A stretch of DNA of 64,000 nt. Source: Chryseobacterium sp. CH25 (GTDB lineage: Bacteria; Bacteroidota; Bacteroidia; Flavobacteriales; Weeksellaceae). Shown one piece after another: positions 1 through 64,000 of this stretch. The notes under the pieces are model-generated. The model did no database searches, was not told the origin of the DNA, and was given only the letters and a program-made list of their open reading frames with translations. A program made the position numbers and the translations under genes. Where the stretch lies: assembly GCF_004119455.1 (NCBI RefSeq), contig NZ_NRQT01000012.1, positions 1 through 64,000 on the forward strand, written 5' to 3'. Position 1 is the stretch's first letter. Each line of letters opens with the position of its first letter.

Positions 1-84
<84 letters not shown>

Positions 85-100
85 TTTTTATTTTATTTTA

Positions 101-135
101 AAAGTCTCATACAGCAATGTGTGAGACTTTTTTTT
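101..135 (+). terminator. Intrinsic terminator of the rRNA operon
   Basis: AAAGTCTCATAC and GTGTGAGACTTT form a near-perfect stem around a short loop, followed by eight T. It directly follows the 5S gene. Confidence 0.9.
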
Positions 136-630
136 GCTGTATACCTACTCCAAGCAAAGCAAATCATATCACTATAACAATCACTACCACTAACTCAGCA
201 TATGAGTAATGAGTAATGAGTAATGAGTAATGCAGGGTGTTCTCAAAACAGGACTTGTTACAATCTATAATATCTTGCCCTCATCCTTTCATTCATTCTT
301 TTCTTTACCGTATATTCTTTATTGCTGTATCGCTATTCTAGATTTATGATCTATTCTTACTTGTATTATGGATCTATTCCCTGGTATTATTACTTCTGAT
401 AGATGTATGGAGTACATATACTAAATTTTCACACAAATGTTCTTTATTTTCTCTTTTGATTTTAATAATAATTCCATAAATTAAATCTTTACGTAGTGAT
501 TTATTGTTTATAATTTGCTGTTAAATATTGGTTCTGGTTTTCAGTAATCTAAGTTAATTTCTTATTATTGATATAAGAAGCGGAAGCCGAAAAGCTTTAA
601 TAGAGTAGGCTACATTAAAACTAAATAACT
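136..630. other. AT-rich intergenic region between 5S rRNA and the leader peptide gene
   Basis: About 500 nt with no convincing coding frame on either strand. It holds the heptamer array at 202-231 and otherwise low-complexity AT-rich DNA. The promoter of the peptide gene at 631 must lie here, but no clear TAnnTTTG box was found. Confidence 0.6.
202..231 (+). repeat. Tandem heptamer array (GTAATGA unit, about four copies)
   Basis: The run reads ATGAGTAATGAGTAATGAGT and onward, four copies of a 7-nt unit. The same unit brackets a dead four-helix-bundle gene at 39830-39857 and 40238-40265. Here it stands alone about 120 nt after the 5S gene. Confidence 0.85.
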
Positions 631-828
631 ATGAAAAACTTAGTGAAAATCTCAAGAGAAAATTTAAAAACACTTAATGGGGGAGCTACAGGACCAGGTT
701 GTCCGGATGATCCACAATTTGGAATGTGTTATCCTACAGGCTGGCCTAATGGAATCTGTATGACTAAATATCAATGTTGTGTTCAGCTTGGTCATCCTAA
801 AGATTGGTGTAAAGAAGAATATTTGTAA
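631..828 (+). CDS. Cysteine-rich double-glycine leader peptide (bacteriocin-like)
   Basis: A 65-residue precursor. Residues 1-18 (MKNLVKISRENLKTLNGG) have the form of the leader found on Chryseobacterium bacteriocin-like peptides, ending in Gly-Gly where a C39-type peptidase/ABC exporter would cut. The predicted 47-residue core has six cysteines (24, 33, 43, 49, 50, 60), an even number that would permit three disulfides, plus several Pro and Trp. No modification enzyme, immunity gene or exporter is adjacent, so processing would have to be done by products of another locus. The start ATG follows an A-rich stretch as usual in Bacteroidota. Activity is unknown; a signalling or structural peptide is equally possible. 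Confidence 0.75.
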   Translation: MKNLVKISRENLKTLNGGATGPGCPDDPQFGMCYPTGWPNGICMTKYQCCVQLGHPKDWCKEEYL

Positions 829-955
829 TCTGGAACTACTTTAAAGTTTTTGTTCTAAGAATTGAATATTACAAAAAAATTATTGAACCTACTATCAATT
901 TTGTACTTCAATGGGTAGGTGAACGAATAAAACTTTATACTTGAAGTTTAAAAAT

Positions 956-993
956 AAAAAGGCTATCTCAATACCTGAGATAGCCCTCTTTTT
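956..993. terminator. Bidirectional terminator between convergent genes
   Basis: GGCTATCTCA / TGAGATAGCC stem (961-970 with 976-985), flanked by A-rich sequence on one side and T-rich on the other. It can serve both the peptide gene and the carboxylase gene. Confidence 0.85.
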
Positions 994-1011
994 ATCTATA
1001 TTTTGATTTAA

Positions 1012-2640
1012 TCAGACTTGAATTACTCCTAAGTTGAATTTCTCTGTAATAGGAGAGTGATTAGCTGCTTCTATTCCCATAGAAATCCATTTTCTGGTAT
1101 CTGTTGGGTTGATGATAGCATCAGTCCATAATCTTGCCGCAGCATAGGTAGATTCGGTTTGTTTCTGATATTTTTTTGAAATAGTATCTAATATTTCATT
1201 GTGTTCTTCTTCAGATATTTCTTTACCTTGCTTTTTCAACGTAGATTCTTGAATCTGTGCCAGTACCTTAGCGGCTTGGGCTCCACCCATTACTGCAAGA
1301 TCTGCCCAAGGCCATGCTACAATCAGTCTGGGATCATAAGCTTTTCCGCACATTGCATAATTTCCTGCTCCATAAGAATTTCCTGTAATGATGGTAAATT
1401 TGGGAACTACAGAATTGGAAACAGCATTTACCATTTTAGCTCCATCTTTAATGATTCCGCCGTGTTCTGATTTGGAACCTACCATGAAGCCGGTAACATC
1501 CTGTAAGAAGATTAAAGGGATCTTTCTTTGGTTACAGTTGGCAATAAATCGGGTTGCTTTATCAGCAGAATCGGAATAGATTACTCCACCAAACTGCATT
1601 TCTCCTTTACCACTTTTAACCAACTTTCTCTGATTGGCTACAATTCCTACAGACCAGCCATCCACTCTTGCAGTGGCACAAATGATACTTTTACCATAGT
1701 CTGGTTTATATTCTTCATATTCCGAGTTATCTACGAGACACTTGATAATTTCGTAAGTATCATATTGCTCAGCTCTGGAAACAGGCATAATTCCGAAAAT
1801 ATTATCAGGGCTTTCTTTTGGTGGGAAACTTTCTATTCTGTCGAAACCTGCTTTTTCAGTGCTTCCGATTGATTTCATGATGTTTTTGATTCTGTCTAAA
1901 GCATCTTTATCATCTTTAGCTTTATAATCAGTAACCCCTGAAATAGAGCAGTGTGTTGTAGCACCTCCCAATGTTTCATTATCAATACTTTCTCCAATAG
2001 CAGCTTTTACAAGATAACTTCCTGCAAGGAAAATGGAACCTGTTTTATCCACAATCATTGCTTCATCACTCATGATAGGAAGATAGGCTCCTCCAGCTAC
2101 ACAGCTTCCCATAACAGCTGAAATCTGGATGATTCCTGAAGCACTCATTTTAGCATTATTTCTGAATATTCTACCGAACATTTCTTTATCCGGGAAAATT
2201 TCGTCCTGCATAGGTAAGTATACTCCTGCGGAATCAACAAGGTAAATGATTGGAAGTCTATTTTCCATTGCAATTTCCTGTGCTCTCAGGTTTTTCTTTC
2301 CTGTGATCGGAAACCATGCTCCTGCCTTTACAGAGGCATCATTGGCTACAACAAGACATTGTCTTCCGGAAACGTAGCCCATTACTACTACTACACCTCC
2401 ACTAGGGCAACCACCATGTTCTTCATACATTTCATAGCCTGCAAATGCACCTATTTCTATGGAATCAGAATTTTTATCAAGAAGATAGTCTATTCTCTCT
2501 CTTGCAGTCATTTTTCCTTCTTCACGAAGCTTCTGAAGCCTCTTTTCACCGCCTCCTTTTTTGATCTCGGCAAGCAAGCGATTTATCTCTGATAATTTTA
2601 ATCTGTTCTGATCTTCTCGTTTGTTGAATTCGATGTCCAT
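1012..2640 (-). CDS. Acyl-CoA carboxylase, carboxyltransferase (beta) subunit; methylcrotonyl-CoA type
   Basis: A 542-residue biotin-dependent carboxyltransferase (crotonase fold). It would move CO2 from carboxybiotin to an acyl-CoA. The N-terminal half has DSAGVYLPMQDE (about 136-147) and GSCVAGGAY (about 178-186), which form oxyanion-hole and acyl-CoA contacts in the family; the C-terminal half has GNSYGAGNYAMCGKAYDP. The DSAG-YLP-Q-E pattern followed by FGRIF resembles methylcrotonyl-CoA carboxylase beta (leucine breakdown) more than propionyl-CoA carboxylase, which usually has DSGGARIQEG. Length is normal for the family. No biotin carboxylase or biotin carrier partner is adjacent, so substrate assignment is an inference. 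Confidence 0.85.
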   Translation of the reverse strand: MDIEFNKREDQNRLKLSEINRLLAEIKKGGGEKRLQKLREEGKMTARERIDYLLDKNSDSIEIGAFAGYEMYEEHGGCPSGGVVVVMGYVSGRQCLVVANDASVKAGAWFPITGKKNLRAQEIAMENRLPIIYLVDSAGVYLPMQDEIFPDKEMFGRIFRNNAKMSASGIIQISAVMGSCVAGGAYLPIMSDEAMIVDKTGSIFLAGSYLVKAAIGESIDNETLGGATTHCSISGVTDYKAKDDKDALDRIKNIMKSIGSTEKAGFDRIESFPPKESPDNIFGIMPVSRAEQYDTYEIIKCLVDNSEYEEYKPDYGKSIICATARVDGWSVGIVANQRKLVKSGKGEMQFGGVIYSDSADKATRFIANCNQRKIPLIFLQDVTGFMVGSKSEHGGIIKDGAKMVNAVSNSVVPKFTIITGNSYGAGNYAMCGKAYDPRLIVAWPWADLAVMGGAQAAKVLAQIQESTLKKQGKEISEEEHNEILDTISKKYQKQTESTYAAARLWTDAIINPTDTRKWISMGIEAANHSPITEKFNLGVIQV

Positions 2641-2783
2641 AGAATTTTCAATTTTTTACGCTTAAAGATACTATTTTTATGAGGAATACGGATAGGAAGT
2701 AAAACAGATGTTTAATAGTTTGGTTATTAGTAAATTGTGAAATTTTTAACTAAAAAATATTTTTAAATAATTTATATTTTTTC

Positions 2784-2791
2784 TAACTTTA
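2784..2791 (+). promoter_or_regulatory. Candidate -7 box for the small RNA
   Basis: TAACTTTA matches the Bacteroidota -7 consensus TAnnTTTG at all but the last base. It ends 4 nt before the first hairpin base of the RNA at 2796. No clear TTG -33 element was seen. Confidence 0.4.
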
Positions 2792-2795
2792 CACT

Positions 2796-2904
2796 AGAGT
2801 AATAGAGGTTGAAATCCCCTGAAAATTACTCTGTTCCTAGTTTATTTTTTTAATAGTTTATTATTTGAAGGCCCTGAAAGTTCAACCAATTTTCAGGGTT
2901 TTTT
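2796..2904 (+). ncRNA. Candidate structured small RNA, two hairpins with complementary loops and a terminator
   Basis: Hairpin 1 pairs AGAGTAAT (2796-2803) with ATTACTCT (2825-2832). Hairpin 2 pairs CCCTGAAA (2872-2879) with TTTCAGGG (2891-2898) and is followed by T6, a rho-independent terminator for the + strand. The loop of hairpin 1 contains GGTTGAA (2807-2813) and the loop of hairpin 2 contains TTCAACC (2881-2887), an exact 7-nt kissing match. CCCTGAAA also occurs in hairpin 1 (2817-2824), so the terminator's 3' arm has an alternative partner. No + strand gene ends upstream for this terminator to serve, and the next + strand gene starts 700 nt later. No known RNA family was recognised. 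Confidence 0.55.
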
Positions 2905-2919
2905 ATTACTGACTAAAAA

Positions 2920-3444
2920 TTATGAGTAATATTTTCTGTATTCTAAAATACTAAGGTCGGTAGGAGGATTTTTATATTTTCTGTATTTTTTGGTAAGCTT
3001 GAACCCTAGTTTCTCAGGAATTTTTCTGCTGGCTGTATTTTCTTCATCTACGGGATATAGAATATAGTTGAAAGTCAAGTTGCTTTCAGAAAATTCAATG
3101 AGCGTTTTTATGATCTCGGTACCTAATCCTTTTCCCTGAGCACTTTTTTTTAGCCATAACCCAAGTTCAATAGACTCTTCTGTTATATTATGAATACCAC
3201 AGCAGCCTACAAAAGTTCCTTTAGAATCCAGAACGGCCATTACCAGGTCCGTATTTTGTAATAAAGTCTTTTGTGACTCATTGACAAATGTAATAATCTC
3301 TTGTCTGTCCCCTTGAGGATTGAAGGGCATATATTGAGTAACCTCCTCTGTAAAATGTTCAACAATATCATCTATGTATGAATCATTAACAGGTTGTAAT
3401 GTTATACGCTCTGTTTTAATTTTAATATCCGGGCTTAATATCAT
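2920..3444 (-). CDS. GNAT family N-acetyltransferase (RimJ/RimL-like)
   Basis: A 174-residue protein of the Acetyltransf_3 type. N-terminal segment IKTERITLQPVNDSYIDDIV is the usual first strand and helix of RimJ/RimL-like enzymes; the acetyl-CoA loop is seen around QGKGLGTEIIKTLIEF, and NTASRKIPEKLGFKLTKKYR is the typical C-terminal helix-strand in which Asn and the Lys-rich turn contact CoA. It would transfer acetyl from acetyl-CoA to an amine. The target cannot be read from sequence: ribosomal protein N-termini, polyamines or antibiotics are all possible for this family. It stands alone, with the candidate RNA behind it. Confidence 0.85.
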   Translation of the reverse strand: MILSPDIKIKTERITLQPVNDSYIDDIVEHFTEEVTQYMPFNPQGDRQEIITFVNESQKTLLQNTDLVMAVLDSKGTFVGCCGIHNITEESIELGLWLKKSAQGKGLGTEIIKTLIEFSESNLTFNYILYPVDEENTASRKIPEKLGFKLTKKYRKYKNPPTDLSILEYRKYYS

Positions 3445-3582
3445 GTAGCTATTATTTTATTTCTTTTTGGAAAATTAATAGAATAGATCATGTATTAGAT
3501 AGAAGAACTATTAGAAACTTTATTTCCCAATTTTTATTAACTTAAATTTATATTTTTTATGAGATTTATAAAAGCCTATTTG

Positions 3583-3590
3583 TAAATTTG
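3583..3590 (+). promoter_or_regulatory. Candidate -7 box for the DMT permease gene
   Basis: TAAATTTG fits TAnnTTTG exactly and lies 29 nt before the ATG at 3619. Confidence 0.55.
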
Positions 3591-3618
3591 CATGTTAAAA
3601 TTTTAAAGAAGGTAGGAT

Positions 3619-4496
3619 ATGCATAAATTAGCTCTTTTCAGGTTGCACTTAATAATATTTTTATGGGGATTCACTGCAATTTTAGGAAAACTGATTCATG
3701 CCAATGCTCAGATCCTTGTATTTTACAGAATGTTGTTCGCAGCAATTTTTCTTTTTGTATTCATCAGGATATATAAAAAAGAAAGCATTAGGGTTTCAAA
3801 AAAAATATTTTTCAGCTGGCAGCAATAGGTTTTACCATGGCACTTCATTGGTATTGCTTCTTTTATTCAATCAAAGTTTCTAATGTCTCCATTGCGTTGA
3901 GTTGCTTGTCATTATCTACACTCTTTGCCTCTATTTTAGAGCCTGTTATCTTTAAAAGAAAGATAGATATTTCAGAAGTGGTGATGGGAGTAGTGATTGT
4001 AGCCTGTATTTTACTGATCTTCAAAACAGAGTTCCAGTATAAGGAAGGAATTATGTATGGCGTTCTTTGTGCAGTCTTTGGAACTGTATTTTCAGTTTTT
4101 AATGGTAAAATGTTTGGAAAAACGAGTTCAGGGAATATTATATTTTACGAAATATTCTGTGGTTGGTTTATTTTAATGTTATTTTATTTGTTTTCTGGGC
4201 AAATTTTTCAAATGAATGAAATAAACTACCGCGATATAGCGTTAATATGCTTGTTAGCCAGTGTTTTCACTGCTTTTCCAATGCTGGAATCAGTGAATTT
4301 AATGAAGTATATATCGCCTTTTACTCTAATTTTAACAGTTAATTTAGAACCTGTTTACGGAATTATACTAGCTTTTTTTATCTTTGGGGAATCAGAACAT
4401 ATGAGCCCAATATTTTATATTGCTTCAGGAGTTATGATACTGGCAATCATTGCGAATGGATTAATAAAAGCCAGGAAAACTAAAAACTTTAACTAG
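3619..4496 (+). pseudogene. EamA/DMT-family permease, frame broken at an A8 run
   Basis: Two pieces of one membrane transporter of the drug/metabolite family lie in different frames. Piece 1 (3619-3828) begins MHKLALFRLHLIIFLWGFTA, the usual first helix. Piece 2 continues in another frame with IALSCLSLSTLFASILEPVI and later helices to 4496. The frames meet at eight A (3798-3805). With nine A the text reads on through SKKNIFQLAAIGFTMALHW, restoring a normal protein of about 292 residues with roughly ten membrane segments. Everything else in the gene looks intact. It may be a sequencing undercall, a slippage-controlled gene or a fresh mutation. The substrate is unknown. Confidence 0.85.
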
Positions 4497-4510
4497 CATC
4501 AATTTTATAG

Positions 4511-5590
4511 ATGAAAAAATACTTTTTACTCGCATTTTCACTGCTCTACGGGCTGTCTCAATCTCAGATTATCAGGAAGTATTCCAATGAATTCTTAAAT
4601 ATCGGAGCCGGAGCCCGAGGACTGGCAATGGGAGGGGCTGTAATATCCAATCAGGATGACGTGTATTCCCCTATGTGGAACCCGGCAGGTTTGATGGCTA
4701 TAGAAAAAGACTGGCAGGGAGCAGCAATGCATGCCGAATACTTTGAATCTATTGCAAAATATGATTATTTAGCGTACGCGAGAGTAATGGAAGAAGGAGT
4801 TTTTGGAGTTTCAGTAGTAAGACTGGGGGTAGATAATATTTTGAATACAACTCAGATGATTGATGCTGAAGGAAATATTGATTACGATAAAATCACGAAA
4901 TTCTCACAGTCTGATTACGCAGCTATCCTTTCATATGCATTCCGCCCTGGGGGAAACCCGAACCTTGATGTTGGGGTAAATGCTAAAATTGTCTATAGAA
5001 ATGTAGGTAAATTTGCGAATGGCTATGGATTCGGTTTTGATGTGGGGGCCATTTATAAAGGTGAAAACGGATGGAAATTCGGAGGAATGGTAAGAGATAT
5101 TACAACTACTGTCAACTTTTGGAGTATTAATCAGAAAGAGCTGTCAACAGTAGTAAACGGTGAAGAGTTCAACCCGGCACCAAAAGATAAAATGGAACTT
5201 ACCATGCCTAAGCTTAATGTAGGTGCAAGTAAATTATTTGAAATCAACAGCAGTGTTTATGTATTGCCGGAAGCTGGGATTAATGTAGATTTTGCGAAAA
5301 CCGCCTCTCTTATTTCTACTGATTTTGCAAGTATCAGCCCTTACGCAGGTGCTGAATTAGGATACCAGAAAATGATTTTTGTAAGATTGGGTATCAATAG
5401 ATTCCAGTCTATTACAGATATAGAAGATTTAAAAAGAAAAGTTTCTTTCCAGCCAAGTGCAGGGATTGGGATCAGATATAGAGGACTTACCCTGGATTAT
5501 GCTATTACGAATTCGGGTATTGGAGGTTCTAATTTCTATTCTAATTTCTTCTCGCTTAAGCTGGATATGGGAGCATTCAGAAATGACTAA
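4511..5590 (+). CDS. PorV/PorQ family outer membrane protein, PorV2-like
   Basis: A 359-residue protein with a signal peptide (MKKYFLLAFSLLYGLSQSQ) and a UPF0164/PorV-type beta-barrel. The signature is near the start of the mature part: KYSNEFLNIGAGARGLAMGG followed by YSPMWNPAGL, which is shared by T9SS shuttle proteins PorV and their PorV2 paralogues. PorV carries cargo from the translocon to the attachment complex at the outer membrane; PorV2's exact job is not established. The downstream secreted protein at 5601 starts 10 nt later, so the two form an operon, and a T9SS cargo gene follows. Confidence 0.8.
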   Translation: MKKYFLLAFSLLYGLSQSQIIRKYSNEFLNIGAGARGLAMGGAVISNQDDVYSPMWNPAGLMAIEKDWQGAAMHAEYFESIAKYDYLAYARVMEEGVFGVSVVRLGVDNILNTTQMIDAEGNIDYDKITKFSQSDYAAILSYAFRPGGNPNLDVGVNAKIVYRNVGKFANGYGFGFDVGAIYKGENGWKFGGMVRDITTTVNFWSINQKELSTVVNGEEFNPAPKDKMELTMPKLNVGASKLFEINSSVYVLPEAGINVDFAKTASLISTDFASISPYAGAELGYQKMIFVRLGINRFQSITDIEDLKRKVSFQPSAGIGIRYRGLTLDYAITNSGIGGSNFYSNFFSLKLDMGAFRND

Positions 5591-5600
5591 AATATAGGAT

Positions 5601-6371
5601 ATGAAAAAGTTATCAATATTAATGCTGGCGATCTGTTCAACAGCTATTTTCGGACAGAAAGTTTCAGATTATAAATATGTATCTATTCCGGAATATTTTG
5701 TAACCTTCAAAGGAGACAGTTATGGTTTAGAAGCAAGATTAGAAAAAGCATTAAAAGCTAAAAAATATGTGGTTCTGCCTACAAATAAGGATCAATGGCC
5801 AGCAGAAGCTAGAGAAAATACCTGTAATGTATTGAATGCTGAAGTTTTGAATGTAAAGAGTATGTTTACAAATAAACTGTTGCTAGTTATAAAAGATTGT
5901 AATAATAAAACCCTTCTCGAATCTAAGGGAAGTTCGGCTATTAAAGAATTTGAAGAGGGTCTTGCAGACGCGTTGAAGATGGCTTTAGTGAATGTTGGTA
6001 TGTCTAACCCTGTTGCTGTCCAGCCTGCAATAACCCAAGCTTCAAATACTTCAATTGCTACTGGTTCTACCCAGACTTCTGCTCCGGAAACAGCTGTGAT
6101 TGCTCCAGCTGCAGCCTTAGGTACAGGAAATTATTCCAATGGAAAATTTGATGTACAGAAGATACAGATTGATGCCAGTCAGTTTATCCTTGCAAAATCA
6201 GGGAGTTCTGTACCGTTTGCTATCTTTAAAGCAACTTCAAAGAAAGATGTATTCCTTGTGAAACTTGCGGATAATAATACTACAATTGGTTATTTTGAAA
6301 ATGGAAATATTGTCATTGATATTCCACAGGCTGATGGAAAGTATTCTAAAGATACTTTTGCAGCAAAATAA
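5601..6371 (+). CDS. Secreted protein of unknown function, co-transcribed with the PorV2-like gene
   Basis: A 256-residue protein with a clear signal peptide (MKKLSILMLAICSTAIFGQ). The first domain (about 20-135) alternates strands and helices and includes two cysteines (CNVLNAEVLNV, KDCNNKTLLES). A low-complexity linker rich in Ala, Thr, Ser and Pro (about 138-175) joins it to a C-terminal domain of about 75 residues that looks beta-rich. There is no lipobox and no T9SS sorting tail, so a periplasmic location is the simplest reading. I do not recognise the family. The position 10 nt behind the PorV2-like gene suggests an accessory envelope role. Confidence 0.75.
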   Translation: MKKLSILMLAICSTAIFGQKVSDYKYVSIPEYFVTFKGDSYGLEARLEKALKAKKYVVLPTNKDQWPAEARENTCNVLNAEVLNVKSMFTNKLLLVIKDCNNKTLLESKGSSAIKEFEEGLADALKMALVNVGMSNPVAVQPAITQASNTSIATGSTQTSAPETAVIAPAAALGTGNYSNGKFDVQKIQIDASQFILAKSGSSVPFAIFKATSKKDVFLVKLADNNTTIGYFENGNIVIDIPQADGKYSKDTFAAK

Positions 6372-6451
6372 TCTGCAGATATAATAAACTCATATACAAT
6401 CCTTAATTCTTGATACTGTCTTGAATTAAGGATTAACTTTATAAAAAAACC

Positions 6452-9322
6452 ATGAAGAAAATCTATATTTCTATATTGACAATCGTGTCAATATTTTCGA
6501 ACGCACAAAATGTATTCAATACAGAGTTAAAAGAAATTAATTTTGGCTCTTCAAGTGACCCAAGTAATTTTGTAAAACTCAATGATCATATTCTTTTCCC
6601 AGCTACAAGATTTGTAGAAGAAGGAAGAGAGCTGTGGAGTTTTGATCCTGTATCTAGGAAATCAGTATTACTTAAGGATATTTTTCCCGGATATAGTATA
6701 GGAATGTCAGGTGATCATGCCTTTATGAAGTTTAACAATAAAGTGTACTTTGTTGCTGAACAGAGTAATAATTCTTCCAATAAACAGATTTGGGTTACAG
6801 ATGGTACAACAGCTGGAACTTCCAAACTAAAGGATCTGAACTTCCAATATTCAATTGAAGCTAGTGCTTTAGCTGGAAATAATATTTTTTTCTACTGTAA
6901 TAAAGAACTTTGGACATATAATATTGTTACAGACAGCCTGCAGCATTTAAGAACATTTGAATATATGTCAGGAAACATGAAAATGCATACCATGAATAAT
7001 GCCCTGTTCTTTGTAGGTAATGATGGAGTACACGGAACAGAGCTATGGAAATCAGATGGGACTGTTGCAGGAACTTCATTATTAAAAGATATTGTTCCTA
7101 ATGCATCAGCGGGCAGTCTTGGTGTAGATTTTAATGCATTAGTTTTTAAAAATAAACTGTACTTTATTGCTAATCTTGGGACAGGATTTGATGGGTATCA
7201 ATTATATTCAACAGATGGTACAGAAGCAGGTACACTGCCTGTAAAAACTGTGGGGTACCCTCAGTTAGAAGGGGCAGCAAATGATAATTACATCGTTTTT
7301 ACAGGATTTGATGCAGCAAATGGTTTGGAACCATGGGTTTCAGATGGAACAGCTGCCGGAACACATCTTCTGAAGAACCTGATCCCCGGAGCCACAAGTT
7401 CTATGGCAATGAAGAAATTTGTAAAGTTTAATAACAAAATATTCTTTGAAAGTGGAGCCAATGGAGTAAACTCAGCATATGGTAATTATATATGGGAAAC
7501 GGATGGCACAGAAGCAGGAACTGTTCGCTATAATAGCAATAATGATGCTCTGATATATGGAACCAGCTCAGATAACAATCACCTTATTCTTACAATGCCT
7601 AATTATTATAACAGATATTGGGTTGTCAACGGAAATCCCTCTCAGGACTTTGAGATTACAGGACTTGGAATGCCATATAAAAACAGCTTTATAGATCTGA
7701 ATTCTAAAATTTATCTTACTGGAAATACTCTGAAACATGGAGCAGAGTTATTTTCACTGGATCCGGTTACTCATGAGACGGCAATAGCTTCTGATATCAG
7801 CAGATTTGACAGCTCTTATCCTCATGCGTTCCATACATTGAATAACGATCTTCTTTTCATTGCCAGAGACAAGCAGTATAACAACCAGATTTATAAAAGA
7901 AATAAAAGTACACAGCAGATTGAAAAACTTTCTAATTATGGAAGTGAATGGTCTGTTGGGATGGGGAGTGATGTGGATGATAATTTTATTAAAGTTGGAA
8001 ACTATCTTTATACTCCTGAAGCATCTTACAGAACCGATGGAACAGCAGCCAATACAATATCAATATCATCTCCAGATATTACCAGCAGAGTATTGTATAC
8101 CGCTTTAAATGATAATACACTGCTTTTTGCAGGATATAATAACTTGGTGGGAACTGAACTTTGGAAAATTGATAATACATCCAATACCGTTAGTCTGGTA
8201 AAAGATATTTCTACAGATTATATGGGGAGTCTTTATTCCGTAGATTCAAAAGCGACAGTACTGAATGGTTTTGCTTATTTTGTGGCAAAAGAAAATGGAA
8301 AACTGGGAATCTGGAAAACAGATGCAACGGAAGCTAATACCCAGAAAGTAATACAATTCTCTTATCAGGATGGAACAGATGGTGATATTAAAATACTGAA
8401 TGCAGCTAATAATAAACTATTTTTTACAAAACAAAAGGAAAATACACCCACAACTTATAGTTCAGGGCAGAATGAGCTTTGGGCTTCAGACGGAGATCAG
8501 GCATCCGCTGTATTACTGAAATCTTACTCAGCTCCTTATAGTTCTGCCACTATTGCCAGAGAAACATTTGTATTTAATGATAAGCTGCTTTATATTACTT
8601 CAGGTTATTCTTCATCAGCATTGAACTCTACTGATGGTACTGTTGCGGGAACACAAGAAGTATTTTCTGGGAATTTTTCAGGAGATGTGAAATTTAAAAA
8701 ATGTGGTAATCAGTTATTTTTTACCAACAACAATGATACACAGTTGTGGAGAACAGATGGAACCACAGTTGGTACTTCTAATGTATCCCAGAATCTTACT
8801 TCCATTAAAGAAATGGTGTGTACCAACAACTACCTTTACTTCTTGAATGGTGATTCTCAGAAAGTATGGAAAAGTGATGGTATTTCAGCGCATGCTATAG
8901 ATATTCTTGTAACTAATGATGATAACCAGCTTCTTGCCAATGAAAATATTCAGAAATTGGGAACAGATGGTGAGAAATTAGTTCTGACGATTACCACCAA
9001 AGAGCATGGAAATGAACTTTACGAAGTTACAGATCTGTTACCGGTTTACTTAGCCACCAAGGAAACTCCTAAAACAGAAAGTAAAAATACAGCTTTAGAT
9101 GTTCAGATTTATCCTAATCCTGTTTCAGAATATTTTTCAATAAAACTGAATGAAAGCAATAAAGTTGAGACCGTGAAAATTTTTGATGCTTCAGGAAAGT
9201 TGGTGAAGAACGTTATCTATGACAATAAGAATATTCATGTAGTAGAACTTTCATCAGGAATATATTTCATTAAAGTAAAAACAAATAAAGGAGAGTATCT
9301 CGGTAAAATTATAAAGAAATAA
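6452..9322 (+). CDS. T9SS-secreted protein with ELWxxDGT repeats and type A sorting domain
   Basis: A 956-residue exported protein. After the signal peptide (MKKIYISILTIVSIFSNAQ) come many repeats of about 45-50 residues with the core ELWxxDGTxAGT: QIWVTDGTTAGT, ELWKSDGTVAGT, QLYSTDGTEAGT, EPWVSDGTAAGT and so on, with weaker copies in the second half. Such repeats usually fold as beta-propeller-like units. The last 75 residues form the T9SS type A tail: IYPNPVSEYFSIKL, then VKIFDASGKLVK and LSSGIYFIKV, ending in KIIKK. The tail directs passage through T9SS and attachment to the surface or release. Binding partner unknown. It follows the PorV2-like pair but is separated by 80 nt. Confidence 0.9.
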   Translation: MKKIYISILTIVSIFSNAQNVFNTELKEINFGSSSDPSNFVKLNDHILFPATRFVEEGRELWSFDPVSRKSVLLKDIFPGYSIGMSGDHAFMKFNNKVYFVAEQSNNSSNKQIWVTDGTTAGTSKLKDLNFQYSIEASALAGNNIFFYCNKELWTYNIVTDSLQHLRTFEYMSGNMKMHTMNNALFFVGNDGVHGTELWKSDGTVAGTSLLKDIVPNASAGSLGVDFNALVFKNKLYFIANLGTGFDGYQLYSTDGTEAGTLPVKTVGYPQLEGAANDNYIVFTGFDAANGLEPWVSDGTAAGTHLLKNLIPGATSSMAMKKFVKFNNKIFFESGANGVNSAYGNYIWETDGTEAGTVRYNSNNDALIYGTSSDNNHLILTMPNYYNRYWVVNGNPSQDFEITGLGMPYKNSFIDLNSKIYLTGNTLKHGAELFSLDPVTHETAIASDISRFDSSYPHAFHTLNNDLLFIARDKQYNNQIYKRNKSTQQIEKLSNYGSEWSVGMGSDVDDNFIKVGNYLYTPEASYRTDGTAANTISISSPDITSRVLYTALNDNTLLFAGYNNLVGTELWKIDNTSNTVSLVKDISTDYMGSLYSVDSKATVLNGFAYFVAKENGKLGIWKTDATEANTQKVIQFSYQDGTDGDIKILNAANNKLFFTKQKENTPTTYSSGQNELWASDGDQASAVLLKSYSAPYSSATIARETFVFNDKLLYITSGYSSSALNSTDGTVAGTQEVFSGNFSGDVKFKKCGNQLFFTNNNDTQLWRTDGTTVGTSNVSQNLTSIKEMVCTNNYLYFLNGDSQKVWKSDGISAHAIDILVTNDDNQLLANENIQKLGTDGEKLVLTITTKEHGNELYEVTDLLPVYLATKETPKTESKNTALDVQIYPNPVSEYFSIKLNESNKVETVKIFDASGKLVKNVIYDNKNIHVVELSSGIYFIKVKTNKGEYLGKIIKK

Positions 9323-9333
9323 TACTTGTAAAT

Positions 9334-9363
9334 AAAAGGCTCTTGAAAAAGAGCCTTTTTGTA
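9334..9363 (+). terminator. Intrinsic terminator after the T9SS cargo gene
   Basis: AAAAGGCTC (9334-9342) pairs with GAGCCTTTT (9351-9359), followed by T-rich sequence, 11 nt after the stop codon. Confidence 0.85.
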
Positions 9364-9753
9364 GTATATATGTTGATGTGTTTTTTCTGTGTCAGTAGAT
9401 TTCTCGTCCTGTAAGGCTCTGTTATATTATATATTTGTTGAATATTATTTGGAAAAGCTTAAAAGAGGAGGAGAAAAGCTGATAAATGTAAATGATAATG
9501 CAGTATCATTTGTAGAATTAGCGTTTTTTCATGGTATTATTGTTTTTTATTAATAATACTAATTTATGAAAAAATAAATATAATGATATTATTTTTGTAA
9601 TATTTTAAATGTATTTAATTTTTATTGTATTTAATTTGATTTCGGGTGCTGTTTTGTAGCGTATGTCTCTTTTTGAGATAATGTATTTCGAGATGAATTT
9701 TTATGAAAAAAGTTCATTTATTTGTGAAAAATAGATTGAAGCAGTAATTGGAA
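9364..9753. other. AT-rich gap between convergent genes
   Basis: Nearly 400 nt between the ends of the T9SS cargo gene and uvrC. No coding frame with a plausible start was found on either strand. There is a small hairpin AATGATA/TATCATT and an isolated TATATTTG (9430-9437) resembling a -7 box, but nothing follows that it could serve. Confidence 0.6.
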
Positions 9754-11550
9754 TTATGCGTTGTTATTGAAAAATTCCCAAATAACTTTCGCTTTGCTTT
9801 TGCCCAGGATTTCTTCTAAAGTTTCCTGGCTGGCTTCTTTAATCCTTTTTACAGATTTAAGTTTAGACAGTAATAATTCTATTGTTTTTTCACCTACACC
9901 AGGAATTTCTTCCAGTTCAGATTTTATAGTAGAGTTTTTTCTTCTTGTTCTGTGATGTTTTACCCCAAACCGGTGAGCTTCGTCTCTCACTCTTTGAAGA
10001 ATCTTTAAAGTTTCAGATTTTTTATCAAGATATAAAGGAATAGGATCTTCCGGGAAGAAAATTTCCTCCAGTCTTTTAGCAATTCCCACAATGGTAATTT
10101 TACCATAAAGCCCCAATAACCTCAGGCTTTTGACTGCAGAAGACAGCTGTCCCTTTCCACCATCAATAAGAATGAGCTGCGGAAGATTTTCACCCTCGTC
10201 AAGCATTCTTTTATATCGGCGGTAGATAACCTCCTCCATCGTTGCAAAGTCATTAGGTCCTTCCACTGTTTTAGGATGGAAAATTCTATAATCTGCCTTA
10301 CTGGGCTTTCCATCTTTGAAAACTACACAGGCAGAAACCGGGTTGGTTCCCTGAATGTTCGAGTTATCAAAACCTTCAATATGCCTTGGTTCTACAGGCA
10401 TTCTCAGAAGCTTCTGCATTTCAGCCATAATCCTGTTGGTATGTCTTTCCGGGTCTACGATCTGAACCTGCTTTAATTTTTCCAGACGATATTCCTTCGC
10501 ATTTTTTTCTGAAAGTTCCACGATTCTTTTTTTATCTCCAACCTTTGGAACAATAAGTTTCACATTCGGAATCTCTACAGACAAATGGAAAGGAAGTAAT
10601 ACCTCTTTTGAATCAGAACCAAACTTTTGCCTGATTTCGATTAAAGCCTCTTCCATGATATCCTCATCCGTCTCTTCAAGAATTTTTTTAATCTCTGTAG
10701 TGAAACTCTGAATGATATTTCCGTTTCTTATTTTAAAGAAGTTCACATAAGCTGCTGTTTCATCACTGGTCATTCCGAAAACATCCACATCATCAATATT
10801 GGGATTTACCACGGTATTTTTAGCTTGATAATCTTCCAGAATGTCCAATCTTTCCTTAATGATTTGTGCCTCTTCAAACTGAAGATTAGAGGCAAGCTTC
10901 ATCATCTGATTGACCAGATATTCTTTTGCTTTTCGGAAGTCTCCTTTAATAATTCCACGGATGGCATCTATCTTTTCGTCATATTCTTCTTTGCTTTCAA
11001 GATCTTCACAAGGGCCTTCACAGTTTTTAATATGATATTCCAGACAGACTTTATACTTTCCGTCTGCAATTTTAGAAGGTGAAAGATTCAGATTACAGGT
11101 TCTGAGTTTATAAATATGTTTGATGGTATCCAACAAAATTTTTGCTGGACGCACCTTGGCATAAGGTCCATAATATTCCGAACCATCTTTAATGACATTT
11201 CTGGTGAGGAAAATTCTTGGGAAATCTTCGTTTTTGATACAGATCCATGGATAGGTTTTGTCATCCTTCAGCATGACATTGTAAAACGGCTGATGTTCTT
11301 TAATAAGATTGTTTTCCAGTAAAAGAGCATCATACTCACTGTTCACAATGGTAGTTTCCAAACGCTGGATTTTACCAACCATGATTTTGATCCTGTATCC
11401 CGAAAGATTTTTATTGAAGTAGGAGAGAACCCTTTTCTTTAAATTTTTAGCTTTTCCCACATACAAGAGCTGTTCGTTTTTATCATAATAACGATAAACA
11501 CCAGGTTCGGAAGGTAAAGTTTTGAGCTGTAGTTCTAAAGAAGGATTCAT
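9754..11550 (-). CDS. uvrC: UvrABC system protein C
   Basis: A 598-residue nucleotide-excision-repair nuclease. With UvrB it makes the 3' and 5' incisions around DNA lesions in the cytoplasm. Domains in order: GIY-YIG nuclease (PGVYRYYDKNEQLLYVGKAK, residues about 16-35), a cysteine-containing region (CLEYHIKNCEGPCEDL), a UVR motif that binds UvrB (about 200-235), the RNase H-like second nuclease domain (EGFDNSNIQGTNPVSACVVF; LILIDGGKGQL) and helix-hairpin-helix DNA-binding repeats at the end (EEIPGVGEKTIELLLSKLKS). Length is normal. It is transcribed alone, behind a small secreted-protein gene with its own terminator. Confidence 0.97.
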   Translation of the reverse strand: MNPSLELQLKTLPSEPGVYRYYDKNEQLLYVGKAKNLKKRVLSYFNKNLSGYRIKIMVGKIQRLETTIVNSEYDALLLENNLIKEHQPFYNVMLKDDKTYPWICIKNEDFPRIFLTRNVIKDGSEYYGPYAKVRPAKILLDTIKHIYKLRTCNLNLSPSKIADGKYKVCLEYHIKNCEGPCEDLESKEEYDEKIDAIRGIIKGDFRKAKEYLVNQMMKLASNLQFEEAQIIKERLDILEDYQAKNTVVNPNIDDVDVFGMTSDETAAYVNFFKIRNGNIIQSFTTEIKKILEETDEDIMEEALIEIRQKFGSDSKEVLLPFHLSVEIPNVKLIVPKVGDKKRIVELSEKNAKEYRLEKLKQVQIVDPERHTNRIMAEMQKLLRMPVEPRHIEGFDNSNIQGTNPVSACVVFKDGKPSKADYRIFHPKTVEGPNDFATMEEVIYRRYKRMLDEGENLPQLILIDGGKGQLSSAVKSLRLLGLYGKITIVGIAKRLEEIFFPEDPIPLYLDKKSETLKILQRVRDEAHRFGVKHHRTRRKNSTIKSELEEIPGVGEKTIELLLSKLKSVKRIKEASQETLEEILGKSKAKVIWEFFNNNA

Positions 11551-11586
11551 ATAACAAAATTAAGGATTCTTTCGGTTTAAAAGAAG

Positions 11587-11614
11587 AAAACCTGCAGAAT
11601 GCACTACAGGTTTT
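11587..11614 (-). terminator. Terminator of the secreted-protein gene at 11636
   Basis: On the minus strand AAAACCTGTAG pairs with CTGCAGGTTTT, then T-rich sequence follows. It sits between this gene and uvrC, so uvrC needs its own promoter. Confidence 0.8.
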
Positions 11615-11635
11615 AGAATTTTATATTGAAGATGC

Positions 11636-12397
11636 TTATCCGTTACTCATTTCAGTATAAGCATTTACCAGAAAACTGAAGTAATCCCATTCAACAGAAT
11701 TTTTAGGATAAAGCTTCATGAATTGCTGATTGTCACCAAAAAGAAAATCATAATTGTCTTCAAAATCATCTTTATGAAGCCACATTACTTTATCTCCTTT
11801 CTTTACATAATAGGATTTAATAACACCGCCACCAAGCTGTGGGCCACCCATTACGCCAAATCCGCCTGTTTCTTTGGCTCTCGGATCATGATATACAGAG
11901 ATGATATCATCAAAATCGGGATTAATGACCTGCATCAGGAATTCTTTATCATCCTTTTTATTTTTCAGAGAAACAGTTTGGTTTACAAAATAGATCCTGT
12001 CATTATTAGTTCTTTTTGTCAGTTTCTTGGTACTGTAATTCCGGATATTTCCCATATACCTTGAAACTTTCATGAATTTTTCCGCATTACTCGGATAAAC
12101 ATACATCTCACTGATCTGTTCTGCATTGAAATTAACAGATTTTTTAGTAATACTGTCTTTAATAGCTACTTCATAGATCTGGCCTTTTTTAGTTTCAATA
12201 TTATTACAGAATCCTTTGTGGGAAGTACCGTCTTTTAAAATAATAGTGGATGTTTTTTTAGGAGAAGGAGCATTAAAACCTTCATTGAAAAGGTAAGTCT
12301 CCATTTTTTTGATGTCTTCCTTAGAATATTTTATTTTCTGGGCGAAGGAAGTAGTTCCTGCAACGCATAAAGCAAGCAGTAAAGTTTTCAGTCTCAT
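11636..12397 (-). CDS. Secreted protein of unknown function
   Basis: A 253-residue protein with a signal peptide (MRLKTLLLALCVAGTTSFAQ) and no lipobox or sorting tail. The mature part starts with a helix (KEDIKKMETYLFNEGF), followed by a strand-rich region with TIILKDGTSHKGF, reminiscent of small beta-barrel modules that begin IxLxDGxxxxG, then a glycine patch (GGFGVMGGPQLGGG) and an acidic/aromatic C-terminus. The family is not recognised. It is likely periplasmic. It has its own terminator and about 130 nt separating it from the divergent hutH gene. Confidence 0.7.
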   Translation of the reverse strand: MRLKTLLLALCVAGTTSFAQKIKYSKEDIKKMETYLFNEGFNAPSPKKTSTIILKDGTSHKGFCNNIETKKGQIYEVAIKDSITKKSVNFNAEQISEMYVYPSNAEKFMKVSRYMGNIRNYSTKKLTKRTNNDRIYFVNQTVSLKNKKDDKEFLMQVINPDFDDIISVYHDPRAKETGGFGVMGGPQLGGGVIKSYYVKKGDKVMWLHKDDFEDNYDFLFGDNQQFMKLYPKNSVEWDYFSFLVNAYTEMSNG

Positions 12398-12528
12398 GTA
12401 TTGTAGTTTTTTAATGTTGGCGGTAAAAATAGCAAATTAATTTACTTCTTCAGATAAAAATATAGAACAGTGAAATTTAGTTTCTCCAATTATTGTTAAA
12501 TGCGTAATTTTAAGAAAATTTTTTAGAA

Positions 12529-14016
12529 ATGATATACGGAGTAGATGTTTTTACTTTCCATGATGTTCTGGAAATATGTAAAAAACCTAATAAAGCCAAG
12601 CTGAACAAAGCAGCAAAAGACCAAATTTTAAAATCTCAGAAAAACGTACAGCAAATTGTAGAATCCGACAGATGTGTATATGGAATCAATACAGGATTCG
12701 GGCCGTTGTGCGATACTAAAATATCAGCTGATGAAACCGCTCAGTTACAGTACAACCTGATTATTTCTCATGCAGTAGGAGTAGGAAAGCCTATTGAAAA
12801 GGAACTTTCCAAAATCATGATGATTGCTAAAGTTCACGCTTTATCAAAAGGATTTTCGGGAGTTTCTCTTGATGTTATTGAGAGAATGATTCTGATGCTT
12901 GAAAAAGATATTATTCCTGTGGTTCCTGAACAGGGATCTGTGGGGGCATCGGGAGATTTGGCTCCTCTGGCTCACCTTGTATTACCTTTATTAGGTCTTG
13001 GACAGGTTTGGGAAGGAGATCAGGTTTCCGATACGATGGAAGTACTGGGAAAACATAATCTTGAACCATTAGTTCTTGGGCCAAAAGAAGGACTTGGATT
13101 AATTAATGGAACACAGTTTATTCTGGCTCATGCGATCAAAGGGTTAGAAAAATTTGAATATTTATTAGATCTTGCTGATATGACGGCTTCAATGAGTATT
13201 GAGGCCTACAGAGGTTCTGCAAGCCCTTTCAAAAAAGAACTTCACGAGATCAGACCGTTTGAAGGAAGTAAAAAAGTAGCTGCAAGAATGCTTAAGTTTC
13301 TGAAAGGATCAGAAAATATGAAAGCTCATGAGGATTGTGAGAGAGTTCAGGATCCTTATTCTATGAGATGTGTACCTCAGGTTCACGGAGCGAGCAGAAA
13401 TGCATTTGAGCACCTTAAAAATATGGCAGAAACAGAATTGAATTCTGTAACAGATAACCCAATTGTATTAAGTGCGGAAGAATCTATCTCCGGTGGAAAC
13501 TTCCATGGTCAGCTGATGGCTTTACCATTAGATTATGCTACCCTTGCTGCTGCAGAATTAGGAAATATTTCAGACAGAAGAAGTTATTTATTATTAGAAG
13601 GAAAATATGGACTTCCAAGATTATTAACAGAAAGCTCAGGATTAAATTCAGGATTTATGATTCCTCAGTATACTTCTGCAGCGTTAGTAACAGAAAATAA
13701 AACTTTATGTTTCCCGGCATCTGCAGACTCTATTCCTACAAGCTTAGGACAGGAAGATCACGTTTCTATGGGAAGTATTTCAGGAAGAAAATTCAATCAG
13801 GTTCTTGGTAATCTTGTTAATATTCTATCTGTTGAGCTAATGTTTGCCGCTCAGGGACTTGAATTCAGAAGACCTTCAAAATGCTCTAAGATCATTGAAG
13901 AAAACTTTACGATTCTTCGTTCTAAAGTTGCCAAGCTTGAAGACGACAGGTTGATCGGGCAGGATATGCTGGCTATTGCAGAGCTAATCAAAGAAAGAAA
14001 GTTTATTGTAAACTAA
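12529..14016 (+). CDS. hutH: Histidine ammonia-lyase
   Basis: A 495-residue lyase converting histidine to urocanate and ammonia, the first step of histidine use. The MIO cofactor forms from Ala140-Ser141-Gly142 inside GSVGASGDLAPLAHL. Other family marks are YGINTGFGPLCD near the N-terminus (the Tyr-containing loop), GLALING-type segment EGLGLINGTQF, and the C-terminal stretch SADSIPTSLGQEDHVSMG. Length matches the family. No other hut gene is nearby, so the rest of the pathway is elsewhere. Some close relatives in this superfamily act on tyrosine or phenylalanine; the overall motif set favours histidine. Confidence 0.93.
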   Translation: MIYGVDVFTFHDVLEICKKPNKAKLNKAAKDQILKSQKNVQQIVESDRCVYGINTGFGPLCDTKISADETAQLQYNLIISHAVGVGKPIEKELSKIMMIAKVHALSKGFSGVSLDVIERMILMLEKDIIPVVPEQGSVGASGDLAPLAHLVLPLLGLGQVWEGDQVSDTMEVLGKHNLEPLVLGPKEGLGLINGTQFILAHAIKGLEKFEYLLDLADMTASMSIEAYRGSASPFKKELHEIRPFEGSKKVAARMLKFLKGSENMKAHEDCERVQDPYSMRCVPQVHGASRNAFEHLKNMAETELNSVTDNPIVLSAEESISGGNFHGQLMALPLDYATLAAAELGNISDRRSYLLLEGKYGLPRLLTESSGLNSGFMIPQYTSAALVTENKTLCFPASADSIPTSLGQEDHVSMGSISGRKFNQVLGNLVNILSVELMFAAQGLEFRRPSKCSKIIEENFTILRSKVAKLEDDRLIGQDMLAIAELIKERKFIVN

Positions 14017-14026
14017 TCCTATAATG

Positions 14027-14053
14027 AAAGGCTTCCGAAAGGAGGCCTTTTTG
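14027..14053 (+). terminator. Terminator of hutH
   Basis: AAAGGCTTCC (14027-14036) pairs with GGAGGCCTTT (14041-14050) around GAAA, then T run. It lies inside the upstream extension of the next open frame, which argues for that gene's later start. Confidence 0.88.
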
Positions 14054-14131
14054 TTTGTTTGCTCTTGCAGAATTATATCTAAATACAGAAAAAAATATAA
14101 GAACATCTTTTTAAATTTTAATCAGATAATA

Positions 14132-14581
14132 ATGAGAATACATAGAACCGATTCTAATTCCTCAGATTTTAAAACCCTTGTAAAATCTCTTGATGCTAAC
14201 CTTGCAGAACATAACGGAGAAGATGATGCATTTTTTGCTCAGTTTAATAAAATTGATATGATTAAAAACTGTATTGTGGTTTATATAGATGAAACTCCGG
14301 CAGCTTGCGGTGCTTTTAAGGAACTATCCGAAGACACTGTTGAAATAAAAAGAATGTTCACAGATCCTGAGTTCAGAAAAAGAGGACTAGGATCTTCCAT
14401 TGTAAAGGAACTGGAAAACTGGGCTAAGGATTTAGGCTATAAAAAAGCCGTTCTTGAGACATCTAAGGATCTCACCAATGCCATTTCCGTTTATGAAAAA
14501 AGTGGCTTTCAAAAAATCCCTAATTATGGACAGTATATTGGTGTTGACAGCAGTGTCTGCTATGGAAAAGATTTGAAATAA
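14132..14581 (+). CDS. GNAT family N-acetyltransferase
   Basis: A 149-residue acetyltransferase (MRIHRTDSNSS start). The frame is open back to 14024, but that extension runs through the hutH terminator, so the ATG at 14132 is chosen. Motifs: the strand TVEIKRMFTDPEFRKRGLGS contains the V and A motifs with the acetyl-CoA pyrophosphate loop R-K-R-G-L-G-S; LETSKDLTNAISVYEKSGF is the typical C-terminal region with N, Y contacts and GF. The acceptor is unknown. The sequence type (short, EIKRM) is close to the PhnO/YjgM-like GNATs common in Bacteroidota. Confidence 0.88.
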   Translation: MRIHRTDSNSSDFKTLVKSLDANLAEHNGEDDAFFAQFNKIDMIKNCIVVYIDETPAACGAFKELSEDTVEIKRMFTDPEFRKRGLGSSIVKELENWAKDLGYKKAVLETSKDLTNAISVYEKSGFQKIPNYGQYIGVDSSVCYGKDLK

Positions 14582-14610
14582 AAGAACAATACCTCAGTTG
14601 AAAGAGCTTA

Positions 14611-14667
14611 AATTCTCCTCCTCTGGAGGGTGGTCAAAAATTCTTTGGATTTTTGACGGGGTGGTTA
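14611..14667 (+). repeat. Dispersed double-hairpin repeat, copy 1
   Basis: CCTCC-TCT-GGAGG hairpin, then GTCAAAAAT ... ATTTTTGAC hairpin, then GGGGTGGTT. Copies 2 (28398-28448) and 3 (62574-62626, opposite strand) share the plan with different stem bases. Confidence 0.8.
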
Positions 14668-14830
14668 GTTTTATCTATAATCTACACTAATATTCATTAA
14701 AGAATACTTATTTAAGGATATTGATCTATTATCCTCAAAATTAATATTCATATAATGCTAAATTCACTTTTTTACAACTTTTAATTCTCATGAAAGTGTT
14801 ATATTGTGACACCAATCAAAATTATAACAT

Positions 14831-16312
14831 ATGAAGAAAAGTGTATTTTTCCTGGCATTATTTTTTGCCTTAAACTCCTGTACACAGGAAGAACTTCGCA
14901 ATGAGAATTCAAATACTGAAATGTCTCAAAAAACTCCATTAACCGAAAAGCAGATCAATGAAAGGATTAACCAGGCCATAAAAAAGGATGGAACTTTCAA
15001 TTGGAGCAATGAATCCGATCATTTTCTCTGGAGTGCCATTTTCCGTGGGAACAGAATGGTATCTATTGGATTTGGTTCATCCAAAGATGATTTTGACAGA
15101 AGCAAATCCCCGGACAATAAGAGTATGGAGGAAGATATTTTAAATCTTATTGCAAAATCTGAAGGAAAGGGATCTGGAAGGTTTCTTTTGAATTCCGACA
15201 AATATCTTAACCAGATGGATGTTACCATTGAAAAAGAAGAGACTATAACTGCCCTTCGCCAAATGAAGAACATCCGATATGTAGAACCTGCAGACTATCA
15301 TTATTTTGAGAATGAAGCTAAATACAATACCACTGCAAAATCTTCAGGCAGCGGTTCTTCAGGATGTGGTTTTTCTACAGCTACTCTAAGTGCAGTAGAT
15401 TATACATCCACAACACCAAGTGCCAAAATTCCATGGGCATTTGCCAAACACAACATTCCTGATGCATGGAGCTACAGTACCGGAGCAGGAGTAACTATCG
15501 GTCTTATTGATACAGGAGTCTCCCCGGATCAGTCTTTATTGGGATCCAGCTTTAATAATGGAGCATCATCGGGAAGAACAATCAGCAAATTTGGAGTGTA
15601 TAATTCAGATGGTTCTGCAGATCAATGTGGACATGGAACTAAAATGGCTTCTGTAATGACTGCTCCAAGAAATAATGCCGGACTTCCGGTAGGAGTGGCT
15701 TATAATGCGAATCTTATTGCATACCGTGCTGCAGAAAATGTAGTTTTGGAAACTTCAAGTGAACAGAATGGGGTGAAAACTGCATTTACCGAATTAGGAA
15801 ACAATACCAATGTAAAGATCATTTCCATGTCTATGGGGCATATTTTTTCAGTAGGAAAAATTGAAGATGGAGTAAAATATGCTTATGCAAGAGGAAAACT
15901 GATTTTCTGTGCCGGCGGAACATCTACCAGCTTTACCAACTTTGTAGGCGTTATTTTCCCTGCTTCAATGTCAGAAACTCAGGCGATAACAGGAGTGAAA
16001 GAAGGAACTTCCGACCAGAAATGTAATGTTTGCCACTCCGGAAGCCAGATTGATTTTACCTTCCAGATGGAAAGAGCATCAGGAAATACGGTTCCGGTTT
16101 TAAGTTATTATAACGGACAGGCTGATTATGTTGGCGGATCTTCGGTGGCAACGGCTGCTACTGCGGGAATTGCTGCTTTAGTTTGGGCTAAAAATCCATC
16201 ATGGACCAGAGATCAGGTGCTTAATAAAATGAGACAGTCGGCGACGTATTATCCAACAGTTAATTCAAGCTATGGCTACGGAAATATTAATGTTTTAAAA
16301 GCAGTACAGTAA
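14831..16312 (+). CDS. S8 (subtilisin-like) serine peptidase lipoprotein
   Basis: A 493-residue protease. The N-terminus MKKSVFFLALFFALNSC has a lipobox ending at Cys17, so it is anchored as a lipoprotein. Residues about 30-165 look like an inhibitory propeptide. The catalytic triad is visible: Asp227 in GLIDTGVSPD, His268 in CGHGTKMASVM, Ser438 in GGSSVATAATAG (GSS in place of the common GTS). An insert before the catalytic Ser carries CNVCH (398-402), a CxxCH pattern. No sorting tail is present. It probably degrades proteins at the envelope or surface. It is a single gene with about 250 nt of non-coding DNA upstream. Confidence 0.92.
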   Translation: MKKSVFFLALFFALNSCTQEELRNENSNTEMSQKTPLTEKQINERINQAIKKDGTFNWSNESDHFLWSAIFRGNRMVSIGFGSSKDDFDRSKSPDNKSMEEDILNLIAKSEGKGSGRFLLNSDKYLNQMDVTIEKEETITALRQMKNIRYVEPADYHYFENEAKYNTTAKSSGSGSSGCGFSTATLSAVDYTSTTPSAKIPWAFAKHNIPDAWSYSTGAGVTIGLIDTGVSPDQSLLGSSFNNGASSGRTISKFGVYNSDGSADQCGHGTKMASVMTAPRNNAGLPVGVAYNANLIAYRAAENVVLETSSEQNGVKTAFTELGNNTNVKIISMSMGHIFSVGKIEDGVKYAYARGKLIFCAGGTSTSFTNFVGVIFPASMSETQAITGVKEGTSDQKCNVCHSGSQIDFTFQMERASGNTVPVLSYYNGQADYVGGSSVATAATAGIAALVWAKNPSWTRDQVLNKMRQSATYYPTVNSSYGYGNINVLKAVQ

Positions 16313-16331
16313 ATAATACTACTATAAAAAG

Positions 16332-16367
16332 AAAAGGAAACATCTCAGTTGAGGTGTTTCCTTTTTT
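16332..16367. terminator. Bidirectional terminator
   Basis: AAAGGAAACATCTC pairs with GAGGTGTTTCCTTT (one mismatch) around AGTT, with T on the + side and A-rich sequence on the other. It separates the convergent S8 protease and DOPA dioxygenase genes. Confidence 0.85.
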
Positions 16368-16381
16368 ATTTTTAATATCAT

Positions 16382-17209
16382 TTATCCTATCCTTACACTG
16401 GTCATACTCAGTGAACCGCCTATAAGCTCATCATTAAATAAAGTGAGTTCTTCGGCCCGATCCTTTAATCCTAAGGTATAAATTAAAGGAAGATAATGGT
16501 CTGGAGTAGGAACTGCATATTGTAGAGATGTTCCCTGTTTATGATAGTCAATAATATTCTGGAAATTACCGTCCAGAAGCCAGTTATTGGTTTTTTCACG
16601 AGCTTCTATCGCCCAATCCCAGCCAGCTCCTACAGTATTGATATTTTTCCAGTCAATCATGCGTAGATTATGAACAATATTTCCGCTTCCTATAATCAGG
16701 ATCCCTTTCTCACGAAGTTTATTCAGTCTTTGGGCAAGATCATAATGGTATTGTGGAGACTTCGTATAATCAATGCTTAATTGGATTACCGGAATATCAG
16801 CATCAGGATATAAATGTCTGATGACAGACCATGCACCGTGATCCAGTCCCCAATTGTGATCTTCTTCCACGTCTAGAGGAAGCAAAAGTTCAGCAGTTTC
16901 TCTGGCCAGTTCCGGACTGCCTGGAGCGGGATACTGTACTTCAAATAATTCTTTAGGAAAACCATAGAAATCATGAATGGTTTTAGGCATTTCCATTGCT
17001 GTAACAAACGTTCCCGGAGTATACCAATGAGCAGAAATACATAAAATGGCATTAGGTTTGGGAATCTCACTTGCTGTTTTACGGAATCCCTGTACAAACT
17101 GGTTCTCCTCAATGGCATTCATCGGGGAGCCATGCCCAAGGAATAAAACCGGCATTCTTTGTGTGTTGTTAAAGCCTTCGCTTATATTTTGAAGATCGTT
17201 GAGGTTCAT
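16382..17209 (-). CDS. ygiD: 4,5-DOPA-extradiol-dioxygenase family protein
   Basis: A 275-residue member of the LigB/class III extradiol dioxygenase family (YgiD group), zinc- or iron-dependent. Metal ligands expected in the family are visible: His in LFLGHGSPMNAIEE, His in CISAHWYTPGTFVT, and a later His in GSGNIVHNLRMIDW; DHGAWSVIRHLYPDADIPV carries the catalytic His region. The enzyme opens catechol rings such as DOPA in vitro; the physiological substrate in bacteria is not settled. Length agrees with YgiD. It is followed by its own terminator and preceded by the terminator of the YceI gene. Confidence 0.9.
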   Translation of the reverse strand: MNLNDLQNISEGFNNTQRMPVLFLGHGSPMNAIEENQFVQGFRKTASEIPKPNAILCISAHWYTPGTFVTAMEMPKTIHDFYGFPKELFEVQYPAPGSPELARETAELLLPLDVEEDHNWGLDHGAWSVIRHLYPDADIPVIQLSIDYTKSPQYHYDLAQRLNKLREKGILIIGSGNIVHNLRMIDWKNINTVGAGWDWAIEAREKTNNWLLDGNFQNIIDYHKQGTSLQYAVPTPDHYLPLIYTLGLKDRAEELTLFNDELIGGSLSMTSVRIG

Positions 17210-17233
17210 AAGTATTGAATATTGATAAAAAAG

Positions 17234-17273
17234 AAAAGGTTCAAGGTTTTTAGTAAAAATCCCTGAACCTTTT
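17234..17273. terminator. Terminator between yceI and ygiD
   Basis: AAAAGGTTCA (17234-17243) pairs with TGAACCTTTT (17264-17273). On the minus strand it ends with T-rich sequence and stops transcription from the YceI gene. Confidence 0.82.
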
Positions 17274-17291
17274 TATAATGTATGGTATAAA

Positions 17292-17804
17292 TTATGCCTG
17301 TTTTACAAACTGTAATTCACCTGCAATTTTTACATCGTCACTCACCATTACACCTCCTGCTTCAAGAGCTGCATTCCAGTTCAGTCCAAAATCTTTTCTG
17401 CTGATCTTTCCTTCAAAAGAGAAACCTGCTTTTGTATTTCCCCATGGATCAACGTTAATTCCACCGAAATCTACATCTAATGCTACAGGCTTTGTAATCC
17501 CGTTGATAGTAAGGTTTCCAACCACTTCATTGTTCAGGTTCTGAGAATCAAAAGTGATGGTCGGATGAGCTTCAGCATTGAAGAACTCAGCAGACTTTAA
17601 ATGGTTGTCTCTGTCGGTATTATTGGTGAACACAGAATCCGTCTGGATGGTAGCTGTAGTTTTAGCATTTGCAAAGAATTCGTCTTCAGATTCAATTTCA
17701 GCTGTGAAAGTTCTGAAACTTCCTTTTACGTTAGAAATCATCATGTGTTTTACTTTGAAAGTAATTTCACTATGTGTTGGGTCTAAAATCCATTTTGTTG
17801 CCAT
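17292..17804 (-). CDS. YceI family protein
   Basis: A 170-residue protein of the YceI/lipocalin-like fold. It opens with the family signature WILDPTHSEITFKVKHMMIS, followed by VKGSFRTFTAEI, and shows the conserved DRDNHLKSAEFFNAEAHPTI segment and the C-terminal RKDFGLNWNAALEAGG. Members bind isoprenoid chains or other amphiphiles in a beta-barrel. There is no signal peptide, so unlike E. coli YceI this version would be cytoplasmic, as is common for Flavobacteriia copies. A -7 box (TAAATTTG) lies 36 nt upstream. Confidence 0.93.
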   Translation of the reverse strand: MATKWILDPTHSEITFKVKHMMISNVKGSFRTFTAEIESEDEFFANAKTTATIQTDSVFTNNTDRDNHLKSAEFFNAEAHPTITFDSQNLNNEVVGNLTINGITKPVALDVDFGGINVDPWGNTKAGFSFEGKISRKDFGLNWNAALEAGGVMVSDDVKIAGELQFVKQA

Positions 17805-17839
17805 TGTAATTTTGTATTTTTTTGTTATTATTAATGATG

Positions 17840-17847
17840 CAAATTTA
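17840..17847 (-). promoter_or_regulatory. Candidate -7 box for the YceI gene
   Basis: Minus strand TAAATTTG matches TAnnTTTG exactly, about 36 nt before the start codon. Confidence 0.5.
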
Positions 17848-18154
17848 GAACAGAGAACATATACGAGTCATTGATATAGGATAAGAAATGAAATAGTAAC
17901 ATTTTTTGAATGATGAACTTTTCTCTTAATTAGCCTTATAATGTTTCATTTTAATATTCTCAATCAATTTTATCACAGATAAAATCCCCGCGTTTTAAAA
18001 ACATATCCTTTTAAACAAATTTTTGCGTCTTCATTTTTTCCAACTAACATTACAAAATTCTACTATTAAGTTAAGAAATAATTTCTATCGATGGATTAAT
18101 TACATTTTATGAATGTTTTATTTTAACGTTTCTTAACGGATGATTTTTATTTCT

Positions 18155-18162
18155 TATTTTTG
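18155..18162 (+). promoter_or_regulatory. Candidate -7 box for the S9 peptidase gene
   Basis: TATTTTTG matches TAnnTTTG, 20 nt before the ATG at 18182. The rest of the 377-nt divergent gap (17805-18181) is AT-rich with nothing else recognised. Confidence 0.5.
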
Positions 18163-18181
18163 ATGGATTCAATTTTATACA

Positions 18182-20320
18182 ATGAAATTACATAAATTTT
18201 CTTTATTGATGCTTGTTTTGGGAAGCTCAGCGTTTGCCCAGACACAGAAGTTTACGATGGCGGAGGCTGTAAATGGAATGAGAACCAACCTTGCCGTGAA
18301 AAATATATCACAGTTTTCATGGTCTGCAGATGGTAAATCCTATATCCAGTCTGTAAAAGGTGGATATCTGGCTACAGATTTAAAAACAAACAAGCAGGAT
18401 ACTCTGATATCTCTGACACAGTTGAACAGGCAGTTTGCAGATAATAAACTGAAATCTGTTCCACCTATTAAGTTTACAGGAATATCTAACGGATATTTCA
18501 ACACAAACGGTAAAATGTTCTGGATTGAAAAATCAGGAAACGACTGGAAAGTAAAAAATTCAACAACGGTAGATCAGGATGCAGCTAATGTAAAAATGTT
18601 TGGTGACGGGCAGACTTTTGCCTTTACAGCAAAGAATAATTTATTTGTTAATAAAAACGGGAAAACTATTGCCGTTACCAATGAAGCTAATGAGAATATC
18701 ATCAGCGGTCAGACGGTTCACAGAAACGAATTTGGAATTGATACGGGGATTTTCCCGGCACCCAACTCTGAAAGCGTAGCATTCTATAAAATGGACCAGA
18801 CTATGGTAGCAGACTATCCAATCATTGACTGGTCTGTAACTCCGGCTGTTAACCATAACATCAAATACCCAATGGCTGGGCAAACCTCTCATCAGGTAAC
18901 AATAGGGATTTTCAATATCAAAACGCAGGCAACTACTTTCCTGAAGATTGAAGGTGAAAAAGATCAGTATCTGACAGCAGTTACATGGAGCCCTGACTCA
19001 AAATATATTTTTGTAGGTGTATTGAACAGAGGGCAGAATCATATGAAAATGAATCAGTATGATGCCGTTACAGGAACACTGGTAAAGACTTTATTTGAAG
19101 AAAAAGACAGCAAATATGTTGAGCCACAACATCCGCTTACATTCTTCCCGAACTCAAATACAGATTTCATCTGGCAGAGCCAGAGAACAGGATACAATCA
19201 CTTATTCCATTATAATCTTGAAAAAGGATTGGTGGCTCAGATCACAAAAGGAGACTGGCTGGTAACCGATATTTTAGGATTTAATGAAAAGAAAAAAGAG
19301 ATTTTCTTTACTTCTACAAAAGAAACTCCTTTGGAAAGACATTTGTACAAGATCAACTGGGCCAACTTCAAGATGGAAAGACTGGATACTGCTGAAGGTA
19401 TGCATGCCGGAGTTTTGAGCAGTGACGGAAACTATCTGTATGATACTTATAGCAATGCAAACACTCCAAGAGTAGGAAACATTATCAATACATCCAATTT
19501 AAAATCTACAAACATCCTTACTTCTGAAAATACTTTAAAAAATTATCAGAGACCGGAAATTAAAAATGTAGAATTAAAAGCTGATGATGGAACTCCTTTA
19601 TATGGAAAGATTATTCTGCCAACCAATTTTGATCCGAATAAGAAATATCCAACGATTGTTTACTTATACAACGGGCCACACCTACAGTTGATTACGAACA
19701 GCTTCCCGGCTTCAGGAAATCTTTGGTATGAATATATGGCTCAAAACGGATATATTATTTTCACAATGGATGGAAGAGGTTCTGCTAACCGTGGAATGAA
19801 GTTCGAGCAGGCTGTTTTCAGAAACCTGGGAACAACAGAGATGAACGACCAGATGAAAGGAGTAGATTATCTGAAATCACTTCCTTATGTAGATGGGGAT
19901 AAAATGGGTATTCACGGATGGAGCTTCGGTGGATTCATGACCACTAGTTTCATGCTTCGTAAACCTGATGTATTCAAAGTAGGAGTAGCTGGTGGGCCAG
20001 TTATCGAATGGAATATGTACGAAATCATGTACGGGGAAAGATATATGGACACTCCGCAGGAAAATCCACAGGGATATGCAAATGCTAATCTTTTAGATAA
20101 AGTTCAGAACCTGAAAGGAAAACTGTTAATGATTCACGGGGCACAGGATGATGTCGTTGTATGGCAGCATTCTATTAAGTTCATCAAATCAGCGGTAGAC
20201 AATGGAGTTCAGTTAGATTACTTTGCTTATCCGGGACATCCGCATAATGTGATCGGAAAAGACAGAGTTCACCTGATGCAGAAAATCACAGATTATTTTG
20301 ATCAGAATCTGAAAAAATAA
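18182..20320 (+). CDS. S9 family peptidase, dipeptidyl-peptidase IV type
   Basis: A 712-residue exported serine peptidase. Signal peptide MKLHKFSLLMLVLGSSAFAQ; then the DPP-IV N-terminal beta-propeller (about 70-450) with the substrate-binding segment HRNEFGIDTGIFPAPNSE and a VTWSPDSKYI blade; then the alpha/beta hydrolase domain. The nucleophile is Ser581 in HGWSFGGFMT, the acid is in HGAQDDVV (Asp656/657), and His686 or His688 in YPGHPHN completes the triad. The family removes N-terminal dipeptides, often X-Pro, in the periplasm and feeds peptide use. It is a lone gene with its own terminator. The exact specificity cannot be read from sequence. Confidence 0.93.
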   Translation: MKLHKFSLLMLVLGSSAFAQTQKFTMAEAVNGMRTNLAVKNISQFSWSADGKSYIQSVKGGYLATDLKTNKQDTLISLTQLNRQFADNKLKSVPPIKFTGISNGYFNTNGKMFWIEKSGNDWKVKNSTTVDQDAANVKMFGDGQTFAFTAKNNLFVNKNGKTIAVTNEANENIISGQTVHRNEFGIDTGIFPAPNSESVAFYKMDQTMVADYPIIDWSVTPAVNHNIKYPMAGQTSHQVTIGIFNIKTQATTFLKIEGEKDQYLTAVTWSPDSKYIFVGVLNRGQNHMKMNQYDAVTGTLVKTLFEEKDSKYVEPQHPLTFFPNSNTDFIWQSQRTGYNHLFHYNLEKGLVAQITKGDWLVTDILGFNEKKKEIFFTSTKETPLERHLYKINWANFKMERLDTAEGMHAGVLSSDGNYLYDTYSNANTPRVGNIINTSNLKSTNILTSENTLKNYQRPEIKNVELKADDGTPLYGKIILPTNFDPNKKYPTIVYLYNGPHLQLITNSFPASGNLWYEYMAQNGYIIFTMDGRGSANRGMKFEQAVFRNLGTTEMNDQMKGVDYLKSLPYVDGDKMGIHGWSFGGFMTTSFMLRKPDVFKVGVAGGPVIEWNMYEIMYGERYMDTPQENPQGYANANLLDKVQNLKGKLLMIHGAQDDVVVWQHSIKFIKSAVDNGVQLDYFAYPGHPHNVIGKDRVHLMQKITDYFDQNLKK

Positions 20321-20324
20321 TAAT

Positions 20325-20353
20325 AAAATCCAGCCATTTTGGTTGGATTTTTT
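20325..20353 (+). terminator. Terminator of the S9 peptidase gene
   Basis: AAAATCCAGCC pairs with GGTTGGATTTT around a short loop, then T run. Confidence 0.88.
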
Positions 20354-20363
20354 GTTGATGTAC

Positions 20364-20606
20364 TGTTGGATAACGCAAAGGCGCAATGAACACTTAATAT
20401 AATGCTGTTTTAAGGCGCAAAGATTTTATCTGAGATAAAATTGTACACCGTTTTATAATTGCCATTAATATTCGCAGATAAAAAGAAATTCGTGCATTCG
20501 TGGCAAAAAATAAGCGTAACTCTTGCTGAAAATCTTTGATTTTCTTACGCCTTACAACAGCATCCTTTTTAATTTCTTTGCGCCTTTGCGTTTTTCCAAC
20601 ATCATT
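20364..20606. repeat. Dispersed repeat element with 22-nt inverted ends
   Basis: The left end (TTGGATAACGCAAAGGCGCA) and the right end, read on the minus strand (TTGGAAAAACGCAAAGGCGC), are near-identical inverted repeats. Inside are a third GGCGCAAAG copy, a hairpin GATTTTATC/GATAAAAT and another with GAAAATC/GATTTTC. A 71-residue minus frame fits entirely inside it and is judged non-coding. A related unit lies at 48958-49140. Confidence 0.7.
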
Positions 20607-20663
20607 CATTAAACCATATTACCGATCTTATCAAACATCAATGGATAAACCTTTTCATAGCCG

Positions 20664-20671
20664 TAACTTTG
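20664..20671 (+). promoter_or_regulatory. Candidate -7 box for the LLM oxidoreductase gene
   Basis: TAACTTTG matches TAnnTTTG exactly, 25 nt before the ATG at 20697. Confidence 0.55.
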
Positions 20672-20696
20672 CCTGTATAAAATCAAAATCAACAAT

Positions 20697-21722
20697 ATGG
20701 AATTAGGAATAGGAATGTTCGGTGACTTGGCTTTCGACCAGTCAACCGGGAAATATAGAGATGCAGGAACCAAGATTCATGAAATATTGGAACAGGTAAA
20801 ATTCATGGATGAGGTAGGAATAGATGTTTTTGCGATGGGAGAACATCACCGTCCGGATTATGCTGTTTCCTCACCAGAGATGGTATTGGCAGCAGCAGCA
20901 AGCATTACAAAAAATATAAAATTAGCAAGTGGAGTAACAGTTTTGAGTTCATCAGAACCGGTAAAAGTATATGAGGATTTTTCAACATTGGATCTTATTT
21001 CCAATGGTAGGGCAGAAATATTTGTAGGACGTGGAAGTTTCATTGAATCATTCCCATTATACGGTTATTCTTTGAATGATTATGAAGAGCTCTTTGATGA
21101 AAAGCTAGATTTATTATTAAAAATTAATTCTGAAGAAAATGTAACCTGGTCTGGGAAACTTCGTGCTCCAATGAAAGACCAGACTGTATATCCAAGAGCA
21201 AAAAATGACGGGAAACTTTCAATTTGGAGAGCCGTAGGAGGAACGCCACAATCTGTTTTAAGTGCTGCTCAGCTAGGAATGCCTTTAGTGGTAGCGATCA
21301 TTGGTGGAATGCCGATTCAGTTTAAAAACCTGATCGAATTCTACAAACAGGAATACCAGAAAGCAGGACATGATATGTCTAAAATGCAGATTGCGATTCA
21401 CTCACATACTTTTGTAAGTGACGATCAGAATGTAGTAGACGGATATTTCCATAACTATAAGTCTCAGATGGATAGGATTGGGTCTTCAAGAGGCTGGGCT
21501 CCTTATACAAAAATGCAGTATGATGGCGGAAGAAGTAAAGATGGAGCATTATTCATCGGAAGTCCGGCTGAAGTAGCAGATAAAATTGCTTATATGAAAG
21601 AGATCTTTGGTATCACAAGATTCATTGGACACATGGATATTGGTGATCCGGCTCATGATATCATGATGAAATCTATTGAGTTATTTGGGAAAGAAGTAAA
21701 ACCATTGGTTCAAAACCTGTAA
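20697..21722 (+). CDS. LLM class flavin-dependent oxidoreductase
   Basis: A 341-residue member of the luciferase-like monooxygenase superfamily, a TIM barrel using reduced FMN (or F420 in other phyla). Marks: MGEHHRPDYAVSSPEMVLAA near residues 50-70, which is the flavin-contacting loop of this subgroup, IKLASGVTVLSSSEPVKVYE, and DLISNGRAEIFVGRGSFIES. It belongs to the short single-chain group often annotated as probable oxidoreductase, LLM family. The substrate is unknown. The gene stands alone between a repeat element and a strong bidirectional terminator. Confidence 0.9.
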   Translation: MELGIGMFGDLAFDQSTGKYRDAGTKIHEILEQVKFMDEVGIDVFAMGEHHRPDYAVSSPEMVLAAAASITKNIKLASGVTVLSSSEPVKVYEDFSTLDLISNGRAEIFVGRGSFIESFPLYGYSLNDYEELFDEKLDLLLKINSEENVTWSGKLRAPMKDQTVYPRAKNDGKLSIWRAVGGTPQSVLSAAQLGMPLVVAIIGGMPIQFKNLIEFYKQEYQKAGHDMSKMQIAIHSHTFVSDDQNVVDGYFHNYKSQMDRIGSSRGWAPYTKMQYDGGRSKDGALFIGSPAEVADKIAYMKEIFGITRFIGHMDIGDPAHDIMMKSIELFGKEVKPLVQNL

Positions 21723-21737
21723 TTACAGATAGTATTT

Positions 21738-21791
21738 AACCACAAAAGTCACAAAAGCTTTATTTTAAAATACTTTTGTGCTTTTGTGGTT
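21738..21791. terminator. Long bidirectional terminator
   Basis: AACCACAAAAGTCACAAAAG pairs almost perfectly with CTTTTGTGCTTTTGTGGTT, flanked by A and T runs. It separates the convergent LLM and sbcC genes. Confidence 0.88.
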
Positions 21792-21803
21792 TTAAATTAA
21801 AAG

Positions 21804-24800
21804 TTAGATGATCTCAATTAAACTTCCTCTTTCCTCATCTTTGACAATGTTAAGAGCTGTAGGAATCTTCTCTTTAAGCTCTTCTACGTGAGAGATAATC
21901 CCCACAATTCTGTTTTCCTTCATCAGGTTGGTCAATGTTTCAAATACAATATTTACTGACTCTGTGTCCTGAGTTCCGAAACCTTCATCAATAAAGAAAA
22001 AGTTTTTATCAGCCTGAGCATTGGACTGTACACTTTCTGCCAACGCTAAGGCAAGACTTAAAGATACCTGGAATGCCTGTCCACCGGAAAGTGTTTTTAC
22101 ACTTCTGCTTCTGCCTTCGTTGAGGTAGTCGATGATTTCAAAATCGTTATTTTCATTAAGCTGTAAACTTAATTGATTTCTGGTCATTCTATGGAAGCGA
22201 GAATTGGCATGATCGCAAAGCTGTCTCAGATAGATAGATGAAACATATTGTACAAAGCCTGCTCCTTTAAACAGGTTCATCATCAGTTTCAGGTTTTCAG
22301 AACGTTTTTGTAGTGTTGACAACTCTTTTAGAAGTTCTTCTTTTTTCTTGTATTCCTTCTCTAACCTTTCTTTTTCAGCAGCCATAGTGACAACAGCATC
22401 GTTGATTTGTTTTAATTCAGTCTGAGCTTCTTCAAACTGTTTTTCAGCCAATGAAAACTGTTCATCATCAAAGGAAAGATCTTTCAGTTTCAATTCGAGT
22501 CCTTCAATTACTTTTTTCAGGGTTTCAAAATCAATTTTAAACTGTTGAATTCTTGTTCTGGCTTCCTGAAGATTGATTTCCTGCTGCAGAATATTTTCCA
22601 CTTCATTAAAAGTTGTGAAGTTCTGCTCATTTAAAGCTTTATCAATAGTCTGTTGATTCTCTGAAATTTCTTTTTCAAGTGCTACAATCTGCTTTTCAGT
22701 CTGGTCAACAATAGTCTTCTGTTCTGCAAGTTTTGGTGTAAGATCTTTTTCCTGCTGAAATGCCTTTTGATACAGTTGTTCTGTTTCCGTGTTGGATTGC
22801 ACTAATTTTTGGTAAACCTCTTCAACTTCTGTTACCGATTTTGAAGCATAAGGCTCCCATTCCAAAATTTTAAGGTTGGAAAGACTGATGTTAATTTCTT
22901 TTTGCTTCGTAGCCTCTTCCAGCTTGAAAGTCTCCAAAGCATTTTTATATTTTTCAAGAACTTTATTTTCCTTTTCCAGAGTTTCGCGTTCAAGACTGAT
23001 TGTTTTATCTGTTTCTTCAATCTTCTTTTCCACAGCAAAAGACTCCAATCTTTTTTTCTCAAAATCATTCTCTTGATCCGGACTGAATGGCTTCCATGTA
23101 AACTGTTGAAGATGGTTCTCTAAATCTTTTTGGATCTGCTGAAGAACTTTCTGTTCAGAGGCTAATTGTTCCTCAAAGATCTTCTTTCTATCCAGAATTT
23201 TCTCTATAGTATTTTCCTGTTGCTGAAGTTGCTGTGTTTCCTGCTCAATAGTTTTAATTTTCTCCTGAATCTCCTGTAATTCAGCATTTACATCATGAAA
23301 TTCCACAATATGCGGATGTTCCTGAGATCCACATAGTGGGCAAGCCTCTCCATCATGAAGTTCACTGGCAAAACGGGAAAGTTCTTTTTGAATCTTCAAG
23401 TGATCGAGTTTTTGAGAAAGTTCCTTTTTTTGAGCTTCCAGAGCTTCTTTTTTACGATTGAAATCGGCTTTAAAGTTTTCCTGAAGAGCAAAAGGTTTCA
23501 ATTCCTCAGCAATCAGTTCAATCTGTTTCTGTTGTTTTTCAGTTTTTTCAACCTGTTCCTGTTGGGATTTTTTGAGGTTTTTTTGCTGGATAAACCAATT
23601 ACCTACACTTGAAAGTAAAGAGGTATCAAGCTTTTGTTCCTTTAAAACATCAATATTTTTAGAAAGTTCAATAATCTTTTTCTGAATAGCATCCCTTTGG
23701 ATTTCTACTTCGGCTACCTTTTCCGAACCTTTCTGAGTTCTTTCCTTAAGTGTTTTGATCTCATCATAAAACTTAAGGATCTGGACAATTAGATTCAGGT
23801 CGTTTTCCTGTATTCTGGATTGCTCCAATGCCTTGAACTTTGGTTCCAGAGCAGTCAGTTGTTCTTTTACAGCGTTAAAAATACCTTCCGTTTCCTGTAA
23901 GGTTTTGGTATGAATTTCCTTTTCGTTCTTCTTTTCGATAATGCTTTTGGAAAGCCTGTTTTTTTCAACAATCAATGGGCTAAAAGCTCTGAAAGTACGA
24001 TCATATAGGTCTGATTGAGCTTCCAGTGCATCCATGTGAGATTTCTGTTCGGAAAGTCTATTGAAATTCTCCTGGTTCTGTTTTAAACTTTCAAAATCAG
24101 TTTTTAAATTTTTCAGTTGTTGATAAGTCTGAGAAACTTTTTCAAACTTTTCATTAGCCTGAACCAGCTTTTTCTGTTCCTCACCCAACAGGTTTTTCTG
24201 AAGCTGAATTTTCTCTTCATTGATCTCTTCAAAACCTTTCAGCTGGCCTTCAAGCTGATCTAACTCAGATCTGTTTCTGGCATTTAAAGCTGAAACATTA
24301 TTCTGCAGATCATAACGCTGAAGGCTGAAAATTTCCTTCATCATATTGGTTCTCTCTGCTGCACCCAATTCAAGAAACTCCTTAAACTGTCCCTGAGGAA
24401 TGATGATAGTACGTTTAAAGTTGGAATAGCTTAAACCGATAATCTCTTCTGCATTGGAATGATCCAAAGGAATCCATTTTCCGTTACTATTCTCATAGAA
24501 TGTTACTGAATAAGGTTTTACATCCTCAAACTTTTTAGAATTCCGTCTGAAATCCCTGGTAGCGCGGAACAGTTTATTTTCATAATTAATAAAATCAAAC
24601 TCAATATAAGAGGTGTTTGATTTTAAATTCATCATGTTATACGCTCTTTTATCACGCATATTCAGACGTTCGGTTTCCCCATATAAAGCAAACGAGATGG
24701 CTTCAAGAACCGATGACTTTCCGGAACCTACTGCTCCGAAAATACCGAATAATCCGGCTTCCGTAAGATTTTTGAAATCAATAGTCTGGCGCTCCTGATA

Positions 24801-24839
24801 AGAATACAGACCTTCAACTGTTAATTGAACAGGAATCAT
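21804..24839 (-). CDS. sbcC: Exonuclease subunit SbcC (Rad50-like)
   Basis: A 1011-residue SMC-like ATPase, partner of SbcD in the complex that opens and degrades hairpins and blocked DNA ends. Walker A is GAVGSGKSS (about 35-43). Two long coiled-coil arms surround the zinc hook CPLCG (Cys about 499 and 502), where two molecules join. The C-terminal lobe has the ABC signature TLSGGQAFQVSLSLALALAE and Walker B FFFIDEGFGTQD, then GIISHVEELKEKIP. The size is typical. The gene begins 3 nt after sbcD ends, so both are made together. The coding strand is rich in Glu/Lys/Gln codons as expected for coiled coils. Confidence 0.96.
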   Translation of the reverse strand: MIPVQLTVEGLYSYQERQTIDFKNLTEAGLFGIFGAVGSGKSSVLEAISFALYGETERLNMRDKRAYNMMNLKSNTSYIEFDFINYENKLFRATRDFRRNSKKFEDVKPYSVTFYENSNGKWIPLDHSNAEEIIGLSYSNFKRTIIIPQGQFKEFLELGAAERTNMMKEIFSLQRYDLQNNVSALNARNRSELDQLEGQLKGFEEINEEKIQLQKNLLGEEQKKLVQANEKFEKVSQTYQQLKNLKTDFESLKQNQENFNRLSEQKSHMDALEAQSDLYDRTFRAFSPLIVEKNRLSKSIIEKKNEKEIHTKTLQETEGIFNAVKEQLTALEPKFKALEQSRIQENDLNLIVQILKFYDEIKTLKERTQKGSEKVAEVEIQRDAIQKKIIELSKNIDVLKEQKLDTSLLSSVGNWFIQQKNLKKSQQEQVEKTEKQQKQIELIAEELKPFALQENFKADFNRKKEALEAQKKELSQKLDHLKIQKELSRFASELHDGEACPLCGSQEHPHIVEFHDVNAELQEIQEKIKTIEQETQQLQQQENTIEKILDRKKIFEEQLASEQKVLQQIQKDLENHLQQFTWKPFSPDQENDFEKKRLESFAVEKKIEETDKTISLERETLEKENKVLEKYKNALETFKLEEATKQKEINISLSNLKILEWEPYASKSVTEVEEVYQKLVQSNTETEQLYQKAFQQEKDLTPKLAEQKTIVDQTEKQIVALEKEISENQQTIDKALNEQNFTTFNEVENILQQEINLQEARTRIQQFKIDFETLKKVIEGLELKLKDLSFDDEQFSLAEKQFEEAQTELKQINDAVVTMAAEKERLEKEYKKKEELLKELSTLQKRSENLKLMMNLFKGAGFVQYVSSIYLRQLCDHANSRFHRMTRNQLSLQLNENNDFEIIDYLNEGRSRSVKTLSGGQAFQVSLSLALALAESVQSNAQADKNFFFIDEGFGTQDTESVNIVFETLTNLMKENRIVGIISHVEELKEKIPTALNIVKDEERGSLIEII

Positions 24840-24842
24840 AGC

Positions 24843-26048
24843 TTAGGCATTTAAAATTTCGTTAAACAATTTCATCAGTTCTTCATTGGCTTCCTGGCCT
24901 GCATTTTTTGATTTAAAATAATCTTTGAACAGGGTTTCTATATTCTGATTGAGATTAATTTCATGACTTGTTTCTTCATTGGATTCCTGGTTTTTAACTT
25001 TAGGAATCAAATGAACAATTCCTGTATGGGACTGATAGATCAGTCTGCGTTCATCAGCTGTTAAGAAGGTTTCACTTTCTAATGTTAATTCAATAAATGT
25101 ATTTGGGTTTTCCTTTAGCCACTGAACAGTTTCATCTACGGATGTAAACGTTTTTCTTACTAAAGCTCTTCCGCTTTTCAATATCTTTTTTTCATAAGAA
25201 ACAGGTTTTCCCGGTTCTGCATCAATCATTGAAACATACTTTGTCTGCCCCGCTTCACTAAAGCTGTAGCATAGGGGAGAAGAAGAGTAGATGACAGGTC
25301 TTTCCTTTGTCCCGATATTCTGAAAACCATGTAGATGGCCTAATGCTGTATATTGAATCTGCTCAGGAATACTATCAGAATAAATAAGATCTGCATTCCC
25401 GATTTTAATTGGTTTTTCACCTTCAGGTTCTTCCAGAATGTCAGCATCTCTTTTATTCATGTATAAATGAGCGGTGAGAAGGTTGATTCCGTTTTCATCA
25501 CAAAACTCGTTTGCAAGATCTTTCCAGGCTCTGGAAAGGACATTATTAATCTCTTCTTCCTTATTTTCTCCTAAATATTCCTTCAAACGGATCTCATTGG
25601 CGTAAGGAGTATGCAACAGTCTCACAGGGAAATCAATAGTATTGATCTTTATTTCTATAAAGCCTTCTTTTGAATGGGTAATTTTAAAATGTTCTGTTTC
25701 AAACGGGACAATTTCTGCTTTGGGATGACCTATGAGAATAATTCCGCATTCTCTGGCCAGGGGATCCGGAGCATTGATGAGGTTGGGAGAATCATGATTT
25801 CCTGAAATAGCAATAACAGGACGTTTTCCATTCTGCGATAAACGTTTCAGAGTCTTATAAAAAAGCTCAACGGCTTCTACAGCAGGGTTGAAATTATCAA
25901 ACAGATCACCGGCAATAAGGATCATATCTGCATGCTCATCATCAGCAATCGTGATGATCTCTTCCATTACTGAAACCTGTTCTTCCAGCCGGGAAAAGCG
26001 GTCCAGTCGTTTTCCTAAATGCCAGTCGGCTGTATGTAGAATTTTCAT
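24843..26048 (-). CDS. sbcD: Exonuclease subunit SbcD (Mre11-like)
   Basis: A 401-residue metallophosphoesterase nuclease. The five phosphoesterase motifs are visible: DWHLGKRL (residues about 8-15), GDLFD, GNHDSP, a His in LLTAHLYM, and GHLHGFQN. It uses two Mn ions and works with SbcC to cut DNA hairpins and protein-blocked ends. A C-terminal capping domain follows (about 290-401). The sbcD-sbcC order with a 3-nt gap is the standard operon. The start MKILHTADWHLGKRLDRFSR is the universal SbcD start. Confidence 0.96.
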   Translation of the reverse strand: MKILHTADWHLGKRLDRFSRLEEQVSVMEEIITIADDEHADMILIAGDLFDNFNPAVEAVELFYKTLKRLSQNGKRPVIAISGNHDSPNLINAPDPLARECGIILIGHPKAEIVPFETEHFKITHSKEGFIEIKINTIDFPVRLLHTPYANEIRLKEYLGENKEEEINNVLSRAWKDLANEFCDENGINLLTAHLYMNKRDADILEEPEGEKPIKIGNADLIYSDSIPEQIQYTALGHLHGFQNIGTKERPVIYSSSPLCYSFSEAGQTKYVSMIDAEPGKPVSYEKKILKSGRALVRKTFTSVDETVQWLKENPNTFIELTLESETFLTADERRLIYQSHTGIVHLIPKVKNQESNEETSHEINLNQNIETLFKDYFKSKNAGQEANEELMKLFNEILNA

Positions 26049-26117
26049 AAAAAGTATATCAATGTTTAAAGGAAATATAGGCTTTTAAAGGTCATTAGGT
26101 TAAATAATGACCGATTT

Positions 26118-26270
26118 CTATGGTTTATCATCAGCTTCCTTTGCTTTGAAATCCTGATGAATTTGTTTTAAACGTGCCTTTCTTTCTGCTTCTGCGTTTT
26201 GTGCTTTCTTTTTTTTCTGCTCAATCTGCTTTTTATTTTTTTTCCTGTTTGCTTCGTTGTTTTTGCTCAT
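26118..26270 (-). CDS. Small lysine-rich protein
   Basis: A 50-residue frame starting MSKNNEANRKKNKKQ and ending in EADDKP, found by reading the gap between sbcD and the next gene. About a third of its residues are Lys or Arg, the rest mostly Glu, Gln, Ala and Asn, which predicts one long charged helix. No domain or signal is visible. Its codons look like those of the neighbours and it has an ATG preceded by A/T-rich leader. The function is unknown; nucleic-acid binding is a guess from charge only. It may be non-coding. Confidence 0.5.
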   Translation of the reverse strand: MSKNNEANRKKNKKQIEQKKKKAQNAEAERKARLKQIHQDFKAKEADDKP

Positions 26271-26438
26271 ATCATATTTGTTGATAGCGAGTAATTTTTA
26301 TGGATAAAAAATTGCTTCTTCAAAAATAAGAAACAAAATTGCAAAGTTGAAATATATTGATCATTCAATCTATGATTGGAATAAGTCTTTTTCAGTTAGA
26401 TTTTTTTATTAGTATTTTTGAAAAAAAATTATTTCCAC

Positions 26439-27260
26439 ATGAGAGTTGTATTAACTTTTTGGCTTGTTTTATTGAGTTTATCTATTAACGGTCAGAATAT
26501 TTCCAGAAATGCCGAAATTAGAGCAGAAGGAGTAGAATTATATCAAAGTGAAATGGCAAGCTGGTATGGTACTGATATCTTTAAGAGTCAGTATACTAAG
26601 AGTGAAAATGTAGGGGGATATTTTTCTTATCTCGATGGAAAAACACCCAGATGTATCTTCTTTTCCAAAAACAATAAAGTAATAGCAACCCTATCTTTTC
26701 CTACGGGTTATAACCCGGAAAAGGCTCAAAAAGACTTTACTGAAAGAGATTTTACCCCTAAAGAGATGGATTATTTCAGTATAAGACAAAGCGCAATCAA
26801 AAGAGTACAGAATGATACTATTTTTAAACATTATAAAAATGCCAGTCTCAATCTGGTTCCTGTTATCAGAAACGGAGTGAAAAAAGTGTATGCACTTACA
26901 GGGCCTTCTATAGATAATATTGTCATTTTTGGTAATGATTATCTTATGACTTTTAATGATAAAAATGAAGTTAAAAATGTAGAGAAATTACATCAGGGGA
27001 TGATTGTTCAAAAGATTATTGATGAAAAGGGTGGATCCGTTGGGGGTGCCCATAGCCATGTTTTGGAAAACTGGCAGGAAATAACCCCAACAGATATTTG
27101 TACATTGATGCTTTATCAGAGGTTTACCAACTGGAATTATTATACTGTTGTATCTAAAAAGTATGTGAGCCATTGGGACTGTAAATCAAATGATTTGGAT
27201 ATCATGACTTCTGAAGAGTATGAAAAGATGGCAGATAAAGATAATAAAGAAAATAAATAA
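26439..27260 (+). CDS. Secreted protein of unknown function
   Basis: A 273-residue exported protein. The frame is open from a TTG at 26418, but that TTG is the end of a good -7 box (TATTTTTG, 26413-26420), so the ATG at 26439 is preferred. It gives a clean signal peptide (MRVVLTFWLVLLSLSINGQ). The mature part has mixed strands and helices, including YFSYLDGKTPRCIFFSKNNK and a histidine pair in GGAHSHVLENWQEITPTDIC. No lipobox and no sorting tail. I do not recognise a family. The VF530-type gene begins 5 nt after it, so they may share a transcript. Confidence 0.72.
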   Translation: MRVVLTFWLVLLSLSINGQNISRNAEIRAEGVELYQSEMASWYGTDIFKSQYTKSENVGGYFSYLDGKTPRCIFFSKNNKVIATLSFPTGYNPEKAQKDFTERDFTPKEMDYFSIRQSAIKRVQNDTIFKHYKNASLNLVPVIRNGVKKVYALTGPSIDNIVIFGNDYLMTFNDKNEVKNVEKLHQGMIVQKIIDEKGGSVGGAHSHVLENWQEITPTDICTLMLYQRFTNWNYYTVVSKKYVSHWDCKSNDLDIMTSEEYEKMADKDNKENK

Positions 27261-27265
27261 AAATA

Positions 27266-27514
27266 ATGTCAGAATCAAAAGACCCTTTACACGGAAAAAG
27301 ACTTGATGCCATTCTTGAAGAATTGGTAGAATACTATCAGGGCTTTGAGGAGTTGGGAAAACAGATCAATATCAAATGTTTTACAGATAACCCGAGTATC
27401 AATTCATCATTGAAGTTTTTACGGAAAACAGATTGGGCCAGAGCGAAAGTTGAAAGCTTGTATCTGTATGTTTTAAGACAGAAAAAAAGAGACGAAGCCA
27501 GGAATAAGAAGTAG
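27266..27514 (+). CDS. VF530 family DNA-binding protein
   Basis: An 82-residue protein matching the VF530/DUF2132 family from start to end: DPLHGKRLDAILEELVEYYQ, then IKCFTDNPSINSSLKFLRKT, then DWARAKVESLYL. The family has a compact helical fold; DNA binding was proposed from structure, and its cellular role is not established. The C-terminal tail is strongly basic (RQKKRDEARNKK). It starts 5 nt after the secreted protein gene, an unusual pairing of a cytoplasmic with an exported product. Confidence 0.88.
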   Translation: MSESKDPLHGKRLDAILEELVEYYQGFEELGKQINIKCFTDNPSINSSLKFLRKTDWARAKVESLYLYVLRQKKRDEARNKK

Positions 27515-27521
27515 CAGTGAT

Positions 27522-27674
27522 GGAAGCTGGATGAATGATATCGGAAGTTTTTGCTGGTCTTACAACTTCTGATCGTTCATGGATTAAAATTCATGGTTCT
27601 GTTTTGGGATGAAAAAAGAGCAATAATTGTTTTTTATGTCTTTCATAGCTTCCTTCTTCCTTCTCCCAGCTTCC
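27522..27674. repeat. Intergenic element with GGAAGCTGG inverted ends, copy 1
   Basis: GGAAGCTGG (27522-27530) and CCAGCTTCC (27666-27674) are perfect inverted ends of a 153-nt stretch with no coding frame. The same end motif bounds 60701-60822. Confidence 0.6.
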
Positions 27675-27701
27675 GATCTGTTTAATTCATTTCAAAAAGA
27701 G

Positions 27702-27709
27702 TATATTTG
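27702..27709 (+). promoter_or_regulatory. Candidate -7 box for the FKBP gene
   Basis: TATATTTG matches TAnnTTTG exactly, 42 nt before the ATG at 27752 and just after the repeat element. Confidence 0.6.
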
Positions 27710-27751
27710 TATTATTAATCGTGAGAAAAAAATCACGACAAAAAAGAAAAT

Positions 27752-28252
27752 ATGACAATCGAAAACAACCACGTTGTAGCTGTAAAGTATATCCTTCACA
27801 CTATCGAAGCAGATGGAACTAAAGTTCTAGTAGAAGAAACAACAGCAGAAAACCCACTTACATTTTTGTATGGTGTTGGAATGATGATTCCAAAATTTGA
27901 AGAGAATATCCTTGGTTTGAAAGCTGGTGATACAGCTGCTTTTGTAATTCAGCCTGAAGAAGCTTACGGAGAAAGACAACCTGATGCTATTGCTCAATTA
28001 CCAATTGAAATGTTCAAAGAATCAGGAACTCCTCCAATTGGAGCAATTTTACCTTTATCAGACAACCAAGGGAATAACTTCCAGGCTTTTGTAGTAGAAG
28101 TAACTCCTGAAGCTGTAGTAGCAGACCTTAACCACCCAATGGCTGGTAAAGTGTTAGATTTCCAGGTTGAAGTTTTAAACACTCGTCCTGCAACAGAAGA
28201 GGAATTATCTCACGGTCACGCTCACGGGATTGACGGAACTGAGGGTCACTAA
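27752..28252 (+). CDS. FKBP-type peptidyl-prolyl cis-trans isomerase, SlyD-like
   Basis: A 166-residue cytoplasmic prolyl isomerase/chaperone. FKBP core: MTIENNHVVAVKYILHTIEA, then NPLTFLYGVGMMIPKFEENI and LGLKAGDTAAFVIQPEEAYG. The insert-in-flap domain follows (about 75-125) with DNQGNNFQAFVVEVTPEAVV, then DLNHPMAGKVLDFQVEVL closes the fold, all as in SlyD. The short C-terminus is His-rich (HGHAHGIDGTEGH) and could bind nickel or other metals, though it is much shorter than in E. coli SlyD. It has a strong promoter and its own terminator. Confidence 0.93.
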   Translation: MTIENNHVVAVKYILHTIEADGTKVLVEETTAENPLTFLYGVGMMIPKFEENILGLKAGDTAAFVIQPEEAYGERQPDAIAQLPIEMFKESGTPPIGAILPLSDNQGNNFQAFVVEVTPEAVVADLNHPMAGKVLDFQVEVLNTRPATEEELSHGHAHGIDGTEGH

Positions 28253-28263
28253 AAAATAATATG

Positions 28264-28291
28264 ATGTCCGATTTTTTTCGGACATTTTTTT
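28264..28291 (+). terminator. Terminator of the FKBP gene
   Basis: ATGTCCGA pairs with TCGGACAT around a T loop, then T run. Confidence 0.9.
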
Positions 28292-28331
28292 GATTGGATT
28301 TTTTATAAAGATCTCAATCTGACATAAAATA

Positions 28332-28365
28332 AAAATACCTCACAGAATTTTCTGTGAGGTATTTT
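28332..28365. terminator. Perfect palindromic hairpin, probable terminator
   Basis: AAAATACCTCACAGA pairs with TCTGTGAGGTATTTT. It is symmetric and could end transcripts from the minus-strand gene at 28459 after passing the repeat at 28398. Confidence 0.75.
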
Positions 28366-28397
28366 CTTATAAGTAATAATAGTCAAATAATGTTTGG

Positions 28398-28448
28398 CAT
28401 TCCCCTCCGCTGGAGGGGTGTCAAATCTTCGATTTGACGGGGTGGTTA
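28398..28448 (+). repeat. Dispersed double-hairpin repeat, copy 2
   Basis: CCCCTCC-GCT-GGAGGGG hairpin, then GTCAAATC-TTC-GATTTGAC hairpin, then GGGGTGGTT. Compared with copy 1 the stems differ on both arms so that pairing is kept. Confidence 0.82.
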
Positions 28449-28458
28449 TATCAAACTC

Positions 28459-29052
28459 TTACTCCGCATCATGCTCCGTCACATCAATCAACGTAAGAAA
28501 CCATTTTCCATCAATCTTCGTCATGATAAATCTGAATCCGTTAACTGGAGCATTTTCCTTACTGTTTTCAGCAAGTGTTACAAAAACAACATTTTTAGGA
28601 TTGGAATTGATCTTAAAAATTTCCTGATCTTTAACCGAGTATTGCTCTAAGAACTTGTCAGCATAATTATTAACAGCATTAGAATTAAACTGAGCTGATA
28701 ATCCTTCTTTTTTCCACTGTTTATTTTTTACATCATACTCAAGCGTAGTATCAAATTGTACCGGAAATTGATTTCTGATATTCCAGGCCTTTTGAATGTA
28801 ATCTAATGACATACCGAAATCAATATTCTCATTTAAAACAAATCCAAGATCCCCGCCACTTTTAAAAAGGATGCCTACTCCATAGGTTTCGTTCACATAT
28901 TTATTCATGAGATCGCCATTTTTGTTCTGGAAACCTTTTAAGATATCGGTCACAGCTATAGAAATCTCCTTTTTATCTTCAGCGGTTTGTGCTTTGAAAA
29001 CACTAAAGCTACAAAGCATAAGCAGCAATGTGTACATAAAAATCTTCTTCAT
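28459..29052 (-). CDS. Secreted protein of unknown function
   Basis: A 197-residue protein with a signal peptide (MKKIFMYTLLLMLCSFSVFKAQ). The mature region reads as a single globular domain with a C-terminal strand FRFIMTKIDGKWFLTLIDV, a pattern seen in NTF2-like secreted domains, but this is only a resemblance. No lipobox or sorting tail. It starts 3 nt after the YchJ gene ends on the same strand, so the two are translated from one transcript. Function unknown. Confidence 0.7.
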   Translation of the reverse strand: MKKIFMYTLLLMLCSFSVFKAQTAEDKKEISIAVTDILKGFQNKNGDLMNKYVNETYGVGILFKSGGDLGFVLNENIDFGMSLDYIQKAWNIRNQFPVQFDTTLEYDVKNKQWKKEGLSAQFNSNAVNNYADKFLEQYSVKDQEIFKINSNPKNVVFVTLAENSKENAPVNGFRFIMTKIDGKWFLTLIDVTEHDAE

Positions 29053-29055
29053 ATT

Positions 29056-29433
29056 TTAATCTAAAAATTCACCTGAAACATAATACCAGCGTTCATGCAT
29101 TTTCTGGAAAACAGAAAACTCATGATGAATTTGAGGATGTCCGTCCTGATCGGTATAATAAGCCTTAAACTCTATATGATTCAGAGCAGGAGTTTGAACG
29201 ATTTCCAGTTTTGTCCATTCATTAATTTCTCCCCATTCCTGTAGATCCCTTTTGTTATGATATTTTCGTTTTCCCGGAAGGGTTGTTTCCATTAAATATT
29301 CACCATTCGGAATAGCAAAGGCGGAAAATCGGGAACGCATTAATGCTTCAGCAGTAGGAGCATGTTTTTCTCCGGTATGATAAGGCTTACAACATTCTTC
29401 GTAGGATTTTCCTGAACAGCAGGGACAATTCAT
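29056..29433 (-). CDS. YchJ family protein (SEC-C zinc motif)
   Basis: A 125-residue cytoplasmic protein. It opens with a SEC-C-like zinc motif MNCPCCSGKSYEECCKPYH and continues with the YchJ core (PTAEALMRSRFSAFAIPNGE, FKAYYTDQDGHPQIHHE, ERWYYVSGEFLD). The core fold is NTF2-like. The cellular function is not known; the zinc motif resembles that at the end of SecA. It is the first gene of a two-gene unit with the secreted protein at 28459. Confidence 0.9.
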   Translation of the reverse strand: MNCPCCSGKSYEECCKPYHTGEKHAPTAEALMRSRFSAFAIPNGEYLMETTLPGKRKYHNKRDLQEWGEINEWTKLEIVQTPALNHIEFKAYYTDQDGHPQIHHEFSVFQKMHERWYYVSGEFLD

Positions 29434-29482
29434 TTTTTTGATTTAAAATTTTAAGTTGCAAAAATATAATAAATATCAATAG

Positions 29483-29502
29483 GAACGGGTTTTAGCCCGT
29501 TC
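29483..29502. repeat. Short hairpin repeat (GAACGGG...CCCGTTC)
   Basis: GAACGGG (29483-29489) pairs with CCCGTTC (29496-29502) around TTTTAG. The following 120 nt to the terminator at 29630 contain GATCTGCG-type repeat words and no coding frame. It resembles intergenic repeats common in this genus. Confidence 0.5.
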
Positions 29503-29629
29503 TAACTATGTAACCAATCCATTAGCTTTAGCCAAAATTTATTTCCCCATTGAGCTTATCTTTCAGGTTTTGCTTTAATCAGATCTGCGTTATTTGCCTG
29601 ATCTGCGAGAATAATTTTAGGCTTAGATC

Positions 29630-29662
29630 AAAAAAAGAAGCACTCTTAAAAAAGAATGCTTC
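29630..29662 (-). terminator. Terminator of the M3 peptidase gene
   Basis: On the minus strand GAAGCATTCTT pairs with AAGAGTGCTTC (one wobble), followed by seven T. Confidence 0.88.
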
Positions 29663-29669
29663 CTTGGTA

Positions 29670-31811
29670 TTATTTAATAAACCCTCTGTTTCTTAATAAA
29701 GGTTTAATATCCGGATCGTGTCCTGTGAAATCTCTGAATGCCTGGTTAAGATCTACAGAATTTCCTACAGAAAGAATATATTTTCTGAAACGGTCACCGT
29801 TCTCTCTTGTTAATCCACCGTTTTTGCTGATCCATTCCCATGCATCGTTATCCAATGTTTCAGACCATAGATAAGCATAATATCCAGCTGAATATCCGCC
29901 ACCCCAAATGTGGGCAAAATAAGGCGTATGGTATCTTGGTGGAACTGTTGCTAAGGTAAATCCGTGGTTTGTTAAAGATTGTTTTTCAAAATCTAAAACA
30001 GGGATAAACTGGCTGTCATTGGTTACAGAATGCCAATCCATATCTAAAGCTGCTGCAGAAATCAATTCCGTAGTCATATACCCTTGGTTGAAGGTAGCTG
30101 CTTTTTTAATTTTATCTACCAGAGCCTGAGGAATAGGTTGCTTTGTTTCATAATGAACCGCATAGTTCTTGATAACCATTGGGTCAAGTGCCCAGTGTTC
30201 GTTGATTTGAGAAGGGAATTCCACAAAGTCTCTTGGTACATTTGTTCCTGAAAGAGACGGATACTTCTGGCTTGCAAACATTCCGTGGATAGAGTGTCCA
30301 AATTCATGGAAGATTGTCGAAACATCATCAAAACTAATTAATGATGGTTTTCCAGGAGCAGGTTTCTGATAATTGTAGCAGTTTACAATGACCGGTTTTG
30401 TTCCCATCAGATAAGACTGCTCTACGAAGTTGCTCATCCATGCACCTCCATTTTTAGAATCTCTAGTGTAGAAATCCAGGTAATAGATGGCGATAGATTT
30501 TCCATCATGATCGAAAACTTCATAAGTCACTACATCTGGGTGGTAAACTGGAAGATCAGTTCTCTTTTTGAAAGTTAATCCATAGAATTTTTCAGCAGCA
30601 AAGAAAACTCCTTTTTCTAAAACGGTTGTGATTTCGAAGTAAGGTTTAATTTCACTCTCGTCAAGGTCAAATTTAGCTTTTCTTACCTGTTCAGCATAGA
30701 AATTCCAGTCCCAAGGTTCTACTTTGAAACCGCCTTTTTGCTGATCGATTAGATCCTGGATATCTTTAGCTTCACGTCTTGCAGTTTCAACTGCTGGTGT
30801 GGCAACCTGGTTCATCAGCTTAGTAGCAGCTTCAGGGGTTTTCGCCATCTGATCCTGAAGCTTCCATTCTGCGAAATTCTTTTTACCAAGAATCTGAGCT
30901 TTCTTCAATCTGATTTTAGCTAGTTTTTCAATCGTTTCTCTTGTATCGTTAGCATCACCCTTTTCAGCTCTTGTCCATGAAGCTTTGAATAGCTTTTCTC
31001 TGGTCGCTCTGTTTTTTAGGTTTTGCAAAAGAGGTTGTTGGGTTGTATTTTGTAGAGCAAGAAGATATTTTCCTGGTTGTCCTGCTGTTTTAGCATCAGC
31101 TGCAGCCGCTGCAATTTCATCAGCAGAAAGTCCATCCAGTTCTTTTGCGTCAGAAAAGAATACACCACCTTGTTTTCTTGCTTCCAATAATTTATTGGCA
31201 TATTGAGTAGAAAGTGAAGCTAATTCCTGGTTGATCTGCTTCAATGTTTCCTTATCTGCAGCAGAAAGATTAGCTCCTGCAATCTCAAAGTTTTGCTTAT
31301 AATATTGTACCAATCTCTTGCTTTCAGGATCTAATCCGTCTTCTTTGATTGATTTGATTCTTTTATAAAGATTTTCATTCAGGTACATTTTATCAGAATG
31401 TGCTGCAAAAATAGGAGCATATTCTTCATCCAAAGCCTGTAGAGTAGGGTTCGTATTCGCACTTGTTAAGTTTGAGAATACAATCTGTGCTCTTCTCAGT
31501 ACTTCACCACTTTTTTCCAATGCAACAATGGTATTTTCAAAAGTAGGGGAAGCAGGGTTATTGGCAATTTTCTCAATTTCAGCAGCATGTTGCTTTAATC
31601 CGAATTCAAAAGCCGGTTTAAAATGTTCGTTTTTAATTTTGTCAAACTCCGGAGCTTCGTACTGAAGCTTGCTCTTCTTCATAAAAGGGTTTGAAGATAA
31701 TGATGGATCAGGGGCAGGAAGTTCCTGTTGAGTATCGGTCTGTTTCATTGTAGTACAAGATTGATTGAACGCCAAGGCAGAAATTAATAATACCGATGAA
31801 ATATTCTTCAT
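29670..31811 (-). CDS. M3 family metallopeptidase, peptidyl-dipeptidase Dcp type (lipoprotein)
   Basis: A 713-residue zinc peptidase. The N-terminus MKNISSVLLISALAFNQSC ends in a lipobox-like Cys, so it is probably a periplasmic-side or surface lipoprotein. The zinc site HEFGH is at about 502-506 (FHEFGHSIHGMF), with the third ligand Glu downstream in FVEFPSQINEHW. The C-terminal substrate-binding region has RYHTPYFAHIWGGGYSAGYY, characteristic of Dcp rather than oligopeptidase F. It would remove C-terminal dipeptides from peptides. It is a single gene with its own terminator, and like the S9 peptidase upstream it fits a peptide-scavenging lifestyle. Confidence 0.92.
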   Translation of the reverse strand: MKNISSVLLISALAFNQSCTTMKQTDTQQELPAPDPSLSSNPFMKKSKLQYEAPEFDKIKNEHFKPAFEFGLKQHAAEIEKIANNPASPTFENTIVALEKSGEVLRRAQIVFSNLTSANTNPTLQALDEEYAPIFAAHSDKMYLNENLYKRIKSIKEDGLDPESKRLVQYYKQNFEIAGANLSAADKETLKQINQELASLSTQYANKLLEARKQGGVFFSDAKELDGLSADEIAAAAADAKTAGQPGKYLLALQNTTQQPLLQNLKNRATREKLFKASWTRAEKGDANDTRETIEKLAKIRLKKAQILGKKNFAEWKLQDQMAKTPEAATKLMNQVATPAVETARREAKDIQDLIDQQKGGFKVEPWDWNFYAEQVRKAKFDLDESEIKPYFEITTVLEKGVFFAAEKFYGLTFKKRTDLPVYHPDVVTYEVFDHDGKSIAIYYLDFYTRDSKNGGAWMSNFVEQSYLMGTKPVIVNCYNYQKPAPGKPSLISFDDVSTIFHEFGHSIHGMFASQKYPSLSGTNVPRDFVEFPSQINEHWALDPMVIKNYAVHYETKQPIPQALVDKIKKAATFNQGYMTTELISAAALDMDWHSVTNDSQFIPVLDFEKQSLTNHGFTLATVPPRYHTPYFAHIWGGGYSAGYYAYLWSETLDNDAWEWISKNGGLTRENGDRFRKYILSVGNSVDLNQAFRDFTGHDPDIKPLLRNRGFIK

Positions 31812-32064
31812 AAATATAGTTGTTATTAAAGTATAAAGATATTAAAAACTTGCCTTACAGTGGATATTTTAGTCTATGTATTTAATAAAACAGCTGTTTT
31901 AAACATTTTTATATAAATAGAAATAAGACCTTTGCTTTTATACAATATTTCCCAACAGTTAAATTATAGAGATTAAAAGGATAATGAGATGAAGATGTAA
32001 TATTTTTTATATTTTAGTTGTTATTAAATTATAATCAAAAAATAATCTATAAAAAATAATAAAC

Positions 32065-32879
32065 ATGAAAAAAAGAACTCTTTTTATTTTTTCAGCCTTA
32101 GTGGTTTTAGCCTCATGTAATGAAAGACATGAGAAAAAAATAAAGAAAATAATGGCTGGGTAGAGAAAGTAATCAATAAGGAAGCAGGACCTATTCAGCA
32201 GAGAGAATTCAATGGAGATTTTGATGAAATTCAGGTTTCTCAGGCAATAGATGCAGAAATTGTAAAGTCAGATACTGAAAAAATAGTGATTTCAGCCCCT
32301 CAAAGTATCATTGATGAAATACTTGTAGAGAACGAAGGTGGAAAAGTACACATTCACTACAAGAAAGGAATCAGGGTAATGAATATTAATAAAGTTACTG
32401 CAAAAATTTATACCAGAGATTTTACAAAACTGACAGCAGAATCTGCAGCAAGCATTAATGTAAAAGATAAATTTACTCAGGAAAAAACTGATATTGAAGT
32501 ATCAAGTGCAGGAAGTATCTCCGGAAATCTTGAAGCTAACGAATTCAATATTAATACAGATAGCAGCAGTAGCTTCAGTGGGAAGATCTGGGCTGTAAAT
32601 CTTGATATAGAATCTTCATCAGGATCAAGTATTGATATTTCCGGAAAAGCTAAAAATGCTGATATCAGTTCTTCTTCAGGCAGCAGCATTTCAGCTAGGG
32701 AAGTGATTGCAGATAATGTAGTGGCTGATGCATCCAGTGGGGCCAGCATTCATATCAGCGCAGTTTCTTCCGTTAAGGCAGAAGCCTCTTCAGGGGGAAG
32801 CGTTGATATCGCTAAAAAAGGAGACCTTAAAAGCGTTACTAAAGAAGAAAGTAGCGGCGGAAGTGTGAACATCCAATAA
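32065..32879 (+). pseudogene. Head-GIN/DUF2807 lipoprotein, frame broken at an A7 run
   Basis: The N-terminus MKKRTLFIFSALVVLASC (32065 onward) is a lipoprotein signal, but its frame stops at 32161-32163. The rest lies in another frame: from about 32141 it reads NGWVEKVINKEAGP and continues with REFNGDFDEIQVSQAIDAEI, the start of a DUF2807 auto-transporter adhesin-like domain, through to 32879. The join is seven A (32134-32140); eight would give HEKKNKENNGWVEKV and a full lipoprotein of 271 residues. The body is a beta-helix of short serine/glycine repeats (SSSGSSI, ASSGGSVDI, ESSGGSVNI). Either a sequencing undercall or a real mutation. Function of the family is unclear. Confidence 0.82.
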
Positions 32880-32880
32880 A

Positions 32881-34767
32881 TCAATCTTGGGATTCTTCCT
32901 CGTCTTCTTCCTCAGTGGATGAGGAATCTTCCCAATTTTTATTATCAAAATTAAGATTATCGTAAGCCAATAATTCCTCCTCACGCTGGAGGATTTCTTT
33001 TGTGGTGAATAAAGCAATATCACTATCTTCCGTTGCTTTTGCCAGTTTTCTGATGGAAGCCTTATCAATAGCCATAAATCTTTGCCCAAGACGTCTGGCT
33101 GCATACTTTCTCATCCCTGTTTCATGTAGGACATCAACGGCCATATCAACAGCTGTTCCCAATGTTTCCCGATAAATATGATTGATTCCATTGTTAAGAT
33201 ATTCATAGGCATCAATTCTGTTCTTTGCTCTTACGAATATTTTTACCTCCGGATAATGTTCACGTACCAATTCTGCAATAAACATATTGTCATCCGGATC
33301 ATCAAGACATAATACAAGAATCTCGGCGTCTTCAATTCCTGCTGCTCTTAGAATGGGAATCCTTGTAGCGTCTCCATAATAAACCTTAAAACCATAGCTT
33401 CTTAGAAGCTTCACACGGTCAGAATCTCTGTCCAAAACAGTTGCAGATATTTTATTAGCTTTTAAAAGACGTCCTACAGTACTTCCAAAATGCCCGAAAC
33501 CTACAATAATGATCTTTTTCTGGCTTACATCACTGTCCAGAATATTGTAATCATTTTCCTCTTCAGGGATTTCTTTAATAAACTTAGGGGTAATGAATTT
33601 ATCATTGAGGATCAGGAGAATAGGGGTAATGCACATGGTGATTGCTGTAACAGCCATCAGTTGTGCATTCAGCTCAGGACTTAAAAGATAAAGATCTGAA
33701 GCATAATTAATCAATACAAAGGCAAATTCTCCCACCTGAGAAAGGGCGAAAGCATAGAAAAGACTTTGTGGAGTATCTATTTTATAAAACTTACCAATAG
33801 TATACAACACTAAGAACTTTACTGCCAATACCGCGAATACCGTACTGAAAATAAACAGAGGATCTTTTTGAATGATATTAAAATTGATGGTTGATCCTAC
33901 ACTTACAAAAAATACCGCCAACAATAGCCCTTTAAAAGGATTGATCTGTGCTTCAAGTTCATGTCGGAATTCACTGTTGGCCAGCATTACTCCTGCCAGG
34001 AAAGCTCCTAATGCCGGAGAAAGCCCAATAACGATCATTAATTCTGATACTCCAATAACTAGGAATAGAGAAGAAGCGGTTAATAGTTCTGCCATTCCTG
34101 ATTTTGAAACATAGCGTAAGAAGGGTACAAATACATATCTGCCCAATAGAATCAACAAGGCTACCCCAAGAATAACGGTGCTTGCCTGAAGCCATTCCGG
34201 AAGTTTTTGTATAAGAATCTGAATTTCATTATCGTGATGCTTTGCCTTATAATTGGCAATAATTGGTAGGATAGCCAGAATAGGAATTACAGAAATATCC
34301 TGAAACAATAAGGTAGAGAAAGATGCTTCACCAGCTGTGGTTTTAAAATTATTCTTTTCCTGGAGTGTTTGTAATACAATAGCAGTAGAGGATAGGGCGA
34401 AACACATCGCTACTGCAATAGCCTTATCTATTCTCCAGCCTACACTGATGAATACAAGAAATAATAATAAAATAGTCAGAAGCATCTGAGTCAGCCCCAG
34501 CCCCATAATTTTCTTACGCATCTCCCAGAACTTCCTTGGTTCCAGTTCCAGCCCAACAATAAATAAAAGCATGATAACCCCAAACTCACTGGCATGCATA
34601 ATGTCATTAACATTATTTCCGGTAAGTCTGAGAACGTAAGGACCAATGATGATTCCTCCTAAAATATAACCGATGACTGAACTCAATCCAAATTTTCTGG
34701 CTAGTGGAACCATGATAATGGCTACACCCAGAAAAAGTAATGTGTTCATCGCTAAGCTGGACTCCAT
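32881..34767 (-). CDS. CPA2 monovalent cation:proton antiporter, KefB/KefC-like
   Basis: A 628-residue inner membrane protein. About twelve membrane helices (residues 1-400) form the Na+/H+ exchanger domain, including LSSVIGYILGGIIIGPYVL and LSPALGAFLAGVMLANSEFRHE. A cytosolic TrkA-N/RCK domain follows: KIIIVGFGHFGSTVGRLLKA is the NAD(H)-binding turn. The end is a strongly acidic tail (SSSTEEEDEEESQD). In E. coli, KefB and KefC release K+ for protection from electrophiles and are gated by glutathione adducts; whether that gating applies here is unknown. The gene starts 3 nt after a KefF/KefG-like gene, its expected partner. Confidence 0.9.
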   Translation of the reverse strand: MESSLAMNTLLFLGVAIIMVPLARKFGLSSVIGYILGGIIIGPYVLRLTGNNVNDIMHASEFGVIMLLFIVGLELEPRKFWEMRKKIMGLGLTQMLLTILLLFLVFISVGWRIDKAIAVAMCFALSSTAIVLQTLQEKNNFKTTAGEASFSTLLFQDISVIPILAILPIIANYKAKHHDNEIQILIQKLPEWLQASTVILGVALLILLGRYVFVPFLRYVSKSGMAELLTASSLFLVIGVSELMIVIGLSPALGAFLAGVMLANSEFRHELEAQINPFKGLLLAVFFVSVGSTINFNIIQKDPLFIFSTVFAVLAVKFLVLYTIGKFYKIDTPQSLFYAFALSQVGEFAFVLINYASDLYLLSPELNAQLMAVTAITMCITPILLILNDKFITPKFIKEIPEEENDYNILDSDVSQKKIIIVGFGHFGSTVGRLLKANKISATVLDRDSDRVKLLRSYGFKVYYGDATRIPILRAAGIEDAEILVLCLDDPDDNMFIAELVREHYPEVKIFVRAKNRIDAYEYLNNGINHIYRETLGTAVDMAVDVLHETGMRKYAARRLGQRFMAIDKASIRKLAKATEDSDIALFTTKEILQREEELLAYDNLNFDNKNWEDSSSTEEEDEEESQD

Positions 34768-34770
34768 ATA

Positions 34771-35292
34771 TTATTGATTGAGCAGTTCTGTAAACTCTTT
34801 TTTATGTAGAATAATTTCTTTTTTAGACAATTTATTGGCTTCGTAAACGATCTTGATAAGCTTTATATCTGCCTTGAAAACCTTTAATGAAACAATCAGT
34901 CCACTAATCAGTTCATCTACGGTATATTGATAGGTGCCGGTTTTACTGAAGGATCTTTCTTTTCCACCGGTGGTTACCAGAATATAGACTTCTTTATTTT
35001 CAAGTGGGTTGTGCTTTCCGGGCTGAAGCCAGTCGCGGTCGAAAACTTCATCAATCCATAACCTTAACAGAGGTGGCATTCCGAACCAGATCAGTGGAAA
35101 CTGAAAAACAAAGCGATCGTAGTTGGCTAAACGTTTTCTTTCCCTGAAGGCAGCAATATGGAAGTCAGGATATTCCTCATAAAGATCTCTTAAGGTATAA
35201 TGCTGGTGACGAACGTAGAAATTGATGAGCTCTACATTCGAATTGGAGTGCTCCAGATAAGGGTGTGCAAATACTACCAGCGTCTTCTTCAT
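34771..35292 (-). CDS. NAD(P)H-dependent oxidoreductase, KefF/KefG-like
   Basis: A 173-residue flavodoxin-fold quinone reductase. The N-terminus KKTLVVFAHPYLEHSNSNVE is the usual strand and flavin-phosphate loop of the family; FVFQFPLIWFGMPPLLRLWI is the second flavin contact, and VYILVTTGGKERSFSK the third. It is followed after 3 nt by a KefB/KefC-like antiporter, and this arrangement matches KefF-KefC and KefG-KefB of enterobacteria, where the soluble protein is an obligate activator. The pairing makes an ancillary-subunit role likely. Confidence 0.88.
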   Translation of the reverse strand: MKKTLVVFAHPYLEHSNSNVELINFYVRHQHYTLRDLYEEYPDFHIAAFRERKRLANYDRFVFQFPLIWFGMPPLLRLWIDEVFDRDWLQPGKHNPLENKEVYILVTTGGKERSFSKTGTYQYTVDELISGLIVSLKVFKADIKLIKIVYEANKLSKKEIILHKKEFTELLNQ

Positions 35293-35431
35293 AATCCTGT
35301 TTTCAGTAAATATACTGAAAAAATATTGAATAAAAGGTAGGTTTTATGTTGATTTATTAATTTTTTAATATGTGAATATGGATTTAATATTAATTAAAAT
35401 CAAAGAAACGCTGTTATTTTAAGTTTTTAAA

Positions 35432-35459
35432 TAAAAAATCAGGCCCTTAAGACCTGATC
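35432..35459 (-). terminator. Terminator of the lemA-TPM-TPM operon
   Basis: On the minus strand ATCAGGTC pairs with GGCCTGAT around TTAAG, then T6. Confidence 0.85.
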
Positions 35460-35490
35460 TATTTGATATGTGATTGTAATTGTTGTGAGA

Positions 35491-36312
35491 TTACCATCCA
35501 CCGGAAGCACCGCCACCGCCGAAACTTCCACCGCCACCGAAGCCGCCAAAGCCTCCGCCACCACCGCCGGAACTTCCACCTCCGAAGCCACCACCACCAA
35601 AACTGCCTGGGAATGGGAAGAACCCGCCAGGATAATTTCTGCGTCCTCTTCGGGTGATGATCACATCATCGTCGTCATCATAATTACCACGACCACCGCC
35701 ACCACCGCCTCGATTTCCGAAGAGAATAGCAATGATGATAAAAATAACAAAGGCGATAATAAGAACTTTAAGCGCACTGCCATCACCGGAAGGTGCTGTA
35801 GTAGGAGCAGGTTTGAATTTGCCCTGAACAGCCTCCATAATGGCTGAGGTTCCACGGTTGATCCCCTCATACCAAAGTCCTTTTTTGAAATTAGGAGTAA
35901 CAATATAATCCAGAATCTGTCCTGCAACTGATGCAGTAAGGTATTGCTCTACGGCACGCCCTTGCTGGATAGACATGGTTCTGTCTTCAGTTGCGATCAG
36001 GAAAACGACTCCGTTATCCACACCCTTTTTTCCGATCTTCCACTGCTCACCAAACATGGTGGCCAGAAAGTTGACATCTTCGCCCTTGGTAGACTTAATG
36101 ATAACAACTTCAATTTCTGTGGAAGTGGAATCAGCAAATTTGATCAGCTTATTGTTAAGCTCATCTTTTTCCTGTTGAGAAAGAAGGCCGGCTTCATCAA
36201 AAACAGGATATAAAACTGCTGGTTTTTGGGGAATGGTGTATTGTGCTGATACAAAAGTGTAAAAGCAGATCAGTAAAAATGAAAATACTATTTTAAGAGA
36301 ACGTAATTTCAT
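35491..36312 (-). CDS. TPM domain protein with glycine-rich tail
   Basis: A 273-residue membrane protein. The frame is open from 36387, but the ATG at 36312 gives a signal sequence (MKLRSLKIVFSFLLICFYTF) and is preferred; it overlaps the end of the preceding gene by 20 nt. The TPM domain spans about 35-165 (VFDEAGLLSQQEKDELNNKL ... IGKKGVDNGVVFLIATEDRT ... GRAVEQYLT). A membrane helix follows (LIIAFVIFIIIAIL), then a cytosolic or exposed tail made almost wholly of Gly, Phe and Ser. TPM proteins are linked to photosystem repair in plants; in bacteria the role is unclear. It is the third gene of a lemA-TPM-TPM operon. Confidence 0.88.
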   Translation of the reverse strand: MKLRSLKIVFSFLLICFYTFVSAQYTIPQKPAVLYPVFDEAGLLSQQEKDELNNKLIKFADSTSTEIEVVIIKSTKGEDVNFLATMFGEQWKIGKKGVDNGVVFLIATEDRTMSIQQGRAVEQYLTASVAGQILDYIVTPNFKKGLWYEGINRGTSAIMEAVQGKFKPAPTTAPSGDGSALKVLIIAFVIFIIIAILFGNRGGGGGGRGNYDDDDDVIITRRGRRNYPGGFFPFPGSFGGGGFGGGSSGGGGGGFGGFGGGGSFGGGGASGGW

Positions 36313-36721
36313 TCGGAAGTTGGTTTGGATTTTCTCCTTCAACAGGAAAATATTTTTTAAGTTCAATGCCGGTTTCCAGAATAGCACTTTTTAATGCCGG
36401 ATAATAATTTCCTTTGGCAAATTCAGAAGTAATATAGTCATGAAGATGATCCCAATAGGATTGATGAACCTTCTCATGAATGCCTATGTCACCAATAATG
36501 GTGAGGTATTTCTGTTCAAAATTTACATGAAAAAGCACAGCATTCCTATCAGTAGTTTTATCCATACACAGTTCTTTGAAAACTTCAAATGCTGTTTTAG
36601 CATCACGGTTTTCCGTATTAGAGTCAATATGTACCCTAATCTCACCTGTAGAATGGTCTTCTGCTGACTGAATCGCTTCCACAAGGGAAGCGATCTGTTG
36701 ATTTGTAAGGAAATTACCCAT
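36293..36721 (-). CDS. TPM domain protein, short soluble form
   Basis: A 142-residue protein made of one TPM domain: LTNQQIASLVEAIQSAEDHS, then GEIRVHIDSNTENRD and NAVLFHVNFEQKYLTIIGDI, ending in ALKSAILETGIELKKYFP. It has no signal peptide and no membrane segment, so it is probably cytoplasmic or peripheral. It begins 2 nt after lemA and its last 20 nt overlap the start of the larger TPM gene, so translation is likely coupled. The lemA-TPM-TPM order is common in Bacteroidota; the joint function is not established. Confidence 0.88.
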   Translation of the reverse strand: MGNFLTNQQIASLVEAIQSAEDHSTGEIRVHIDSNTENRDAKTAFEVFKELCMDKTTDRNAVLFHVNFEQKYLTIIGDIGIHEKVHQSYWDHLHDYITSEFAKGNYYPALKSAILETGIELKKYFPVEGENPNQLPNEITFS

Positions 36722-36723
36722 TA

Positions 36724-37329
36724 TTATTTGAATACTTCAGGGGCTTTCTGAGCTCCTGCATCAGCTTTGAAATAAGGTTTTTCTTTAAAGTTGGTGAAAT
36801 TCGCCAGAATATTATTCGGGAACGTCTTGATAGAGGTGTTGTAATCCTTTGCAGCATCGTTATAGTAAACAGTTTCTGTTCTGATACTGTTTTCAATAGC
36901 GGTATATTCTCTCTGGAAGTTAATATACTGCTGATCTGCCTTTAAGTTAGGATAAGACTCTACCACAGCCATTAATCTGCTTAATGCTCCTGATAATTCT
37001 CCCTGTGCAGCCTGGAATTTAGCAATATCTGCTTCTGTCATATTGGTAGGATCAATGTTGATAGAAGTAGCTTTAGAACGTGCTTCCACAACTTGTGTTA
37101 ACGTTTCCTGCTCAAATTTTGAATACGATTTTACTGTTCTTTCCAGGTTAGGAATAAGATTCGCTCTTTTCTGATACACGGTCTCTACATTAGACCATTT
37201 TGCGTTAACAGTCTGCTCTTTGCCTACAAAGCTGTTATATCCGCTTTTTCCCCAAAAGAATAGGACTGCAACAATAATAAGGAGGGCAATACCAATGGTT
37301 CCTGCGCCCAGACATCCTTTATTTTTCAT
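36724..37329 (-). CDS. lemA: LemA family protein
   Basis: A 201-residue membrane-anchored protein. One N-terminal helix (TIGIALLIIVAVLFFWGKSG) is followed by the LemA core of long helices: YNSFVGKEQTVNAKWSNVET, then YQKRANLIPNLERTVKSYSK, and YPNLKADQQYINFQREYTAI, ending in YNDAAKDYNTSIKTFPNNIL. The family is widespread and conserved but its function is unknown. First gene of the operon with two TPM genes (2-nt gap). A TATATTTG -7 box lies 32 nt upstream on the minus strand. Confidence 0.94.
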   Translation of the reverse strand: MKNKGCLGAGTIGIALLIIVAVLFFWGKSGYNSFVGKEQTVNAKWSNVETVYQKRANLIPNLERTVKSYSKFEQETLTQVVEARSKATSINIDPTNMTEADIAKFQAAQGELSGALSRLMAVVESYPNLKADQQYINFQREYTAIENSIRTETVYYNDAAKDYNTSIKTFPNNILANFTNFKEKPYFKADAGAQKAPEVFK

Positions 37330-37360
37330 AGTTTATTTTTTTTTAATTTTTTGTGCTAAT

Positions 37361-37368
37361 CAAATATA
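37361..37368 (-). promoter_or_regulatory. Candidate -7 box for lemA
   Basis: Minus strand TATATTTG matches TAnnTTTG exactly, in the 76-nt divergent gap with folA. Confidence 0.55.
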
Positions 37369-37380
37369 CAAATTATGTGC

Positions 37381-37388
37381 TAATTTTG
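37381..37388 (+). promoter_or_regulatory. Candidate -7 box for folA
   Basis: TAATTTTG matches TAnnTTTG exactly, 17 nt before the folA ATG. It lies 13 nt from the opposing lemA box, so the two promoters are nearly back to back. Confidence 0.55.
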
Positions 37389-37405
37389 TAGAAAATTATA
37401 TTTGA

Positions 37406-37903
37406 ATGACAACAATAGTGGTGGCAATGGGAGAGAAGAATGAGATTGGTTTTGAAAACCAGTTGCTTTGGCATCTTCCTAAAGATTTAAAACATTTTAA
37501 AGACCTTACTTCCGGGCATCCGATTATTATGGGAAGAAAAACGTACGAGAGTATTGGAAAACCACTTCCTAACCGTACCAATATTGTTGTGTCAAGAAAG
37601 AAAGACTGGTTTGAGGAAGGAATTCTTATCGTGGGAAGCCTTAAAGAAGCAATGAAGTTTGCTAAAAAGATTGATGAAGAGGTTTTCGTTATCGGAGGTG
37701 GAAACATCTATGAGCAAACAATGGATATTGTGGATAAACTTGAAGTTACGCTGGTGAAAGCTGATCTGAAAGCTGATACATTCTTCCCGAAAATTGATGA
37801 GAAGATCTGGAAAAAAACAAATGAAATTTGCCACGAAAAAGACGAAAAGAATGGTTATGATTTCTGTTTTCAGACGTTTGAAAGAATTAAGAAAGAAGCT
37901 TAA
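37406..37903 (+). CDS. folA: Dihydrofolate reductase
   Basis: A 165-residue enzyme that reduces dihydrofolate to tetrahydrofolate with NADPH. The start MTTIVVAMGEKNEIGFENQL is followed by LLWHLPKDLKHFK, where the Asp/Trp-region residues of the active site lie; GHPIIMGRKTYESIGKPLPN is the family signature, and VFVIGGGNIYEQTM is the NADPH-binding loop. Length is normal (about 160). It is a lone gene divergent from lemA. Trimethoprim would be the classical inhibitor of the family; no resistance feature can be judged by eye. Confidence 0.95.
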   Translation: MTTIVVAMGEKNEIGFENQLLWHLPKDLKHFKDLTSGHPIIMGRKTYESIGKPLPNRTNIVVSRKKDWFEEGILIVGSLKEAMKFAKKIDEEVFVIGGGNIYEQTMDIVDKLEVTLVKADLKADTFFPKIDEKIWKKTNEICHEKDEKNGYDFCFQTFERIKKEA

Positions 37904-37917
37904 GAGTCAATACTCAG

Positions 37918-38000
37918 TTTTTGCTTTGCAAAGTGAATCGTGAATTGTTGGCAGATGTAAAAATTAATAAGCACAGCGAATTGACCATTCACCATTGACT
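37918..38000. repeat. Probable intergenic repeat unit
   Basis: The gap contains the words AATTGACCATTCACCATTGA and AAAGTGAATCGTGAATTG, which look like a degraded inverted/duplicated repeat. No coding frame. Confidence 0.35.
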
Positions 38001-38002
38001 TT

Positions 38003-38034
38003 TTGAACTTTAACCTTTAAATTTATTATCTTTG
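38003..38034 (+). promoter_or_regulatory. Promoter of the TPR-like membrane protein gene
   Basis: TTG (38003-38005), a 21-nt spacer and TATCTTTG (38027-38034) match the Bacteroidota -33/-7 pattern. The ATG follows 18 nt later. Confidence 0.65.
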
Positions 38035-38052
38035 CACTTCTAAAATTTAATA

Positions 38053-38622
38053 ATGAATAAGAACATTAAAATTGCAGTAGCAGCACTTCTTATCCTTCTG
38101 GGACTTTATATGATGATTTTCACGAGAAATCTTGGATGGGGGATTGTTGTTTTTCTTCTTGCCGCATTTCCAATCGTACTTTACTTTAAAAATGAGTATA
38201 TTCTTTTGGCATTCTGGCAATTGAGAAAACAAAATATGGAGAAAGCTGCAGAATGGTTAACAAAAATTACCGACTATAAAGGACAACTTCATAAAACTCA
38301 ATACGGATATTTCCACTATTTATTAGGATTAACACAGGCTCAGGATCACCCTACAAAAGTGGAGCCTCTAATGAAAAAAGCTTTGGAATATGGTTTGAAT
38401 ATGAAGCACGACAGAGCAATGGCGACTTTAAATCTTGCCGCAGCAGCTATTTCTAAAGGAAGAAAGCAGGAAGGGCAGAAGCTATTGGATGAAGCTAAAA
38501 GATTAGACAGTGCAGGAATGATGACAGATCAGATCAAAATGATGAAGGATCAGTTGAAAATGCCAACCATGCAAAAGCATATGCACAATCCTAATATGAG
38601 AAATAGAGGGAAGTTCTTCTAA
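38053..38622 (+). CDS. Small membrane protein with TPR-like domain
   Basis: A 189-residue protein. Two N-terminal membrane helices (IAVAALLILLGLYMMIF; WGIVVFLLAAFPIVLYF) are followed by a helical region of about 130 residues with TPR-like spacing: NMEKAAEWLTKITDY, YGYFHYLLGLTQAQ, HDRAMATLNLAAAAISKGRK and EGQKLLDEAKRLDS. The tail is rich in Met, His and Asn (MQKHMHNPNMRNRGKFF). TPR domains usually bind other proteins; the partner is unknown. It has a well-formed promoter and its own terminator. Confidence 0.75.
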   Translation: MNKNIKIAVAALLILLGLYMMIFTRNLGWGIVVFLLAAFPIVLYFKNEYILLAFWQLRKQNMEKAAEWLTKITDYKGQLHKTQYGYFHYLLGLTQAQDHPTKVEPLMKKALEYGLNMKHDRAMATLNLAAAAISKGRKQEGQKLLDEAKRLDSAGMMTDQIKMMKDQLKMPTMQKHMHNPNMRNRGKFF

Positions 38623-38646
38623 GAAGAAAACCCTGATATAAAATAT

Positions 38647-38673
38647 AAAAGTCCTGAATTTTCAGGACTTTTT
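38647..38673. terminator. Bidirectional terminator overlapping a coding end
   Basis: AAAAGTCCTGA (38647-38657) pairs with TCAGGACTTTT (38661-38671). Its right arm also encodes the final Lys-Ser and stop of the minus-strand lipoprotein gene, so one hairpin serves both converging genes. Confidence 0.85.
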
Positions 38674-39183
38674 GTTTTTTAAAGGAACAGGTTCTTCTAT
38701 TTGTAAGAAAGTGTCATTCGGGTATATCTTTTTTCTTACAGGTGCCAAGCTATCTATTTTTTCAAAAAGATCTCTAAGATCACTTGTGTAAAAACGCTTT
38801 CTTTGATTTTTATAAGTGATGGAGACCAATGCCCAGTCATCATTTTTATCAACGGTATCTGTTTTCTTTAAATACTTAAAATAATTTTCAAAAGATGAAG
38901 GATCATGTGCTTTAATCTTATACATCATTTTCGGTAATGTTTGTTGTCTATCAGAACCTTCACTAGAATACTTTTCTACGAATAAAGTATCATTTTGTTT
39001 TGTGAAAGTATATTCTTCCAAGGCAAAATATGTACAGACTGAAAGATTCGTTTTTATTTTCACTGTATCTCCATTCTCCATTTTTTCTGAAAACTGATAA
39101 AGATCTTTATCCAGATCAAATCTGTGTTCCTTTTTACAGGATAATAAAGAGATTATCAGAATAATGAAAGAGAGTTTTTTCAT
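38662..39183 (-). CDS. Lipoprotein of unknown function
   Basis: A 173-residue lipoprotein. The frame is open from 39216, but that extension lies inside the end of the TRIC-type gene; the ATG at 39183 gives a clean lipoprotein signal MKKLSFIILIISLLSC. The mature part has charged strands and helices with no recognised motif (ENGDTVKIKTNLSVCTYFAL; WALVSITYKNQRKRFYTSD). It starts 4 nt after the upstream gene ends and is therefore probably co-transcribed with the channel gene. Function unknown. Confidence 0.75.
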   Translation of the reverse strand: MKKLSFIILIISLLSCKKEHRFDLDKDLYQFSEKMENGDTVKIKTNLSVCTYFALEEYTFTKQNDTLFVEKYSSEGSDRQQTLPKMMYKIKAHDPSSFENYFKYLKKTDTVDKNDDWALVSITYKNQRKRFYTSDLRDLFEKIDSLAPVRKKIYPNDTFLQIEEPVPLKNKKS

Positions 39184-39187
39184 TGTG

Positions 39188-39820
39188 TTACATTTCCGAA
39201 GTCTGGTCATAGCCATAAAATTTGGGCATCTGCCATTGATATTTCACAGCAAGTGTCCTGATGGCTACAATAAGTAAGATGGTAAAGATCTGTACAAAAG
39301 TATAGGAGAGTGGAGTGTACTTTGTCATTAGTAAAAATGCTGCCCCACCTACAATACATGCTGTAGCGTAAATCTCCTTTCTGAAAATTAATGGAATTCT
39401 GTTCAGTAATATATCCCGGATAATTCCACCGAAACAGCCTGTGATAGTTCCTAATCCAATACAGATTAATGGATGGATGCCAACATTTAAACCTTTCTGA
39501 ATTCCAATAATGGTAAACAGTCCAAGCCCAAAGCTGTCGAAGATGAATAAGGTAACCTTAAAGTTTTTTTCAAGGGATTTGAATACCATGGAGACAACGC
39601 TGGTAATAATAATCAGGGCACACATCAGAAGATCATGCATCCAGAATACAGGAATATCCAGCAAGAGGTCTCTTACAGTTCCGCCACCTACGGAAGTAAC
39701 AAAGGCAATAATAAGAACACCAAAAGGATCAAGCCGTTTCTGCATGGCTGCAAAACTTCCTGACATGGAAAACGCGATGGTTCCCAATACTTCTATGGCA
39801 AAATTGAACTGTTCGTGCAT
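39188..39820 (-). CDS. Trimeric intracellular cation channel (TRIC/UPF0126) family protein
   Basis: A 210-residue inner membrane protein with seven predicted helices and two internal repeats of the glycine-rich UPF0126 domain: FGVLIIAFVTSVGGGTVRDL in the first and IGLGTITGCFGGIIRDILLN in the second. The GGG-T-RD and GG-IRD motifs are the family's hallmark. Prokaryotic TRIC proteins form trimers and conduct K+. It precedes a lipoprotein gene by 4 nt, and a heptamer array lies 10 nt upstream of its start. Confidence 0.9.
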   Translation of the reverse strand: MHEQFNFAIEVLGTIAFSMSGSFAAMQKRLDPFGVLIIAFVTSVGGGTVRDLLLDIPVFWMHDLLMCALIIITSVVSMVFKSLEKNFKVTLFIFDSFGLGLFTIIGIQKGLNVGIHPLICIGLGTITGCFGGIIRDILLNRIPLIFRKEIYATACIVGGAAFLLMTKYTPLSYTFVQIFTILLIVAIRTLAVKYQWQMPKFYGYDQTSEM

Positions 39821-39829
39821 ATACTATAA

Positions 39830-39857
39830 GTAATGAATAATGAGCAATGAGTAATAA
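39830..39857 (+). repeat. Heptamer array, left bracket of the four-helix-bundle gene
   Basis: Four adjoining units on the + strand: GTAATGA, ATAATGA, GCAATGA, GTAATAA. They are inverted relative to the array at 40238-40265. Confidence 0.82.
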
Positions 39858-39869
39858 AAATTATGCCAC

Positions 39870-40241
39870 TTAAATTTGAGATAATTTAAATTTATATCGG
39901 GTCATAACTTTTACAAGCTCTTCACATTCTGATTTTAAATGTAGAATTTTTTCTGGACTTATGTATTCTAGTTCTTCAATAATTTCAAGCCAAAGTTGTG
40001 TTTCATCAATCTCTTCAACTACAATGCAGATTTTAGCAAATTTTTCTTTTTCAGATCTGGCTCTTGAAACGGCTCTGTAATTCGCTGCGACTGAAGTTGA
40101 AGACCTGATAACTTACTTTCTTATTATTGAAACATCATCAGAATATGGCAATACAGAAAGTGCTCTAATGATAGCAATAGAAAATTTTTTGGCTCTTTCA
40201 CGGAAGATCTGATTAAAATCCATACGGTCAAAATTACCCAT
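39870..40241 (-). pseudogene. Four-helix-bundle protein (S23/IVS family), nonsense-broken
   Basis: Reading the minus strand gives a 123-codon gene matching the four helix bundle family (23S rRNA intervening-sequence protein). It starts MGNFDRMDFNQIFRERAKKF; after SDDVSIIRK comes TAA at 40113-40115, then the same frame goes on as VIRSSTSVAANYRAVSRARS, VVEEIDETQLWLEIIEELEY and ends in KFKLSQI. Family members usually have Gln after IIRK, so one C-to-T change (CAA to TAA) explains the stop; there is no frame change. The first piece is 42 residues. Homologues are small basic bundles encoded in rRNA insertions or as stand-alone genes, and Avd of diversity-generating retroelements is related. No reverse transcriptase is present here. 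Confidence 0.85.
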
Positions 40242-40265
40242 TGCTCATTACTTATTACTCATTAT
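40238..40265 (-). repeat. Heptamer array, right bracket overlapping the start codon
   Basis: On the minus strand: ATAATGA, GTAATAA, GTAATGA, GCAATGG. The last unit contains the ATG of the four-helix-bundle gene. With the left array it forms inverted brackets around the gene. Confidence 0.82.
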
Positions 40266-40267
40266 AT

Positions 40268-40732
40268 CTATCTTTCAACCCTTACAGAATCAGGAACCAT
40301 CAGTTCGTATTCGCCGCCGTGGGTAATAATTTCCCTTACGATGCTACTGCTGATGAATGATTTTCCTGATGAGGTTAATAAGAATACGGTTTCTAATTTT
40401 TTGTGGGCTAATGTCCTGTTGGTATGAGCGATTGCTTTTTCGAATTCAAAGTCAGCAGGGTTTCTTAAGCCTCTGATGATATACTGAGCATTCTTTTCAA
40501 AACAGTAGTCTACCGTTAAGCCCTCGAAAGAATCTACTTCTACATTGGGGAATTCAGCTACGGAGTTTTGAATGAATTCCATTCTTTTTTCAAGAGGAAA
40601 CATGTATTTCTTCTGAGAATTTTGGCCAATAGCAATGATTAGTTTATCAAATAGCGGTGCCGCTCTTTCTATGATATCATAATGTCCTAAAGTGATGGGG
40701 TCAAACGACCCGGGAAAAACAGCAATTTTCAT
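40268..40732 (-). CDS. coaD: Pantetheine-phosphate adenylyltransferase
   Basis: A 154-residue nucleotidyltransferase that makes dephospho-CoA from phosphopantetheine and ATP, the penultimate step of CoA synthesis. Family marks: MKIAVFPGSFDPITLGHYDI with the T/HxGH-type site (LGHYD), FEGLTVDYCFEKNAQYIIRG with the R-G-L-R loop, and SSGKSFISSSIVREI, the C-terminal ATP-contact motif. Length is normal. It lies downstream of ddl with a terminator-like hairpin between them, and its stop is 2 nt from the heptamer array. Confidence 0.96.
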   Translation of the reverse strand: MKIAVFPGSFDPITLGHYDIIERAAPLFDKLIIAIGQNSQKKYMFPLEKRMEFIQNSVAEFPNVEVDSFEGLTVDYCFEKNAQYIIRGLRNPADFEFEKAIAHTNRTLAHKKLETVFLLTSSGKSFISSSIVREIITHGGEYELMVPDSVRVER

Positions 40733-40755
40733 GTTGTCTGATTTTATAATTGTTC

Positions 40756-40789
40756 GTCAAAAATGAAAGATTAACGTAATCTTTCATTT
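40756..40789 (-). terminator. Terminator of ddl
   Basis: On the minus strand AAATGAAAGATTA pairs with TAATCTTTCATTT, then T5, between ddl and coaD. Confidence 0.72.
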
Positions 40790-40804
40790 CCAACATCTAT
40801 TATC

Positions 40805-41800
40805 TTATTTTCTTTTATTTAAAGCTTTTTCAACTTCGTTTCCACAAAGATCCATAATGGAAATTCCATAATGTTTGGCCTGCTGAGGAAGAATACTTGC
40901 AGGAGAAAATCCTGGGTTGGTATTCATTTCAAGCATATAAGGAATACCATCCATTAAGATATATTCACTTCTTGAAAAACCGCTCATTCCAAGAGAATTA
41001 TATGCTCTTTTAGCAATTTCTTCTACTCTTTTTGTGGTCTCTTCATCAATTCTTGCCGGGGTAATTTCTTCAGAAGCACCCTCATATTTAGCTTCATAAT
41101 CGAAAAACTCATTGGTTGGAACAATTTCAGTAATTCCTAAAACAATGGTTTCTCCTTTGAAATCAATAACACCTACAGAAACCTCCATTCCGTTCAGGAA
41201 ACTTTCGATAAGGATTTCATCATCTTCTTTGAATGCAAATTCTGTAGCAGCAATCAGTTCAGATTTTTCTTTTACTTTAGAAATTCCCAGTGAAGATCCG
41301 GATTGATTAGGTTTTACAAAAAGTGGAAGGTTTAATTCTTCTACAATTTTATCCACATCAATATTTTCTCCTTTTCTTAAATAAATACTTTTAGCGGAAG
41401 GAATTCCATATTTTGACAATACGGCAAGCGTATCTTTTTTATTGAAGGTAAGGGCACTCTGGTAAAAATCACAACCTGTATATTTTTGACCAATGGCATC
41501 CCAGTAAGCCTGCAGAATACCATTTTCACCCGGTGTTCCGTGGATGATATTGAAGCATACATCAAATTTCAATGTTTCTCCATTTTCTAAGGTAACAGAA
41601 AAATCTCCTTTGTTGATCTGGTATTTTTTATCATTTTCTCCCAGAAAATACCATTCATCTTTAAGGACTACTACTTTATATACGTCATATAGATTTCTGT
41701 CTAAGGAATCATAGATCAACTGTCCGCTTTTTAAGGATACAACATATTCATCAGAATAGCCTCCCATTACTACGGCAACACTTTTTTTATTCATAACCAT
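40805..41800 (-). CDS. ddl: D-alanine--D-alanine ligase
   Basis: A 331-residue ATP-grasp ligase joining two D-Ala for peptidoglycan precursors. Domains: N-terminal MNKKSVAVVMGGYSDEYVVS with the Ser of the first D-Ala site, FNIIHGTPGENGILQAYWDA (the H-G-GE-G-Q motif), the ATP-grasp core LPLFVKPNQSGSSLGISKVK, and the metal site in SEYILMDGIPYMLEMNTNPG. The frame has two ATGs (41800 and 41794); the second gives the more usual MNKKS start. A TAAATTTG -7 box is at 41817-41824. The gene diverges from the PASTA protein gene. Confidence 0.95.
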   Translation of the reverse strand: MVMNKKSVAVVMGGYSDEYVVSLKSGQLIYDSLDRNLYDVYKVVVLKDEWYFLGENDKKYQINKGDFSVTLENGETLKFDVCFNIIHGTPGENGILQAYWDAIGQKYTGCDFYQSALTFNKKDTLAVLSKYGIPSAKSIYLRKGENIDVDKIVEELNLPLFVKPNQSGSSLGISKVKEKSELIAATEFAFKEDDEILIESFLNGMEVSVGVIDFKGETIVLGITEIVPTNEFFDYEAKYEGASEEITPARIDEETTKRVEEIAKRAYNSLGMSGFSRSEYILMDGIPYMLEMNTNPGFSPASILPQQAKHYGISIMDLCGNEVEKALNKRK

Positions 41801-41816
41801 ATAGTATCAATTGAGG

Positions 41817-41824
41817 CAAATTTA
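41817..41824 (-). promoter_or_regulatory. Candidate -7 box for ddl
   Basis: Minus strand TAAATTTG, 16-22 nt before the two possible ddl starts. Confidence 0.5.
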
Positions 41825-41916
41825 AACATTTTATGCAATGCAATACGGGAAATCGGGAAATTTTCAAATCAAAAATGAATTGTGTTAAATAAAAAGTCCA
41901 TTCTAAAATTATTAGC

Positions 41917-41924
41917 TATATTTG
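41917..41924 (+). promoter_or_regulatory. Candidate -7 box for the PASTA protein gene
   Basis: TATATTTG matches TAnnTTTG exactly. It lies inside the longer open frame, which is why the ATG at 41951 is chosen as start. Confidence 0.58.
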
Positions 41925-41950
41925 CGGTTATAATTAAAGTATTTTTAAGT

Positions 41951-43039
41951 ATGCTTAAATCACTTTTCAATTGGAAAGTTTTAGTGAATTTAGTAGTGGC
42001 AATCGGTGTTTTCGTGGGTCTTGTATGGCTTACGTTCCGCTGGTTAGAGTACCATACTAATCACGGTCAGGAAATTCCTGTTCCCAATGTAGTTAATAAA
42101 TCTGTACATGATGCTGTTAAAATATTAGATGATACAGGTTTGGAATATGAAGTAGACAGTGCCAATTATGACCCTAAATACAGACCATTCCAGGTTTTAC
42201 AAATCTATCCTGCTCCGGGTTCCCGTGTAAAGGACGGAAGAACTGTGCGTCTTAAAGTGAACCCTAGAACATGGGCTCAGATTGCTGTTCCGGATGTGAT
42301 CAACAAATATTCAGGGCTGGCATTCCAGAGATTGGATCAGGTAGGTCTGAAAATTGGAGATACCATTTATGAACCAAGTATTCAGAAAGATGCTCTTTTA
42401 AGAATTTTATATAAAGGAAATGCCGTAAATCCGGGAGCACGTCTTCCTAGATTCTCTGTGATTGATGTAGTAGTAGGATCCGGACCAATGAGAAATATTT
42501 CAATTCCTAATGTGGTTGGGCTTTCTGTAAAAGAAGCAAGAGCGGTAATTGCAAAGAGTATGTTTGAAGTAGGATTGGTAGAACATGAAGATGGAGGTAA
42601 GGATGAATCTGATATTATCTATTATCAGGATCCGGCTTCAGGAGATGTTCGTGACCAAGGAATGCAGATTGACCTTTGGGCAAGTAAGAAAACTCCGGCA
42701 GAATTAAGAGCAAAAGTGGAGCAGCTGAATTCTATTTACCGAATGAAGGTAGATACTTCTCTGCCACCGGTACGATATGAGGAAGTTCATAATGAACCAA
42801 GATATGATGCTCCGGTAGTACCTGCACCAGCACCTAAAAAGGAAACTCCAAAGGTGGAAGCTCCGAAGACTGAGACTCCAAAGCCACAGTCAACAGCTCC
42901 TAAACCTGTAAGTACAACAGAGAAACCTAAGGCTTCTACCAGTACTCCAGCTACAGGAAACACTGCAAAACCAGCAGCCTCAACTTCTACACAACAGCCG
43001 GCTCAAAAGCCAAAGGCTAAGAAGGTAGTCGTAGAATAA
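41951..43039 (+). CDS. PASTA domain-containing membrane protein
   Basis: A 362-residue protein from the ATG at 41951 (open from a GTG at 41882, upstream of a -7 box). One membrane anchor near the N-terminus (VLVNLVVAIGVFVGLVWLTF) places the rest in the periplasm. Three PASTA domains follow: IPVPNVVNKSVHDAVKIL, IAVPDVINKYSGLAFQRL and ISIPNVVGLSVKEARAVI. The last 90 residues are a Pro/Lys/Thr/Ala-rich tail. PASTA domains bind peptidoglycan fragments. There is no kinase domain, unlike the Firmicutes proteins. Neighbours ddl and rluD fit a cell wall/housekeeping block. The tail probably is disordered or spans to the cell wall. Confidence 0.88.
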   Translation: MLKSLFNWKVLVNLVVAIGVFVGLVWLTFRWLEYHTNHGQEIPVPNVVNKSVHDAVKILDDTGLEYEVDSANYDPKYRPFQVLQIYPAPGSRVKDGRTVRLKVNPRTWAQIAVPDVINKYSGLAFQRLDQVGLKIGDTIYEPSIQKDALLRILYKGNAVNPGARLPRFSVIDVVVGSGPMRNISIPNVVGLSVKEARAVIAKSMFEVGLVEHEDGGKDESDIIYYQDPASGDVRDQGMQIDLWASKKTPAELRAKVEQLNSIYRMKVDTSLPPVRYEEVHNEPRYDAPVVPAPAPKKETPKVEAPKTETPKPQSTAPKPVSTTEKPKASTSTPATGNTAKPAASTSTQQPAQKPKAKKVVVE

Positions 43040-43062
43040 ATAGAAATTAATAGTAAAAATAT

Positions 43063-43094
43063 AGGCTTCAACTGCAAAATGTTGAAGCCTTTTG
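43063..43094 (+). terminator. Terminator between the PASTA gene and rluD
   Basis: AGGCTTCAAC (43063-43072) pairs with GTTGAAGCCT (43081-43090), then TTTT. The ATG of rluD follows 19 nt later. Confidence 0.82.
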
Positions 43095-43112
43095 TGTAAA
43101 AAAATAAATACA

Positions 43113-44186
43113 ATGTCAGAAGATAACGAAGATTTTTTAGACGAAGAATTATTGGAGTCCAACAGTATTGATAATATCGATATTGACGAGGAAAACAAAG
43201 GTTTATATGAGCATCTTAATATCACTGTTGATCCAGGACAGGAAACATTAAGAATTGATAAGTTTCTTTTAATACACCGCCAGAATTCTTCAAGAAATAA
43301 AATTTCTCAGACTTGCAGAGCTGGAAACGTTGTAGTGAATGGCACTGCAGTAAAGCAGAATTATAGAGTGAAGCCCGGAGATCAGATCTCCATATTATTA
43401 ACCCGCCCTCCAAGGGAAAATGTAATTATTCCTCAGGATATTCCTATCAATATCGTTTATGAAGATGATGATCTGGTAGTGGTAGATAAAGAACCCGGAA
43501 TGGTTGTTCACCCAGGACATGGAAATTGGGATGGTACGTTGGTGAATGCACTGGCTTATCACTTTGAAAAAAACGGTGCAAAATCTGATCTGGACAGGGT
43601 AGGGCTTGTCCACAGAATTGATAAGGATACTTCCGGATTATTGGTGATTGCTAAGAATGAATATGCTTTAAGCTTTTTGGCTAAACAGTTCTTCAACAGA
43701 ACTACAAAGAGGCTATATTGGGCTTTTGTGTGGGGAAATCCTCAGGAAGAAGAAGGTACTATCAGAGGACATATCGGTAGACATCCTAAAAACAGAATGC
43801 AGATGTCTGTTTACGAAGATGGAAGTCAGGGGAAACATGCTGTTACTCATTATAAAGTCCTGGAAAGATTCAAATACATGACTTGGGTGGAATGTAAACT
43901 TGAAACAGGAAGAACCCATCAGATCAGGGCTCACTTCAAACATATTGGACATACATTATTCAATGATGAGCGTTATGAAGGGCACACACCGTTAAGAGGA
44001 GTGAACCTTCCAAAATATAAACAGTTTATTAAAAATGTTTTTGAAATTCTTCCAAGACATGCACTGCATGCACATACCCTCGGATTTATACACCCAACAA
44101 CAAAAAAGGAATTATATTTTGAAAGCCCAATGCCCAAAGATATGGAGGATGCTGTAAAAAAATGGAGAAATTATTTGGAAAACTAA
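43113..44186 (+). CDS. rluD: RluA/RluD family pseudouridine synthase
   Basis: A 357-residue rRNA pseudouridine synthase. The frame is open from a TTG at 43092 inside the terminator hairpin; the ATG at 43113 is chosen. An acidic N-terminus precedes the S4 RNA-binding domain (IDKFLLIHRQNSSRNKISQT; NGTAVKQNYRVKPGDQISI). The catalytic domain follows with GLVHRIDKDTSGLLVIAKNE, where the Asp is the nucleophile, and LETGRTHQIRAHFKHIGHTL. Typical RluD makes pseudouridines in helix 69 of 23S rRNA. Length and S4 domain support RluD over RluA or RluC, but the site cannot be proven from sequence. Confidence 0.93.
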   Translation: MSEDNEDFLDEELLESNSIDNIDIDEENKGLYEHLNITVDPGQETLRIDKFLLIHRQNSSRNKISQTCRAGNVVVNGTAVKQNYRVKPGDQISILLTRPPRENVIIPQDIPINIVYEDDDLVVVDKEPGMVVHPGHGNWDGTLVNALAYHFEKNGAKSDLDRVGLVHRIDKDTSGLLVIAKNEYALSFLAKQFFNRTTKRLYWAFVWGNPQEEEGTIRGHIGRHPKNRMQMSVYEDGSQGKHAVTHYKVLERFKYMTWVECKLETGRTHQIRAHFKHIGHTLFNDERYEGHTPLRGVNLPKYKQFIKNVFEILPRHALHAHTLGFIHPTTKKELYFESPMPKDMEDAVKKWRNYLEN

Positions 44187-44206
44187 AAATATATTGAGAT
44201 TTTTTT

Positions 44207-44214
44207 TATATTTG
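44207..44214 (+). promoter_or_regulatory. Candidate -7 box for the PorP/SprF gene
   Basis: TATATTTG matches TAnnTTTG exactly, 23 nt before the ATG at 44238. It argues against the TTG at 44220 as start. Confidence 0.55.
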
Positions 44215-44237
44215 TTGAATTGAAATCAAGATTTGTT

Positions 44238-45188
44238 ATGAGAAAACTATATGCTATCGTATGTTTAGCTCTTTTGTCAAATGCATACAAAGCACAAGAA
44301 TCACTACCATATTATCAACAGTACCTTTTGGATGGTGATTTCCTGTTCAACCCAGCTCAGTACGGTAAAACAGACTACGTACAGCTCAATGCCATTTATC
44401 AGAAGCAATTTTCAAAATTCAGCGAATCCCCAAATGTACAATCGGTGGGAATCAATGCAAACATTTTCGATAGAGTAGGTGCCGGTCTTACCGTATTCAG
44501 AGACAGCAATGGAGCTGAATCTGCAGGAGGTGTTACAGCGGGTGCTTCATATTTTATTCCTCTAAGTAGTGAAGGAGACAGAAAAGATCAGTTCTCATTC
44601 GGTACAAGTGTTAGTTTGTACAACAGAAATTTTGACTATACTAAAATCAACGTTGAAGAGCAGGGAGATCCTTTAGTAAAAGGTGACCAACAGAATATTT
44701 TCATGGCTTACGCCAACTTCGGTTTAGCAGCTACTTATAGAAACCTTTTCGGGGGTGTTTCTGTAAATGATATTGCATTAGGTAACGATAAACCTATTGT
44801 AAACGGATGGGAACCTTCTCCAATCAAGTTTTTCTTAAATTTAGGATATAACTGGCATATTGCTGATAACATTCAGTTAACTCCTGCCATGATGATCAAC
44901 CTGAATACAAACTCAACAAGAGTAATGGATTACAACCTAATGGGTACATTCTCTAATGAAGTGAATGCATTCTCTGTAGGGATAAGTTATAGAACTGCTC
45001 AGAACAGATTCGACAGCCAGCAATTGGAAATTGCTCCGATTGTTAAAGTAAGATTCAACAAATTTATGATTGGAGCTACTTATAACCTAGGATTGTCTGA
45101 TATTCAGCAATACGGTGGAAACAGCTTCATGATCGGACTGGGTTATAATTTCGATAACTTTATTAATGTTCGAGGATATAGATATTAA
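44238..45188 (+). CDS. PorP/SprF family type IX secretion outer membrane protein
   Basis: A 316-residue outer membrane protein. The start at 44238 gives signal peptide MRKLYAIVCLALLSNAYKAQ. The mature part opens with the family hallmark LPYYQQYLLDGDFLFNPAQY and then alternates amphipathic strands ending in an aromatic residue (NVRGYRY). PorP of P. gingivalis is required for T9SS; SprF of F. johnsoniae is needed for SprB surface delivery. This copy is not next to sprB-type adhesin or porK/L/M/N genes, so it is an isolated family member whose cargo is unknown. A strong terminator follows. Confidence 0.88.
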   Translation: MRKLYAIVCLALLSNAYKAQESLPYYQQYLLDGDFLFNPAQYGKTDYVQLNAIYQKQFSKFSESPNVQSVGINANIFDRVGAGLTVFRDSNGAESAGGVTAGASYFIPLSSEGDRKDQFSFGTSVSLYNRNFDYTKINVEEQGDPLVKGDQQNIFMAYANFGLAATYRNLFGGVSVNDIALGNDKPIVNGWEPSPIKFFLNLGYNWHIADNIQLTPAMMINLNTNSTRVMDYNLMGTFSNEVNAFSVGISYRTAQNRFDSQQLEIAPIVKVRFNKFMIGATYNLGLSDIQQYGGNSFMIGLGYNFDNFINVRGYRY

Positions 45189-45210
45189 TCAATTTAATTT
45201 AAATAAATTT

Positions 45211-45239
45211 GAGCTCTGAATTTTTTCAGAGCTTTTTTT
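45211..45239 (+). terminator. Terminator of the PorP/SprF gene, abutting hemW
   Basis: GAGCTCTGAA pairs with TTCAGAGCTT, followed by a run of seven T. The next base begins the hemW ATG at 45240. Confidence 0.88.
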
Positions 45240-46364
45240 ATGATATATATTCACATTCCGTTCTGTAAACAAAAATGCAGTTACTGTAATTTTCATTTTT
45301 CAACATCCCTTAATTTTAAGGATGAAATGCTTCATGCCATGAAAACTGAAATACAGCTTAGAAAAGATGAATTACAGAACCGAAGCCTAAAATCCCTTTA
45401 TTTTGGAGGCGGAACTCCTTCTATTCTTTCGGTGGATGAAATTCATTCTTTAATTGATGAGGTTTTACATCATTTCAGTTTTGAAAAGGATATTGAAATT
45501 ACGTTGGAAGCGAATCCAGATGATCTTGATAAGAATTTCCTAAAGCAATTGGCTGGAACACCTGTTAACCGACTGTCAATTGGAACACAAAGTTTTTTTG
45601 AAGAAGACCTTAAACTGATGAACCGTGCCCATACAGCATCAGAAGCTGAAGGTTCCATTAAACGGGCTCAGGACTTCGGGTTTGAAAATCTGAGCATAGA
45701 TTTAATTTATGGTTCACCAACTTCTAACCTGGAAATCTGGAAAGAAAATTTACATAAAACGATTGCACTGGAAGTTCCTCATATTTCCTCATATGCCTTA
45801 ACGGTTGAACCTAAGACTGCTCTTGATAACTGGATTTCAAAAGGGAAAGTTAAAAGCCCGAAAGAAGAAGAACAGAACAGAGAGTTTTATTACCTGTCAG
45901 ACTTTTTAAAGGACCATGGTTTTGAACATTATGAAGTTTCCAATTTTGCAAAACCCGGTTTTTATTCCAGACATAATTCATCATACTGGAAGTATCAGGA
46001 ATATTTAGGAATAGGTCCTTCTGCCCATTCGTATAACGGGTTTGATGTGAGGAGCTGGAATGTAGCCAACAATCAACAATATATTAAAAAACTCAATACA
46101 AAACTTTTAGCTAAGGAAGAAGAAATTCTCTCTAAGGAAGATCAGTTTAATGAAATGATTATGATTGGTTTGAGAACCATTTGGGGGGTAGATCTGAAAA
46201 GTTTGAAAGAAAAGTTTGATGACCGATTCATGGAGCACTTTCAACGTGAGATCAAACAGAAAATGGAAGAAGGTATTTTAATCATAGAAAACGATCATTT
46301 GAAAATCCCGGAAAAACATTGGTTCATGGCGGATGGAATTGCTTCGGATTTATTTATAGTTTAG
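45240..46364 (+). CDS. hemW: Radical SAM heme chaperone HemW
   Basis: A 374-residue radical SAM protein. The cluster motif is at the very start: Cys9, Cys13 and Cys16 in IPFCKQKCSYCNF. SLYFGGGTPSILS is the GGE-like SAM-binding region, and SRHNSSYWKYQEYLGIGPSAH holds the HNxxYW motif that separates HemW from coproporphyrinogen III dehydrogenase HemN. HemW binds heme and is thought to deliver it to respiratory enzymes. The gene starts directly after a terminator T run, leaving no normal leader; translation may be leaderless or fed by read-through. The upstream start choice is fixed by the conserved N-terminus. Confidence 0.93.
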   Translation: MIYIHIPFCKQKCSYCNFHFSTSLNFKDEMLHAMKTEIQLRKDELQNRSLKSLYFGGGTPSILSVDEIHSLIDEVLHHFSFEKDIEITLEANPDDLDKNFLKQLAGTPVNRLSIGTQSFFEEDLKLMNRAHTASEAEGSIKRAQDFGFENLSIDLIYGSPTSNLEIWKENLHKTIALEVPHISSYALTVEPKTALDNWISKGKVKSPKEEEQNREFYYLSDFLKDHGFEHYEVSNFAKPGFYSRHNSSYWKYQEYLGIGPSAHSYNGFDVRSWNVANNQQYIKKLNTKLLAKEEEILSKEDQFNEMIMIGLRTIWGVDLKSLKEKFDDRFMEHFQREIKQKMEEGILIIENDHLKIPEKHWFMADGIASDLFIV

Positions 46365-46413
46365 CGTTTATAGTGTATATTTGAAGCAGACAACTTTAAA
46401 TAAAAACTAAACT

Positions 46414-48005
46414 ATGAAAAAAACTTATTTCTCTTACTATTATTTTTCAGTGGATTGTACTTAGCACAAAAGCCCATATTTGTTAAGGCTAAAGTAGTTG
46501 CTGTAAATGTTTACAGAACTTCAGCTGAGCTTCAGAATACGGTGAATGTTTCTTTGCCCTCGGGAACTTCTGAAGTTATAGTAACAAATATTTCGGATGA
46601 AATTGAAGATAAATCAATCCAGATTAATACGAACAATAAGAACATTTCAATTCTTTCCGTACAGTATAGAGATCGTTATCAATCTGCATATCTTGAAAAT
46701 AATAACCCTAATGGTAAAAGAATTAAGGACAGCATTGCTATTTTAGAAAATCTTACTGCAAAAATTGATATTGAAAGGAAAACAAATGAAAAGACTCTTG
46801 AACTTTTAGATAAAAATCAAGCTCTTCTAGTGGGCAGCAATACCTCAAGTGTAGCCCAGCTTATGCAATTAACTGAATATTATAAAACTAAGAGAAACGA
46901 ACTTAGTATTAGCCAGCTTGATATCAATAAAAAATATACAGAAACTGTATTAAAAATTGAGAGACTGAAAAACCGTCTGAAAGCTAACACAGAAATTGAA
47001 GAAACTCTCTCAGATGGAGTACTTGTTTTAAAAGTAAACAGCACTACTGCTGGAAATGCTAAAATGGATATAGGCTATTTAGCAGAAAGTGTTTCTTGGG
47101 AACCATTCTATGAAGTAAAAGGAACCAAGCTTACAGAACCTTTAGATATTACTTTTAAAGCAAAGATAAACCAGGAAACAGGACTTGACTGGAAAGGAGT
47201 TAAACTATCTCTTATTAATGCTAGATCTTCCAAAAATAATAATGCGCCAATAATGGACCCATGGTTTTTGAATTCTTATAAAAATGAGGAAAAAGTTAAT
47301 CGTACTTATTCTAAAAAAGATACGGTGATGAAAGAAACACGGATAGAAGAAGTTGTGATGGTAGGTTATAGTGGATTTAAAATTAATGATAATCAGCTGA
47401 ATACAAGCTTTGATGTAGATATTCCGTACGATATTCTTTCTAATAATGAAGATCATTTTATCAACTTAAAGCAAATAAAAGTACCTGCAGAATATAAGTA
47501 TTACACCGTTCCAAAATATAATAAGACAGCTTACCTTGTAGCGAATATAAAAGACTTTAATAAATATGATCTTATATCCGGTTCAGCAAATATAATCTTT
47601 GAAAATATGTATGTTGGGGAGGCAAGAATAAATCCCAATCTTACGGATGATAAAATGAGTATTACTCTTGGAGATGACAAAAAAATAAGTATCAGAAAAG
47701 AAATTGTAAATGATAAAGCAAGTGAAAAATTCTTCTCCTCTTATCAGGAAAAAACATTTACTTATGATCTGGTTATTCGTAATAATAAAAAAGAAATGAT
47801 TAATATTGATGTTAAAGACCAGATTCCTTTGAGTAAAGATGAATCTGTAAAAATTGAACTTCTTCAGAGCGATAATGCCGAATTTGATAAAGAGAAAGGT
47901 TTTTTAACCTGGAATATTAAAATTTCCCCTTCAGAAACCAAAAAAATCAGAGTAAGCTATAAAGTGAGGTTTCCGAAAGATTTTTCAATCAGTAATCTTA
48001 ATTAA
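46414..48005 (+). pseudogene. DUF4139 (MuiA-like) secreted protein, frame broken at an A7 run in the signal peptide
   Basis: From the ATG at 46414 the frame reads MKKTYFSYYYF and stops 17 codons on. With eight A instead of seven (46417-46423) it reads MKKNLFLLLFFSGLYLAQKP, a perfect signal peptide, and continues to 48005 for a protein of about 530 residues. The mature part starts with a DUF4140-like region (FVKAKVVAVNVYRTSAELQN), a coiled coil (about 90-190), then the DUF4139 beta domain (YLAESVSWEPFYEVKG; LDWKGVKLSLINARSS; ETKKIRVSYKVRFPKD). An insert holds EEVVMVGYSG, like a TonB receptor plug motif. Function unknown; MuiA in other bacteria affects mucoidy. Confidence 0.85.
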
Positions 48006-48021
48006 GTAACGGATTATTCAC

Positions 48022-48029
48022 TATTTTTG
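48022..48029 (+). promoter_or_regulatory. Candidate -7 box for murI
   Basis: TATTTTTG matches TAnnTTTG exactly. The TTG at 48027 is part of it, so the coding start is placed at the later TTG, 48048. Confidence 0.5.
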
Positions 48030-48047
48030 TATAAAATTTCAGGTCGT

Positions 48048-48878
48048 TTGAAAACTAAAAAACAAGATTATTCGCATCTTTCACCCAGCCAGCCTATCGG
48101 TATTTTTGATAGTGGAGTAGGTGGTCTTACCGTAGCTAAGGAAATCAAAAGGCTTTTGCCGAATGAAGATCTTATCTATTTTGGAGATACAAAACACCTT
48201 CCCTATGGTGAAAAATCAAAGGATGCGATTATAGAATATTCCACCAAGATTACGAACTTTCTGCTGGAGCAGAATTGTAAAGCGATTGTAATTGCCTGTA
48301 ATACGGCTACAGCCAATGCTTTGAATGAAGTAATGCAGTCGGTGGCCGGAAAAGTTCCTGTTATAGACGTTATTAATCCTGTAGCAGAAAAAGTTTCTTA
48401 TGAGATTCACAATAATGTGGGAGTAATTGCTACCAAAGCTACGGTGAATTCCGGGTTGTATAAAAAGAGTATCAGAAAGCATAATAAATGGATCAAGGTT
48501 GATGAATTGGCTACTCCTTTATTAGTGCCGGCTATTGAGGAAGGTTTTAAAAACCATCCGATTACCCATGCTATTATCTACAATTATCTGAGTAATAATA
48601 AGCTGAAAAATATTGAAACCTTAATTCTAGGTTGTACACATTACCCTCTGTTAATTGATGAAATTAAGCAGTATTACGGGAACAGGGTTAGAGTTATTGA
48701 TTCTCCTAATATCGTAGCGAATCATCTGAAGATTATCCTTGATAAATACAATCTTCTGAATGAAAATAATGCTAAGCCGAATTATCATTTCTACCTTTCG
48801 GATATCACCAAGAACTTTGAAAAAATATCCAAGAAATTCTTCGGTAAAACCATCGATTTAGAACTTAAAGTATTATAA
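48048..48878 (+). CDS. murI: Glutamate racemase
   Basis: A 276-residue enzyme that makes D-glutamate for peptidoglycan. The two catalytic cysteines are in VIACNTATANA and LILGCTHYPLL; PIGIFDSGVGGLTVAKEI and YFGDTKHLPYGEKS are the substrate-binding loops. No ATG is available near the expected start. The frame opens at a TTG (48027) that overlaps a -7 box; the next TTG at 48048 begins LKTKKQDYSHLSPSQPIG, which fits relatives, so a TTG start is proposed. It is followed by its own terminator. The enzyme is usually essential. Confidence 0.92.
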   Translation: MKTKKQDYSHLSPSQPIGIFDSGVGGLTVAKEIKRLLPNEDLIYFGDTKHLPYGEKSKDAIIEYSTKITNFLLEQNCKAIVIACNTATANALNEVMQSVAGKVPVIDVINPVAEKVSYEIHNNVGVIATKATVNSGLYKKSIRKHNKWIKVDELATPLLVPAIEEGFKNHPITHAIIYNYLSNNKLKNIETLILGCTHYPLLIDEIKQYYGNRVRVIDSPNIVANHLKIILDKYNLLNENNAKPNYHFYLSDITKNFEKISKKFFGKTIDLELKVL

Positions 48879-48880
48879 AT

Positions 48881-48915
48881 AAAAAGTCTGCCTCATCTGG
48901 AAGCAGACTTTTTTC
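48881..48915 (+). terminator. Terminator of murI
   Basis: AAAAAGTCTGC pairs with GCAGACTTTTTT around a 11-nt loop. Confidence 0.88.
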
Positions 48916-48917
48916 TT

Positions 48918-48946
48918 GTCATTGCGAGCGTAGCGAGGCAATCTCT
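48918..48946. repeat. Dispersed repeat, CATTGCGAG...GAGGCAATC type
   Basis: CATTGCGAGCGTAGCGAGGC followed by AATCTC. Half-palindromic (ATTGC...GCAAT). The same word is a known dispersed intergenic repeat in several bacterial phyla, stated from memory and unchecked. Confidence 0.55.
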
Positions 48947-48957
48947 ATATTGTATTA

Positions 48958-49140
48958 TGTTGGAAAACGCTAAGGCGCAACGATTTTATCTTCTATAAAA
49001 TTTTATTCCGGATATTTTTCTCGCAGATTTCGCGAATTACGTAAATTTTTTTAAACACAAATTGCACAAATTTCCCCTCAAATAGCCACAAACATCTGTG
49101 TAAGTCTGTGGGATCTGCGGGAAATAAAACGCTCTTATTA
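48958..49140. repeat. Intergenic repeat region related to 20364-20606
   Basis: It starts TTGGAAAACGCTAAGGCGCA, near-identical to the ends of the 20364 element, followed by a GATTTTATC...ATAAAATT hairpin, then CTCGCAGATTTCGCGAATTA and TCTGTGGGATCTGCGGGAAA words. No coding frame. It fills the gap between murI and the nitroreductase gene. Confidence 0.6.
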
Positions 49141-49146
49141 TTCAAA

Positions 49147-49746
49147 TTAAGCTTCCAGGATTACTTTCTCAGCTTTTAATCTTGTTTTTGGATTGAATTT
49201 AGGCTGGTTGGCATCCGTATCTAACTTTTCTCCGATAGCAACAGCAAATAGTGTTTCGTATTTATCATTTTTCAGAACCTCATCATAGAGTTCAGGCTCT
49301 ATCCCTTCCATAGGCGTTGAATCTATTCCCATATCTGCACATGCAGAAAGAAGAACTCCTAATGATAAATACACCTGATGTGCGAGCCACGATTTTACAT
49401 AAGCTTCTCCTTTAGGTTTTACTCTGGTTCTGTAATAGTTTACAGCACCTTCAGGTAGATTTTCCTCAATCTGTTTTTCGAAATCTTCAGGATTTTTAAT
49501 CACCTGGAAAATAATGAGGTGACTGCAGTCGATTACTTTTTCCTTATTAATGAAAGAAATTTCGGCCAATTGTGATTTCAGTTCACCACGATTTACAAAA
49601 ATAAAATTCCATGGCTGGCTGTTGATGGATGATGGACTCAAGTTTAGAATTTCTTTCAGTTGAGAAATCTGTTCTTCACTGATATTGCCTTGTGGGTTAT
49701 ACTTTTTTACAGTATACCTTGTTTTCATTTTGTCTAGAAAGTTCAT
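49147..49746 (-). CDS. Nitroreductase family NAD(P)H oxidoreductase (NfsB-like)
   Basis: A 199-residue FMN enzyme. The start MNFLDKMKTRYTVKKYNPQG has the R-Y-T-K phosphate-binding segment, and LSPSSINSQPWNFIFVNRGE is the FMN/NADH-contacting loop of NfsB-like reductases. AHQVYLSLGVLLSACADMGI is the dimer helix, and DSTPMEGIEPELYDEVL with LFAVAIGEKLDTDAN closes the family pattern. It reduces nitro- or quinone compounds with NAD(P)H. It diverges from an HxlR-type regulator, which usually controls such reductases. Confidence 0.9.
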   Translation of the reverse strand: MNFLDKMKTRYTVKKYNPQGNISEEQISQLKEILNLSPSSINSQPWNFIFVNRGELKSQLAEISFINKEKVIDCSHLIIFQVIKNPEDFEKQIEENLPEGAVNYYRTRVKPKGEAYVKSWLAHQVYLSLGVLLSACADMGIDSTPMEGIEPELYDEVLKNDKYETLFAVAIGEKLDTDANQPKFNPKTRLKAEKVILEA

Positions 49747-49793
49747 AATTTTATACTATCATTTTTATAGTTACAAAATTAATTTAAGTTTAT

Positions 49794-49801
49794 TAACTTT
49801 G
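49794..49801 (+). promoter_or_regulatory. Candidate -7 box for the HxlR regulator gene
   Basis: TAACTTTG matches TAnnTTTG exactly, 29 nt before the ATG at 49831. Overlapping words TATAGTTACAAAATTAATTT in the 84-nt divergent gap may form operator half-sites, but no clean dyad is seen. Confidence 0.5.
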
Positions 49802-49830
49802 CAATAACGGTAAAAAAGGATAGTATAAAA

Positions 49831-50178
49831 ATGTATACAATTGATAACAAATCTTACCCTTGCTGTACAAGTGTAACGATGAGATTTATAGGGGGAAAAT
49901 GGAAGGCTGTAATTTTATATCATCTTACAGACGGAGCCAAAAGATATAATGAATTAAGGAAAGTAATACCTACCATCACAGAAAGAACATTAAGTCTTCA
50001 GCTCAAACAATTAGAGGATGATAATATTATTGACAGAAAAGTATATACAGAAAAACCACCTTTGATGGTAGAATATACTCTAACAGATTTTGGGAAGACA
50101 CTGCTTCCAGTACTAGATGCTATTACGGAATGGGGAAAAGGAGCTGCAAATAATTCAAAAAAAATAATCAAGAACTAA
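49831..50178 (+). CDS. HxlR family transcriptional regulator
   Basis: A 115-residue winged-helix regulator. It has the family start (Cys11-Cys12 before MRFIGGKWKAVILYHLTDGA), the recognition helix region RYNELRKVIPTITERTLSLQ, the wing EKPPLMVEYTLTDFGKTLLP and the dimer helix VLDAITEWGKG. Cysteines close to the N-terminus serve as electrophile or redox sensors in some relatives such as YodB and HypR. It diverges from a nitroreductase, so regulation of that gene is likely. Its stop codon overlaps the 3' end of the converging rsmD gene by 3-4 nt. Confidence 0.92.
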   Translation: MYTIDNKSYPCCTSVTMRFIGGKWKAVILYHLTDGAKRYNELRKVIPTITERTLSLQLKQLEDDNIIDRKVYTEKPPLMVEYTLTDFGKTLLPVLDAITEWGKGAANNSKKIIKN

Positions 50179-50746
50179 AGTTCCTGATTATCTTCTTTAT
50201 TCGGATCAAAAAAACTGAAACTTACGTTTCCGTATTTTCTGGTATCTACTAAATTAGGGTGTTCCAGCTTCATGCGGCTTTGATGTTCTACGATAAGAAC
50301 TCCGTTTTCTTTAAGAAACTTATTATTCAGAACTAAAGAAATAAGTTCGTAGTATTTTTTTCTTCCATTTCAAATGGAGCATCAGAAAAAACAATTTCAA
50401 AGGATTTTTTGTTTCTGAACTTTTTCAGCCAGTCAAATACATCTCCTCTCTGTACATTAATCTGAAGTGCCATATCAAGTTCAGAAGCTGTAGAATTGAT
50501 GAATGCCGTGTGTTTTGGATTCATCTCTACAGAAGTTACATCCTGACATCCTCTGGAAGCAAACTCAAACGTGATAGAACCGATTCCTGCAAAAAGATCC
50601 AATACAGAAATCGACTGCATGTCGTATTTGTTTTCCAAAATACTGAATAAGGCTTCTTTCGCAAAATCTGTGGTAGGTCTTACGTCAAAGTTTTTGGGAG
50701 CTGCAATTTTTTTGGCTTTCCACTTGCCTGATATTATTCTGAACAT
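50175..50746 (-). pseudogene. rsmD: 16S rRNA m2G966 methyltransferase RsmD, frame broken at a T7 (coding A7) run
   Basis: The first 137 codons (50746 down to 50333) are a normal RsmD: MFRIISGKWKAKKI, RPTTDFAKEALFSILENKY, SVLDLFAGIGSITFEFASRG (SAM site). After APFEMEEK the frame stops at once. With one more A at 50355-50361 it reads EEKKYYELISLVLNNKFLKE and later RMKLEHPNLVDTRKYGNVSF to a stop at 50175, giving 190 residues, the normal size. The catalytic motif reads DAPF here, where DPPF/Y is usual. The complete 3' half argues for a sequencing undercall or a recent mutation. It converges with and overlaps the HxlR gene end by a few bases. Confidence 0.88.
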
Positions 50747-50828
50747 GTTAAATTAGGGTTTAGATAATAGATTTTAGGTGGCAGGTAATTTTGTTTGGAT
50801 GATCTCACTATTTCCTGCGGTCTGCAAT

Positions 50829-51545
50829 CTAGTTAAGTATAAAATTCTTATTAGGAATATTGTCAAAAACGATCTTCAGGTTTTTTACAAACTTCTGAAG
50901 CTCGGAAATAAATGTCTCATTTTCTGTAGTTTCACCATAAGCGTAAAAACTGGTTTCATTAATTCCAAAACCGATTTTGCTTAATGTAAACATGATGAAA
51001 TAAAGGAAATCAACCTCAGAGTTCACATCCAGATTATTGTAAAGGATGATCTTCTTATTATCAATGGCAAAAAATTCACACTGATTGTGATAAAGATTGA
51101 TATGGATTTCTTTATTATTCTTATTGTGGATAGAGCTTAAAAACTTTTCCCCTGAAAAATTAAAATGTACCGGTATCGCCAGTTCCTTTATTTTTTTATA
51201 ATAATGTTTAGGGAAAGTATAATAAAACTGAATGTTGAATTTTTTGTTGATGGAAAGCATCAACTCTTCCTGCTCTTTATCAGCCGGAGCATTGAATGAG
51301 ATCAAATCAAAACCTGCTTCATGATCAGAAAAACCTTCCGGCATCAATGTAAAATGATTCAAAGCAGAAATCACCTGGATTTCATCAAAACGCTGTTTGA
51401 TAAGAACTTCATCCAGCTTTTCCTCAATAAGATTAGCGGGTGTTTCTTCAGTAACAAAATAAGATTTTTCTTCCAGAATGTTTTTGTTTTTTACAATCTG
51501 GTAGATTAATCCGTCTTTGGTAAAAAGTAAATTAAGTACGTTCAT
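50829..51545 (-). CDS. DUF3822 family protein
   Basis: A 238-residue cytoplasmic protein: MNVLNLLFTKDGLIYQIVKN, then ALNHFTLMPEGFSDHEAGFD and the late region VDFLYFIMFTLSKIGFGINE with FYAYGE. It has an actin/type-II secretion-like ATPase feel but no confirmed motif. DUF3822 genes lie directly upstream of rsmD in many Bacteroidota, as here (82 nt gap), a conserved link of unknown meaning. No signal peptide or membrane segment. Confidence 0.82.
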   Translation of the reverse strand: MNVLNLLFTKDGLIYQIVKNKNILEEKSYFVTEETPANLIEEKLDEVLIKQRFDEIQVISALNHFTLMPEGFSDHEAGFDLISFNAPADKEQEELMLSINKKFNIQFYYTFPKHYYKKIKELAIPVHFNFSGEKFLSSIHNKNNKEIHINLYHNQCEFFAIDNKKIILYNNLDVNSEVDFLYFIMFTLSKIGFGINETSFYAYGETTENETFISELQKFVKNLKIVFDNIPNKNFILN

Positions 51546-51563
51546 ATTTCAATTCCTGCAAAT

Positions 51564-52058
51564 TTAGTGAAATTCTACCATTACCGCACCCGATTGATGG
51601 TGAAGTATTTCCTTATTATAAAAATCAATACCCACCTGGCTTTCCAAAACATCTCTAACCATCCGCTGTAAGGTACCATCTCCAATCCCATGAACAATTT
51701 CCAGTCTCTTCAAATTATTTTTTCTGCAAAATTCTATTACTTCAATCAGCTTTTCCTTTTGGATAAACAATCTTTCAAAACTATCATAATCATTGGGATT
51801 CTTTACCAAATTATGAAAATGTAAGTCTAAAACCAAATGATTTTTCTGATGTTTTTTAGAAATAATCTTTTTAGGTTCTGCTTTTCTTACGACCCGGATA
51901 TTTTCATAAAGATCAGCATTCTTGGGGACCAGTTTTTCTTTAGGATATTGATGGGTAAAGCCATATTCATCTTTAAAAACCACAATATTCCCCTTCACGG
52001 AAGTAACTACTCCGCTTAAATCTTCATCCACTACAGAAACTGTATCTCCAATTTTCAT
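51564..52058 (-). CDS. Smr/MutS2-type domain protein
   Basis: A 164-residue protein. An N-terminal beta-rich module (MKIGDTVSVVDEDLSGVVTS, VVFKDEYGFTHQYPKEKLVP), like the KOW/DUF2027 modules that precede Smr domains in Bacteroidota, is followed by a Smr domain (about 85-164): LVLDLHFHNLVKNPND, then KRLEIVHGIGDGTLQRMVRD and GAVMVEFH. The DLH and HGxGxG motifs are the Smr nuclease signature. Smr domains nick DNA or RNA branches, and some act on stalled ribosomes. Its exact target is unknown. Confidence 0.88.
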   Translation of the reverse strand: MKIGDTVSVVDEDLSGVVTSVKGNIVVFKDEYGFTHQYPKEKLVPKNADLYENIRVVRKAEPKKIISKKHQKNHLVLDLHFHNLVKNPNDYDSFERLFIQKEKLIEVIEFCRKNNLKRLEIVHGIGDGTLQRMVRDVLESQVGIDFYNKEILHHQSGAVMVEFH

Positions 52059-52073
52059 CTTGCTATTTTATTT

Positions 52074-52106
52074 AACCTTGGCAAGGTTTTAAACTCTGTC
52101 AAGGTT
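52074..52106. repeat. AACCTTG palindrome repeat
   Basis: AACCTTG-G-CAAGGTT (52074-52088) is a perfect palindrome, followed by TTTAAACTCTGTCAAGGTT with another CAAGGTT (52100-52106). It may end the transcript of the phosphoesterase gene or be a dispersed repeat. Confidence 0.45.
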
Positions 52107-52145
52107 CTTTCTTTACCACTCTCAAACATTCAAATTCCGGGATTC

Positions 52146-52643
52146 TCAAACCCTCGGCCCTAATTCTATCACCTCCAGATCCTTTATTTCCTCACCATCT
52201 ACTACAAAGCGCATCATTGTTCTTACTTTATGCCAGCCTTGCTTTCCACAGGCACCCGGATTCAGATGTAAAAGGTTATTTTTCTGGTCATACATTGCTT
52301 TTAATATGTGCGAATGTCCTGATATAAATAATTTAGGGGTTTTCTCAGCAATTTCTTTTTTTGTTAGCGGGGTATATTTTCCGGGATATCCGCCGATATG
52401 GATCATTAAAACGTCCAGTTTCTCACAGAAAAAACGGTTAACCTCCGGAAATTCTGATTGAATTTTTGGGTTATCTATATTTCCGTAAACGCCTTTTAAA
52501 GGTTTTATTTTTTCGAGCTGCTCAATAACATCCATGCTTCCAAAATCCCCACAATGCCAGATTTCATCAGCCTGAGATGCATATTCTAGGATTCTGTCAT
52601 CTATATAAGAATGAGAATCGGAGAGAAGAAGGATTTTTGTCAT
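52146..52643 (-). CDS. YfcE/MJ0936-type metallophosphoesterase
   Basis: A 165-residue phosphodiesterase. The metal ligands are visible: LSDSHSYIDDRI (Asp, His), HCGDFGSMDVI (Asp), YGNIDNPKIQ (Asn), HIGGYPGKY and SGHSHILKAMY (His). The family hydrolyses phosphodiesters in vitro; the natural substrate is unknown. Its ATG shares one base with the stop of the secreted-protein gene at 52643 (TAATG), so translation is coupled. Length typical. Confidence 0.92.
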   Translation of the reverse strand: MTKILLLSDSHSYIDDRILEYASQADEIWHCGDFGSMDVIEQLEKIKPLKGVYGNIDNPKIQSEFPEVNRFFCEKLDVLMIHIGGYPGKYTPLTKKEIAEKTPKLFISGHSHILKAMYDQKNNLLHLNPGACGKQGWHKVRTMMRFVVDGEEIKDLEVIELGPRV

Positions 52644-53092
52644 TATCTAAGGGTTCTTTGGGTAATATTTTCGTCGTATTTTTCTTTAAATATAGCAACA
52701 CGTTCAGAATTCAGCTCACCATTCTGATTAATTACTCTTTCTTTAAGCATCCATTTTACCAGTTTTTCCATTCCTTTTTTGGAATTCATAAAATTGGCAA
52801 TTTTGGCTAAGTCAGTGGATTCTACCTTAATCTTTTCTGTTAAAAAGTTCAGGACAAAATAATCATCACTTACATATCTTGGCGTTTCATTATCCATGTA
52901 TCTGTACATCAATATTTCTTCGTCATCTTTCATTGAGAAGAATGAATATTGTGTGACATTAATCTTTTCTGCTTTTAGAATCTGTTTTCCATCCAGAAGA
53001 ACCTTGTCATCTTTAATGCTTACATCCTGAGAGAAATATAAATTACAGCTCACTACTAATAAGAAGAAAGCGAATAATCTGTTTACTGCCAT
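52643..53092 (-). CDS. Secreted protein of unknown function
   Basis: A 149-residue exported protein. The frame is open to 53113, but the minus-strand -7 box TATATTTG (53111-53118) overlaps that start, so the ATG at 53092 is used: MAVNRLFAFFLLVVSCNLYF is a signal peptide (a lipobox Cys is also possible at LVVSC). The rest has strand-turn pattern VSIKDDKVLLDGKQILKAEK and ends helical. Coupled by overlap to the YfcE-like gene. Function unknown. Confidence 0.7.
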   Translation of the reverse strand: MAVNRLFAFFLLVVSCNLYFSQDVSIKDDKVLLDGKQILKAEKINVTQYSFFSMKDDEEILMYRYMDNETPRYVSDDYFVLNFLTEKIKVESTDLAKIANFMNSKKGMEKLVKWMLKERVINQNGELNSERVAIFKEKYDENITQRTLR

Positions 53093-53110
53093 TTTTAATA
53101 TTTTAGACTG

Positions 53111-53118
53111 CAAATATA
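53111..53118 (-). promoter_or_regulatory. Candidate -7 box for the secreted-protein/phosphoesterase pair
   Basis: Minus strand TATATTTG matches TAnnTTTG exactly, 18 nt before the ATG at 53092. Confidence 0.5.
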
Positions 53119-53179
53119 AAGAAGCTTTGATAAATGCTTTTTTAATTGAATTTTTTAATCCCTGTATGTCCGTTTTTTA

Positions 53180-53641
53180 TTAATAAGAAATACTCTTGGT
53201 TCTACGTATTGAATCCAGTTTCTTTTCTATGTCTGCACTGAATATTTTTCTTAGCTTCAGTCCGCTTTCAGTAAGTCTTGGAATCACAAAAGTTCCATCC
53301 ATACTGTTATTTGAAGTAAATGTAATGGCAATGGTTGTATCTGAGACCTTTTTCCAGTTTCCAATATACCGTTCCATTTTTGAAACCTTTCCCGGGAAAT
53401 CTTCTTTGGTGTCATAACCATTAGCTGATTTGCTTAGATTTCCAATGATTTTTCCGTTTTTACTGAACTTTAAACCAGGAGTTTTGGCATTGAAAATATT
53501 CTGTTTTTCGTAAGTATAAATATAGTTGTCCAGCTCAGTCAACTTCCATGTCTGTAAAAGAAAAGGATCTGAAGTTCTGTCCTGGCTTTTCATCAAGCCT
53601 ATAGTAAAGAAAAATAGAAGAAAGGGGATTGTCTTTTTCAT
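53180..53641 (-). CDS. Secreted protein of unknown function, lipocalin-like in outline
   Basis: A 153-residue protein with a signal peptide (MKKTIPFLLFFFTIGLMKSQ). The mature part has FLLQTWKLTELDNYIYTYEK, GLKFSKNGKIIGNL, RYIGNWKKVSDTTIAITF and FVIPRLTESGLKLRKI, the strand order of small lipocalin-like domains of Bacteroidota. No lipobox. Ligand unknown. The minus-strand TAATTTTG upstream (near 53673) could be its -7 box; the leader would contain the 19-nt word repeated at 60724. Confidence 0.7.
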   Translation of the reverse strand: MKKTIPFLLFFFTIGLMKSQDRTSDPFLLQTWKLTELDNYIYTYEKQNIFNAKTPGLKFSKNGKIIGNLSKSANGYDTKEDFPGKVSKMERYIGNWKKVSDTTIAITFTSNNSMDGTFVIPRLTESGLKLRKIFSADIEKKLDSIRRTKSISY

Positions 53642-53646
53642 ACTTT

Positions 53647-53665
53647 AAAATGATTACACTTTAGT
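53647..53665. repeat. 19-nt direct repeat, left copy
   Basis: AAAATGATTACACTTTAGT occurs here and at 60724-60742 in the same orientation, on either side of the siderophore operon. Confidence 0.7.
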
Positions 53666-54032
53666 ATCAACAAAATTAAGCTTTTCAATACAAGACTGAA
53701 AGTTTTCTACCTGTATAAAGTTAGTTATTACAGCTTAAGATTTTTATAAAACCTCAAATTGAGACATTCTCTATTTTATTGCTTATTTTTTATTTAATTC
53801 TTAAAAACGATTTTTTGGAGTGTTGGAAAATGGTTCTTGAGATAAAAAAAGGGGATTGAAAAATGGCATGTATTCACTTTTTAGTGTATTAATTAAGTAG
53901 AATTATTGTTTTTAATTGCTTGAAAATCATTATTTTAAATTGTTCATTTTGGTATTTTAAATAATTTATTTGTCGGTAATAAAATATGTATATATTTGTC
54001 TTAATTTTTATTTAATCTAAACAAAAATAATA
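53666..54032 (+). other. Non-coding leader region of the siderophore operon
   Basis: About 370 AT-rich nt without a coding frame. GAAAATCATTATTTT (53922-53936) has the AATCATTAT word of Fur boxes but only imperfect symmetry, so a Fur site is only suggested. The operon promoter lies at 53970-53998. Confidence 0.45.
53970..53998 (+). promoter_or_regulatory. Promoter of the siderophore operon
   Basis: TTG (53970-53972), an 18-nt spacer and TATATTTG (53991-53998) fit the Bacteroidota promoter pattern. The ATG follows 34 nt later. Confidence 0.62.
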
Positions 54033-55637
54033 ATGAGTGTCGGTTTATACTTATTGGAAAGCAAAAACTGGTATTATTTTGACCTTATACCAAAGTTTGA
54101 TGAAGAGTTATCAACGTTCATGAACAATTGTTCTGAAAGTAAATTCATCCGAATTAATATTACAGGTAAAGAATCTTATTTAATTGTTCCTGTAAAGCAT
54201 TTCTCTACTACCGGAGTTCATTATCTGGGAAAAGATGTAGGGTATAGAGAAAAGAAAATGGGTGAAGTGGTGAAGATTGACGCAGAAGAAGCGTATCGAT
54301 TTCTTACTTCCCTGGCTTATAGCGGAAATACGACAGTAGAAAACCCGGAAGAGGCTTATATCAAATATTTTTCTGAAGAATTTGATGAGTATTTTGACAA
54401 AGGGTATAAAATGGAAGAAAGTATTGATTCTTTCATAGACGCTGCTAAGGCGGGGGCTATCTTTAATTATTTCGGATACGAAAATGAAAATCTACTGGAT
54501 TTTATTTCGAAGAATGTTGCATTGGAGTCCAATTACGATAAGAAAGCAGCTATTATCCAGTGGTTTTCAGAATATACCCATTCATTGCTGAAAACAGCAG
54601 TAGGAAAGTATATTGAAGAAGGAATTATTTATAACAGCAACATCGAGCATACATTTATCAATCAAAGTACAGAAAAGGTAAATGTTGGTTTTGATGAATA
54701 TATTACAGACGGATCTGCTATCAGAAGAGAAAAAGCTGAGAGTTTTATACGAACTCATGTGGTTTATTACAATCTTTATCCGGTTCTGAGACATTTGGCT
54801 TATCTGGGCTCAATTGAAGAAGAAATTCTTTACCAGATTGTAGATACTGAAATTGATTCATTAAGAGAAGTTTATGGGGATGCCATGAATTTTATTTATG
54901 AAACCATAGAAGCAAGGCTTTTCCTGAAGCAGGCTCACAGTGTGAATGGAGACACCTGGAAAGAATATATCAGACAGCATAATTTCCTGATTAATCCTAA
55001 GCATTATTCCAAAAAGCTGATAAAGCCTGATTACGGGGAAATACTGCATAAAAGATATTTCAATAACGGAACTTTAGAAATTACCCTGAGAGCTTTTAAT
55101 CCGGAAACGGATATGGAATTCCTTCATGAATGGTCCAATATGGAGTATGCTAAAAAGTATTGGGAAATGGATGTGGATAAACAGGAATTTGAAGAAGCCT
55201 ATATCAAACACATGGGGGTAGATTATTCCCACCCTTACATAGGACTTCTGAACGGCAATCCTATTTTTACTCTGGAACTGTATTGGGCTGTAAAAGATGA
55301 AGTAGGTAAATATTACCGTTTCAATCCTGGAGATTATGGCTTTCACATGCTTATTGCTCCTGCAAAAGAAAAAATTCCAAACTTTTCAATGAATGCATTG
55401 GCTATGTGTATGGAGTACTTCTTCTCTTTCCCACAACTTACAAGAATGATAGGTGAGGCTTCTGCATCCCATAAAGGAACGCATAACCTGATTACGAAAG
55501 TAGGGTGTGAATTCAACAGATCACTGGCCCTTCCTTACAAAACATCCAATCTGACATTCCTTGAGCGCGAGAAGTTCTACGAAACAACGGAAGATATTTT
55601 CAAAAACTCGGTTCTGAAAATAAACATTACAACTTAA
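54033..55637 (+). CDS. Siderophore biosynthesis N-acyltransferase (AlcB/IucB-like) with synthetase-like N-terminal region
   Basis: A 534-residue two-part protein. The last 190 residues (about 345-534) are an AlcB/IucB-type acyltransferase: LEITLRAFNPETDMEFLHEW, YIGLLNGNPIFTLELYW, DYGFHMLIAPAKEKIPNFSM, RMIGEASASHKGTHNLI. It would acylate an N-hydroxy diamine to a hydroxamate. The first 340 residues resemble pieces of an IucA/IucC-type synthetase, mainly its C-terminal domain: WFSEYTHSLLKTAVGKYIEE with the later ARLFLKQAHSVNGDTW. The catalytic ATP motifs (HPxHxxxK) are not seen, so this half may be non-catalytic; this domain match is by eye. It is first in the operon, 26 nt ahead of the hydroxylase. 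Confidence 0.72.
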   Translation: MSVGLYLLESKNWYYFDLIPKFDEELSTFMNNCSESKFIRINITGKESYLIVPVKHFSTTGVHYLGKDVGYREKKMGEVVKIDAEEAYRFLTSLAYSGNTTVENPEEAYIKYFSEEFDEYFDKGYKMEESIDSFIDAAKAGAIFNYFGYENENLLDFISKNVALESNYDKKAAIIQWFSEYTHSLLKTAVGKYIEEGIIYNSNIEHTFINQSTEKVNVGFDEYITDGSAIRREKAESFIRTHVVYYNLYPVLRHLAYLGSIEEEILYQIVDTEIDSLREVYGDAMNFIYETIEARLFLKQAHSVNGDTWKEYIRQHNFLINPKHYSKKLIKPDYGEILHKRYFNNGTLEITLRAFNPETDMEFLHEWSNMEYAKKYWEMDVDKQEFEEAYIKHMGVDYSHPYIGLLNGNPIFTLELYWAVKDEVGKYYRFNPGDYGFHMLIAPAKEKIPNFSMNALAMCMEYFFSFPQLTRMIGEASASHKGTHNLITKVGCEFNRSLALPYKTSNLTFLEREKFYETTEDIFKNSVLKINITT

Positions 55638-55663
55638 TACTTGAACACTGAAAAAGATAATTT

Positions 55664-56953
55664 ATGAAATATGATATCATTGGTATAGGAATAGGACCCT
55701 TCAATCTAAGTCTTGCCGCTCTGCTTGAAGAACATAATCTGAAAACCATATTTTTTGATAAAGCACCAAGGTTTGAATGGCACAGTGGTTTAATGATAGA
55801 CAGGACAACACTTCAGGTTCCTTTCCTGGCAGATCTGGTAACGATTGTAAATCCGACAAGTCCTTTTACGTATATCAATTATTTGAGAGAGAAAGGTAAA
55901 ATTTTCCGTTTCTGCTTTAAGGAAAGCTTCTATGTAACCAGAATGGAATATAACCTGTACTGTAAATGGGTAGCCTCACAGATTGAAAGCCTTAATTTCA
56001 GTCATACGGTTACAGAAATAGATTATAACGAAATTCATGAATGCTATGAAGTTTCAGTGATTGATCTTATTAATTGTGAAAAGAAAGTGTATCTCACGGA
56101 TAAAATTGTCTTAGGAGTTGGTTCAATTCCTAATGTTCCTAAAATAACGGAACGTTTCTCGAAAGAACATATTTTCCATTCTTCTGAATATTTACACAGA
56201 AAACAATATATCAAAAAAGGCAGTAGTATTACTGTTTTGGGTTCCGGACAAAGTGGAGGTGAAGTATTTTTTGATCTTCTTGCATCAAGACCGGATCTGG
56301 ATTTAAAACTGAACTGGGTAACAGCAGCAGACCGATTCTTCCCAATGGAAAATTCAAAATTCACTTATGAATTTACTTCCATGGATTATATTTCTTATTT
56401 CAACAGGCTTCCGTTAGCAAAAAGACGAGAAGTTATTAACAAACAGGATATTCTTTATAAAGGAATTAATGATGAATTGATAAGTACAATTTATGATGAG
56501 CTGTATCATCAGCAGATGAAAGAAGAGCAGCCACTTCCTGTAAAAATCCTTACCAATAGCCTCCTTGAAGATATGGAGTATGATGAAAATTATACCCTGA
56601 AGATGAGACATCTTGAAGAAGAGAAAGCTTTTTCAGTAGATACGGATTATCTTATTCTGGCAACAGGTTACCGTTATGAAGTTCCTCATTTCTTACAGCC
56701 TATTGAAGACCGTCTGAACAAAAGTGAAAATGATGGAACCCTATTGTCTTCAGAAGACTATACGGTTGACGTTAATGACAATGAAATATTCATGCAGAAC
56801 GGTTGTGTAGATTCACAGGGAATTATCACTTCAGATTTAGGAATGGGGCCTTATAGAAATGCCACTATTATCAACAAAATACTAGGTCACGAATATTATC
56901 CATTGGAAAAAAATATTGCATTTCAGCATTTCGGAGCATTAGAAACTATATAA
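55664..56953 (+). CDS. Lysine/ornithine N-monooxygenase (IucD/PvdA/DesB family)
   Basis: A 429-residue FAD/NADPH hydroxylase that makes N-hydroxy lysine, ornithine or the matching diamine for hydroxamate siderophores. FAD site DIIGIGIGPFNLSLAALLEE at residues 3-22; FEWHSGLMIDRTTLQVPFLA and LVTIVNPTSPFTYINYLREK are substrate/flavin loops; ITVLGSGQSGGEVFFDLLAS binds NADPH; TDYLILATGYRYEVPHFL is the ATG-Y motif near the end. Its stop is 1 nt from the receptor start. Partner genes show that its product is acylated by the first protein of the operon. No decarboxylase is present, so the amine is undecided. Confidence 0.92.
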   Translation: MKYDIIGIGIGPFNLSLAALLEEHNLKTIFFDKAPRFEWHSGLMIDRTTLQVPFLADLVTIVNPTSPFTYINYLREKGKIFRFCFKESFYVTRMEYNLYCKWVASQIESLNFSHTVTEIDYNEIHECYEVSVIDLINCEKKVYLTDKIVLGVGSIPNVPKITERFSKEHIFHSSEYLHRKQYIKKGSSITVLGSGQSGGEVFFDLLASRPDLDLKLNWVTAADRFFPMENSKFTYEFTSMDYISYFNRLPLAKRREVINKQDILYKGINDELISTIYDELYHQQMKEEQPLPVKILTNSLLEDMEYDENYTLKMRHLEEEKAFSVDTDYLILATGYRYEVPHFLQPIEDRLNKSENDGTLLSSEDYTVDVNDNEIFMQNGCVDSQGIITSDLGMGPYRNATIINKILGHEYYPLEKNIAFQHFGALETI

Positions 56954-56954
56954 T

Positions 56955-59321
56955 ATGAAGCGTATATTTTTCCTGACCTCTTTACTTTCTTCTTTAGCAT
57001 TGGCAGCCTGTCCGATTACTTTAATGGTTAAGAACATTAAAAATTATAATCATGATGATGTGTATGTGGTGATTAATGGCGAAAAGAAGAAGGTTTCAAA
57101 ACAGGGAACTGTTGATTTTGCTGAGGTATCGGATGGTCTAGTGAAGGTTTCTGTAATGTATCATAATAAAGTTATTTATAATGATACATTAGATATCAAC
57201 TGTCAGATGAGTCAGAAGTATGAAATCGCAATTTCAGATGCAAACCGTATTGATGAGGTTTATATCAGAGGTAAAAAGAAGCTCGAGAAGCTTAAAGAAA
57301 CTCCGTTAAGTGTTAAAATTGTTGATATGCAGGCGGTAAAAAGCCAGGCCAACAATATAGGAGAGATACTGAATATGGCAACTGGAGTCAAGCTTCGTAC
57401 AGAAGGAGGTGTTGGTTCAGGATTTCAGGTTAATCTTGGGGGGCTACAGGGAAAAGCAGTCAGAATTTTCAGGGATGGAGTCCCTATTGAATTTTACGGA
57501 CATAGCTTTAACCCGAATGTTTTATCTCCCAATATGCTGGACAGGGTAGATGTGTACAAAGGGGTAATGCCTATTTCTCTGGCATCAGATGCTTTAGGAG
57601 GCGGAATTAACTTTATCTCAAAACCCATACAGAAAGACAACCTTGAAATCTCCAATGAGATTGCATCATTCAGTACTTATAAATCTCATCTTAATGCAGT
57701 ATTTACAGGGAAAAAAGACAGCTTATTTTATATAGGAACCCAGGCGAGCTACGTATTTTCCAAAAACAATTATAAAATTCTGGGAGATGTTATAGATCCG
57801 GAAACGGCCAATCTTAAAAAAGTGGAAGCGAAAAGATTTCACGACGATACGGAAGCTTCTTATATGGAAGTCTACACCGGTGTAAGGAATAAAAGCTGGG
57901 CCAATGATTTTAGAGTTGGATTTATCTACTCTCATTTCTATAAGGAGATTCAAAATGATCTTGAAATGAGAAAACCTTACGGAGAGGCTTTTGCCAAGGA
58001 AAACAATGTGACAGGTTATCTTCAGTATAAAAAGATGTTTTTTGATAATCGTCTTAAGCTGGATTTGATGACTGCTTTTGCCAGATATAACAATTCTTTT
58101 GTAGACATCAGCAAGCGCAGATACAATTGGCTGGGAGAATATACTTTCAGTAATGAAAACAGTGCTGGTGAGATCAATAAAGGGAATGATATGAAGATGA
58201 ACTACAACATGTTCCATACAAGGCTGAATGCTGCATTCCGGATTAATAATAATCACAGCCTGGAATTTGGAAATATGTATTTCTATCAACGAAGAAAAGG
58301 AAGTGATCCCTATGGAGCAATCAATATAAATGGAGAAGATGTTCTTAAAGTTCCGGCCATTTACAATAAAAATATTGCGGCTTTGGGACTGGTTTCTCAT
58401 TGGCTTGACCGTAAGGTGGAAACAGTACTTGGTGTAAAGAATTATTTCTTCAGCTCTAAAGGATATACTACGGATAAATACAATTTCACATGGGGGTCCG
58501 ACAGAAATAAGAATGCAACCGGATATATGGCAGGAATAAGTTATAAACCTAAAAACTTTATCCTAAAATTATCCTATGAAAAAGCAGTACGTCTTCCCGA
58601 TGAAACTGAAATTTTCGGAGATGGAATCTTAATCAAAGAAAATCTGGATCTTGAACCTGAAAAAAGTGATAACGTCAATGTTGTTCTGGATTATACTTCA
58701 TCAAATTATAAACTGAATACAAGTTTAAATCTTTTCTACAGAAACGTCAAAAACACCATATTCATGATACCGGATAATCCTTACGGAAGGTATCAGAACT
58801 ATTATGACAACCAAATTTTCGGACTGGAATATGAGATCAACTACCAGCCTATAAAAAATCTTCAGACAGGATTCAATTTTACCTATCAGGATATAAGGCT
58901 TAAAAACTTATCAGGTTCTGAAACCATCTGGGAAGATGCCAGACAACCGAATATCCCTTATTTATTCGGAAACCATTATCTGAGACTGAATTTTTCAGAT
59001 ATTCTGAAAATGAAGGATAAAGTAGAGCTGTACTATAACATTAATTATGTACACCGTTTCTTACTGTATCCTGTACCCAAAAATCTTGAACCTGGATTAT
59101 TTTCCAAAGCCACTATTGCTTCCAGTGATCTTCTGATCCCGAATGACGGAAGACTGGGAATGGTGGATGTAGGCGTGGGAATAACCTATTTCCTGGCAGA
59201 TCCTAAACTGGCTATTAATTTTAGCGTAAATAATCTTACGAATGAGAGGCTTTACGATAATTATAACGCACAGAAGCCAACAAGATCTTATCATTTGAAA
59301 TTAACGTATACAATTTTTTAA
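56955..59321 (+). CDS. TonB-dependent siderophore receptor
   Basis: A 788-residue outer membrane receptor. Signal peptide MKRIFFLTSLLSSLALAA, then a short N-terminal beta domain (about 20-95). The TonB box region and plug follow: DEVYIRGKKKLEKLKETPLS, then GVGSGFQVNLGGLQGKAVRI and GVMPISLASDALGGGINFIS. A 22-strand barrel of about 570 residues ends with FSVNNLTNERLYDNYN and SYHLKLTYTIF (terminal Phe). It should import the ferric siderophore using TonB energy. It lies 1 nt behind the hydroxylase gene and 10 nt before a DUF4374 lipoprotein, which is expected to help capture the ligand. Confidence 0.93.
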   Translation: MKRIFFLTSLLSSLALAACPITLMVKNIKNYNHDDVYVVINGEKKKVSKQGTVDFAEVSDGLVKVSVMYHNKVIYNDTLDINCQMSQKYEIAISDANRIDEVYIRGKKKLEKLKETPLSVKIVDMQAVKSQANNIGEILNMATGVKLRTEGGVGSGFQVNLGGLQGKAVRIFRDGVPIEFYGHSFNPNVLSPNMLDRVDVYKGVMPISLASDALGGGINFISKPIQKDNLEISNEIASFSTYKSHLNAVFTGKKDSLFYIGTQASYVFSKNNYKILGDVIDPETANLKKVEAKRFHDDTEASYMEVYTGVRNKSWANDFRVGFIYSHFYKEIQNDLEMRKPYGEAFAKENNVTGYLQYKKMFFDNRLKLDLMTAFARYNNSFVDISKRRYNWLGEYTFSNENSAGEINKGNDMKMNYNMFHTRLNAAFRINNNHSLEFGNMYFYQRRKGSDPYGAININGEDVLKVPAIYNKNIAALGLVSHWLDRKVETVLGVKNYFFSSKGYTTDKYNFTWGSDRNKNATGYMAGISYKPKNFILKLSYEKAVRLPDETEIFGDGILIKENLDLEPEKSDNVNVVLDYTSSNYKLNTSLNLFYRNVKNTIFMIPDNPYGRYQNYYDNQIFGLEYEINYQPIKNLQTGFNFTYQDIRLKNLSGSETIWEDARQPNIPYLFGNHYLRLNFSDILKMKDKVELYYNINYVHRFLLYPVPKNLEPGLFSKATIASSDLLIPNDGRLGMVDVGVGITYFLADPKLAINFSVNNLTNERLYDNYNAQKPTRSYHLKLTYTIF

Positions 59322-59331
59322 TATTATAATC

Positions 59332-60615
59332 ATGAGAAAATCAAAACCGATTTCAATCATTTTATCTGCATTAAGCCTTTTGCTTTTTACTCATTGCAGC
59401 AGCGATGACAACATGGAACAGCAAAAGACTCAACCCACTACACAAACTAAAGACAGCTGGATTATCTATAACAGTACAGCAGGATGGGGTGGAAATATTT
59501 ACTCATTCTCAGAACTTCCTCAGGGAGAACTTTCATTAGCTGATAAAAAACCTTTCTATCAGATTGCTTATTCTGCAGGTGGAAAAGCTTTTGGTGAAAA
59601 TATATACAGATTGGGTGGTGCAGCCTCTTCAGAAGAAGGTTTCTCTAAACTTACAGCAGATAATGCTGGAAATATATCTTCAAAAGGTTTCATTGCTACT
59701 CAAAATAATGGTTTTGAACCTAATTATCTTGTGGTAAGTGATACTGAAGGATATTATTGGGATGGTTCAAGAGGAATGCTTAAACTTCAGACCTTTAATC
59801 CGGGAACCATGCAGCGTACAGGAGAAATTGATCTTTCTTCATTAGCTCAGACTATTGATCCTGCTGTACTTGAACCGGGAGAAACAGCTTATCAGGCTGC
59901 TGGACAGTTAATTTTAATCAAGAGAGATGATAAATTATATCTTGACTTACAAATTGGTAAAAAAGGAACGAACTGGCAGATAAAACCTGTAGTAAAAGAA
60001 GTGGCGGTTGCTGTATATAACCTGACTACGAAAAAAGTGGAAAATGTTACAAAATATCCTAATGCTACAAACCTTGGGCTTTTCACTGATCATGTTTTAT
60101 GGAGTATTGATGAGGTAACTAAAGATATTTATATGGTAGCAACATCTGATATGAAAGCGCAGGAAGCAGCTTATTCATCTAAGATTCTTAGAATAAAGAA
60201 TGGGCAGACTACCTTTGATTCTACCTTTGAAATTGATATGAAAAATTATGTTCAACCAGCTGAGTTTAACAGAATATTTGCTCATAATAATAAAATCTAT
60301 ACTACAATTCCTTCAACAGGTGCATCTTATTACAGTGGTGGACATGGAGTAGGTTATAGAAATGACATCTGGTTCTGGAACGAAATTGATGTTCAGACCA
60401 AGAAAGCTGTAAAACTGGATATTCCTGTGGATAACTTCTATAACTATCAGAACCCATTCTTATATAAAAACAGAATCTATTTTATGTCTAATAATAAGGC
60501 GGATAACTTTTCAGGGTTAAGTTCTTATGATCCGGTTTCTAAAAACACAAAAGTTGAGTTTAAGCTTAAAGGAAGCGGAAGATTAATGGGTGTGAATATC
60601 ATCTCCAAAAAATAA
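59332..60615 (+). CDS. DUF4374 domain lipoprotein (XusB-like siderophore-binding protein)
   Basis: A 427-residue surface lipoprotein. The signal MRKSKPISIILSALSLLLFT ends with HCSSDD, where the Cys would be lipidated and the acidic residues behind it fit the surface export signal of Bacteroidota lipoproteins. The DUF4374 propeller follows: SWIIYNSTAGWGGNIYSFSE, GFEPNYLVVSDTEGYYWDGS, HVLWSIDEVTKDIYMVATSD, RNDIWFWNEIDVQTKKAV. In Bacteroides thetaiotaomicron the DUF4374 protein XusB binds foreign siderophores with the XusA receptor (from memory). Last gene of the operon, followed by a terminator. Ligand inferred only. Confidence 0.85.
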   Translation: MRKSKPISIILSALSLLLFTHCSSDDNMEQQKTQPTTQTKDSWIIYNSTAGWGGNIYSFSELPQGELSLADKKPFYQIAYSAGGKAFGENIYRLGGAASSEEGFSKLTADNAGNISSKGFIATQNNGFEPNYLVVSDTEGYYWDGSRGMLKLQTFNPGTMQRTGEIDLSSLAQTIDPAVLEPGETAYQAAGQLILIKRDDKLYLDLQIGKKGTNWQIKPVVKEVAVAVYNLTTKKVENVTKYPNATNLGLFTDHVLWSIDEVTKDIYMVATSDMKAQEAAYSSKILRIKNGQTTFDSTFEIDMKNYVQPAEFNRIFAHNNKIYTTIPSTGASYYSGGHGVGYRNDIWFWNEIDVQTKKAVKLDIPVDNFYNYQNPFLYKNRIYFMSNNKADNFSGLSSYDPVSKNTKVEFKLKGSGRLMGVNIISKK

Positions 60616-60657
60616 TTTCTTTTTTGTTAGTACAATAAGATCATTTGATTTAATGAC

Positions 60658-60687
60658 AGCCGGGAGAATTTTCTTCCGGTTTTTTTG
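60658..60687 (+). terminator. Terminator of the siderophore operon
   Basis: GCCGGGAGAA pairs with TTCTTCCGGT (one mismatch), then seven T. Confidence 0.8.
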
Positions 60688-60700
60688 TGGATTGAAGTCA

Positions 60701-60822
60701 GGAAGCTGGAAGTTATCGTAAACAAAATGATTACACTTTAGTCTAAAAAACAGATTAAGTTTAAAGTAACTTCCCTTTATTATAAGCCTAATAGTACTTT
60801 TAGCCTCTCTCTTCCAGCTTCC
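60701..60822. repeat. Intergenic element with GGAAGCTGGAAG inverted ends, copy 2
   Basis: GGAAGCTGGAAG (60701-60712) and CTTCCAGCTTCC (60811-60822) are perfect 12-nt inverted ends. The 19-nt word shared with 53647 lies inside. Confidence 0.65.
60724..60742. repeat. 19-nt direct repeat, right copy
   Basis: AAAATGATTACACTTTAGT, identical to 53647-53665, sits inside the inverted-end element just downstream of the siderophore operon. Confidence 0.7.
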
Positions 60823-60868
60823 AGCCATATAAATCATAATTTTTCTCCTCTAAACACATGTTATTTAC

Positions 60869-60876
60869 TAAATTTG
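60869..60876 (+). promoter_or_regulatory. Candidate -7 box for the serine hydrolase gene
   Basis: TAAATTTG matches TAnnTTTG exactly, 17 nt before the ATG at 60894. It lies inside the longer open frame. Confidence 0.55.
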
Positions 60877-60893
60877 GGAAAATTAATAAAATA

Positions 60894-62438
60894 ATGAAGC
60901 AGAAGTTTTCTCTTTTTGTTTTTCTTTTAACCGTTGGGTTGGCCAATGCACAGGTTGAAGAGAAGAAACTGGATGATCTGATCCAAAATACCCTGAAAAC
61001 CTTTGACGTTCCCGGAATGTCCGTAGGAATTGTAAAAGATGGAAAAGTGACCTATTCTAAAGGATTTGGAGTGCGTTCTCTTACTTCCAAACAACCAATG
61101 GATGATAATACTCTGGTAGGAATTGCTTCCAACTCCAAAGGATTCACCTGTGTGGCATTAGCCATTCTTGCAGATGAAGGAAAACTGAACTGGGATGATA
61201 AAGTTTCAAAGTACATCCCGGAATTCCAGATGTATGATCCTTATGTTTCTCAAAACGTAACCATCAAGGATTTGATTACCCACAGAGCCGGATTAGGTTT
61301 GGGGCAGGGAGACCTGATGTTTTTCCCGGAAGGCGGTAATTTAACAGTTAATGATATTGTTCACAACGTAAGATATCTGAAACCTGAAAATCCTTTCAGA
61401 ACCACTTTAGATTACAACAATATCATGTTCATCGTTGCTGGGGAAGTTATTCACAGAATTTCCGGACTAAGTTGGGCAGAATTTATCGAACAGAGAATTA
61501 TGAAACCGGTAGGGATGACTTCAAGTTTTGGAAGTTATAACAGAGCTAAGGCTACAACCAATAAAATTGATGCTCACGCTCCTGTAGATGGAAAAGCAAT
61601 TGCCGTTCCACATGATTGGAACGAAACCGGAAATGCAGCCGGGGGAATCATGAGTAATATTAAAGACATGACGACATGGGCAGAATGTTTATTGAACAAT
61701 TTTACCACTAAAGATGGTAAAAAATTAGTTTCAGATAAAAATGTACAACAGCTTTGGAGCCTACAGATTTCGGATAAAGTAGCTGCTAAAAACCCTTACG
61801 ACACAAGTTTCTACGGATATGGTCTAGGTTGGTTCTTAAGCGATGTGAAAGGACACAAACAAGTACAACATACAGGCGGATTGATTGGTACTGTAACCCA
61901 GTTTACATTAATCCCCGATCTGAAATTAGGAATTGTGGTATTAACAAATCAACAGTCTGGAGCAGCCTTCAATACTATTACGAATACGGTTAAGGATTCT
62001 TATCTTGGAGTAGCAGACAGAAACTGGCTGAAAACGTATGGAGACAGAATGACAAAAGTGAATGCCAACTTCGATAAACAAAAGAAAGAAGCTTTCGCAA
62101 AGTCTGATGCCTTCAAAAAAGAAAAAGCACTGCAGCCAAAAGCAGAACAGTTTACAGGAACATATAATGATGTTTGGTTTGGTGATGTAGATATTGCTCA
62201 GCAAGGAAATACTTACAGGGTTTCATGTAAAAATTCACCAAGATTAAAAGGCGAATTGCTGCCATATTCCAATAATTCATTCATCATTAAATGGGATGAC
62301 AGAAGCTATGATGCGGATGCCTATATTATTTTTGATTATGATGAAACAGGAAAAGCGCAGTCTGCAAAATTAAAAGCCATTTCAGATGTTACGGATTTCA
62401 GCTTCGATTTTGATGACCTGGATCTGAAGAGAAAATAA
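60894..62438 (+). CDS. Serine hydrolase, class C beta-lactamase-like, with DUF3471 tail
   Basis: A 514-residue exported hydrolase. The frame is open from 60858, but a -7 box lies in that extension, so the ATG at 60894 is used, giving signal peptide MKQKFSLFVFLLTVGLANAQ. The beta-lactamase fold shows SNSKGFTC (SxxK nucleophile motif), LDYNNIMF (YxN) and HTGGLIG (HTG, in place of KTG). A C-terminal DUF3471 beta domain follows (EQFTGTYNDVWFGDVDIAQQ). Such proteins are often D-amino peptidases or esterases; beta-lactamase activity cannot be assumed. It is a lone gene with a terminator. Confidence 0.9.
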   Translation: MKQKFSLFVFLLTVGLANAQVEEKKLDDLIQNTLKTFDVPGMSVGIVKDGKVTYSKGFGVRSLTSKQPMDDNTLVGIASNSKGFTCVALAILADEGKLNWDDKVSKYIPEFQMYDPYVSQNVTIKDLITHRAGLGLGQGDLMFFPEGGNLTVNDIVHNVRYLKPENPFRTTLDYNNIMFIVAGEVIHRISGLSWAEFIEQRIMKPVGMTSSFGSYNRAKATTNKIDAHAPVDGKAIAVPHDWNETGNAAGGIMSNIKDMTTWAECLLNNFTTKDGKKLVSDKNVQQLWSLQISDKVAAKNPYDTSFYGYGLGWFLSDVKGHKQVQHTGGLIGTVTQFTLIPDLKLGIVVLTNQQSGAAFNTITNTVKDSYLGVADRNWLKTYGDRMTKVNANFDKQKKEAFAKSDAFKKEKALQPKAEQFTGTYNDVWFGDVDIAQQGNTYRVSCKNSPRLKGELLPYSNNSFIIKWDDRSYDADAYIIFDYDETGKAQSAKLKAISDVTDFSFDFDDLDLKRK

Positions 62439-62463
62439 GAAACAAATTAGTAATAACATATAG

Positions 62464-62492
62464 AAAGAACGGACTTGGATCCGTTCTTTTTT
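62464..62492 (+). terminator. Terminator of the serine hydrolase gene
   Basis: AAAGAACGGA pairs with TCCGTTCTTT around CTTGGA, then T run. Confidence 0.9.
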
Positions 62493-62500
62493 ATTTTATT

Positions 62501-62573
62501 CTCGCAGATTTAGGAGATAATGCAGATTTTCAAAATACTCATGATTCTTAAACGAATAAGATCTGCGTGAGCT
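62501..62573. repeat. CTCGCAGATTT-type intergenic repeat
   Basis: TCTCGCAGATTTAGGAGATA and TGCAGATTTTCAAAATACTC, ending in AAGATCTGCGTGAGC, make an inverted pair of GCAGATTT / AAGATCTGC words also seen at 29570-29610 and 49020-49130. Confidence 0.45.
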
Positions 62574-62626
62574 ATTAACCACCCCGTCAAAAAAATATTT
62601 TTGCCACCCCTCTAAGGGAAGGGAAT
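62574..62626 (-). repeat. Dispersed double-hairpin repeat, copy 3
   Basis: Read on the minus strand: CCCTTCC-CTT-AGAGGGG hairpin with one mismatch, then GGCAAAAATA...TTTTTTTGAC, then GGGGTGGTT. It is opposite in orientation to copies 1 and 2. Confidence 0.75.
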
Positions 62627-62651
62627 ATGAGGTTTGTAAAATAAAATAAGT

Positions 62652-63544
62652 TTATTGGAGCAGGTTGAGGTCCTGTTCTGTACGGACAAGCTCTGAATTG
62701 AGATGATGCTTTTCAAAGAACCCTTTTAATTCAAGTAACCTCTTTTTGTTGTTATAAGGAATACTGGAGTTGAGTTTTCTCTGGCAGAGTGAGCAGGCTC
62801 TTGCATAATGAAAATCAGTTTCAGAAAGAGTATTGGTTCCGTTCATTACACAATTGGCATTAAGACAATGAGTGATTCCAAACATATGCCCGATTTCATG
62901 AGAGCTGATCTTCATCAGTCTTAAGGTACTTTCATTAAAATTAGAATCTGTTAAATGTCCATTTGCAAATCTGTACATTGAAGTTACTCCAACGCCGTTT
63001 TCATAGGATGCCAATCCAAAAACATAGTTCCATTCAGGTATTGGGTAAAGGTCTCTTTCTGTAATTCCCATGAGCACTACGGCATCTTTTGGTTTTCTTT
63101 TGATTAAAAAACTATCCAATACATAACCTGCCCATAGCTGTTCCTGCCCATCTTTGAAAATTCTTTTTACTTTTTTAGGGAAAATACTGTTGGGCAAAGT
63201 AGGTAATATTTTCGTTTCCAGCTGAAAATATATTTTTAAATAGTCTTTTGTAAACTCAATTTCCTTTTGCTGAAGGGCATTGAAATCTCCAATAGGCTGC
63301 AGATAAATAGTGTTTTTACCAGGCTGTGGTTTTATCTTTTTTGATTTTTGAAAATCTTCAAACTGTTGAAATTTTTCATCATGATGATACCTCCAGCTTC
63401 CGGGTTTTGGAGTGGCAGATAATTTTATATCGTTGATAGCTATTGTTTCAAAATAAGTTTTCTCTTTTTTCTGACATGAAAAAAGAAGAGAAAGACGATG
63501 GCATAAAGAAAAGTCTGGAGAAGGCTATATTTTCCCTGGCTCAT
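62652..63544 (-). pseudogene. amzA: Archaemetzincin-type zinc protease lipoprotein, 5' frame broken at a short T run
   Basis: The catalytic part is intact: HEIGHMFGITHC gives the three zinc His and extra Cys, then CVMNGTN and CSLCQRK, the archaemetzincin pattern with a second structural zinc site. It is open from a TTG at 63197, but the same frame runs on upstream to about 63500 as SCQKKEKTYFETIAIND, NTIYLQPIGDFNALQQKEIE and so on, which is clearly coding. The expected lipoprotein signal lies in another frame (MSQGKYSLLQTFLYAIVFLF from 63544). Seven T instead of six (63479-63484) would join them at FLFFFSC. The restored protein has about 297 residues. Its start overlaps the end of sixA by 20 nt. 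Confidence 0.75.
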
Positions 63545-64000
63545 AAAAGAACAGAAGTTTCTTTCTGGCACCGTCAAATTCGGACCAGGAATCACAGTCT
63601 ACTTCAAAACCGGCTACTCCACAGGTTGGAAAATGGAAAATATCTTCCGAAATGGAATTGGCAAAATTGGAGATTCCATTGTTATGGGAGAAAAGGGCAA
63701 CCGTACTCAGGTTGTCATCCAGATCATAAATTACAGATTCAAAATTTCTTTCCGAAGGATTGTATAATTTTTCATTTGTAGTGCAATCCAGCTGATAAGC
63801 CTGATTAAAAATTTTACACGTATTTAAAGCACGCACTGCAGGGCTTGATACAAAATAATCAATAGAAATATTATTGTTTTTAAGGAATCTGGACATGTTC
63901 ATAGCATCTTCCAAACCTTTGTCTGCCAAAGGTCTGTCAAAATCATCCGTTTCTTCCGGCCAGTCGCTTTTCGCATGTCTTACGAGGATGAGTCTCTTCA
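63525..64000 (-). CDS. sixA: SixA/histidine phosphatase family protein (start cut at window edge)
   Basis: The frame continues to the last base of the window, where KRLILVRHAKSDWPEETDDF is read; only the first base of the probable ATG is missing. Restored length is 158 residues. RHAKSDW carries the catalytic His (RHG-like motif), DYFVSSPAVRALNTCKIFN the SSPA-R motif, and FSHNNGISNFANSI the second catalytic His. The family removes phosphate from His or small phospho-compounds; E. coli SixA acts on phosphohistidine proteins. It lies 20 nt overlapping with the archaemetzincin gene downstream. Confidence 0.88.
   Translation of the reverse strand, partial: KRLILVRHAKSDWPEETDDFDRPLADKGLEDAMNMSRFLKNNNISIDYFVSSPAVRALNTCKIFNQAYQLDCTTNEKLYNPSERNFESVIYDLDDNLSTVALFSHNNGISNFANSISEDIFHFPTCGVAGFEVDCDSWSEFDGARKKLLFFYEPGKI

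Follow-up and report, generated by a model that had tools for sequence, protein, structure and literature searches.

The long conserved single-stranded seed of GcvB, an RNA that is G/U-rich and Hfq-dependent in enterobacteria, acts on many mRNAs. In Bacteroides the small RNAs GibS and FopS pair at mRNA start regions, FopS at susC-type mRNA, and both associate with the RRM-1 protein RbpB; for FopS, 14 paralogues are described, and its 5' stretch is single-stranded (PMC11697453, in the portion of the article available to us). Rfp18 of Flavobacterium psychrophilum is predicted to pair via its third stem-loop (PMC9723704, available portion). Our search of the open-licence literature yielded no description of the RNA reported here, nor any named small RNA (sRNA) of Chryseobacterium or Elizabethkingia. 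The accessible part of a cadmium study of Chryseobacterium sp. HGX-24 lists 'sRNA' reads at ~9% in three of six samples and at ~40% in the rest; its text calls such reads very low, unlike the read-count table, and the RNA is not named in that part (PMC13209784). Here we describe an element in Chryseobacterium sp. CH25, found in a 64,000-nucleotide stretch of contig NZ_NRQT01000012.1 (the window, to which all positions refer), that very probably represents a new sRNA family of the Weeksellaceae with an unusually constrained linker.

The window RNA resembles GcvB in its long conserved single-stranded stretch; unlike that of GcvB, the stretch is A/U-rich, and it occurs in a family in which none of 148 genomes contains an Hfq over the Pfam cut-off (5 of 14 controls were positive), the one sub-threshold score being 21.1 bits in genome G168. 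The host Hfq that a Hfq-dependent base-pairing sRNA would require was accordingly not found in the family. Its likeness to FopS and GibS, taken from their description in the available part of PMC11697453, consists of a conserved single-stranded seed next to a terminator and of membership in a phylum that possesses RRM-1 proteins; unlike FopS, the window RNA is single-copy, each of the 59 family genomes with a match showing a single one, and it has a 5' hairpin. Start-region targeting is a property of FopS and GibS in that source, and for the window RNA a proposal. Rfp18, compared by its description in the available part of PMC9723704, is likewise a conserved flavobacterial sRNA, but the window RNA differs from it by forming two hairpins and lacking a clear homologue beyond the family.

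The putative small RNA occupies positions 2796–2904 of the + strand, and the genus as well as part of the family share it as one conserved unit. A non-coding RNA of ~109 nt, extending from the predicted start to the end of the terminator T-tract, is probably encoded here. Its minimum free energy is -26.9 (z -3.2), which 2 of 200 dinucleotide shuffles equalled; its conservation across the genus shows that the whole element goes beyond chance. An earlier sequence-only reading had proposed a stand-alone RNA of this length, and such an RNA is supported by its own predicted -7 box, its terminator and two hairpins with paired changes. That reading had also stated that no + strand gene ends before the terminator or begins soon after it. 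The first likely + strand gene behind the element indeed begins at 3619, and the + strand ORFs of at least 40 aa listed before the element lie antisense inside the neighbouring carboxyltransferase gene or further upstream. The locus combines the hallmarks of an intergenic sRNA, namely its own promoter box, an intrinsic terminator, no coding capacity and conservation as a unit; the invariance of the linker at every position, together with one-base length changes in three loci (L093, L130 and L131), argues against coding.

A sigma-A type -7 box, TAACTTTA, is located at 2784–2791 of the + strand (Bacteroidota consensus TAnnTTTG), just 5' of hairpin 1, where the sequence-only reading had noticed a near match. 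A box of the form TA[ACT][ACT]TTTA[CT] is found within 110 bases before the core at all 95 genus loci; the 33 upstream regions that lack it all come from other loci. The flavobacterial -7 box spans -12 to -5 (PMC9723704, available portion), so that the predicted start coincides with the first base of hairpin 1, at 2796. Some 38 nt before the box stands a TTTAAC element (2745–2750, + strand), perhaps an activator or upstream promoter site: TTAAC begins 36–39 nt 5' of the -7 box in 118 of 122 distinct box-bearing upstream regions, against a background of 3 occurrences in 10,980 bases at -160 to -70.

Hairpin 1 (2796–2832, + strand) is variable in sequence and consists of an outer stem, AGAGTA/TACTCT, and an inner stem that is typical of the relatives and weak in the window; its arms in the window are AGAGTAAT (2796–2803) and ATTACTCT (2825–2832). 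Among 91 distinct hairpins, pairs 2–4 are invariant, pair 5 varies yet remains paired in 83 (67.3 in shuffles, 0 of 500 as high) and pair 8 is paired in 45 (33.3 in shuffles, 0 of 500 as high); in most hairpins pairs 7 and 9 stay open, being formed in 21 and 17 of the 91, respectively. The intrinsic terminator (2872–2904, + strand) is made up of the stem 2872–2880/2890–2898, with the arms CCCTGAAA (2872–2879) and TTTCAGGG (2891–2898), followed by T6 at 2899–2904. Changes on both sides occur at eight of its nine pairs over 42 distinct family sequences, in which 97.1% of cells are paired (0 of 500 shuffles as high); within the genus taken alone the stem is near-invariant. Both hairpins thus exhibit paired changes, which the sequence-only reading had named as support.

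The most conserved feature is one that the sequence-only reading had left out of its list of features: an A/U-rich and mostly unpaired linker of 36 nt between the hairpins (2834–2869, + strand), which contains a tandem repeat. Its sequence, TTCCTAGTTTATTTTTTTAATAGTTTATTATTTGAA, is identical in 94 of the 95 genus loci, the remaining locus having one T fewer. This count was made on all 95 loci because the rows of our alignment A1 (85 distinct sequences of 93 loci) had been preselected by a linker pattern. The fourfold sites of the adjacent carboxyltransferase gene, by comparison, differ by 54% pairwise in the 73 of 95 genus loci that were usable. The tandem halves, TAGTTTATTTTTTTAA (2838–2853) and TAGTTTATTATTTGAA (2854–2869), match at 14 of 16 positions and give the linker two copies of UAGUUUAUU, a repeat score that was reached by 1 of 2000 shuffles. 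Over 85 sequences the mean unpaired probability is 0.62 for the linker, 0.35 for the 5' part and 0.18 for the terminator, and the consensus fold predicts a weak hairpin within the linker. This unpaired middle part, near-unchanged between species, is probably the working part of the RNA and its functional core.

Beyond the genus the linker is mostly recognisable, its T-run being the main site of variation, and the 5' hairpin region is different. Two copies of [TA]AGTTTA are present in 33 of the 46 sequences of set A3, one copy in 12 and none in 1; A3 holds only 13 genus sequences and omits the doubtful L154, L156 and L158 and the near-duplicates L138, L139, L140 and L141. The second copy is truncated in locus L459. 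In several loci of genus g26 (among L119–L127) an additional CCTAAAATAGTTTCATG-type element stands immediately before the linker and may be a third ATAGTTT copy.

A DNA search of the genus returned a match in 97 of 98 genomes and complete RNA genes in 95, with one strong match each. Genome G021 carries a fragment at a contig end, the weak match in G090 was judged not to be the RNA, and G091 gave no match; five genus genomes show a second weak and short match that was not counted as a copy. At the level of the family, covariance model R1 matched 59 of 148 genomes and 9 of 33 genera, with 20 of the 59 in the genus that contains Chryseobacterium and 39 outside it. Two of these matches, L154 and L156, are doubtful by sequence and are the sole members of g10 and g21 among the nine matched genera. 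A more sensitive run over 12 genomes with a model of linker and terminator (R2) added three hits, each beside a carboxyltransferase gene: L459 (g7) and L461 (g4) add two genera to the list, and L460 falls in g11, a genus found before. When named genomes were scanned by pattern, Chryseobacterium, Kaistella, Elizabethkingia and Amniculibacterium were among the matches listed; at least 74 named records (74 of 80 among the matches listed) combine TTCCTA, core and terminator, and six of the matches listed (L244, L247, L253, L254, L271 and L281), in which the rest of the RNA is absent, were taken as chance. NCBI taxonomy assigns the first three names to the Weeksellaceae and Amniculibacterium to the Flavobacteriaceae.

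Wider searches delimit this distribution. In the order, R1 matched 21 of 196 genomes, a single one of them outside the family and weakly (G278, 40.8 bits); the place concerned, L158, has no carboxyltransferase gene beside it and scores 27.4 bits with R2. Of 395 class genomes, 25 gave an R2 match at E <= 0.01, including three of the genus; the other 22 genomes contribute 25 places which by eye resemble chance terminators behind genes (L174 and L175, cut loci, were left out), three of them sharing what reads as an RpoD-like coding end, and this class search thus revealed no convincing RNA outside the family. A synteny search of the sister family f3, probably the Flavobacteriaceae (41 genomes, 30 loci), gave no significant R2 hit (best 16.6 bits, E 0.62), nor did 18 loci of other genera of the family (best 18.6 bits, E 0.14). 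Locus L476, before an EamA-like ORF, is a weak possible relative at 17.3 bits (E 0.25).

None of the 4227 families of Rfam 15 reaches its gathering threshold at the element. Nine sub-threshold hits at E <= 10 include neither 6S-Flavo nor Flavo-1, two families that were considered; mir-87, at 23.6 bits against a cut-off of 49 (E 0.01), was taken as chance. The hit to BTnc049 (RF04179) of Bacteroides, at 16.0 bits against a gathering threshold of 81.9 (E 4.5), does not make the window RNA a member of that family. The two are nevertheless alike by eye: BTnc049 also has a 5' hairpin, a terminator and ~110 nt (L159 and L160), and its linker holds two UAGUUUA copies 15 nt apart, as in the plan of the window RNA. 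The reverse test on BTnc049 locus L159 was weak, with 21.5 bits for R1 (E 0.0073 in 9 kb) and 13.9 bits for R2 (E 0.35). The neighbours differ, being by eye LytTR-like regulator and histidine-kinase-like ORFs, with no carboxyltransferase match beside L159 or L160. RF04179 matches three of 149 class genomes; the third match, L161, scores 35.7 bits, under the cut-off, lies just behind a ClpB-like ORF by eye and was left aside. The likeness could be convergence.

The genomic setting of the RNA is conserved on one side and variable on the other. Directly upstream and divergent lies the gene of an acyl-CoA carboxylase carboxyltransferase subunit (1012–2640, - strand; Pfam Carboxyl_trans, E 8.8e-144), an arrangement found in 128 of 130 loci (93 of 95 in the genus and 35 of 35 in other genera); at the two exceptions the picked ORF is on the other strand (L030) or another gene is present (L061). 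The 130 are those of 138 loci that passed the core pattern; the eight that failed are L096, L097 and L098, taken not to be the RNA, L132, L152, L154, L156 and L158, and of these L132 and L152 do adjoin a carboxyltransferase gene. The other flank is formed in the window by a GNAT acetyltransferase gene of the - strand that ends at 2920. Over the 130 loci the downstream gene is an EamA transporter in 91, GNAT in 24 and another gene in 13, with none found in 2; in the 95 genus loci the figures are 66 for EamA and 24 for GNAT. Because the downstream gene varies, the RNA is an independent unit rather than the tail of any single downstream gene. The EamA-type transporter of the window (3619–4496, + strand) is split into two ORFs (3619–3828 and 3837–4496) where relative L031 has one frame of 300 aa, through either a frameshift or a sequencing error. 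Elsewhere in the window, a DUF805b RNA motif (RF02914) scores over threshold at 577–611 of the + strand, just 5' of an ORF of 65 aa (631–828, + strand) with a double-glycine-like leader (NLKTLNGG) and several cysteines that looks bacteriocin-like by eye.

mRNA partners were sought in 1.2 Mb of the relative G069, roughly a quarter of its genome with 1042 ORFs, with the first ATG taken as the start codon, so that some sites are misplaced; no target was accepted from this partial search. The 7- and 8-mers complementary to the linker show at most a mild excess near starts over a second-order background, ATAAACTA occurring 11 times against 5.7 expected and AAATAAT 99 times against 67.6. Within the first 400 kb, 10-mers are in excess near starts (40 of 314, where shuffles gave 14.5 and 0 of 200 came as high), which from 9-mer counts appears to derive mainly from the A-run, words of which are under-represented near starts against the second-order background. 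Predicted duplexes are no better than those of shuffled linkers, with a mean energy at starts of -10.80 against -11.11 and 38 starts below -14 against 48.4. The only susC-like candidate of the FopS/GibS type is AATAAACTA, directly before the start codon of a gene whose protein reads as a TonB-dependent receptor; among 30 fetched relatives, 9 keep the site, 4 more have it as AATAAACT with an upstream shift of 1 nt, and 17 carry an altered version. The orthologue of this receptor-like gene in the genome of the window shows up as two matches (G000:C111:617464-619793), of which the first contains an in-frame TGA. A 13-mer before a sodium/solute symporter-like gene is the longest site; it overlaps the apparent end of the upstream coding frame and drifts, and was not accepted.

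How, then, might the element work? The sequence-only reading had the RNA switch between folds, with kissing loops and an alternative pairing of the terminator arm as the toggle. Both hairpins, T6, the loop motifs and the competing arm are indeed exact at the positions given for them in the window, where loop 1 (GGTTGAA) and loop 2 (TTCAACC) are exact complements and CCCTGAAAAT (2817–2826) is complementary to ATTTTCAGGG (2889–2898). The relatives, however, do not share this design: in locus sets that include named records possibly repeating other genomes (91 distinct hairpins), the perfect 7-nt loop-loop match is confined to the window, 1 of 152 loci (6 nt in 4, 5 nt in 13 and, commonest, 3 nt in 80), as is a competing complement of at least 10 nt, 1 of 157 loci (9 nt in 5, 8 nt in 6). 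Judged by this comparison, the loop-loop match and the competing arm are species-specific coincidences, at most local additions, and both were dropped as features of the RNA; a conserved toggle is very unlikely, and of the proposed switching stand-alone RNA the second half survives and the first does not. We give just as little credence to the notion that there is no RNA gene at all and that the locus holds a DNA-level element, or a convergent terminator of the GNAT gene with a chance hairpin 1. The - strand GNAT gene does end close by, but GNAT is the downstream gene in a minority of genus loci, and the T-tract, the promoter box and the covarying stems are all oriented along the + strand. A regulator bound to its locus, acting on the divergent carboxyltransferase gene through the shared promoter region or by pairing with its mRNA, is improbable too. 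It would account for the near-invariant adjacency and for the two genus genomes without the RNA, G090 and G091, which give no carboxyltransferase match at E <= 1e-150 either, so that RNA and neighbour are missing together. Against it, the two genes lie on opposite strands without overlap (2640 versus 2796), the duplex of the linker with the carboxyltransferase start region, at -13.2, does not differ significantly from that of shuffled linkers (-11.9 +/- 1.5), and the poor R2 scores at the 30 f3 loci and the 18 other-genus loci imply that the carboxyltransferase gene often stands without a recognisable RNA. This gene serves as a syntenic marker and is at most a candidate target.

An own promoter box and terminator, no explanatory reading frame and an exposed invariant stretch fit a trans-acting sRNA, and we lean, with slightly better than even confidence, towards one in which the linker is a doubled seed that pairs with mRNA start regions independently of Hfq. 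On this model a sigma-A promoter of its own would drive the transcription of a single-copy RNA, which the intrinsic terminator would end; hairpin 1 and the terminator would shield its 5' and 3' ends, respectively, and the two UAGUUUAUU copies would pair with several mRNAs, at AAUAAACUA-like sequences within their A-rich start regions, and lower their translation, without Hfq and possibly aided by the RRM-1 protein of the cell. Our preference for this model comes from precedent and architecture and not from a proven target, and in our judgement 36 invariant nucleotides are long for a seed. The repeat and the invariant length would both be explained if the two UAGUUUAUU copies were instead twin sites for an RNA-binding protein, for example of the RRM-1 type (the genome of the window encodes one RRM_1 protein), which the RNA titrates or delivers; the failure to find good mRNA targets in G069 is also in keeping with this. 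Known sponges carry many sites, though, and here there are two in an RNA with one strong match per genome; moreover, the repeat is less strict in other genera, as the single-copy members of A3 and the truncated copy of L459 illustrate. We regard protein binding as a tentative possibility, which stands close behind the seed model. Broader and rather doubtful is the idea that the linker forms the core of an ancient class of Bacteroidota sRNAs with BTnc049 as its Bacteroides branch. The doubled UAGUUUA would then act without Hfq and with RRM-1 proteins as a general controller of outer-membrane and transport genes at their start regions, and the number of its partners would have frozen it in the Chryseobacterium group.

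Of these readings the doubled seed remains the one we favour. A stretch of 36 nt without a substitution in 95 genus loci, beside a gene whose fourfold sites differ by about half, points to a strong function, and this strong constraint falls in bacteria in which no Hfq was detected (148 family genomes). The RNA offers a concrete and deletable locus at which sRNA action in the phylum may be studied.
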